IMG/VR virus record: IMGVR_UViG_3300009079_000076
Coordinates: 1 to 31,071 of that record
DNA length: 31,071 nucleotides
DNA from: a virus
Reading direction: 5' to 3' (one strand)
In this document: positions 1 through 31,071 of the stretch, piece after piece
Layout: every line of letters starts with the position of its first letter
How positions within the stretch are numbered: the first letter of the stretch is position 1
Translations under genes and position numbers: made by a program
The notes under the pieces: model-generated
The model's input: only the letters and a program-made list of their open reading frames with translations
Database searches by the model: none
Told to the model about the DNA's origin: nothing

Positions 1-1
1 A

Positions 2-214
2 GCTGTCACTTATAGACTAACTGTAAGAGAGATAGACGATGGAGGGTTTCAAATTAAAGGGCAATTTGGTACTTTTGGAACTCCATTAGATCACAGTTAT
101 CCAATACCATTGGTGTTTACAGAAAAGACTGATATAGAAATTCAAGCAGAGGCTGGCAATTCTTGTGGCGGTGGTGCTACTTTCGATCTGATACTCGTCG
201 ACAATCCAGCCTAA
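2..214 (+). CDS. C-terminal fragment of an unidentified, possibly virion structural, protein
   Basis: An open frame enters from the left edge and ends at a TAA at 212..214, giving 70 residues. It is the only supported plus-strand gene in the window. The fragment is rich in Gly, Thr, Phe and alternating hydrophobic residues and ends in the beta-strand-like run FDLILVD, a look common in decoration or tail proteins of marine phages, but no motif fixes the function. It is convergent with the leftward operon: its stop codon is immediately next to the stop codon of the gene at 215..409, with no clear terminator between them. The coding call is good because the frame is open from the edge and ends exactly at the neighbouring gene; the functional guess is weak. 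Confidence 0.6.
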   Translation, partial: AVTYRLTVREIDDGGFQIKGQFGTFGTPLDHSYPIPLVFTEKTDIEIQAEAGNSCGGGATFDLILVDNPA

Positions 215-409
215 TTAGGGTCTTTGATCCCAAGGTTCTCTTTCACGGACTTCTTTTTCTGCGCTTTCTTCAGTTACTTCTGCGCAATCATCTACCGCAC
301 TGGGTAAGTCTTTTTTACCAAAGATAGCATCCCAGTTATCGTCAAATTTATTTTGGTCTGCAGCCTTGCGCTGTTTGCTACCTTTACCGCCCTGCCATTG
401 TCCGCTCAT
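215..409 (-). CDS. small hydrophilic conserved phage protein
   Basis: This encodes 64 residues, very polar and charged, with a basic N-terminal third (KGSKQRK) and an acidic C-terminal third. The central part (KFDDNWDAIFGKK) resembles a short protein of unknown function that I recall from many marine T4-like phages. No membrane segment or enzymatic motif is visible. Its ATG overlaps the TGA of the preceding gene (406..630) in an ATGA arrangement, so it is probably translated by coupling as the last gene of the leftward operon. The function is unknown. Confidence 0.7.
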   Translation of the reverse strand: MSGQWQGGKGSKQRKAADQNKFDDNWDAIFGKKDLPSAVDDCAEVTEESAEKEVREREPWDQRP

Positions 410-630
410 TTAAGTATACCTGTTAAAAGTGTTAAAGTCATGACTGTATTTAGCATAATCAACGCACGATCTTTCCACGCAAGACTGACAGTCAACCAGC
501 CAATAGAACCGATTAAAGAGAAATATAAGTCAAACAAATGGTATTGCTCGCCTGCGCTTCTGAAAGCAACTGCTAATAGTATTGCAATCGATGCAGACCA
601 CTTTATCAACCATATGGTTCTGTCACTCAC
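406..630 (-). CDS. small polytopic membrane protein; possible holin candidate
   Basis: This encodes 74 residues, mostly hydrophobic. Membrane segments are visible at about residues 8-25 and 34-53, and a third hydrophobic run at about 57-73. The start is GTG at 628..630, which overlaps the TGA of the 37-residue ORF upstream (GTGA), so translation is likely coupled. The MSDRTIWLIKW start resembles a conserved small membrane protein I associate with marine myoviruses, without known function. It lies five genes after an endolysin, so a role in lysis (holin or antiholin) is possible on size, topology and position. That is inference only; it could equally modify the host membrane. Confidence 0.7.
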   Translation of the reverse strand: MSDRTIWLIKWSASIAILLAVAFRSAGEQYHLFDLYFSLIGSIGWLTVSLAWKDRALIMLNTVMTLTLLTGILK

Positions 631-740
631 AAGTAGTGATTCCAGATATAAGAGATAATCTCAAATAAACCCATGGTTAAAACCAAACTTCCTGCAGCTA
701 AACCTAAGCCATACATCATATCAATAAACATATTAGTCAT
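627..740 (-). CDS. 37-residue single-span membrane microprotein
   Basis: An ATG at 738..740 opens a 37-codon frame that ends in TGA at 627..629. The product starts MTNMFIDMMYGLGLAAGSLV and continues with a hydrophobic stretch, giving one likely transmembrane helix at about residues 8-32. It fills the only gap in this tightly packed operon: its start overlaps the previous gene's stop by 8 bases, and its stop overlaps the next gene's GTG start in a GTGA quartet. Overlap at both ends, with composition matching a membrane helix, is the main evidence that it is real. An internal ATG at 729..731 could be used instead. The function is unknown. Confidence 0.6.
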   Translation of the reverse strand: MTNMFIDMMYGLGLAAGSLVLTMGLFEIISYIWNHYL

Positions 741-909
741 CCCGTATCATCAAATTTGGTGGTCTTTCATCTTCCATCCATTCTTCATGGAGAGTATACC
801 ACTCAAGAGCCAGTGTTTTCTTTGGGAACTTGGGGCTGACTATCACGCCTTTAGAGTTCTTCCAAAAGTATTCATCCCAACCATTTTCGCTTGTTATATT
901 AAGTTCCAC
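733..909 (-). CDS. small conserved hypothetical protein
   Basis: A frame of 58 codons begins at a GTG at 907..909 preceded by a good ribosome binding site (AAAGGAAG, about six bases upstream). A longer in-frame version would need a TTG at 969 and would overlap the preceding gene by 50 bases, so the GTG start is preferred. The protein is polar, with an aromatic-rich centre (NGWDEYFWKNSKG, then ALEWYTLHEEW), and resembles short marine-phage proteins of unknown role. No catalytic motif or membrane segment is seen. It sits between two other very small genes downstream of dCMP deaminase. Confidence 0.6.
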   Translation of the reverse strand: MELNITSENGWDEYFWKNSKGVIVSPKFPKKTLALEWYTLHEEWMEDERPPNLMIRDD

Positions 910-919
910 AGTTCTTCCT

Positions 920-1123
920 TTAAAACTTTGGTGCGTATTTGTGATAGAGTTTTGTAGATTCGTTAACAAGACCTTCTTTTTTACAAGCGTTCATCTTATC
1001 TTGAATACCATAACTCTCATCACGACCTTTTATAAATGCTCTGTGGTCGTCGCTCATTGAATAGAACCAATCATGATCGACCAGCATAGTTTCTAACTCT
1101 TTCAATATTTCAACTTTGTTCAT
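920..1123 (-). CDS. small conserved hypothetical protein
   Basis: This encodes 67 residues from an ATG at 1121..1123 with GGAG five bases upstream. An earlier ATG at 1186 in the same frame lies deep in the dCMP deaminase gene and lacks this site, so it was not chosen. The product is soluble and charged (MNKVEILKELETMLVDHDWF at the start, ending KLYHKYAPKF). The segment around SDDHRAFIKGRDES is polar and looks conserved-phage-like, but I do not recognise a family with a known function. It overlaps the 3' end of dCMP deaminase by 14 bases. Confidence 0.65.
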   Translation of the reverse strand: MNKVEILKELETMLVDHDWFYSMSDDHRAFIKGRDESYGIQDKMNACKKEGLVNESTKLYHKYAPKF

Positions 1124-1550
1124 ATTTCTCCACCTCAATGCCACATTGATGTAAAAACTCAATACCTTGATTAGTCCTGTAATCATTCTTATATATTACT
1201 TTCTTAATCCCAGATTGATAGATCAACTTGGCGCATTCTATACAAGGAGAATGAGTGATGAATATATCAGCACCCTCTCCGCTTTCTGACGACTTAGCAA
1301 GTTTTGTTATTGCGTTTGCTTCTGCGTGTAACACTTCTGGTTTTGTTTGTAAAAACTGAATGTCGCCATTTGGCCATTTAATTTCTTCTTCACAGGTATT
1401 ATCCCAACCAGATGGCATACCATTATAGCCAATGGAGATGATGCGATCATCTTTTACGACAATCGCACCAACTTGTAGCTTTTTAGCTGTACTGAGTTTT
1501 GAGAACCTTTCGGCTACGTCAATATATGCGGATACGAACTTATCCTTCAT
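1110..1550 (-). CDS. cd: deoxycytidylate (dCMP) deaminase
   Basis: The product, 146 residues, belongs to the zinc-dependent cytidine/deoxycytidylate deaminase family. It converts dCMP to dUMP, feeding thymidylate synthesis for phage DNA. The zinc site is complete: His75-Ala-Glu77 (HAEANA, with Glu77 as proton shuttle) and Pro102-Cys103-x-x-Cys106. The N-terminal VGAIVVKDDRIISIGYNGMP segment is typical of the family. At 146 residues it is shorter than T4 Cd (about 190). Its start overlaps the end of the endolysin gene by 11 bases, and its end overlaps the next small gene by 14. The ribosome binding site is weak, so coupling with the endolysin is likely. Confidence 0.93.
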   Translation of the reverse strand: MKDKFVSAYIDVAERFSKLSTAKKLQVGAIVVKDDRIISIGYNGMPSGWDNTCEEEIKWPNGDIQFLQTKPEVLHAEANAITKLAKSSESGEGADIFITHSPCIECAKLIYQSGIKKVIYKNDYRTNQGIEFLHQCGIEVEKYEQS

Positions 1551-2406
1551 CCAATAATTGCCCGAGCGTGGAAGGTCCAGCTATACCGTCAGCATCTAAT
1601 CCATTTTTGTCTTGCCATTCCTTGAGTACAATCTCAGTACCAGCACCGAAGATACCATCAGCGCCAATACCTAATGCTTCTTGCATTAGCTTAACACCAT
1701 CGCCACGTGATCCTTTACGCAATACACCGATATCTTCTAGGTCGATATCACCTTCATCTTCTTCGTGATCTTGAGAGTCGCAAGACTCTACACCCAAAGC
1801 ATGAAGTGCTTCTTCCCAGTGATGTATTCTATCTTCAAGACCGATATAACCGCCATTGATTCGACGAGTTAGTTTCTTCATGTCTTGAGTGTCAGAATAC
1901 TTATTAAGATTATTTTCATTCCAAAACCAAATTGCAGCTAGGATACCATAATTTGGATCTTCACTTAGTAGGTCTGGATTGTCAATAACTTCAGGGCAAT
2001 CCATATCTTCTGCAAACGCAAGGTAGTTGTTTTTACCAGTTAGCTGAATTGGTCCACGACCACGATAGTTCCATCCATCACCCGACTCAGTCGGTCCATT
2101 ACCCATACGGTTTGCATAAACTACATTAGCAATCGCTTCAGGGTTTCTAGCATACTCTTCAGCATCATGATCACCACGTGCGAAGTATTTACCAAAAACA
2201 GCATCCAATGCCTTTGCCGAATAGTTTAAGTTTTCGCTGAATACTCGCCAGCCACCAGACTCATGCCCACATTGTGCTAGGAATGCCGCAATACGATATG
2301 GTGTATTAATCTCGTATTTCGGAAACAACTCACGCATGGCATCACACCATGCGGAAGCATCACTACACCTTGGGAATAACTCTTTAAATTGAGAATCGCT
2401 TATCAT
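1540..2406 (-). CDS. GH19 (chitinase-like) endolysin with C-terminal peptidoglycan-binding domain
   Basis: This 288-residue protein has two domains. Residues 1-205 match the glycoside hydrolase 19 lysozyme/chitinase-like fold: the general acid is in CGHESGGW (Glu49), a second acidic residue is Glu58 in FSENLNYSA, and the family signature YRGRGPIQLTGKNNY lies at about 114-128. After an acidic linker (about 208-226), residues 227-288 form a peptidoglycan-binding type 1 repeat (RKGSRGDGVKLMQEALG, DGIFGAGTE, DGIAGPSTLGQLL). It likely cuts the cell-wall glycan at lysis. No signal peptide is seen, so it needs a holin. The start has an ideal AAGGAG site. This differs from T4, whose lysozyme (gene e) is GH24, and a GH19 enzyme suggests module replacement. 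Confidence 0.92.
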   Translation of the reverse strand: MISDSQFKELFPRCSDASAWCDAMRELFPKYEINTPYRIAAFLAQCGHESGGWRVFSENLNYSAKALDAVFGKYFARGDHDAEEYARNPEAIANVVYANRMGNGPTESGDGWNYRGRGPIQLTGKNNYLAFAEDMDCPEVIDNPDLLSEDPNYGILAAIWFWNENNLNKYSDTQDMKKLTRRINGGYIGLEDRIHHWEEALHALGVESCDSQDHEEDEGDIDLEDIGVLRKGSRGDGVKLMQEALGIGADGIFGAGTEIVLKEWQDKNGLDADGIAGPSTLGQLLDEG

Positions 2407-2409
2407 TTA

Positions 2410-2670
2410 TTACTCCTTGATGATATTAGCAATATGAGTTTCAAATTGCTCGACCTTATCAACACGGTTCGGCCAATAAATGTAATCCTTTTCTGGATTC
2501 ATTTTTAGGTTAGTTAAAAGTGGTAGAACAGCATTGTATAGTCTATTCAACCTGTCCTCTAATCCTGACGCAGTATCTGTAGTAGCACTGATAACTGACT
2601 GTGCTTCACGGACTGCGTCTAATTCACTCTCATCTACAGCCGTGAAGCCAAAATCGAAAATATCACTCAT
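2410..2670 (-). CDS. conserved phage protein of unknown function
   Basis: This encodes 86 residues, acidic and predicted mostly helical, starting MSDIFDFGFTAVDESELDAV. A central leucine-rich helix (LEDRLNRLYNAVLPLLTNL) is followed by NPEKDYIYWPNRVDKVEQF. Very similar short proteins occur in marine T4-like phages, to my recollection, without a proven role. The ATG overlaps the stop of the preceding dsbA-like gene (ATGA) and has GAGGAAA upstream, which supports the start. It is probably made from the same leftward message as the clamp and DsbA. The helical heptad-like centre could mediate oligomerisation; that is inference. Confidence 0.72.
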   Translation of the reverse strand: MSDIFDFGFTAVDESELDAVREAQSVISATTDTASGLEDRLNRLYNAVLPLLTNLKMNPEKDYIYWPNRVDKVEQFETHIANIIKE

Positions 2671-2927
2671 TTTACAATTTCCTCGTATAAAGTTTCAAAG
2701 TCCTCCGATTCGGATTGGACTTCAGTAAAGTTTTGCTTATGATATACTTTAGCAAGACGCTTTAAGTATTTAGGGTTTAAGCCAACTTCATCTTTGATTT
2801 TCACACAAATATCACGCTGTAATTCACGTTCAGAGTCTTGTCTAACCATAGAATTAGACATTTCTACGACCGCATCCTTAACAGTTTTCTTATCATTCGG
2901 GGAAGAGGGAATTATTACACTTGTCAT
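2667..2927 (-). CDS. dsbA: DsbA-like double-stranded DNA binding protein
   Basis: The product is 86 residues, against 89 for T4 DsbA, a small protein that binds double-stranded DNA and has been linked to late promoter regions. The C-terminal two thirds align with T4 DsbA as I remember it: a helix with RDICVKIKDEVGLNPKYLKR followed by LAKVYHKQNF and an acidic end with LYEEIVK. The N-terminus is variable, as expected. A GGAG site lies upstream of the ATG. In T4 dsbA sits with late-transcription and replication genes (33, 59, 32); here it is just downstream of the clamp gp45, which in T4 is also a late-transcription coactivator. Identification is by remembered sequence similarity only. Confidence 0.72.
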   Translation of the reverse strand: MTSVIIPSSPNDKKTVKDAVVEMSNSMVRQDSERELQRDICVKIKDEVGLNPKYLKRLAKVYHKQNFTEVQSESEDFETLYEEIVK

Positions 2928-2953
2928 TATATAGTCTCCGTAGAAGCAGCAGA

Positions 2954-3226
2954 TTACTCTGCTGCAGGTTCTTCAGTTGGTTCTTCTGGGGGTGTTCTAC
3001 CTTCAGGATCAGGGTCAACATCTGCATCAGCAGGTTCTTGCTGAGGGATATTAGCGTCAAGGAATGCAGCAACTTTATTCCGCAAAGCACCTACAGTTTC
3101 CAGTTCCTGAGGCTTAAACGCACCTCTAGTGGCACACGCATCAATTACAGATAACATATTACGGATATCATTCAGATTGATATCGGGAGTTTGTGCTTCA
3201 TCAGCAACAGTATTTTCTTCGCTCAT
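2954..3226 (-). CDS. acidic conserved phage protein of unknown function
   Basis: This encodes 90 residues from an ATG at 3224..3226, preceded by AAGGAAAATAAA. An upstream in-frame ATG at 3271 lies inside the clamp gene and was rejected. Residues 17-60 hold a helical core (INLNDIRNMLSVIDACATRG, then ELETVGALRNKVAAFLD). The last 25 residues are a Pro/Glu/Asp-rich, probably disordered tail. Similar 'RGAF' helical proteins occur in cyanophages, as I recall, without known function. Position between the clamp and DsbA suggests a part in replication or late transcription, but nothing in the sequence proves it. T4 gp33, the coactivator joining gp45 and gp55, is not recognisable here. Confidence 0.68.
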   Translation of the reverse strand: MSEENTVADEAQTPDINLNDIRNMLSVIDACATRGAFKPQELETVGALRNKVAAFLDANIPQQEPADADVDPDPEGRTPPEEPTEEPAAE

Positions 3227-3236
3227 TTTATTTTCC

Positions 3237-3914
3237 TTATGCATTAAACTTTGAATTTTTCTCAAGGGCAACCCAGTATGTTACTTCACCAGTCGCAAAT
3301 TGAGAGATTAATTTAGACGAGATAGACACTTTCATATCACCACCAACAAACTTAAAGTTAGAGATATTGAAGATCATCTCGAATGAAGAGTCAGGTCGAG
3401 TAGCAGACGGGATAGACATTTCATAACTGTTAGAGGTAGAGTCTTTAGTATCGGTCACCTTAACAGTAACGCCAGAACCACCTTCTTCACCTACAACCAC
3501 AACGTCACTAGAACCTAGTGCAGCTGCCGCACGTCGAATAGAAGACAATTGATCTTCAGTAATGTCCAGTTCAATCTCGCAAGCAGGCATAGTAATGTCT
3601 TTTTGCGGAGTAGTTAGGATAGAAGCATCAGAGAAGAAGTAGTTTACAGACTGACCACCCTCGCTAATCTTAACAGTCTTACCATCATCGCCAAACTCGA
3701 GGTCTGGGTCTTCAAACATACCTACAACCGAAAGGAATTCATTCAGGTCATAGATACCAAAATCCTGAGGGAAAGATTCAGCAACATTGGCTGTCGCTAG
3801 AATATTCTTTGCTTCAGAAATAGTTTTGATTACGTTACCAGCCTTTACAACGATATTGGGATTAATCGTTGAGAAGTTCTTTAGCATCGCAACCGTTTCA
3901 TTCGAGATTTTCAT
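3237..3914 (-). CDS. 45: DNA polymerase sliding clamp (gp45)
   Basis: The product is 225 residues (T4 gp45: 228). The clamp forms a trimeric ring that tethers the polymerase to DNA and in T4 also activates late transcription by sliding to the gp55-RNA polymerase complex. The order of beta-strand segments, the early MLKNFSTINPNIVVKAGN region, the acidic FEDPDLEFGDDGKTV segment, and the C-terminal YWVALEKNSKF are all clamp-like. The start is the ATG at 3912..3914 with GGAG upstream; a longer form from 3941 would begin inside the -10 box of the promoter at 3943. Having its own consensus promoter, within the end of the previous gene, suits an early replication protein. The clamp-loader genes 44/62 are not in the window. 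Confidence 0.9.
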   Translation of the reverse strand: MKISNETVAMLKNFSTINPNIVVKAGNVIKTISEAKNILATANVAESFPQDFGIYDLNEFLSVVGMFEDPDLEFGDDGKTVKISEGGQSVNYFFSDASILTTPQKDITMPACEIELDITEDQLSSIRRAAAALGSSDVVVVGEEGGSGVTVKVTDTKDSTSNSYEMSIPSATRPDSSFEMIFNISNFKFVGGDMKVSISSKLISQFATGEVTYWVALEKNSKFNA

Positions 3915-3942
3915 GTTGTTCTCCATAGTTAAAGTTGGCAAT

Positions 3943-3971
3943 ATTATACCTTATTTCTCGCCATTAGTAAA
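3943..3971 (-). promoter_or_regulatory. sigma-70 type early promoter upstream of the clamp
   Basis: On the minus strand, TTTACT (3966..3971) and TATAAT (3943..3948) are separated by exactly 17 bases. The site overlaps the stop codon end of the preceding DUF3310-like gene and lies about 30 bases before the clamp ATG. It matches the spacing and boxes of four other sites in this window, so it is probably read by host RNA polymerase early in infection. Confidence 0.8.
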
Positions 3972-4367
3972 GTGTTTTTTTGCTACTTCATCCCATTCAA
4001 GGGGAGTAACAGAATCGATAGAAGCAGGAGAGATACCAGACTCAACAGGTTTACTTGCGAGTGGTACTTCATTTGCTGGGGATGCGTTGAGGGTTTGTTC
4101 AACTCTGTCGTGCTCATAAAGGGCAAGCAAGCCATAGTGTATAACCTTCAACAGGTCTTTGCGGTGGTCAGAACGACTACCTTTTTGACCATATCGGTTT
4201 GAGTATTTATCCACGTTTCCGAGGAAGAAACCCATACCACGCCCACGATCAACAATGACCTCAGACGTTTGAATCTTATCGCCACCATAGTGTTGACTAT
4301 AGGTGGCGTCGACATATTCTTTTATTTCAGAGAGAAGTTCGCCCTCTCTAAATTTATAATTGATCAT
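3951..4367 (-). CDS. DUF3310-like protein
   Basis: The product is 138 residues. Residues 20-85 fit the DUF3310 (SaV-like) family common in phages: HYGGDKIQTSEVI, then GMGFFLGNVDKYSNRYGQKG and RKDLLKVIHYGLLAL, corresponding to the usual pattern of a short His-Tyr start, a helix around 'GNxxKYxxRxxxK' and a final 'DLxKxxxY' helix. Family members are sometimes labelled nucleotide kinases but I know of no demonstrated reaction. The last 50 residues are a Pro/Ser-rich linker and a short helix, absent in the shortest members. An AGGAG site precedes the ATG. It follows the AAA+ ATPase gene by eight bases and contains the clamp promoter at its 3' end. Confidence 0.75.
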   Translation of the reverse strand: MINYKFREGELLSEIKEYVDATYSQHYGGDKIQTSEVIVDRGRGMGFFLGNVDKYSNRYGQKGSRSDHRKDLLKVIHYGLLALYEHDRVEQTLNASPANEVPLASKPVESGISPASIDSVTPLEWDEVAKKHFTNGEK

Positions 4368-4375
4368 TTAATCTC

Positions 4376-5548
4376 CTAGAAAGCAGGTTCGTCATTATCA
4401 ATAGCATCTAACACATCACCTAGATTTACTTCAGGGGCGACCTCATTAGAGTCAATTTTACTGTATAAGTCTAAGAAGGCAGACTTTGTATCTTCATCAA
4501 AACGGTTTACACATAACTCAATAGATCTAGCACGGTCATTAAAGATAGAAAACGTTTGAGCAATGTGACATAGGCGACGAGTAGAAATAATATCTTCAAC
4601 ACCACCATCAGCATAAGTCTTGCGAATAATCTCAGACCAAGTAGTTAGCTTATCAGCAAAGTCAGTATCAACCGCACCAAACTTATCCATATGGTTCAGT
4701 AGGATCTTTTTCTCTATTGCGAGAGAAGGGTAAGGTTGCTCAACAGTAATACTGAATCGCTCCAGGAATGCTTCATCAATAATCGTAGCAGCAACAAACC
4801 TGCCATCTTCCGAACCTTGACCTTTGGTGTTAGCAGTAGCAATCACGTTGAATCCAGGAGCAGGAGTAATCATCTCACCAGTTTTCTTAATCATAACTGG
4901 CTTACCCTCAAGAACACCCTGAAGAGCCATCAAACGATTAGAAGAACGATCAACTTCATCGATCAGAAGTATCGCACCAGCTTCCATCGCTTTGATAACT
5001 GGACCCTTTTGGAAAACTGTCTCACCGTTGATCAAACGGAAACCACCGATTAGATCATCCTCATCAGTCTCAGGAGTAATCTGAACACGGACATACTCAC
5101 GCTTAGATTTAGCGCACGCTTGCTCGACCATCATTGTTTTACCATTACCAGATAGACCAGTAATAAAGGTTGGGTAGAACATACCCGAATCAATAATAGT
5201 TTTAATGTCTTTGAAGTTACCCCAGCTGACATAAGTAGAGTCAGCAGAAGGAACATAGACTTCATTGTTAGTAACAGATTGTACAGCAGTCATTAAAGGT
5301 TTACTCTCAGCTGGAGCATTAGAAGTTTGCTCAGCATTAACATTACGGAAAGGAAGGATCTGAGCTTCCAAATTCCAAACACCACGTGAAATTTTATTAT
5401 CGGCAATCATCACCTCACGGTAGACTCTACCTTTTGCAACGCCAGTAGCATCGCAGGCATCATATATATCTTTGTTACGGAAGTGGCTTCGGTCAGGAAA
5501 ACGTTTAGCCAACTCACTGTAAAGTGGAGCAAAAGCATATGTACTCAT
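4376..5548 (-). CDS. AAA+ ATPase of MoxR/CobS type
   Basis: This 390-residue protein has a small N-terminal domain (about 1-65, helix-turn-helix-like: RNKDIYDACDATGVAKGRVYREV), a linker, and an AAA+ core at about 110-350. Seen motifs are Walker A GLSGNGKT (131-138), Walker B ILLIDE (193-198), sensor-1 ATAN (237-240), a candidate arginine finger Arg264 and sensor-2 STRR (322-325). The sequence style is that of the MoxR/CobS clade, whose members act as ring ATPases partnered with VWA-domain proteins. The adjacent gene upstream (5648..7726) is such a partner. Databases often call the pair cobaltochelatase CobS/CobT, but nothing else here concerns cobalamin. The gene has its own consensus promoter. 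The likely role is remodelling a protein complex; the substrate is unknown. Confidence 0.88.
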   Translation of the reverse strand: MSTYAFAPLYSELAKRFPDRSHFRNKDIYDACDATGVAKGRVYREVMIADNKISRGVWNLEAQILPFRNVNAEQTSNAPAESKPLMTAVQSVTNNEVYVPSADSTYVSWGNFKDIKTIIDSGMFYPTFITGLSGNGKTMMVEQACAKSKREYVRVQITPETDEDDLIGGFRLINGETVFQKGPVIKAMEAGAILLIDEVDRSSNRLMALQGVLEGKPVMIKKTGEMITPAPGFNVIATANTKGQGSEDGRFVAATIIDEAFLERFSITVEQPYPSLAIEKKILLNHMDKFGAVDTDFADKLTTWSEIIRKTYADGGVEDIISTRRLCHIAQTFSIFNDRARSIELCVNRFDEDTKSAFLDLYSKIDSNEVAPEVNLGDVLDAIDNDEPAF

Positions 5549-5590
5549 AATATAATCTCTCTCTAATCAATTAACTCATTCAATACACAT

Positions 5591-5619
5591 ATTATACTAC
5601 ATTTAAACCCAAAAGTAAA
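5591..5619 (-). promoter_or_regulatory. sigma-70 type early promoter upstream of the AAA+ ATPase
   Basis: TTTACT (5614..5619) and TATAAT (5591..5596) on the minus strand have a 17-base spacer. An A-rich minus-strand stretch upstream (5623..5647) may act as an UP element. The rest of the gap 5549..5647 shows no coding potential. An AAACCC/GGGTTT inverted repeat spans the -35 box (5605..5625). Confidence 0.82.
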
Positions 5620-5647
5620 GGGTTTTTTAAACTTTTTTGATCTTTTT

Positions 5648-7726
5648 TTAAGCGACCATCTCAGCAAACTTACTAGCAAGAACACGGTTGCCTTTCTTAG
5701 ACTTAGCAAACTTCTTAAACTCACGAGTCAGCGCACCTTTAGAATCATCTTTAGGGGCAAAGTCCGTAGTAGCAGTATCCAACTTTGTAGTTCTCAGGAA
5801 GAAGTATCTATCGAAACCTAACTGGTCATCAACAGATACACCGCCTTTTCTCCAGTCAGTAAGGACAGGTCTGATCTCTTGCTCAGTGTCATAACCTTTA
5901 CCCTCGGAGCGATACAAACGATATCTAACATCATTGGCTCGGTTAGTTAGGAAGTAACAAACCGTATTACAGCCAGTATGTTTTTTCAACGACTCAACCA
6001 GAGTTTGAGTACCAGCATAGTTAGTCTTACAATTGATACGCTCGCCACCTACAGTGAACACCATTCGATTAGAGTTAAAGTAGCCATCGTTCATATCGTG
6101 AACTTGCGCATAGTCATAACGAATAGTGTTAGTATCACCATCACTCAGCAGAGTAAAGTTTACTTTGTCAAGACCATAAGTATCACGGAAGTCAGGAATC
6201 AAAGTATGCATAGCAATCAATGCCTGATTCAGAGGAGTACCACCCATCATTTCATGCGTAGACTCATGGAAGTTATAGATTTGATAACAAGCAGTTTCAA
6301 AGTCTTTCTTGCTCATCTCATTAGAAAGTAACTCAAACAGAGACATAGATTCCCAATCAATAACGTGTTTAAAGTTACGCTCTTTAAGACCATTAGAAGT
6401 AAACCCATAAACACGGAAAGGGATATTCACTTTACGACAAAAGTGTGCGATATTGATAGCTTGTTTCTTTACATTAGCAATACAATCATCCATAGAGCCA
6501 GAGTAGTCAACCAACATTACCAGACCATGATTCTTAGCATCAGCCAGCTTGGTAGTTCTAGCGAAGATATCTTCGTTGTATTTGTAAGAGTATAGTTTAG
6601 TAACATCAATAGAACCAGTCTTAGAAGTTCTAGATCTTGAATAGCGATATGCAGCTTTCTTCATCTCAAACTCACGAGCCATAGTATTAACTACAGACTT
6701 GGTCTCAGCCAAGAACTCATCATAAGATTGGGTCACGTATCTACGCTGATACCAATGAGTGTTTTCATCAGACCTTTCATTAATAAGAGTTTTGTAATCA
6801 GCAACAAGACTCTTGGCTTCCTTTAAAGTTAGGGAGCGAACAACTACAGGGGAACTATCACCATCATGGCTTTCTAGAAGATCAGACTCTTTAGAACGGA
6901 ACGCTTCATCAGTCTCAACGATTTCGTTACCAGCACCAGCATTGCTAGAGAATCCTTCCTCAATATCTTTACTTACATCTTCCTCGCTATCTTCAGTATC
7001 CTCTCCTTCGATTTCTTCGACAACGTCTTGTTGTTCGCTGTCCATTTCACTATCTTTACTCTCAGGAATGCCAGATTGATTGTCAGTTGAAGGTGAATCC
7101 TCTGTACTTTTTTCCATACTTTCTTCATCGTTATCCCCCTCAGGATTTTCATTTTGATTTTGAGCTTGATCCTGTTGTTTCTCAACACCTACATAGTCAA
7201 GTAAAGATCTAGCAGCATCAACAACTTCTTCCCACGTTTCAGCAGAGAAACATTTCTTTACTACAGGAAGTTCGTCTTTATCAAATGTAATATCTACTAG
7301 TTGGTTCAGTTTGGCTTTAATATTGATACGGTCGGGCAAACCATAGGAAGAATATTCCCTATCCTGAGTACCAAAGAAGTTTTCGTCAAACAAAACTTGA
7401 TAACCACCTTGGAACGACTTAACTAATCCTGGATACTTACTACGGATCATTCGCTCAATGCGGATATCTTCAATAATGTTAAGGAATGAACGAGGAATAC
7501 CCTCGACATCTATTTCGGAATCATGCCAACCCTCTCTAGGAGTAAACAAAGCATGACCGACCTCATGACCGATAAGCAGGTCTTGAACATCAGCACCTTT
7601 GTCTTTCCATAGGGGAAGATTTAGAACACGGTTAATAACATCAAACGATGCGGTCTGGTAGTTACCCTCACGCACCTCAATGTTTTCATTAGCAAGCAAT
7701 CTAGCTAGGGTAGATTTAACTGTCAT
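5648..7726 (-). CDS. VWA-domain protein with N-terminal HExxH motif (CobT-like partner of the AAA+ ATPase)
   Basis: This 692-residue protein has three parts. Residues 1-180 carry a zincin-like HEVGH motif (54-58) followed by a possible third ligand in IIEDIRIER (about 84-92), so a metallopeptidase fold, active or not, is likely. Residues 185-290 are a long acidic Asp/Glu/Ser/Gln tract, probably disordered. Residues 400-600 form a von Willebrand A domain with a complete MIDAS: Asp407-x-Ser409-x-Ser411, Thr497 in GGTPLN and Asp529 in LLSDGD. MoxR-type ATPases work with VWA proteins that bind the substrate through the metal site, and such an ATPase follows directly. The label 'cobaltochelatase CobT' would be by distant similarity only. 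It has its own early promoter. Confidence 0.85.
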   Translation of the reverse strand: MTVKSTLARLLANENIEVREGNYQTASFDVINRVLNLPLWKDKGADVQDLLIGHEVGHALFTPREGWHDSEIDVEGIPRSFLNIIEDIRIERMIRSKYPGLVKSFQGGYQVLFDENFFGTQDREYSSYGLPDRINIKAKLNQLVDITFDKDELPVVKKCFSAETWEEVVDAARSLLDYVGVEKQQDQAQNQNENPEGDNDEESMEKSTEDSPSTDNQSGIPESKDSEMDSEQQDVVEEIEGEDTEDSEEDVSKDIEEGFSSNAGAGNEIVETDEAFRSKESDLLESHDGDSSPVVVRSLTLKEAKSLVADYKTLINERSDENTHWYQRRYVTQSYDEFLAETKSVVNTMAREFEMKKAAYRYSRSRTSKTGSIDVTKLYSYKYNEDIFARTTKLADAKNHGLVMLVDYSGSMDDCIANVKKQAINIAHFCRKVNIPFRVYGFTSNGLKERNFKHVIDWESMSLFELLSNEMSKKDFETACYQIYNFHESTHEMMGGTPLNQALIAMHTLIPDFRDTYGLDKVNFTLLSDGDTNTIRYDYAQVHDMNDGYFNSNRMVFTVGGERINCKTNYAGTQTLVESLKKHTGCNTVCYFLTNRANDVRYRLYRSEGKGYDTEQEIRPVLTDWRKGGVSVDDQLGFDRYFFLRTTKLDTATTDFAPKDDSKGALTREFKKFAKSKKGNRVLASKFAEMVA

Positions 7727-7753
7727 ATAGAATACCTCTCAATCAATACATGT

Positions 7754-7782
7754 ATTATACTATAAGTAATTGAGAAAGTAAA
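7754..7782 (-). promoter_or_regulatory. sigma-70 type early promoter upstream of the VWA protein
   Basis: TTTACT (7777..7782) and TATAAT (7754..7759) on the minus strand are 17 bases apart, in the gap 7727..7805 between gp46 and the VWA gene. The bases just before the -10 box (TATAG) are shared with the site at 11264. Nothing else is seen in this gap apart from A/T-rich sequence. Confidence 0.82.
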
Positions 7783-7805
7783 GGGTTTTTTTGAATTATT
7801 TTAAA

Positions 7806-9521
7806 TTATTTTATCTTACTGAAGTTTCTTTCCTTAGTAAACTCTATCTTAGATCTAAACTTGCCGTCTAGAACATCACCTTTGTGAGATATGATAAACG
7901 TATTAGTTCCTTCCTCTAGAGTCTCAAGGATCTTGAGTAGATTCTCGATACCATCATTATCTAGAGAAGAGTCAAACGTTTCGTCTAGGATCAATAAGTT
8001 AGAAGAAGCACTATTCTTCATACGAGCAATTTGACGCCATGTAAACAATAATGCCAAATCAATACGTTGTTTCTCACCCTCACTGAACGAGGCATAGTTA
8101 AACGAGTCACGGAAACGGGATTTGATAGTCTCAGTGAAACTCTCATCAAGGTTGAAAGAAACATAGAAGTCCATAACCTGCAGGTAATGATTGATGAGTT
8201 TATTCATTACAGGCAGATACTGCTTGATAACCTTAGTTTTGATACCGCTATCCTTTAGCATTTCGCCCACAGCTTCTTGATAGGTTTTCTGCTCAGATAG
8301 TTCTAGCTTTCTCTCGGTTAATGAATCACGCTCTTCGCTTAGTCGAGTCAGCTTAGAGTTAGCTTCCCCAAGATCTCCCTCTTTAGAGGTAAGTTTAGTG
8401 ATGTCTTTTTCTAAAGCAGTTATCTGTTTCTGTAGACGAGAAATCTCTTTATTGTTAAGTGTCAACTCAGAAGTATCTTCACGAACCTTTTCAGATATAG
8501 AATCTAACTCCAATATGTTAGTTTCTACTGCGGCAGATTGTGAAGAAGCATCAATAACCGCCTTGTTTAATTCTCTGGCTTTTTCATGAGCAGTCTCTAG
8601 TTTATCCTGCCTTAGTTCTTCAGCGATATCTTGTTCGCAGGTAGGGCATTGCTCGTTGTTTTCATAGAACTTGGCATCCTTAACTACAGACTTTATCTGC
8701 TGCTCGAACTGAGCCTTATACTTGAGCAAACTTTGTTTCTTACTCTGAGCATTAGATATATTTTCTTTCAATCCATTGGAAGATTCTTCTATCGATAACG
8801 ATAGTGCTGCGTTGCTTTCTTGTATACCTGTAATAGTAGATTGACTTTCTTCTATCGATTTACGCTTATCGGATATTTGACCATCATTAATGTCAGCAAT
8901 CTCACGGATGTAGTCTTTCTGTAAACCAATTTTATCTTTAACCAGTTCTACTCGATACTTGTTATCTTTAGCGTCTTCTTTGAGACGTTGCGACTGCTCT
9001 TTCAGTATCTGATTCATCTTACCGAATATTTGAATATCAAGTAAATCTTCGATCACCTCACGACGATGATAGGTCGGCAGTTGCATAAACGGAATGAAAG
9101 ACGAAGAACCAAGAACAACTACTTGGTGGAAAGACTTATGATTAAGTTTTAAGATATTTTGCTCTAGGAACTTTTGATAGTCTCGGCTAGTTGATGACTG
9201 ATCTACCATCTTACCATTCTGCCATATCTCAAACTTATTTGGCTTGATACCACGAACAACCTTAAACTCTACGTTGCTGATAGTAAACTCAACTTCAACT
9301 AATGCGTCACGGTTATTGATGCTGTTAACTAGCTGCAGCTTCTTGATGTCTCTATGAGGTTTACCGAATAAGGCGAACGAAAGAGCATCTAGCATGGTAG
9401 ACTTACCTGCGCCATTATGCCCTACAATCAATGTAGAGGGGGAGCGGTCAAGGTGTATTTCAGTAAAGGTGTTACCAGTGGACAGGAAGTTCTTCCACCT
9501 GAGTTTAGTAAAATGAATCAT
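7806..9521 (-). CDS. 46: recombination endonuclease subunit gp46 (Rad50/SbcC-like ATPase)
   Basis: This 571-residue protein (T4 gp46: 560) is the ATPase subunit of the gp46/gp47 nuclease, which resects DNA ends for recombination-dependent replication and host DNA breakdown. Walker A GHNGAGKS lies at 34-41, a long coiled-coil region at about 170-420 is interrupted by a zinc hook Cys292-Pro-Thr-Cys295, the ABC signature SFSEGEKQR lies at 478-486, and Walker B LLILDE at 509-514. The ATG overlaps the gp47 stop codon by one base (TAATG), so the two subunits are translationally coupled. It reads from the promoter before gp55 or from upstream messages. Confidence 0.96.
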   Translation of the reverse strand: MIHFTKLRWKNFLSTGNTFTEIHLDRSPSTLIVGHNGAGKSTMLDALSFALFGKPHRDIKKLQLVNSINNRDALVEVEFTISNVEFKVVRGIKPNKFEIWQNGKMVDQSSTSRDYQKFLEQNILKLNHKSFHQVVVLGSSSFIPFMQLPTYHRREVIEDLLDIQIFGKMNQILKEQSQRLKEDAKDNKYRVELVKDKIGLQKDYIREIADINDGQISDKRKSIEESQSTITGIQESNAALSLSIEESSNGLKENISNAQSKKQSLLKYKAQFEQQIKSVVKDAKFYENNEQCPTCEQDIAEELRQDKLETAHEKARELNKAVIDASSQSAAVETNILELDSISEKVREDTSELTLNNKEISRLQKQITALEKDITKLTSKEGDLGEANSKLTRLSEERDSLTERKLELSEQKTYQEAVGEMLKDSGIKTKVIKQYLPVMNKLINHYLQVMDFYVSFNLDESFTETIKSRFRDSFNYASFSEGEKQRIDLALLFTWRQIARMKNSASSNLLILDETFDSSLDNDGIENLLKILETLEEGTNTFIISHKGDVLDGKFRSKIEFTKERNFSKIK

Positions 9522-10582
9522 TACATAAGTTCCATATTTTGTGCTTCAACATATAAACCGTGAACAATATCTTTTATCTTATCTTTGCTCAGCTCAGTAT
9601 CAACTGCATCAACATATGTATTAAGCATATCTTGAGTGTCTTCAACGTCTACTTCAGAGTCTTCAATAGCTTCTCCCGCAAACTCTTCAAAGGTCTCAGC
9701 AATCTTTACCTCATAGGTATCAATAGCTTGTAGTCTGTCGATGAATCGGTCAAAGGTAAATGGGTCTTTCTTTTTCTTCACAATAACCTTAACAAAGTTA
9801 TTAGCCAACTTATCTACGTCAAAGTCGGAGTAGCTTCTATCCGTATCATCATAATATATGCGAGAGAATATAGTTATAGGGTTCAATACTGGTGTTAACT
9901 CACGAGTCTCAGTATCAAATATGTGAAAGTATTTAGGATCGTTAACATCAGTCCAAGTAAACTCCATCTGAGAACCAAGATAATGGATATTATCCTGTTG
10001 AGATTTAGTATGGAAATGACCAGACATAACCATCTCAAAACGTTTGAAGTGATCGCTAGACATACCATGTGGATTAGGAAACCCTTTATGCATATCAAAG
10101 CCAGCCAACTCGAAATGACCACCCACAATAGAAGCGGAACAGTTTTCGATAAACTTCATCGTAGAATGATAATTGTCGTTATTGATCCAAGGTATGACCG
10201 CTATTCCACAACCGTCATAATCTAGAACCTTTGGCTCCATATGAATATCTACTTCATTCATGTAGTGCCCGAGCAACTCTTTCAAACTATTCAACTCGTT
10301 AGTATTCTTGAAGAACACGTCATGGTTTCCTGGAATAATGTCCATATGGATACCCTCTTTGCGGAGTACCTCTAGGAAACTATTGCGGTTAGAGTTAAGT
10401 GCTTTGAAGTTAATATACTTGCGATGGTCATAGTAATCGCCCAAATGCAAGATGTTGCTTATACCATTTTCTTTTAGGTATGGAAAGAAAACCTCTGAGT
10501 AGAAGCGTTCTTGGTAGTTAATGAATATGTCAGACGAGTTACGGACACCGCAATGGGTATCGTTCAATATAGCAATCTTCAT
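9521..10582 (-). CDS. 47: recombination endonuclease subunit gp47 (Mre11/SbcD-like)
   Basis: This 353-residue protein (T4 gp47: 339) is the calcineurin-like phosphoesterase subunit that cuts DNA in complex with gp46. The metal-binding motifs are complete and in order: Asp8-x-His10 (NDTH), Asp49 in LGDYYDHR, Gly-Asn86-His87-Asp88, His156 in GGHFELAG, and His189-x-His191 in SGHFH. The C-terminal third is acidic and helical and probably contacts gp46. Its ATG is four bases after the gp55 stop, in the arrangement TAAATTATG, with GGGA as a likely binding site. Confidence 0.96.
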   Translation of the reverse strand: MKIAILNDTHCGVRNSSDIFINYQERFYSEVFFPYLKENGISNILHLGDYYDHRKYINFKALNSNRNSFLEVLRKEGIHMDIIPGNHDVFFKNTNELNSLKELLGHYMNEVDIHMEPKVLDYDGCGIAVIPWINNDNYHSTMKFIENCSASIVGGHFELAGFDMHKGFPNPHGMSSDHFKRFEMVMSGHFHTKSQQDNIHYLGSQMEFTWTDVNDPKYFHIFDTETRELTPVLNPITIFSRIYYDDTDRSYSDFDVDKLANNFVKVIVKKKKDPFTFDRFIDRLQAIDTYEVKIAETFEEFAGEAIEDSEVDVEDTQDMLNTYVDAVDTELSKDKIKDIVHGLYVEAQNMELM

Positions 10583-10585
10583 AAT

Positions 10586-11167
10586 TTATCCCATAAACAG
10601 TTCAAGGTTTTTGTCTTGCTTCTTCTTGGTTATCTTCTCTTGTTTGCTGAACTCTTTTAGGACACGGTCAGAATCTCTAACCTTATCGATACGACTGCGG
10701 AGTTCTTCGATAAATCCATTATCACCTATGTCTTCTCCAGATGCATCATGCTGAACAATAAACTCCTCAAAGGACGCTTGCTCAATAAACCTCATTTTAA
10801 CATCAAACTGTTTCTTCTCTTTCTGGATACGTCTTATGAAAGCATAATAGCATATCTGAGTAAAGTACGCAAACGCATTAGGATTACCAGTACGAGTGGC
10901 TGTTTCTATATTGTAATTCATGATAGCTTTCAGGCAGTTTTCTACAGCATCCATAACCATTTCTTCCCGATAGGTATATCGAATGAAGTTAGGTTTATGC
11001 GATAGACCTTCAGATATTTTTAAGAAACATGTGGCGATATATTCGGTTACGATGGGGTTTGTTTCGCCCCTTTCCTGCGCCTGCTTGACAGAATTGACGT
11101 AATCGACTACAGACTGCGAGAACAATTTATTGTTCACATAATGAGGCTTGTTGGCAGGTTTAGTCAT
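10586..11167 (-). CDS. 55: late transcription sigma factor gp55
   Basis: This 193-residue protein (T4 gp55: 185) is a minimal sigma factor that directs host RNA polymerase to TATAAATA late promoters. Similarity to T4 gp55 as I remember it includes the YVNNK opening, the EGLSHKPNF and YREEMVMDAVENCLKAIMNY segments (sigma region 2-like helices), NAFAYFTQICYYAFIRRI, and a C-terminal hydrophobic LELFMG, matching the clamp-binding tail expected of gp55 (T4 LDFLYE). The presence of five TATAAATA boxes in this window supports the call. It is the first gene after the promoter at 11200..11228. Confidence 0.92.
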   Translation of the reverse strand: MTKPANKPHYVNNKLFSQSVVDYVNSVKQAQERGETNPIVTEYIATCFLKISEGLSHKPNFIRYTYREEMVMDAVENCLKAIMNYNIETATRTGNPNAFAYFTQICYYAFIRRIQKEKKQFDVKMRFIEQASFEEFIVQHDASGEDIGDNGFIEELRSRIDKVRDSDRVLKEFSKQEKITKKKQDKNLELFMG

Positions 11168-11199
11168 TATAATCTTTCCATTTTAAGTTTGATAAGCAT

Positions 11200-11228
11200 A
11201 TTATACTACATTATCGCTCAAAAGTAAA
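11200..11228 (-). promoter_or_regulatory. sigma-70 type early promoter for gp55-gp47-gp46
   Basis: TTTACT (11223..11228) and TATAAT (11200..11205) are 17 bases apart on the minus strand, about 33 bases before the gp55 ATG. The 11168..11325 gap also contains a very A/T-rich stretch (11229..11260) and a second promoter facing the opposite way. Confidence 0.83.
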
Positions 11229-11263
11229 GTATTAATTTAATTTAATTTATTTGAAGAAAAGGC

Positions 11264-11292
11264 TTTACTTTTTGTCATTTTTATAGTATAAT
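11264..11292 (+). promoter_or_regulatory. sigma-70 type promoter facing rightward, antisense to uvsW region
   Basis: On the plus strand TTTACT (11264..11269) and TATAAT (11287..11292) are exactly 17 bases apart, and flanking bases match the leftward promoters (TTTACTTT, TATAGTATAATA). A transcript would begin near 11299 and run antisense through the gene at 11326..11712 and into uvsW. No credible plus-strand gene follows: the first frame with a ribosome-binding-like GGGGGAGG gives only six codons. It may make an antisense RNA or prime replication; both are inference. Confidence 0.72.
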
Positions 11293-11325
11293 ATAAGAGT
11301 TGTTCGGGGGAGGGTGAGTATACCT

Positions 11326-11712
11326 TTAATGTAGTGTCGATTTAGGGTCGATATCAGTTTCCCATTCATCATCATACTCATCATCTGTTTCTGGCGAAGC
11401 CAGATCATCGTCGGGATAGACCTCACGGAGACGCAAGGCAGTAGCGATGTATTTCTCTTTAGTATTTTCGCTGGCTTTGCAAGTAGCGATTACTGTATCT
11501 GCGTTTATGAATACTGTTAATGAATCAGGCTGAACAGTGAACCAAGGAGTCATGAAGATCCTTTGCATCCTATCCTCGTTATAGATGTTCATAAGCAGAG
11601 GGGATTCAACTATGTAGCCATGATCTTCCATACCTCTTATATAGCCAATCACCTCATTCCCATCTATGAGTTTAAAGTGCCTGATATCAACTTCGTCTAT
11701 TTCGAATTTCAA
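11326..11712 (-). CDS. conserved phage protein, possible Sm-like fold
   Basis: This encodes 128 residues. The start is TTG at 11710..11712, overlapping the uvsW stop as TTGA, so it depends on coupling with uvsW. Residues 1-80 look like a small beta-barrel: FKLIDGNEVIGYI, GYIVESPLLM, MTPWFTVQPDSLTVFINADTVIA. The pattern 'strand - GxEVIGxI - strand - PWF - strand' recalls Sm-like proteins that I have seen in marine T4-like phages, but I cannot run a structure comparison. The C-terminal 30 residues are an acidic tail (DDEYDDEWETD). The promoter at 11264 on the opposite strand would produce RNA complementary to this gene. Confidence 0.7.
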   Translation of the reverse strand: MKFEIDEVDIRHFKLIDGNEVIGYIRGMEDHGYIVESPLLMNIYNEDRMQRIFMTPWFTVQPDSLTVFINADTVIATCKASENTKEKYIATALRLREVYPDDDLASPETDDEYDDEWETDIDPKSTLH

Positions 11713-13214
11713 ATTTCTAGCTCATATATTTTGTAATCAAATTTCTCTTTCGAGTATATCTTTATACGTTCTGCAGCGTGATTTAGAGTATAATTCTTAC
11801 GATTTTTATGATGTAAATCATCCGCTATATCGTACAAGTTCGTTTCTCGCCCATCGTCAGATTTTCTTAGCCCACGACCAATAGACTGCAACACTTTAAC
11901 CTGAGACTTTGACGGAGAGGCAAATACAATATTATGTATATTCCTTATATTAACCCCCGTAGAGAAAGTCCCTAGAGAAGCAACCACGATAGCATTCTTT
12001 TCTCTTTCTGTGATTTGCCTTACCATTTCCCTATCATCTACGTCAGTTTGCCCAGATACAAAGAAGATCTTACGATTCTTATGAGCACCCTCTTTAATGA
12101 TATTGTAAAGTGGCTTGCCGTGTTTCTCTACTAGGTTGAATAGAACTAGCGTGTTACCATCTTGGTCTAGTGCTAGGTTCTTTATAAATGTATTGCGTTT
12201 CTCATTACTTACAATGAAATCTATTTCTTCCTGATACTTAGCTTTCTTCATCTGAAAACATACTTCAGCTGGATACTTTAGTAATAGGACATTTATCTTT
12301 AATTCTGATAATGCCCCAGAGTCCATAAGATTCTTTGTATTGGTAACTCGATAAACTGGACCGAAGTGTCCTTCTAGAACCAAACGGTGAGTTTGAGTGC
12401 CGTCAAGAGTACCAGTGGTTCCAATACGGAACTCAGCATCCCTAAGTTTACCCATAATTGTACCAAGTGACTTTGCTTTAAAGTTATGCGCTTCATCTCC
12501 AACTACTGCTCCAAATTGTTCAAACCAAGTTGCAGGCAGTTTATAGATTGACTGCCATGTTGTTATAGTAACTCTCTTATCAGAGCTCTTTTCCTTACCA
12601 GAATAGATCTTATGTATCTCGTCTACGGCATTAAAGTATTCGTCGTATTCGGAATAGTCCGCAAAGTCAGAAGCCATTTGCTCTACCAAAGAAGTGGTAG
12701 GAACTACAATAAGAAAGTTTTTATCTCTATTATGTAGGAAGTATCTCATTATGGCATATATGATAAGAGACTTACCAGATGCGGTTGGAGATAGCAAAAG
12801 AGCATTCTTGTTTTCTAGCCCATGACGGATCGCTGTAAGCTGATAGTCTCTGGGTTTAATCTTATTGCCCCCAGACGTGAGGTTCATACTATTGATAAAG
12901 GAGTTGAAATCTCCCTCGTCAATAGGAACTTCTGTATCAGGTCTACCGTACCAAGCATCTTGCTCTACAAATAGATCGTAATCCCTAGCACCTACAAATT
13001 CTTTTAGGTATTTGAATAGACCTATGGGCAACTCTTTCTTTCTTGAATCATATAACCGTATCTTCCCATCCCACATCTTATTCTTGAACGCAGGCATAAA
13101 CTGATACCCTGGAACAAGGAAGCAAAAGAAATCGCTCAGTTCGTTCTCAATTGAAGGATCTGTTATAACGCTGAGGAATGCGTGGTTCTTTTTCTTTACG
13201 GTTAGTGAATTCAT
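11709..13214 (-). CDS. uvsW: UvsW superfamily 2 DNA/RNA helicase
   Basis: This 501-residue protein (T4 UvsW: about 503) unwinds R-loops and branch-migrates recombination and fork structures. Seen motifs: an N-terminal DNA-binding region with AFKNKMWDGKIRLYD, a Q-like motif PRDYQLTAI (121-129), Walker A SPTASGKS (142-149), a DEAH box at 240-243, motif III TGT (267-269), and in the C-terminal RecA domain motif V-like TFSTGVNIRN and motif VI LQSIGRGLRKS. It starts one base inside the end of uvsY (TAATG) and ends with a four-base overlap to the next gene. In T4 UvsW ends origin-dependent replication late in infection. Confidence 0.95.
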   Translation of the reverse strand: MNSLTVKKKNHAFLSVITDPSIENELSDFFCFLVPGYQFMPAFKNKMWDGKIRLYDSRKKELPIGLFKYLKEFVGARDYDLFVEQDAWYGRPDTEVPIDEGDFNSFINSMNLTSGGNKIKPRDYQLTAIRHGLENKNALLLSPTASGKSLIIYAIMRYFLHNRDKNFLIVVPTTSLVEQMASDFADYSEYDEYFNAVDEIHKIYSGKEKSSDKRVTITTWQSIYKLPATWFEQFGAVVGDEAHNFKAKSLGTIMGKLRDAEFRIGTTGTLDGTQTHRLVLEGHFGPVYRVTNTKNLMDSGALSELKINVLLLKYPAEVCFQMKKAKYQEEIDFIVSNEKRNTFIKNLALDQDGNTLVLFNLVEKHGKPLYNIIKEGAHKNRKIFFVSGQTDVDDREMVRQITEREKNAIVVASLGTFSTGVNIRNIHNIVFASPSKSQVKVLQSIGRGLRKSDDGRETNLYDIADDLHHKNRKNYTLNHAAERIKIYSKEKFDYKIYELEI

Positions 13215-13660
13215 TATGCACCGTTAGTAAATCTGTGCCAGTCTATCATATTCTTGATTGTAGAATGGCGCCATCTGAGATTATTGATTATCTCTTCAAG
13301 GGTTTCTATTATAGCCTGAGCCAGATCGATCTTTGCATTTAGCTTTTGCATGTCTGGGTCAGAACGGTAGAAGTAATCCATATCACCCTTCAAGACTCTC
13401 AACCCATTTGTAGGGTCTGGATCCCAACCAAGTTTACGAACTTGATCAACGTCCATCTTTCCTGAGTAGTATAGCCACTTATTCTTGAACATAACATCTA
13501 GCTGACTCTCGAGATACTTCTTCTCAAGTTTGCTTTTGGTCATCATTTCAAGATATTTTGCGTGTAGGTTTGGGGTAACTCTAGAAGATTCGTCTAGCTT
13601 TAAACGATCTATCTCCGAGTCAGTTTTCCACATGTCCATAATTTCTTCAATATTGTACAT
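13214..13660 (-). CDS. uvsY: UvsY recombination mediator
   Basis: This 148-residue protein (T4 UvsY: 137) loads the recombinase UvsX on ssDNA covered by gp32. Similarity to T4 UvsY is limited but consistent: IDRLKLDESS near the start, KYLEMM, KKYLESQLDVMFKNKWLYYSGKM, a central LKGDMDYFYRSDPDMQKLNAKI, and the C-terminal helix IKNMIDWHRFTNGA. Position directly before uvsW is the same as in T4 and cyanophages and makes the call secure. UvsX itself is not in this window. AAGGTATATT before the ATG is the binding site. Confidence 0.9.
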   Translation of the reverse strand: MYNIEEIMDMWKTDSEIDRLKLDESSRVTPNLHAKYLEMMTKSKLEKKYLESQLDVMFKNKWLYYSGKMDVDQVRKLGWDPDPTNGLRVLKGDMDYFYRSDPDMQKLNAKIDLAQAIIETLEEIINNLRWRHSTIKNMIDWHRFTNGA

Positions 13661-13680
13661 AATATACCTTGTATCAGTGT

Positions 13681-14148
13681 TTATTCAATAGTCATATCCG
13701 AGAAAGAAAATACCACATCTGCAGTTATATAGGAGACTTCAGTAGCACCTGCATCAAACTCAAGTCCGCCAATAGAAGTTGGTATTGCGTTCTTGAAAGT
13801 GAATGTTCTATTCTCATTATTGTGGCTCGTCATAACCATTAATGTTATATCGCTAAACTGATCACCTAGAAGAGACTGGTCCATCACTGAAGCATTAATC
13901 CAATCAAAGATTTCTTTGTAGGATTTCATATCTTCGTCGACTATTAGTTTAACTGATAAATCTTCAAAAGTCAACTTATCTCCGTAGATATTCATATTCC
14001 TTTGAGACAAGTTTGCCGTTGTAACCCCAGAAGATACTGCTGGGACTGATACGCCAGTAGCAAAAAACTCTAGGTTCGGAAACTTCTGCAGAACCAATTT
14101 GAATGATACTGGAGATAAAGAATTGATATTTTCGGGGATAGCTGCCAT
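13681..14148 (-). CDS. tail-tube-like virion protein (gp19 paralogue)
   Basis: This encodes 155 residues. It shares a pattern with the true tube protein at 19498..20022: an N-terminal hairpin with a Phe-Pro (here LQKFPNLEFF), a following VPAVSS strand (there AAQLPAS), LTFEDLSVKLIVDEDMKSY then IFDWINA (there RTFEPWTITVINDTNF then MESWMNA), and a C-terminal TFTFKNAIPTSIGGLEFD then VVFSFSDM (there TYNFRGCFPTNVSAIDVS then CEFQVQYWE). I infer a duplicated tube-fold protein, perhaps a tube end-cap or tube-baseplate junction. By gene position it corresponds to the slot often called gp3 in cyanophages, so a tail terminator is the alternative. It has its own late promoter. Confidence 0.75.
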   Translation of the reverse strand: MAAIPENINSLSPVSFKLVLQKFPNLEFFATGVSVPAVSSGVTTANLSQRNMNIYGDKLTFEDLSVKLIVDEDMKSYKEIFDWINASVMDQSLLGDQFSDITLMVMTSHNNENRTFTFKNAIPTSIGGLEFDAGATEVSYITADVVFSFSDMTIE

Positions 14149-14176
14149 TGTAATATACCTTTACTTATTGTAACTC

Positions 14177-14184
14177 TATTTATA
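14177..14184 (-). promoter_or_regulatory. T4-type late promoter
   Basis: A perfect TATAAATA on the minus strand, in the gap 14149..14239 between the major capsid gene and the tail-tube-like gene, 28 bases before the latter's ATG. It lies just past the capsid terminator, so transcription is stopped and re-started here. Confidence 0.85.
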
Positions 14185-14188
14185 AGGC

Positions 14189-14215
14189 AAAAAAAGAGGG
14201 AGCCGAAGCTCCCTC
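14189..14215 (-). terminator. rho-independent terminator after the major capsid gene
   Basis: On the minus strand, an 8-base-pair GC-rich stem GAGGGAGC/GCTCCCTC (196-203 with 208-215 of the 14,000 block) closes a TTCG tetraloop and is followed directly by seven T residues. This is a strong intrinsic terminator 24 bases after the capsid stop codon. Confidence 0.95.
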
Positions 14216-14239
14216 AAAACTAACAATATTTCGTTATGT

Positions 14240-15637
14240 TTATTCTCCAGCAGCACCAATAACGTTTGACACACCGAAGATACGGAAGTAACCATTCGAA
14301 CGGTTAGTACCAACAGTACCAACACCAGAGTCATTTTGGCCAGTAACGAATGGGTTAGCAACCATGCCATAACGAGTCTTAAAGCCGATTTTCGGTTGGA
14401 AAGTATTCTCGCCAACTGCTTTAACCATAGTTAATGGTACATATGGGCAGTAGAATAGACCTGCGTCATATGGGTTAGAACCACGATAGCCAACAGTTAC
14501 ATAGTTAACAGTTGCATATGGATCGATGTATACTTTCATACGACCGTTAAGTACACCAGCAAAAGTATTACCAGTATCGTCTACTTGTAGGTTAGTAGAA
14601 AGAGCAGGCGTATAGTCTAAAAGACCAGAAGCAGCAAGAGCAGAAGCAACATCTGATGAACAGATGATGAAGTTACCTTTACCACGACGAGTGTCTTTAG
14701 CGATAGCATTAGCTTCAATTTCGATCTTCATGATCAAAGACTTATACTTCTCTACAGACCAACGACCATCAGTAGCGTCTAGGTCGAAGTGACCATTAGT
14801 AACAGCACCAGCAGCTCCACCAGTTGCAGTACCAGCCTGTTTAGTAGCTAGTTTTGCTTTAATGTTGATAGTACGGATAACTTCACGGTTCACTTCAGCT
14901 AGGATCTCAGCAGAAAGAATGTTAGCCAACTCAGTCTCAGCGTCTAGACCGTGTACAGCTTTAAGGTCTTGAGCCAATTCCATAGTGTACTCAGCTTTCA
15001 ACTGACGGCTAGTAGCAGTTACAGAAGTACGATCAATTGAGAACGCCATTTCACCAAAGGTAGAACCTTCACCAGCAGCAGTTGTCATACCAGTACCAAT
15101 GCCAAAAGCAGCATCTAGATCGATATTGCCGTCAACAGCATCAAGAACATCGTCATCGTCACTATCAACCTGTAGATTGTCGTTACCGAAAGCAGGATCT
15201 AGGCTTGAAGAGTTACCATCGTGAGCTCGGGCGGTGCCAAGGTTAGTACCAGTACCAGTACCAGAGAAGTCTGTTTTAGCTTCGTCGAATAGAGCTTCAG
15301 AGCGAGAAGCGTCGCCAGCAACATATTCTGATTTCATTGCAAAGATAAGACCAGTAGGACCAGACATAGGCTGAACACCAGCAATATCATAAGCAATTAG
15401 GTTAGGCATAGCACGACGTACTAGCGAGATTAATACTGGATCAAAATTATCTACTTGACCAGCTACGTTTGACTCAGTCATAAAGCCTTGTTGAGCTTTT
15501 TGCTCTTGTAATGCTTTCTCAGTGTTCTCAAGTAGAGCAGCAGTTACAGCTTTACGATAGTTATCTTTGATTGGTGCAGCAGCTTCTGCGTCCAATACTG
15601 GAGACCATTTCTCCGTTAATTTTTCAGATCCGAACAT
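14240..15637 (-). CDS. 23: major capsid protein gp23
   Basis: This 465-residue protein (T4 gp23: 521) builds the hexamers of the head. Recognisable parts are the N-terminal helical region (LTEKWSPVLDAEAAAPIKDN), NVAGQVDNFDPVLISLVRRAMPN, the QPMSGPTGLIFAMKSEY segment, the TMELAQDLKAVHGLDAETEL helix, and the C-terminal FQPKIGFKTRYGMVANPF. T4-like heads are matured by gp21 cutting after Glu; FMTE55 followed by SNVAG is the likely site here, removing about 55 residues. It has an ideal AAGGAG site and is followed by a strong terminator, as expected for the most abundant product. It follows scaffold gene 22 by 18 bases. Confidence 0.97.
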   Translation of the reverse strand: MFGSEKLTEKWSPVLDAEAAAPIKDNYRKAVTAALLENTEKALQEQKAQQGFMTESNVAGQVDNFDPVLISLVRRAMPNLIAYDIAGVQPMSGPTGLIFAMKSEYVAGDASRSEALFDEAKTDFSGTGTGTNLGTARAHDGNSSSLDPAFGNDNLQVDSDDDDVLDAVDGNIDLDAAFGIGTGMTTAAGEGSTFGEMAFSIDRTSVTATSRQLKAEYTMELAQDLKAVHGLDAETELANILSAEILAEVNREVIRTINIKAKLATKQAGTATGGAAGAVTNGHFDLDATDGRWSVEKYKSLIMKIEIEANAIAKDTRRGKGNFIICSSDVASALAASGLLDYTPALSTNLQVDDTGNTFAGVLNGRMKVYIDPYATVNYVTVGYRGSNPYDAGLFYCPYVPLTMVKAVGENTFQPKIGFKTRYGMVANPFVTGQNDSGVGTVGTNRSNGYFRIFGVSNVIGAAGE

Positions 15638-15655
15638 TTTATGTTCTCCTTAAAT

Positions 15656-16795
15656 TTAAATTGTTTTTGAAAGTGCGTTCAAGTAGGCTTGCATAGCAGG
15701 CGAACTTGTTTTTTGTTCAGAAGATTCTTGAACTTCTTCTTTGGTGTCAGTGCCAGTAGCTTTAAAGTAAGATTCTTTAAGAGTAGCAACTTTAGCTACA
15801 AAAGATTCTTGACTTTCGTACTCTACGCCTTCAGCCAAAGTGCGAAGTTTTTCCACTTCAGTTTCTGCCATTCCAACAGTCGCTTCACGAATGATTTCTT
15901 CACGACGGAAATCGGAAACTTTCTCAGCTAGATCGATATTGTCACCAACAGTTTTGTTAAGTTGCTCTTCGAGTTCCTCAACTTTACCAGCTAGTTCGTC
16001 TACCATATCTACCTTAGACTCAGGTACTTCAATGTAGTTTTCTACAAACAGTGATTGTAATGAATCAATAAAGTTTTCAGCAATCTCGGTACGAAGACCG
16101 TTAGTAACCGCAACTTCATTGGTTTCCATCCACTGCTCAACAACATAATTGAGGTATCCGTCAACTTTCTCTACAATCTCGCCACGAGCTGATTCACTTT
16201 CTTCAGCAAGTTTTTCGGCATAAGATTCTTCGAGACGTTGTACTTCCGCAGTAACTTTAGTTTTAACAGCAGCTTCGAAGATAACAGCAGCTTTGTCTTT
16301 AAAGCCTTCAGCTAATGCTTCTTCACCGTCAACCAATGCATCTAGGTCTTCGGAGAAATCAACATTAAGTTCCAACTCTGCAGATTCAGCAACTTCTTCG
16401 ACAGCTTCTTCAGATTCTTCAGCAATTACCTTATTATAGGCAGTTGTCAAGTCGTCTTTGCTCATCTCAGACATTTTTTCGTAAATGGCTTTAATCATAC
16501 CAGCTTTAGTGCTAGGCATGTCTACATCTTCTTTAGCCATTTTCTTTTTCTTACTGGATTCAGACTTCTCTTCGTCGCCTTCATCTTCGTCTTCGTCTTC
16601 GACTTCGCTTTCTTCGTCATCTACTTCGACTTCAGCTTCGTCGTCAGATTCTTCATCTGTCTTCTTAGCTTCTTTCTTAGCAGACGCTTCAACTAGCTCC
16701 TCGTCAACTTCAACGTCTTCAACTAAACCTTCTAGTTGTTCCTCAGTAATGTCTTCGATAAGATCAACTTCTTGATCTACGATTTGATCAGACAT
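15656..16795 (-). CDS. 22: prohead core scaffolding protein gp22
   Basis: This 379-residue protein (T4 gp22: 269) is the main inner scaffold on which the head shell assembles before gp21 digests it. It is extremely acidic: residues 1-85 are Asp/Glu/Ser tracts broken by a lysine cluster (SSKKKKMAKED). Residues 150-330 are helical with coiled-coil periodicity (AEKLAEESESARGEIVEKVD, LAGKVEELEEQLNKTVGDN). The C-terminal AMQAYLNALSKTI resembles the ends of marine-phage gp22. The extra length compared with T4 is due to the acidic N-terminal extension. Position between 21 and 23 supports the call. An AAGGAGTG site precedes the ATG. Confidence 0.9.
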   Translation of the reverse strand: MSDQIVDQEVDLIEDITEEQLEGLVEDVEVDEELVEASAKKEAKKTDEESDDEAEVEVDDEESEVEDEDEDEGDEEKSESSKKKKMAKEDVDMPSTKAGMIKAIYEKMSEMSKDDLTTAYNKVIAEESEEAVEEVAESAELELNVDFSEDLDALVDGEEALAEGFKDKAAVIFEAAVKTKVTAEVQRLEESYAEKLAEESESARGEIVEKVDGYLNYVVEQWMETNEVAVTNGLRTEIAENFIDSLQSLFVENYIEVPESKVDMVDELAGKVEELEEQLNKTVGDNIDLAEKVSDFRREEIIREATVGMAETEVEKLRTLAEGVEYESQESFVAKVATLKESYFKATGTDTKEEVQESSEQKTSSPAMQAYLNALSKTI

Positions 16796-16815
16796 ATTTC
16801 ACTCCTTACAAAGTG

Positions 16816-17460
16816 TTAAAGTTTCGAGAGGAAATCTTGCCACACACGAGTTTGGGCTTCAGCCAAATCCGCTTTAGATGCGCTCTTGATTTCAGTCTCA
16901 TACTTTTCAATTTCTTGAGCTTTTAGGATACCATTATCCCAAACCCAGTCTACTCCTTCCATGATGCCATTTACAAAGGCTTCAGGAGCAGAGGGGTCTT
17001 GCACGATATCTACGGTAGAAAGGACAAAATCCTCTTTAACGTACATTGCGCCCTTACGACGCTCAAGACTTCCCATACCACGACTTGAAACGCCTAACTG
17101 ACATCCACCTTCAACCAAACCTTTTACGATTTGACCCATAGGAGTATTCAGTATCAACGCCTTTCCTACCACATTACTTCCTTCCATGCGGAGTTCGGTA
17201 ATACGATGCGAAACTTTGTCAAGGTTTACAGTTGGACCATCTGGATGGTTCAATTCACCAACTGCTCTACCTTTTGAAACTTGCTCACTAACATACTTCT
17301 CTACGGCAGGTTTTAACACCCTTGATTCGTAGATACGACCATTGCGGTTTTTTTGATCAGCCTGCATAAACACGCCTTCAATATAAACCTCTTTCTCACC
17401 TTTAGCGTTTGCTTCGGTGATATATTCTAGTTTCTCTGTATGTTCTGTGATTAGCTTCAT
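16816..17460 (-). CDS. 21: prohead maturation protease gp21
   Basis: This 214-residue protein (T4 gp21: 212) is a serine protease of the herpesvirus-assemblin-like fold that processes the capsid and core proteins. The catalytic His is in GELNHPDGP (His72) and the Ser in LGVSSRGMGS (125-126); KNRNGRIYE and VSTVDIVQDPSAPEAFV are further hallmarks. It begins five bases after the stop of the preceding small core gene, with a weak GGAC binding site, so translation is probably coupled. The C-terminus (residues 180-214) is a helical tail likely removed by self-cleavage. Confidence 0.95.
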   Translation of the reverse strand: MKLITEHTEKLEYITEANAKGEKEVYIEGVFMQADQKNRNGRIYESRVLKPAVEKYVSEQVSKGRAVGELNHPDGPTVNLDKVSHRITELRMEGSNVVGKALILNTPMGQIVKGLVEGGCQLGVSSRGMGSLERRKGAMYVKEDFVLSTVDIVQDPSAPEAFVNGIMEGVDWVWDNGILKAQEIEKYETEIKSASKADLAEAQTRVWQDFLSKL

Positions 17461-17462
17461 AT

Positions 17463-17702
17463 CTATTTGTCCATTAACTTGGCGAAATCGTTTGCAGCTT
17501 TCATTGCATCTTTCTCGCTTCTAAACTTATCAAGTTCGGTGTCGTTAATATAGACAACAAACTTGGAACCTTTTTTAGCTAGGATAGCAGGAGACTTAGA
17601 TTTACCAACCGTGAACTCTTTTACTTTTTTCTCGCCAGCTGGAAGTTTAAACTTCTTCGCTTCCGACAGGTTCGTTCTCAGCTGTTTGAACGTTAAGCTC
17701 AT
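17463..17702 (-). CDS. small prohead core-region protein in the gp68 position
   Basis: This encodes 79 residues from the ATG at 17700..17702, six bases after GGAG. A second ATG two codons earlier directly abuts the GGAG and is less likely. The product is basic and small: a helical start (SLTFKQLRTNLSEAKKFKLP), then Lys-rich strands (KKVKEFTVGKSKSPAIL, SKFVVYIND) and a helical end. Between the genes for portal/67 and protease 21, T4 has gp67 and gp68 (core proteins), so a core role is inferred from position. At 79 residues it is shorter than T4 gp68 (141) and sequence similarity is not evident. It overlaps the preceding gene by 56 bases in another frame. Confidence 0.68.
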   Translation of the reverse strand: MSLTFKQLRTNLSEAKKFKLPAGEKKVKEFTVGKSKSPAILAKKGSKFVVYINDTELDKFRSEKDAMKAANDFAKLMDK

Positions 17703-17883
17703 TTGCATCTCCTATTTCTGTTTGGGGTTGCTCTTGCGCAGTATATAAACTCTGAGCAACTTCTACTCTTCTGACATCTAATGCGTCAGACACTTTATCC
17801 GCCATAATCGAGTCAAAAGTTTTGCTCGCTACAGACATGTCTTCGCCTTTTAATGCGTCTATTAAAGAATTAATATCAGACAT
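17647..17883 (-). CDS. 67: prohead core protein gp67-like
   Basis: This encodes 78 residues (T4 gp67: 80). Residues 1-46 are helical and resemble the T4 gp67 N-terminus in pattern (IDALKGEDMSVASKTFDSIM compared with a short 'IKSNDLVAARKLF' type helix, then VRRVEVAQSL). The remainder is acidic and Gln/Glu/Pro-rich. Gene 67 products are small acidic components of the head core, degraded to internal peptides. The position right after portal gene 20 is as in T4. It starts 20 bases after a late promoter box with a GAGGTGA binding site. Its last 56 bases are shared with the next gene. Confidence 0.75.
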   Translation of the reverse strand: MSDINSLIDALKGEDMSVASKTFDSIMADKVSDALDVRRVEVAQSLYTAQEQPQTEIGDANELNVQTAENEPVGSEEV

Positions 17884-17902
17884 TATTCACCTCATTTGCT
17901 AT

Positions 17903-17910
17903 TATTTATA
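17903..17910 (-). promoter_or_regulatory. T4-type late promoter
   Basis: A TATAAATA on the minus strand in the 40-base gap between the portal stop and the gp67-like ATG. It would supply extra message for 67, 68-position gene, 21, 22 and 23, giving capsid proteins in excess over portal. Confidence 0.82.
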
Positions 17911-17923
17911 ATAAAAAGAATCT

Positions 17924-19408
17924 TTAAATCTCGTCTTCTTCGCCATATTTATCTTTTTCATCTTCGATTTGTTTATCGATGTCTTCGATATTTTCGTCGT
18001 TCTGCTTCAAGATATTCTTACGAACCCAATCTACAGAATAGTATTTACCTACAAACTCATCAAGTTCCCTTAATGTGTTTACACGCTCACGTAAAATCTC
18101 AGCTTCTTTCAGTTCCGCAAAGTAAGTGTCGCTTATGAAGTCAACAACTATCTCTTCTTTCATCCACTCCCAGTCTTCACGAGTAACAATACCCTTTAGT
18201 ATAAGTTGTACTTTAAGAGCCTGCATGAATACATCGGAGAAACGTCGACGAATCTTGTCGATAAACCGTTGGAATTTAACTTCGTCTCTGGTAATCTCTG
18301 ATGTTCTACCTAATGAGAATTGAGCTTCTTGCTCTAGACGGCTAATTGGAACATTTAGTGCACGATATGTTTTCTTCTGGAAGTATAGAATATCATCTAT
18401 CTGTCCAAGGTTCTCTCCTCCAGGAAGCGTAGTAATCTCTGTTCCACGACCACCCTCACGACGAGGCAACCAAAAATCTTCAAGCATAGACATATGCTTT
18501 CTATCATCTCTAATCTCACCAGTCTGAGCATCGTAAACCATTTTGTTACGATAGTTGCTCATGATAGATCTGAGATACTCTTCAGCTTTACCTTTTGGCA
18601 AATTACCAACGTCGATATAGAATACTCGACGTTCTGGCGCACGTGATAAACGGTAGATAACTAGAGCATCTTCCATCATGCGTAATTGGTTAGCTGGCTT
18701 GATAGCTTTATCTAGATAACCAAGAACCATATCTCGTTTAGCGGATAATAAACCAGAAGGGACAAAGATAATAGAATCCTTTGCTATCTTAAGACCTTGA
18801 CCGCTCTTAGACATATTTCCGTCTTGATATAAGAAGTATTCTTCTATACCAGTAACGATTTTAGCGCCAGTCTTTTCATCTTTTTCTTCTATGACTTCTT
18901 TGATCTTTCTTATCTTGGTAGGATCGATCGGGCGTAGTTCTAAAATACCACGCTTTGGAGATTTTTCGTCAATGATTATATGATAGAATAATCTACCATC
19001 AATATACCATCTTCTGAATATGTCATTACCAGATGAAGAGAAACTCATTTTAGCTACAAGTTTCTCGAATTCATCTCTTATTATTTTCTTAATTCTGTCT
19101 GGTTGCTCTAAACCATTAAGGTTAATATCAACTGGAGCACCATCTTCGACAGAGACAATCGACTCATTAATAATATCTTCAATAGCAGCATCTACTTCTG
19201 GGATCTGAGATATTTCACGATATTTTGAAATGAGGTCACCTTCATTCTTGGCGTTACCGCCAGACATGTCTAGGTATTGACCATAATGACCGCCAGCTTT
19301 AATTACACCAGAGCCATCGTCTTCCATAGGTGCGACAAATGAACGCTTCTTAGCTTCCTCTTTATCCTCACCCTTTCGTTTTATTTCAAATCCAAATAAA
19401 TCAGCCAT
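17924..19408 (-). CDS. 20: portal vertex protein gp20
   Basis: This 494-residue protein (T4 gp20: 524) forms the dodecameric ring through which DNA enters the head. Family features are YREISQIPEVDAAIEDIINE (about 64-83), FRRWYIDGRLFYHIIID (about 131-147), LRPIDPTKIRKI, IVFVPSGLLSAKRDMVLGYLDKAIKPANQLRMMEDALVIYRLSRAPERRVFYIDVGNLPK, and the DFWLPRREGGRGTEITTLPGG segment, all strongly conserved in T4-like portals (regions quoted in parts). The acidic, charged C-terminus (EDIDKQIEDEKDKYGEEDEI) is common. GGGA eight bases before the ATG is the binding site. Confidence 0.97.
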   Translation of the reverse strand: MADLFGFEIKRKGEDKEEAKKRSFVAPMEDDGSGVIKAGGHYGQYLDMSGGNAKNEGDLISKYREISQIPEVDAAIEDIINESIVSVEDGAPVDINLNGLEQPDRIKKIIRDEFEKLVAKMSFSSSGNDIFRRWYIDGRLFYHIIIDEKSPKRGILELRPIDPTKIRKIKEVIEEKDEKTGAKIVTGIEEYFLYQDGNMSKSGQGLKIAKDSIIFVPSGLLSAKRDMVLGYLDKAIKPANQLRMMEDALVIYRLSRAPERRVFYIDVGNLPKGKAEEYLRSIMSNYRNKMVYDAQTGEIRDDRKHMSMLEDFWLPRREGGRGTEITTLPGGENLGQIDDILYFQKKTYRALNVPISRLEQEAQFSLGRTSEITRDEVKFQRFIDKIRRRFSDVFMQALKVQLILKGIVTREDWEWMKEEIVVDFISDTYFAELKEAEILRERVNTLRELDEFVGKYYSVDWVRKNILKQNDENIEDIDKQIEDEKDKYGEEDEI

Positions 19409-19445
19409 TTATATTTCCCACAATTATTCACTAATATTGAAGATA

Positions 19446-19471
19446 TTACTTGGGGGCGAACCCCCAAGTAA
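19446..19471 (-). terminator. strong hairpin between tail tube and portal genes
   Basis: A perfect 11-base-pair stem (TTACTTGGGGG pairing with CCCCCAAGTAA) closes a four-base loop reading TTCG on the minus strand. It follows the tail tube gene by 27 bases within the 89-base gap. No T-run follows it, so it may be a weak terminator or a 3' end stabiliser protecting tube and sheath message rather than a full intrinsic terminator. Nothing else is evident in the gap. Confidence 0.7.
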
Positions 19472-19497
19472 CATTGCCTACTTTTATTTAGCCACCA

Positions 19498-20022
19498 TTA
19501 GCTAGTTGTGTTTGCTTCCCAGTATTGAACCTGGAATTCACAAGTGAACTCTTCGATGGTGTTTTCAGTTTCGTATGAAACGTCAATTGCTGATACGTTA
19601 GTTGGGAAACAACCACGGAAGTTATAAGTCTTTAATGAGTTTCCGTTTTTGTCCAACTGTTCAACTTTCAGGTCAGCTTGATAATCAGCTGGGTTATTTC
19701 TACCAGCGTTAGTCTTGTGACCGTTGATTGCGTTCATCCATGATTCCATGGAGTTACGAACAGCGAAGTTAGTATCATTGATAACAGTAATTGTCCAAGG
19801 TTCGAAAGTACGATCACCTGCAACTTGCAGCTGACGACCACGGAATGGAACAGTTACTGGGGCGATGATAGAAGCTGGTAATTGAGCAGCTTTAATCATG
19901 AATGACGAAAGTTCTACGTCACCCTGTACGCCTGATGGGAAATTTACAGTAGCTTTAAAGAGATTAGTTCTTGCTCCGCCACCAACTAGTTTAGCTTTGA
20001 ATGAATCTACACCGAGTGTCAT
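19498..20022 (-). CDS. 19: tail tube protein gp19
   Basis: This 174-residue protein (T4 gp19: 163) polymerises into the hollow inner tube of the contractile tail. Typical features are RTNLFKATVNFPSG, IKAAQLPAS, VPFRGRQLQVAGDRTFEPWTITVINDTNF, SMESWMNAINGH, and the C-terminal TYNFRGCFPTNVSAIDVSYE then FTCEFQVQYWEA (quoted in parts). The ATG follows the sheath stop as TAATATG, and its perfect AGGAGG binding site lies inside the end of the sheath gene, so the sheath-tube pair is tightly coupled. A related but shorter paralogue is at 13681..14148. Confidence 0.95.
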   Translation of the reverse strand: MTLGVDSFKAKLVGGGARTNLFKATVNFPSGVQGDVELSSFMIKAAQLPASIIAPVTVPFRGRQLQVAGDRTFEPWTITVINDTNFAVRNSMESWMNAINGHKTNAGRNNPADYQADLKVEQLDKNGNSLKTYNFRGCFPTNVSAIDVSYETENTIEEFTCEFQVQYWEANTTS

Positions 20023-20023
20023 A

Positions 20024-22114
20024 TTAGCCTCCTACGATCTCTGAGAAGTCAACACCAGTTCGGGCAGCAACAAAGCTCAGAGTAATAAAGTTAATAGAAC
20101 GTGCAGGCTTGATGTAAATATCAGAGACAAAGCGATTAGTATCAATCACTTCACCAGTGTTATTAGTTTCATCACAAACTACACGGAAATCGGTGATACC
20201 ACGTCTACCTTGTACATCACGCAAGAAAGGCTCAACTAGGTTCAAGAACTGCGCACGAGTGAATTCATCATTGAACTCAAATAGCGAGAACTTAGAAGCA
20301 GTAGCAATTGCTTTCTCGATAGTAATGAATAAGCGACGAACATTGATTCGATCAAACGCAGATGGTTTGGCAAGGGCAGTCTTATCACCGAATAATAGAG
20401 TGCCTTCTCCAGGGAACGATACAATAGGATTGACTCGTGCCTTGTAAAGCGAATCACGCTCTGCTTGTTTAGGGTTAAATGCTAGTTTAGCAAAAGTACG
20501 AATTTGACCACGGTTCGGACCAGCAGGTGAGAACCAAGAATCAGCTACGCTATCAGTATTAGCACATAGACCAGCAACAGCACCTGAAGCAGATACCCAA
20601 CGATAAACATCGTTATACTTGTCATACATGTAACCAGCAGTAGAATCCATAACTGCATAAGAACTAGAAGTGATACCAGCAGCACCATCGCCATTAGCCC
20701 ACTTCAATACTTCGCCTTTAGGATCGTTAGTACCAACAGTAGCAGTAATTGGAGGAGATACGAAAGCAACACAATCTTTACGTTTTTCAGCTAGAGCAAT
20801 TACTAGGTTAGCTTGCGCTGTAGAAAGATCACCACCAATAATTAAGTTAACATCAATGCTTTCGGAATCTTCGAACGCAGATGTTAAAGCAGCAACTCGT
20901 TGCCCCTCAAGTGCTTCGGCATTAGAGCCACCAGCTAGAGAGATTGAGCTTGCTGTAGAACCAAAAGTAGAAAGGGGATTTGCTGCCCAAACGTACTCAG
21001 AGGAACGATTAATGACTTCAACATAATAGTTATTAGTACCATCAGATTTTTTGTCGCCAGAATTCTTGCCTAGATATGCATATGTTTCTAGTACACTATC
21101 AGCAGAACCAGTCCATGAACCATCTTCATCAACTACAACAACGTGAACTTCACCATTATCTGGCGCAGTATCAAATTCGCCAGCAAAAGCAGTGAAAGAA
21201 GCATCTTCAAAACTTTGATGATCAGCAACTACAACTTTTAAAGAGTTACCCAATTCTCCTGGATATCTTGCTACCCAAGCACCAGCGGAAGCCAAGCTAA
21301 TAGAGTCTTTATGATCTTCGTTCTTAACTTTAACACCAGCTTGCGCTAGAGTTGCTGTTGCTGTTGCAGCTTCTGATGAACCAGATACAGTTAATGTAAC
21401 AGAAGGTGCTGAATCATATCCATCACCGCCAGCAGTTACTGTAATTGACTCTATACCAAGAGAAGTGATGTTTATCTGAGCACCAGTACCTGTACCGCCT
21501 GAAGTGGCAACAGCAGATTGACTACCCACTGAAGTATAAGAACCACCGCTTTGTACGCTTACAGTACTAACAGCACCCGAAACATCTACAGCAGTTACTG
21601 TTATCTGTGCTTCTGTACCAGCACCAAGGTTAATAGTTAATACGTCATCTACCGAATAACCAGTACCTGTACCACCACCTGCAGCACTTGCGGTAAGAAC
21701 TTTAAGTTTAGCTGTTGCTTCAGCATCATTTGCTGAATTGCCTGAATCACTAGCACCTATAGTAACTGTAGGTACTGATGTATAACCAGCTCCAGGAGTA
21801 TCTACTGAAATAGTAGAAACAGAATCTGAAGCAGAAGTTGCGTTTAACAAACCAGTTGCATCGGCACGGACGACACGAAGATCGCTACCATATGCCAAAA
21901 ATTGTGAAGCGGTAAGGAAAGACTTAGCAGTAATATCGTCTGGGCGACCAAACTTAGCTACGAGATCTTTCTCTGATCCGACTTGTACAACTTTATCAAC
22001 TGGTCCCCAAACGAAAGAGCCAGCGTAAGCACCAATAGAGGTGGATACGGCTGGTACAACATTTGTCAGGTCAACTTCTTTAACCTGAACTCCTGGAGAT
22101 ACTTGAAAAGCCAT
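20024..22114 (-). CDS. 18: tail sheath protein gp18 with an inserted repeat domain
   Basis: This 696-residue protein (T4 gp18: 659) forms the contractile sheath. The N-terminus (VSPGVQVKEVDLTNVVPAVS, then GAYAGSFVWGPVDKVVQVGS) and C-terminal third (PNRGQIRTFAKLAFNPKQAERD, NPIVSFPGEGTLLFGDKTAL, FDRINVRRLFITIEKAI) are conserved sheath sequence. Between about residues 97 and 260 is a Gly/Ser/Thr-rich region with repeats of the type GAGYTSVPTVTI, GTGYSVDDVLTI, GGSYTSVGS and GDGYDSAPSVTL, probably an outward-facing beta domain. The start is the ATG at 22112..22114 after GAGGAATT; an earlier ATG at 22129 lies before that site. A late promoter lies 66 bases upstream. Confidence 0.95.
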   Translation of the reverse strand: MAFQVSPGVQVKEVDLTNVVPAVSTSIGAYAGSFVWGPVDKVVQVGSEKDLVAKFGRPDDITAKSFLTASQFLAYGSDLRVVRADATGLLNATSASDSVSTISVDTPGAGYTSVPTVTIGASDSGNSANDAEATAKLKVLTASAAGGGTGTGYSVDDVLTINLGAGTEAQITVTAVDVSGAVSTVSVQSGGSYTSVGSQSAVATSGGTGTGAQINITSLGIESITVTAGGDGYDSAPSVTLTVSGSSEAATATATLAQAGVKVKNEDHKDSISLASAGAWVARYPGELGNSLKVVVADHQSFEDASFTAFAGEFDTAPDNGEVHVVVVDEDGSWTGSADSVLETYAYLGKNSGDKKSDGTNNYYVEVINRSSEYVWAANPLSTFGSTASSISLAGGSNAEALEGQRVAALTSAFEDSESIDVNLIIGGDLSTAQANLVIALAEKRKDCVAFVSPPITATVGTNDPKGEVLKWANGDGAAGITSSSYAVMDSTAGYMYDKYNDVYRWVSASGAVAGLCANTDSVADSWFSPAGPNRGQIRTFAKLAFNPKQAERDSLYKARVNPIVSFPGEGTLLFGDKTALAKPSAFDRINVRRLFITIEKAIATASKFSLFEFNDEFTRAQFLNLVEPFLRDVQGRRGITDFRVVCDETNNTGEVIDTNRFVSDIYIKPARSINFITLSFVAARTGVDFSEIVGG

Positions 22115-22179
22115 TTTGGAATTCCTCATTAAATTAAATTTATTTTACAAGAGAGCATAATACGAATATTCAACACAAG

Positions 22180-22187
22180 TATTTATA
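22180..22187 (-). promoter_or_regulatory. T4-type late promoter for the sheath gene
   Basis: TATAAATA on the minus strand, three bases after the terminase stop codon in the 76-base gap before gp18. It gives an A/T-rich leader of about 55 bases and allows high sheath, tube and portal expression. Confidence 0.88.
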
Positions 22188-22190
22188 CAA

Positions 22191-23792
22191 TTAGAAAAGT
22201 CCAGTATTGCTGTCGACAATCCACCTTTGACCAGTAGAGTCTACTTCAACCTCTTCTGCTTTCCCATCGTCCATAAATCCAAATGGTAACATATCCTGCT
22301 CTATTGCTTTTAATTGTTCTTCATATAACATTCCCTTGATATCAATATCAGACATTTCCCCGAAGAACGGAGTAGTGATAAACCAACCAAACATTACTAG
22401 GTTCATCACTAAGTCGTCATGATTGTTGTCGCTGGCTTCAAAAGAAGACCCCCTTGCGACAAACGTAGACAATTCTAATATAGTCTCTGAATCTACGATT
22501 TCTAGTTTTAACTGTTCTACTAAATCCTTCATATTAGAACAGCCAATTCTTTTTACCTTTTTGTTCATTGTAACACCGATTGAACCTGCTTTTACCATAG
22601 ATTCAACATGAGTATTCTCATACTCTAGGTCATAATACAACCCATTAGCAACTACCGCCCCCTGATCATTACTCTCTATTATAACATACGCCTCATTGTA
22701 AGTCATCGCATATTTGTAAATGATATCAGGGAACAACAATGGTGAGATCATATTATTTCTATAAATCGCCACCTGCTTAAATGGCTTGACACTAGTGTCG
22801 ATAATATTGAATGTAGAATAATCTCTACCCCGACCCTTTGCTACGTCTACGCACATGATGTAATTATGATCGACTTGGGGTCGTTCAAATACCTTTATAC
22901 CATCCTGTTGATAAATCGGAGAAGACGCTTTCATCGCCATAAGTTTATCTGGGGAAATAAGAGTATTACCAGTACCATGGAAAGTGTTACCAAACTCTTG
23001 TTCAAACTGTAACTCGGATGTGTTGGCTACGGTTTGTTTCTTCCATTCTTCGTCTCTTCCAGGAACATCCCACCAATCAACCCTGAATGGTTTATATTCG
23101 TTCGTTCCTTGTACTGCTCCTTCCCATAACTTTTGGTATACGTTACCAATACCATTTGCCGTAGAAGTTATGATAACTCTAGAAGTTTTACCCGAAGAAA
23201 CAACTGGATATGTACTAGTATAGAACTGACCTGCATTCTCTACAAACGCAAACTCGTCAAGGAATAGTAAGTTAACCGACATACCACGAATAGAAGATCC
23301 GCTAGTCGCAGAGGCAATAATCCTTGAATTGTTACTAAATTCTATGGAACCCTTGTTCAGAGTTTTACATCCAGGTTGCAAAAAGAAAGGTAAGTTTTCG
23401 AGAGCAAGCGTGATACGAGTTAGCATTTCTCTCGCAGTAGCACCCTTGTTTGCTAGGATTGCTACAGTTTTCTCTGGATTGAATAGTGCATACCAAAGTA
23501 GATACACAACCGAACTGATAGACTTGCCCGATTGCCGACAAGCTAATACGATAGAAAATCTACTGTCTTGAAAATGATCGAACATGTTCTTTTGGTAGGG
23601 GTATAAATTGAATGGAACAAGACCCTTGTCGAGAGAAACGACTTTCACGTAGGTTTCGGCGAAGTATGAAGGATCTTCCATACAACGTTTGTATTCTGAG
23701 ATCTCTTGGACGCTCCAGTTTTGCTCAACCCCATCACGCTTTACATTAGGGTTGCCTAGATATCCAAGGTCGCTATTCTTGACCTTCTGCAT
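22191..23792 (-). CDS. 17: terminase large subunit gp17
   Basis: This 533-residue protein (T4 gp17: 610) is the headful DNA packaging motor. The ATPase domain has an adenine-binding-like YPYQKNM (64-70), Walker A CRQSGKS (85-91), Walker B LLFLDE with catalytic Glu180, and coupling motif TSTAN (209-213). The nuclease domain (about 310-500) has Asp316 in MCVDVAKGRGRDYS, Glu373 in IIESND, and a later Asp in SDNNHDDLVM. It is shorter than T4 mainly at the N- and C-termini. Its ATG lies 20 bases inside the small subunit gene with an AAGGAAAT site, as in T4 gene 16/17 overlap. Confidence 0.97.
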   Translation of the reverse strand: MQKVKNSDLGYLGNPNVKRDGVEQNWSVQEISEYKRCMEDPSYFAETYVKVVSLDKGLVPFNLYPYQKNMFDHFQDSRFSIVLACRQSGKSISSVVYLLWYALFNPEKTVAILANKGATAREMLTRITLALENLPFFLQPGCKTLNKGSIEFSNNSRIIASATSGSSIRGMSVNLLFLDEFAFVENAGQFYTSTYPVVSSGKTSRVIITSTANGIGNVYQKLWEGAVQGTNEYKPFRVDWWDVPGRDEEWKKQTVANTSELQFEQEFGNTFHGTGNTLISPDKLMAMKASSPIYQQDGIKVFERPQVDHNYIMCVDVAKGRGRDYSTFNIIDTSVKPFKQVAIYRNNMISPLLFPDIIYKYAMTYNEAYVIIESNDQGAVVANGLYYDLEYENTHVESMVKAGSIGVTMNKKVKRIGCSNMKDLVEQLKLEIVDSETILELSTFVARGSSFEASDNNHDDLVMNLVMFGWFITTPFFGEMSDIDIKGMLYEEQLKAIEQDMLPFGFMDDGKAEEVEVDSTGQRWIVDSNTGLF

Positions 23793-24126
23793 CTATTTCC
23801 TTTTCTTCTCGCCTTTGATGTAGCATTTTCTGTAGATCTGTAGCTGAACCGACAAACACATTATTTTGAGTTAGTTGTTTTGGTTGTTCTAACGCTTCGG
23901 CTTTATCTACTTCTTTCTTTTGCTTTTGTAGATGCATTAGCTTGTCTGAAACGTCAGCAGTATTTTTGATCATGCCAGAAAGAACTTCAAATGCACGAGG
24001 ATGCTCACTCTCACGAGCAAGGTCTAACATCAAGTCAATCGCCTCTTGCCCCTTTTCGACTAACTCGTAATAGTTAGTTCTTGCAAAGGAGTAATCATCA
24101 TTAACATCATCTTTTTCGTTACTCAT
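23773..24126 (-). CDS. 16: terminase small subunit gp16
   Basis: This encodes 117 residues from the ATG at 24124..24126 (T4 gp16: 164). An ATG ten codons earlier overlaps gp15 and is unlikely. It has an acidic start (NEKDDVNDDYS), a central helical pair (ELVEKGQEAIDLMLDLARES, AFEVLSGMIKNTADVSDKLM) of the type that forms small terminase rings, and a polar C-terminal helix (SATDLQKMLHQRREEKE). Assignment is by position between 15 and 17, and by the helical hairpin. It starts one base after the gp15 stop (TAATATG), with only a weak binding site, so it is probably coupled to gp15. Confidence 0.88.
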   Translation of the reverse strand: MSNEKDDVNDDYSFARTNYYELVEKGQEAIDLMLDLARESEHPRAFEVLSGMIKNTADVSDKLMHLQKQKKEVDKAEALEQPKQLTQNNVFVGSATDLQKMLHQRREEKEIDAEGQE

Positions 24127-24127
24127 A

Positions 24128-25105
24128 TTAATTAACCGTGTAATTGGTGACCTCAACAGTCGTACTAGTATTTAGACCTACTAGATTTTCTCCAATTTGC
24201 GGGAACCCTTCCAAATTCGTAAGGGTAAATGTAGTTTCGTTAGCGGTTTCGTCATAGGCTCTTGCCACCAAACCATAGATCGCTGTGGTTTCCCCCAAGA
24301 ATGGTTCATTTGACCCAAACCCTGAAGCGATATCCCCAGAGACTGTCATAGTAATAGAAGTTACTGTTGGTATGAAGTCCTTAGATTCAACAATACCGAA
24401 ATTGTCTGTCCCATCAGATCCAAATGGAGCCACTCGAGTGTTTAAGTTTTCTATGTGAGCATCATCTTCTGCATTAAGGAAAGTAACCTCTGTAGCTTTA
24501 ACCAGTTTATTCGTAGCAGCACTACCAAAGAACTTAACACGCATTGTAAAGTCTAGAGTATAGACTAGTACACGCCTTGCTTCGAAGTCCCCTTCATAGT
24601 CATCAGAGATAGAAACTCCCTCTAAAGAAATAGGGACATCTGTATTTTGATCTACGCCATCTACAAGTTTAGCTGAGACTGTATACTCTGGTTGGAATAT
24701 AGGAAGTATTTGTTCTAGTATTTGTAGTCCTTCGTCTTGGTTCTTAGCCAAGATGTTTAACTGCATACCAATTTTATAGGGTACAAAAGAAACGCTATCC
24801 GCAGAATCCCCTGTTTGATTAGTTACTAGTTTGTTAAATCGGTTTAGTTTAGACTCGGTGTCATATGTCAGAGAAGTAATCTCAAACGACAAACGTGGGA
24901 TCTTGATTGCTATTTTAGAAGAAGAAAGATCTCTTTGCCCCTCAATCCTAGCAATAAACTTTTGTTTTGGTCCATAAGAAAGCGGAACCTTTACTATCTG
25001 ACCAGAAGTACCGCTCTGACGAATAATGTTTATATCGTTAAACAGAGTACCAAATATGGCTACCGATTTTCTTAGAATAGCATGATAAAAATGACCACCA
25101 AACAT
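24128..25105 (-). CDS. 15: proximal tail sheath stabiliser gp15
   Basis: This 325-residue protein (T4 gp15: 272) caps the tail end and joins it to the neck. The start MFGGHFYHAILRKSVAIFGT resembles T4 gp15 (MFGYFYNSSFRRYATLMGD), followed by LFNDINIIRQ, VPLSYGPKQKFIARI, LPRLSFEI-type (here IPRLSFEITSLTYD), NQDEGLQILEQILPIFQPEYTV, and a C-terminal beta-rich extension (about 230-325) longer than in T4. The extension is Thr/Val-rich and ends VEVTNYTVN. It starts with a one-base overlap with the gp14 stop (TAATG). Confidence 0.93.
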   Translation of the reverse strand: MFGGHFYHAILRKSVAIFGTLFNDINIIRQSGTSGQIVKVPLSYGPKQKFIARIEGQRDLSSSKIAIKIPRLSFEITSLTYDTESKLNRFNKLVTNQTGDSADSVSFVPYKIGMQLNILAKNQDEGLQILEQILPIFQPEYTVSAKLVDGVDQNTDVPISLEGVSISDDYEGDFEARRVLVYTLDFTMRVKFFGSAATNKLVKATEVTFLNAEDDAHIENLNTRVAPFGSDGTDNFGIVESKDFIPTVTSITMTVSGDIASGFGSNEPFLGETTAIYGLVARAYDETANETTFTLTNLEGFPQIGENLVGLNTSTTVEVTNYTVN

Positions 25106-26013
25106 TAGAAGTCTCCAAATGGGTTTGATTCAGTAAAGTCAAGAACGGCTGCAGCTTCAGTTTCTATTTCATAGTTCTTAGCGTAGTTATCTTGAACGGA
25201 TTCTTCTGTAGCACCCTCCATATCTTTAATAGCTGTAATAGTGCCAGAGCCACCAGATACTTCTGTTGTAACACTACCGCCAACAGTAAACTGGTGATAC
25301 TTACTATCGCTAGTTCTTATGCTGTGAAGGTAAATCTTAGAAGTTGTACTAGAAGCAATATCTTTATATGAAGCAATCGCTCCAGAGATAGTAACCCCAT
25401 CTTCTAGATTTTCAGTAATATTCTCGCCTATGATAAAGTCTGTCCCAGCAATACCGCTGATAGTAAGTTCTTGCTGATAGGCAAATAGGTTACTAATATT
25501 GTCAACTTCAGTATTACCAGTATCGAACTTCTCATCGCCAAACTCATAAAGAGAGCAGATAAGCTGATAAGTCGGTAAGTTTTGGAGTTGATAGAAAGGT
25601 TTCTCATGCTCAACTTTATCGATCTGGAAGAAAGACTTAGACATAGGAAGATAAATTAGATCTCCCTCATTAGGTCTGTAGTTAGTCAACTCATTATTGA
25701 AGACACCTACGGATTGTTCCCAGCGTCTTTTAGATACCACAAACGTTGCCGTATCTCTAATCTCTAACCCGAACTTGGTCATAAGTTCGCTTTCACCACC
25801 GAATCCTTCGGGGTTTTCGATATACATCTCTAATGTATATGAATCGTCAAATTGAGATTCTACAGTTTCGCCCAGAATGTAATCACGCTCTACGATGTTT
25901 CTTGGTAGATAATAGACATCCTGCCCATACATTTTTAAAGATTCAATTACGATATCTTCGTATAGGTTTTGTTCGCTTTTTACTGCGGGCGAAAAATATA
26001 CATTAGTAGCCAT
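25105..26013 (-). CDS. 14: neck protein gp14
   Basis: This 302-residue protein (T4 gp14: 256) is part of the head completion and neck complex with gp13. Conserved parts are ATNVYFSPAVKSEQNLYEDIVIES, GQDVYYLPRNIVERDYILGE, FGGESELMTKFGLEIRD, VSKRRWEQ, and a middle LIYLPMSKSFFQIDKVEHEKPFYQL (quoted in parts). Residues 185-275 carry an additional Thr/Ser/Gly-rich beta segment compared with T4. It starts three bases after gene 13 with a GGGGTAAAAG site formed by the end of gene 13. Confidence 0.94.
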   Translation of the reverse strand: MATNVYFSPAVKSEQNLYEDIVIESLKMYGQDVYYLPRNIVERDYILGETVESQFDDSYTLEMYIENPEGFGGESELMTKFGLEIRDTATFVVSKRRWEQSVGVFNNELTNYRPNEGDLIYLPMSKSFFQIDKVEHEKPFYQLQNLPTYQLICSLYEFGDEKFDTGNTEVDNISNLFAYQQELTISGIAGTDFIIGENITENLEDGVTISGAIASYKDIASSTTSKIYLHSIRTSDSKYHQFTVGGSVTTEVSGGSGTITAIKDMEGATEESVQDNYAKNYEIETEAAAVLDFTESNPFGDF

Positions 26014-26016
26014 CTT

Positions 26017-26775
26017 TTACCCCATGAAGAAATTAACTGGTAACTCGTGAGTTAACCTTACTTGTTCTTCTAGCTTCTCTAGGTCTTGCATTGCATCCTC
26101 ATATATCTGACGACCGTTAATCGTCACTCCTCCAGGAAGTTGCATACCTTCAAACTTTATTAGGTTAGCACCCCATTGTTTCTTGATAAGAGCAGTTGAA
26201 TATCTTTTAAGGAACATATCGTTCCAAATAGAGGTAGAACCTGCAGCCCCATCATAAGGAGCAACGTGCATAGTTGCTGCTACGATGATAATACCCCCCA
26301 CTTTAAGGTCTTCTTCGCCAACATCAAGATATATTTTATTCTCGTGGCGTGCCCACCTAATAAGTTCGCTCGCACCAGAACCTATTTTCATATCATACAT
26401 AGCTAGATTTTGCTGTACCATTTCATAGTAAGCAAGATTGCCAAGGTTTCCTAACTGATAAACATCGTTCAGGTGCATCTGATATTTAACATCAAACATG
26501 TTAAAGCCAGCATCTTCGGCGATAGGTAAGATGCGCTCTACAAAGATAACTGAATCGGCTACAGTTATAAACTTATTAGTTACATCATCGGCAGTAATCG
26601 TATGCGGAATAAACATCTTCTTGGTAGCATCTGAATGGTATTCTTGATAGAATTGTAATGCTTCGTCGATTCTTTCTTCTGCTTGATCAGGGTCAACGTT
26701 TATCTCGATTACTGGATCGCCCAACTGCCTAAAACAGTAGTCGATTAAATCTTGCCTAGATGCTGGGGTTGCCAT
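26017..26775 (-). CDS. 13: neck protein gp13
   Basis: This 252-residue protein (T4 gp13: 309) forms the head-completion ring under the portal. Recognised parts are the start MATPASRQDLIDYCFRQLG, DPVIEINVDPDQAEERIDEA, LQFYQEYHSD, NMFDVKYQMHLNDVYQL, and the C-terminal RYSTALIKKQWGANLIKFEG then LPGGVTINGRQIYEDA (quoted in parts), typical of T4-like gp13. It is the first gene of the morphogenesis run 13 to 23 and has a late promoter 43 bases upstream. AGGA nine bases before the ATG is the binding site. Confidence 0.94.
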   Translation of the reverse strand: MATPASRQDLIDYCFRQLGDPVIEINVDPDQAEERIDEALQFYQEYHSDATKKMFIPHTITADDVTNKFITVADSVIFVERILPIAEDAGFNMFDVKYQMHLNDVYQLGNLGNLAYYEMVQQNLAMYDMKIGSGASELIRWARHENKIYLDVGEEDLKVGGIIIVAATMHVAPYDGAAGSTSIWNDMFLKRYSTALIKKQWGANLIKFEGMQLPGGVTINGRQIYEDAMQDLEKLEEQVRLTHELPVNFFMG

Positions 26776-26817
26776 ATGAAATAGTCCTAGATTAAATTAT
26801 TTAATATCTTCTAAGTC

Positions 26818-26825
26818 TATTTATA
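26818..26825 (-). promoter_or_regulatory. T4-type late promoter for gene 13
   Basis: TATAAATA on the minus strand in the 103-base gap between the gene at 26879 and gene 13. The rest of the gap is A/T-rich with no clear terminator for the upstream gene. Confidence 0.87.
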
Positions 26826-26878
26826 CTTTTTAAAAGGCTAGGGGTCAATCAAATGATAGCAAATGTTATATATTGTAC

Positions 26879-28138
26879 CTAACTAAGACCGATAAACTCA
26901 AACTTTAAAAAAGCTAAAGAATGACAGTCCACTCCATACCAAACTTCTACGGTGTCCCCATCGTTTAAATAAAATAACGGTGATCGAGCATGATAATATA
27001 TGTTTGCCTGTTGAGCTGGATTTGATACACCGCTGGTTTCAAAGTATCCGTACCCCATATTATCTCCAGTTAGAGAAGTGAGGAATGGATTAGGTATTCT
27101 CCCAGTACCACTACTACCAGTTCTGCCAAAGTTAACAGAATTATTATAAAATATAGTAAATTTTCCGTTCGAACCGTTATTGCTATGATACACCGATTCC
27201 TCAGTGCCCCCACTATTGTGCCATTCATCGGGGTTGGAAGATGATGGAAGTTGGGCAATCTTGGTTTTCCATCCACTATTTGTTGATGTAGTTGACCCAA
27301 ACGTGTCAATATCATGAAACGTACCGTTAATAGAATATCCGAAAATTTGAGCATCTCCACGATAATATGTTGCCGAACCGTCTCTTTTACCCGAAATGTG
27401 CAAATACTTTGATGCGGATGTACCACTATACGTCAACTTTACCCTTCTTACAAATAGTAAAGGGTTATTGGTGATTGTGCTTGAAGAGGAACCAACCCCA
27501 CCAAGTTCGGAAGTATTAGGAATAGCAGTGTCGGTATATGAATTTGTGCCAGTGTAGGTTACAGGTATTCCGCCCAAGTTACGTTCTTTACCATAAAAGT
27601 CGTCAAAATCGATGGTGGACAAATTAGTGGTCTCTTCTGCTATTACTCTCACATCCGTGTCATTCAGTCTGATTGTTTCACCAAAAGTATCATCAAGAAG
27701 AATCCCAACATTGTTGTGAAATTTTGACCCAGACTCATTTCCGAGTGTTATTGGTTGAACAGCATCGGTCGAAGTTGATGTGGAGTATGAACCACTAATC
27801 TGAAGAATTCTATTACTTGATGTATTAAGGTAACACTGAAAAGAACCAGTACTAGACGAACCGAAATTAAGTTTTAAGATGCTAAAGTGATGACCAGTAG
27901 TTTTCTGTACTGATGTAGTTAAAGAATCTACTGTACAGTTTAGAAGAGGATATGTGGAAGTTCCTGGCACACCAATAGTCTTGACGTAAGCAGTGATTGT
28001 TTGACCACTATACACTGTCAAACCAACACCAGTTCCAGCAGTAGCAGTTGTATCGCTTTGGTATCTTATGTCACTTTCTAAGATAAATTCGTCGGCTTCC
28101 TGTAAACGACCTCTAACCGTCATTATAGATGCTGACAT
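26879..28138 (-). CDS. unidentified, probably virion-surface or tail-fibre-associated protein
   Basis: This 419-residue protein is Ser/Thr/Gly/Asn-rich and predicted almost wholly beta, without membrane segments or enzymatic motifs. The N-terminus MSASIMTVRGRLQEADEFIL leads into repeated Thr/Ser-rich strands. A motif LSTIDFDDFYGKE (about residues 175-187) resembles the 'DFYGK' type found at the end of structural modules in other marine phage tail proteins. The C-terminal half has Gly/Ser/Asn loops and ends with a DTVEVWYGVDCHSLAFLKFE strand pair. Position after the S74 fibre and before gene 13, on the late message, suggests a virion part contacting the host. I do not recognise a named family. 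Confidence 0.72.
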   Translation of the reverse strand: MSASIMTVRGRLQEADEFILESDIRYQSDTTATAGTGVGLTVYSGQTITAYVKTIGVPGTSTYPLLNCTVDSLTTSVQKTTGHHFSILKLNFGSSSTGSFQCYLNTSSNRILQISGSYSTSTSTDAVQPITLGNESGSKFHNNVGILLDDTFGETIRLNDTDVRVIAEETTNLSTIDFDDFYGKERNLGGIPVTYTGTNSYTDTAIPNTSELGGVGSSSSTITNNPLLFVRRVKLTYSGTSASKYLHISGKRDGSATYYRGDAQIFGYSINGTFHDIDTFGSTTSTNSGWKTKIAQLPSSSNPDEWHNSGGTEESVYHSNNGSNGKFTIFYNNSVNFGRTGSSGTGRIPNPFLTSLTGDNMGYGYFETSGVSNPAQQANIYYHARSPLFYLNDGDTVEVWYGVDCHSLAFLKFEFIGLS

Positions 28139-28140
28139 TA

Positions 28141-28581
28141 CTAACCGCCTTCATCGATGTGTGTTGTCGAATCAGAATCGACATTATTTTCTTCCTCATC
28201 GGGCGTCTCATCGTTGACGACTTCTTCACTGGTGTCTACTTCAGGGACTACGTCCCAAGGATTAATGTTATGTTCGACAGGTGTTTTAGATAAAGCAATA
28301 TCTCCTGCAATTTGCGATTCGGTATCTGAAACTTCTTCCTCTCCGAGCGAAGATTTAACCCAACCGATTACAATATCTTTAGTGACATCCGCCCATGCAA
28401 TGTAGTTTTCAGAAGAAGGATCTGCATCAGTATGAACACTGCCATAACGTCTACCACGGTGAATTACCTGTTTGTCGCCAACTTGTTCCGTCTCATAATC
28501 TGAGGCTTCCCAATGTACCATTTTGATAGCACCATCAGAGATATTCGAGTCAACCTTTGTTATATTCCAAACTATTGCCAT
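28141..28581 (-). CDS. conserved phage structural-region protein (DUF7936-like) with acidic tail
   Basis: This encodes 146 residues. Residues 1-80 form a beta-rich domain, MAIVWNITKVDSNISDG then AIKMVHWEASDYE, GSVHTDADPSSENYIAWADVTKDIVIGWVKSSLG (quoted in parts), matching a small protein common beside tail-fibre genes in marine T4-like phages: a 'W-x-I-x-x-x-D' start, a 'VHW' strand and a 'IxGWV' helix. I believe this is the DUF7936 type; its function is unknown, and a fibre accessory role is inferred from neighbours. Residues 105-146 are a strongly acidic, probably disordered tail. The AAAGGTGA site lies at the end of the S74 fibre gene, two bases from this gene's ATG. Confidence 0.7.
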   Translation of the reverse strand: MAIVWNITKVDSNISDGAIKMVHWEASDYETEQVGDKQVIHRGRRYGSVHTDADPSSENYIAWADVTKDIVIGWVKSSLGEEEVSDTESQIAGDIALSKTPVEHNINPWDVVPEVDTSEEVVNDETPDEEENNVDSDSTTHIDEGG

Positions 28582-28583
28582 AA

Positions 28584-30332
28584 TTATTCACCTTTCTCAC
28601 TAATTTTAGATTCTAGATACGCCACTTTTTGGGTCAACTCTTTTACTGCTTCTATCAACAAGGGTGTTAGTTTGTCGTAAGAAACACTTTTATAATCTTC
28701 TCCGAACTCGTCTTGACCTACCGCAGATTTAGTTACAATCTCAGGTAATACTTCCTCAACCTCTTGAGCAGATACACCGACCTCTAGTTCGGTATTATCC
28801 ACACCCAAAGAATGCGCTAATGCGTTTGGTTTATAGTAATATCCTGTGAGTTTATTAACTTTATCTAGAGCATCTGGAATTGCTCCCTTAAAGTCTTTCA
28901 GTCTTTCGTCAGAGTAATATGCAGTCACATTACCTGTAGCAATGATATTACCATTAACGTGAAGTGCTTCAAGTGGGGACGAGACACCTATCCCAAATTT
29001 ACCACTTGCGTCTAACCGATGTTTTTCTCCGTTGCTACCATATAAAAATTGTATCGATGCGCCAGAACCAGAACCATGATAACTTTGAACTTGAGCCAAC
29101 GAAGAGAAATTGCCGAATCTAAAGAATGAAGTAGTATTAGTATTGAGTAATTGAAGACCTTGTTGAGTAGTATTAGTACTAGTTGACGTACTCTCTACAA
29201 TTAAAGGTACTCCAGAAGTTCTTCTAATCTTTGTAGCACCATTGAGGTAATTCTGGCCAGTAGACTGAAGTGAAGAGTTGATATTTACATATCTAGATCC
29301 AGAATTTCCAGACCCAGCGCAGATATTGACGGTCTTTACCCCGCCTGAAGCCAAGTTACTCCCAATATCGATAGTGGCTGCATTAGTGACAGTTGTGGCA
29401 CCGCTACCAATAGATATATTTTGAGAAACAGTACTATTCCCAAGTGTTATTGTACCTGTACCAGTAGTTTTACCAATAGTAATTGTGCGAGAGGCAAGAA
29501 CTGGAGTTATAGTAAAGTTATGCCCATTAAAATTAGTATCGCCGTATTGGAATGTAGTATTACCACGAATCGCTACGGTTGTTGTACCAAAAGTGGGATC
29601 AGCACCACCTATTGTTACTGCTGTATCACTACCCTGTGAGTTCTTTGCCGCAATATTTACTGTAGAAGTACCGCTACCTGAACCGCTACCAATATTAATG
29701 ATTTGCTCTTGATCAGACTCCGTTGTGGCATTACCAATATCGATCGTATTGTCTTTGGTACTTTTACCGAGAGTGATTGTGCCTGTACCAGTAATTTTAC
29801 CGATAGTGATAGTGTCAGAGGTAGAATTTGGATTTACTGTAAAGTTACCGCCATTAAAGGCAACCGCACCATTCGTAAATGTACTAGCACCACGAATCGC
29901 AACTGTGTGAGAACCAGTTGAATTAGAGCAACCAATAGTCACTGCTGTATTTGAGGCAGTGAGTGTATTTGCGGCTAAATTCAATACAGTGTCGCCACCA
30001 GAAGCGTTCCCACCACCGATATTAATTGTTTGAGTTGCCTCATTTGCTGTTACGGCATTACCAATATTGATTGTGTTGGTTGCGGTACTTTGACCAATGG
30101 TGATCGTGCCTTCTTGAGCAGTTGCGCCAAGAGTAATAGTGTCTGCTGCAGTTCCAGGATTTACGGTGAAGGATTCGGTGATGTTTGCGCCAATCTGAAA
30201 TATAGTACTTCCGCCACGAGAGTATAAAATTTTGTCTGCGGTATTGAGGGCTAGTTCGCCTTCTACGATATTGTCGGTGTCAGGAGCATTACCAGACTGG
30301 CTACTCCTCTTGAGTTTTAGAACGGTTGACAT
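28584..30332 (-). CDS. tail fibre with C-terminal S74 intramolecular chaperone
   Basis: This 582-residue protein begins with a fibre attachment-like segment (LKLKRSSQSGNAPDTDNIVE then GELALNTADKILYSRGGS, residues 5-42) seen in many phage fibres. Residues 58-355 are three tandem repeats of 109 residues. After a receptor-type region (about 370-460: LNTNTTSFFRFGNFSS, GIGVSSPLEALHVNGNI), residues 472-582 form a Peptidase_S74 chaperone: Ser474-Asp475 in YYSDERLKDF, then YYYKPNALAHSLG, VGVSAQEVEEVLPEIV, SVSYDKLTPLLIEAVKEL. S74 domains help trimerise the fibre and usually cut themselves off at the Ser of SDxRxK. A late promoter lies 79 bases upstream. Confidence 0.9.
   Translation of the reverse strand: MSTVLKLKRSSQSGNAPDTDNIVEGELALNTADKILYSRGGSTIFQIGANITESFTVNPGTAADTITLGATAQEGTITIGQSTATNTINIGNAVTANEATQTINIGGGNASGGDTVLNLAANTLTASNTAVTIGCSNSTGSHTVAIRGASTFTNGAVAFNGGNFTVNPNSTSDTITIGKITGTGTITLGKSTKDNTIDIGNATTESDQEQIINIGSGSGSGTSTVNIAAKNSQGSDTAVTIGGADPTFGTTTVAIRGNTTFQYGDTNFNGHNFTITPVLASRTITIGKTTGTGTITLGNSTVSQNISIGSGATTVTNAATIDIGSNLASGGVKTVNICAGSGNSGSRYVNINSSLQSTGQNYLNGATKIRRTSGVPLIVESTSTSTNTTQQGLQLLNTNTTSFFRFGNFSSLAQVQSYHGSGSGASIQFLYGSNGEKHRLDASGKFGIGVSSPLEALHVNGNIIATGNVTAYYSDERLKDFKGAIPDALDKVNKLTGYYYKPNALAHSLGVDNTELEVGVSAQEVEEVLPEIVTKSAVGQDEFGEDYKSVSYDKLTPLLIEAVKELTQKVAYLESKISEKGE
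29268..30161 (-). repeat. three tandem coding repeats of 327 bases (109 residues) in the fibre gene
   Basis: Copies correspond to residues 58-166, 167-275 and 276-about 355 (the last partial). Each begins Asn/Thr-Pro and carries DTITLG or RTITIG, then GTITxG-S-T, xxIxIGxAxT, TVNIAA-like and TAVTIG, TVAIRG-x-T strands. The spacing of matching residues is exactly 109. At DNA level the stretches around 29455..29490 and 29782..29817 are nearly identical, 327 bases apart. Confidence 0.85.
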
Positions 30333-30354
30333 ATATATGTCCTCGAATTTTAAT

Positions 30355-30366
30355 GGCTATATAGCC
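30355..30366. repeat. 12-base palindrome in the fibre gene leader
   Basis: GGCTATATAGCC is a perfect inverted repeat 23 bases before the fibre ATG, downstream of the late promoter. A second palindrome, AGTATATACT, lies at 30387..30396. Each could form a small hairpin or a protein site in the 5' leader; the 81-base gap 30333..30413 holds no gene. Confidence 0.5.
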
Positions 30367-30410
30367 GTGAAATTTTTAAAGTGAGCAGTATATACTACCC
30401 ACTGTATCTA

Positions 30411-30418
30411 TATTTATA
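30411..30418 (-). promoter_or_regulatory. T4-type late promoter for the S74 fibre
   Basis: TATAAATA on the minus strand. The stop codon TAA of the upstream fibre gene (30414..30416) is part of the box itself, so the two functions share the same bases. Confidence 0.86.
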
Positions 30419-31071
30419 CGTCGAAAGAACCGCCATCGATAATGTTACTAAATGCTGGTGTACCAGCACTATCTGCTTGTAAAATAGATCCATCAGCAGT
30501 TGATGCTGCTGTTACCGCTAGAGCATTAGCACCATTACCAAGTACAACGCCATTAGAAGTAACTGTAGCTAAACCAGTACCACCGTTCGTTACAGGTAGT
30601 GTTGCAGTCACCTTAGTAGTAAGATCAATAGATCCTGCTAACATGGTATTTGTGATGCCACTAGCTTTTACTTGTAATGCGTCCGAAGCAATTTCTATAG
30701 ATGATCCATCAACCGCAACATTTAACGTGTTACCACTTTTTGTTAATGCGGAACCAGCCTCAATTTGACCAGCACCAGAGAACTGTTCAAAGATGATGTC
30801 ATCATTGGCTCCTCCAATGGCAGTATGAGTTTCTGTTTGAACAAAACCATTAGAGCCATTTATAGTTCCGTTTTCAACGAATAGGAAGTCACCAGAAGCA
30901 ATCTCATCTACCGTGTCAAAATCTGATGCTCTTGTAAATGTTGTTGAATCGGTTCTAATGTAGATACCGTTATGCTCTTGAGCAGTTTCGTCTTTAATTA
31001 GAATCCTGTCACCGTCTACTAAGGTATATCCATCAAGTGTTGAGATTCCAGTAGAAAGTATTAATGTCGCA
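30414..31071 (-). CDS. C-terminal part of a tail fibre or tail-spike-like protein
   Basis: An open frame runs from the right edge (31070 downwards) to a TAA at 30414..30416, giving 218 residues of a longer protein whose start is outside the window. The visible part has a phage fibre module: LILSTGISTLDGYTLVDGDR then ILIKDETAQEHNGIYI, TFTRASDFDTVDEIASGDFLFVENG and GFVQTETHT, followed by FSGAGQIEAGSALTKSGNTL and VTATLPVTNGGTGLATVTS (quoted in parts). The NGGTG motif is a frequent linker in tail fibres. It has no S74 domain at its end. An internal ATG at 30644 exists but is not the true start because the frame remains open with fibre-like sequence upstream. Confidence 0.85.
   Translation of the reverse strand, partial: ATLILSTGISTLDGYTLVDGDRILIKDETAQEHNGIYIRTDSTTFTRASDFDTVDEIASGDFLFVENGTINGSNGFVQTETHTAIGGANDDIIFEQFSGAGQIEAGSALTKSGNTLNVAVDGSSIEIASDALQVKASGITNTMLAGSIDLTTKVTATLPVTNGGTGLATVTSNGVVLGNGANALAVTAASTADGSILQADSAGTPAFSNIIDGGSFDV

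Follow-up and report, generated by a model that had tools for sequence, protein, structure and literature searches.

An early-class promoter conserved at the end of the uvsW operon of marine T4-like phages probably directs antisense transcription into late genes

A sigma-70-type promoter that faces backwards into the uvsY-uvsW-LSm gene cluster was found at the same position in nearly all surveyed members of a family of marine T4-like phages, and comparison with control sequences indicates that it is real and conserved beyond chance. On this basis, these phages probably produce early antisense RNA at the uvsW cluster, which would hold down or fence off late genes.

Promoter and gene layout

The window, i.e. 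the whole stretch of DNA analysed here (31,071 nucleotides), is part of the genome of a marine T4-like phage, for which the closest annotated record is Phage C48C1 (Kyanoviridae) with identical gene order. Its relevant features are as follows.

11264..11292, plus strand: antisense early promoter, -35 TTTACT, 17-base spacer, -10 TATAAT (motif match; kept in relatives)
11200..11228, minus strand: divergent sense early promoter of gp55, TTTACT-17-TATAAT (motif match; paired promoter in relatives)
11231..11253 (approximate), no strand: A/T-rich block between both promoters, upstream of each (sequence)
11299..11325, plus strand: predicted start (~11299) and G-rich leader GTTGTTCGGGGGAGGGTGAGTATACCT ahead of the antisense overlap (placed from the -10 position)
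10586..11167, minus strand: gp55, late sigma factor (PHROG 234, E 1.4e-51)
11326..11712, minus strand: small gene, predicted Sm/LSm-like protein (family profile against PDB 3by7, Pfam Sm_like, predicted structure)
11709..13214, minus strand: uvsW helicase (PHROG 16 and Pfam UvsW_N)
13214..13660, minus strand: uvsY recombination mediator (Pfam UvsY)
14177..14184, minus strand: late-promoter motif TATAAATA, the closest promoter motif upstream of the uvsY-uvsW-LSm cluster

A preliminary description of this DNA had reported the plus-strand site TTTACT-17-TATAAT with its 17-base spacer, and had placed all genes to its right on the minus strand; the site lies exactly where it was reported, and the gene orientation was confirmed in the window. 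The boxes had been called perfect, which holds against the phage's own consensus, whereas TTTACT matches the canonical TTGACA at only four of six positions. Flanking bases shared with the leftward sites were recovered as TATAG/TGTAG before TATAAT, and one of the four leftward sites listed at that time is the gp55 promoter (11228..11200, minus strand), which stands back to back with the plus site. The A/T-rich block described beside the site is present, but lies upstream of the plus promoter and not downstream of it. As had also been noted, no plus-strand open reading frame longer than six codons begins at the start, where the frames are trivial (a 6-codon GTG frame and ATG-TAG).

Exact matches to the early motif within the window numbered one on the plus and four on the minus strand, compared to none for a reversed control pattern; apart from the plus site, no copy of the phage's early promoter in the window points rightward. 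The plus site thus has the recognisable sequence of an early-class promoter and reads against the genes in front of it, as expected of a cis-antisense early promoter. Following a 27-nt leader, the predicted transcript would be complementary to the small gene (11326..11712), uvsW and uvsY in turn. Separately, several sense early leaders of the phage at 3943-7782 (minus strand), e.g. at 7754 and 5591, were found to share a TGTATTGAnTGAG motif after the -10 box, which recurs at other early promoters of a 120-kb relative.

Conservation among relatives

Loci were collected using UvsW queries from the window, Syn9, P-SSM2 and HTVC008M and reduced to 206 non-redundant junctions from IMG/VR and from isolates such as Syn9, S-PM2, P-SSM2 and HTVC008M, in which the region from -40 to +130 of the small gene's stop was surveyed and promoters were scored by hexamer match. 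A sigma-70 antisense promoter was present at the 3' end of the small gene in 193 of 206 junctions (94%), compared to 51 of 1068 other gene ends (4.8%); under a strict score, the values for the same loci were 63% and 0.09%. Real regions carried the promoter in 92% of cases and shuffled regions in 2.7%. The loci are not independent events, but the result was unchanged after coarse clustering, and very coarse clustering of the small proteins still left the promoter in 47 of 50 clusters. The predicted start lies a median of 23 nt past the stop codon of the small gene across the family survey, which puts it near 123698 in Syn9 and near 74897 in S-PM2.

The preliminary description had staked its claim on the presence of the site in close relatives, and it withstood this check: the site is kept in contigs of 99-100% identity, in contigs of 75% identity and across the whole family. 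One divergent relative (L320) has apparently lost it and persists as a phage, and a degenerate -35 box is present in several other misses. A near-identical 120-kb contig contains 17 exact early promoters, of which 16 point leftward and the antisense site is the sole rightward one. When complete relatives were scanned for exact TTGACA-17-TANNAT, the junction site was the only opposite-strand match in Syn9, P-SSM2, S-RIM2, ACG-2014d and S-RSM4, and one of two or three in S-PM2, P-TIM68, S-CAM7 and HTVC008M; looser thresholds added a few further opposite-strand sites. In C48C1, the -35 box at the junction reads TTGACG.

Searches for intergenic DNA similarity among phage records returned A/T-rich chance matches only, and a search of the open-access literature yielded no published mention of an antisense site at the uvsW-LSm/gp55 junction. 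In one locus (L044), the antisense promoter and its leader are duplicated in tandem within the 405-bp intergenic region that separates gp55 from the small gene.

Linkage to the operon end

The junction between the LSm gene and gp55 is an insertion site, which is occupied by different genes in L188, L295, L301, L304, L306, L308, L311 and L321, the inserted genes separating gp55 from the antisense promoter. The antisense promoter remains at the end of the small gene in each of these eight relatives, and seven of them have a separate recognisable gp55 promoter nearby. Three related contigs have instead gained a gene at the operon end, and here the promoter is intergenic after the added gene (recognisable in two, degenerate in one). 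These positions indicate, at the sequence level, that it is the uvsW-LSm operon end, and not gp55, to which the antisense promoter is tied.

The small gene product

A profile of the small-gene family matched PDB 3by7 with an E value of 3e-12, 12 of 19 family members matched Pfam Sm_like, and the predicted structure of the window protein matched 3by7 chains with an rmsd of 1.3-2.1, whereas PDB searches with single LSm proteins gave no match. Profile and structure prediction thus agree on the Sm fold, and the small gene product is predicted to be an Sm/LSm-like protein of the Hfq fold. With such a neighbour, RNA-based control close to the LSm gene appears plausible. The protein is also related to a component of the designed cage TIP60 in the PDB, and the product name "methylamine utilization" given to the small gene in cyanophages looks like a misannotation.

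Early and late promoters around the site

The site divides the promoters of the window by class: every one of the four sense early promoters is located to its left, and every one of the five TATAAATA late motifs to its right. The 120-kb relative has no exact early promoter in the 50 kb to the right of the site. In HTVC008M, however, the uvsY-uvsW region is preceded by a candidate sense early promoter (76441), and late-only expression of the operon is therefore not universal. The major capsid gene gp23 is followed by a strong intrinsic terminator (GAGGGAGC-TTCG-GCTCCCTC plus T7, window 14196-14215, minus strand), which would limit late read-through toward uvsY, so that the late motif at 14184 would restart transcription. 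At the junction itself, an intrinsic terminator was detected in 0 of 197 loci in the sense direction and in 1 of 197 in the antisense direction within 2.1 kb. The backward promoter thus occupies a place where a terminator might be expected.

Leader and transcript features

The leader sequence is conserved within clades. Codon constraint over the overlapped LSm gene was raised in the last ten codons only; most of the gene carries no extra sequence constraint, as would be expected if pairing or transcription itself matters.

Cyanophages contain an extended early-promoter unit, TTGACA-17-TAnAAT-AACxCTGTxxGGGTTxAnGAGA, with one to a few copies per genome, which are located antisense at the LSm gene and in sense orientation before small early genes or tRNA clusters. 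Sites of this unit include Syn9 52741, S-PM2 (LN828717) 153193, S-RSM4 177754, S-RIM2 13290 and ACG-2014d 35263. Since the cyanophage leader is common to sense early promoters, its conservation there is partly a property of the promoter class.

Two candidate features were rejected. A plus-strand peptide was considered because many relatives have an ATG or GTG after the leader, yet the window reads ATG-TAG, and these codons arise because the LSm protein ends in His-stop there. In pelagiphage-like loci (e.g. L265, L257, L266 and HTVC008M, the latter being L089), a short palindrome centred on the start follows directly after the antisense -10 box. Its arms vary but complement each other, and its core is TGT, e.g. 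GGACTATGTAGTCC and AGGGGTGTTCCCCT; it is significant in the pelagiphage clade only. The corresponding 5'-end RNA hairpin was discarded: the arms covary in the pelagiphage clade (mean stem 3.84 compared to 2.83 after arm swap), but only marginally in cyanophages and not in the window clade, and the left arm lies upstream of the expected start.

Proposed function and alternative explanations

We put at about even probability that the promoter directs antisense RNA into the late uvsY-uvsW-LSm operon early in infection, and that this represses the operon and/or fences it in where a terminator would otherwise stand. Host sigma-70 polymerase would recognise the site as one of the phage's own early promoters and, starting at the 3' end of the operon, transcribe backwards, so that soon after infection an RNA would form against the LSm gene, uvsW and perhaps more of the cluster. 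Antisense pairing and/or polymerase collision could thereby keep early levels of the R-loop helicase UvsW and of the Sm-like protein low, while the late module on the right would be fenced from the gp55-47-46 module on the left where a terminator is absent. The opposition would cease when the early promoters close and gp55-dependent late transcription sets in. We infer transcription from the promoter, the extent of the RNA and its repressive or fencing effect from the sequence context, and the timing from the promoter class. An antisense RNA of this kind was one of two readings offered in the preliminary description, and it gained support from the promoter staying with the uvsW-LSm operon despite genes inserted beside it, from the occurrence of late-type promoters only upstream of this operon in the window and from the largely unconstrained overlapped gene. 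It also fits T4, where UvsW is produced late and dissolves origin R-loops (PMC3016281).

The second reading in that description, an R-loop replication origin, fared less well, and we regard it as improbable. Here, a G-rich transcript would stay paired with its template and prime rightward leading-strand synthesis, with UvsW later dissolving the R-loop, and such a role would suit a promoter with no open reading frame downstream. T4 origins use promoter transcripts, and UvsW removes the R-loops (PMC3016281). The antisense leaders of the window clade are indeed richer in G than the gp55 leaders (0.34 compared to 0.16), and at least one GGG run occurs in 79% of antisense leaders in the window clade and in 63% of those in cyanophages, compared to 7-8% of gp55 leaders. 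In the pelagiphage clade, however, G-runs are rare in antisense leaders (14%). No GC-skew extremum was observed at the site in four complete genomes, in which skew is confounded by one-sided gene orientation, and no A/T-rich unwinding element was found downstream: positions +25 to +85 in the window are 63% A+T compared to a genome background of ~60%, and the A/T block upstream of the promoter is unlike the arrangement of T4 oriF/oriG. An origin would furthermore not explain why gene insertion leaves the promoter with the LSm gene. Support for an R-loop origin is thus weaker than for antisense transcription.

About equally improbable is that the antisense promoter mainly regulates gp55, through promoter competition or divergent supercoiling, with the RNA as a by-product. 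The -35 boxes of both promoters are shared or overlapping in most cyanophages, and part of the conservation signal there could therefore reflect competition with gp55. Lineages of the window clade differ in their -35 hexamer (TTTACT, TGTACA, TTTACA, TTGCCA), and the antisense and gp55 promoters of a pair carry the matching version in 62% of cases compared to 18% after shuffling, which suggests that the same polymerase reads both and that both are maintained. However, the promoters of this clade are ~36 bp apart, and the eight relatives with an inserted gene keep the antisense promoter although gp55 has been moved away from it.

Slightly less probable still is a discrete, trans-acting small RNA working with the adjoining Sm-like protein, in spite of this suggestive neighbour and of the leader conservation within clades. 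Neither a defined 3' end nor a conserved fold was found: an antisense terminator occurs at a single junction, and a search for a consistent RNA fold of the transcript among relatives found none. All Rfam matches were sub-threshold. Together with the limited codon constraint, the missing fold and terminator argue against such an RNA, and the cyanophage leader also occurs at a few sense early promoters. Finally, a chance or neutral by-product of A/T-rich, symmetric promoter DNA, for which it could be said that a generic scan found 53 weak promoter-like sites in the window compared to 50.7 in shuffles, is very improbable given the low incidence in shuffled regions and at other gene ends and a complete -35 and -10 of its own that is retained apart from its partner.

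Significance and comparison with known systems

Marine T4-like phages lack MotA and AsiA, and it is not settled how they order early, middle and late expression (PMC2984593). One backward promoter, shared by cyanophages, pelagiphages and uncultured relatives, offers a precise handle on this ordering, and since phages that carry it include ones with laboratory hosts, the question is testable; the site also names the exact place to inspect in existing strand-specific RNA-seq data. More tentatively, and in our view with the odds against it, the family-wide promoter might be a core control of the Kyanoviridae that keeps UvsW and LSm low early, and thereby sets the time of the switch to late replication, and that fences the late module; or else its G-rich transcript might form their main R-loop origin, which UvsW would later dissolve.

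Several known systems resemble parts of this arrangement. The "anti-late" RNA of T4 consists of early transcripts complementary to late genes and is likewise early-class RNA that opposes the late genes of such a phage, although here a single dedicated, positionally conserved promoter without a gene of its own would be responsible. Bidirectional bacterial promoters with shared symmetric elements also exist, and the junction resembles them in its back-to-back or overlapping layout, with many cyanophages sharing the -35 region; in contrast, the window has two complete promoters, and eight relatives keep the antisense promoter away from that of gp55.

CfrI of cyanophage S-PM2, an antisense RNA of ~225 nt at the psbA and homing endonuclease genes, is a precedent for antisense RNA expressed during infection by a lytic T4-like cyanophage (PMC2984593), but belongs to another locus, whereas the junction site is conserved across the Kyanoviridae and its RNA is predicted from sequence. 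T4 oriF/oriG, in which an A/T-rich unwinding element lies downstream of a MotA-type promoter, share with the junction a promoter near uvsY/uvsW, an untranslated leader and UvsW as the R-loop-removing helicase (PMC3016281). At the junction, in contrast, the A/T block lies upstream, and an early-class promoter reads against the direction of the genes.
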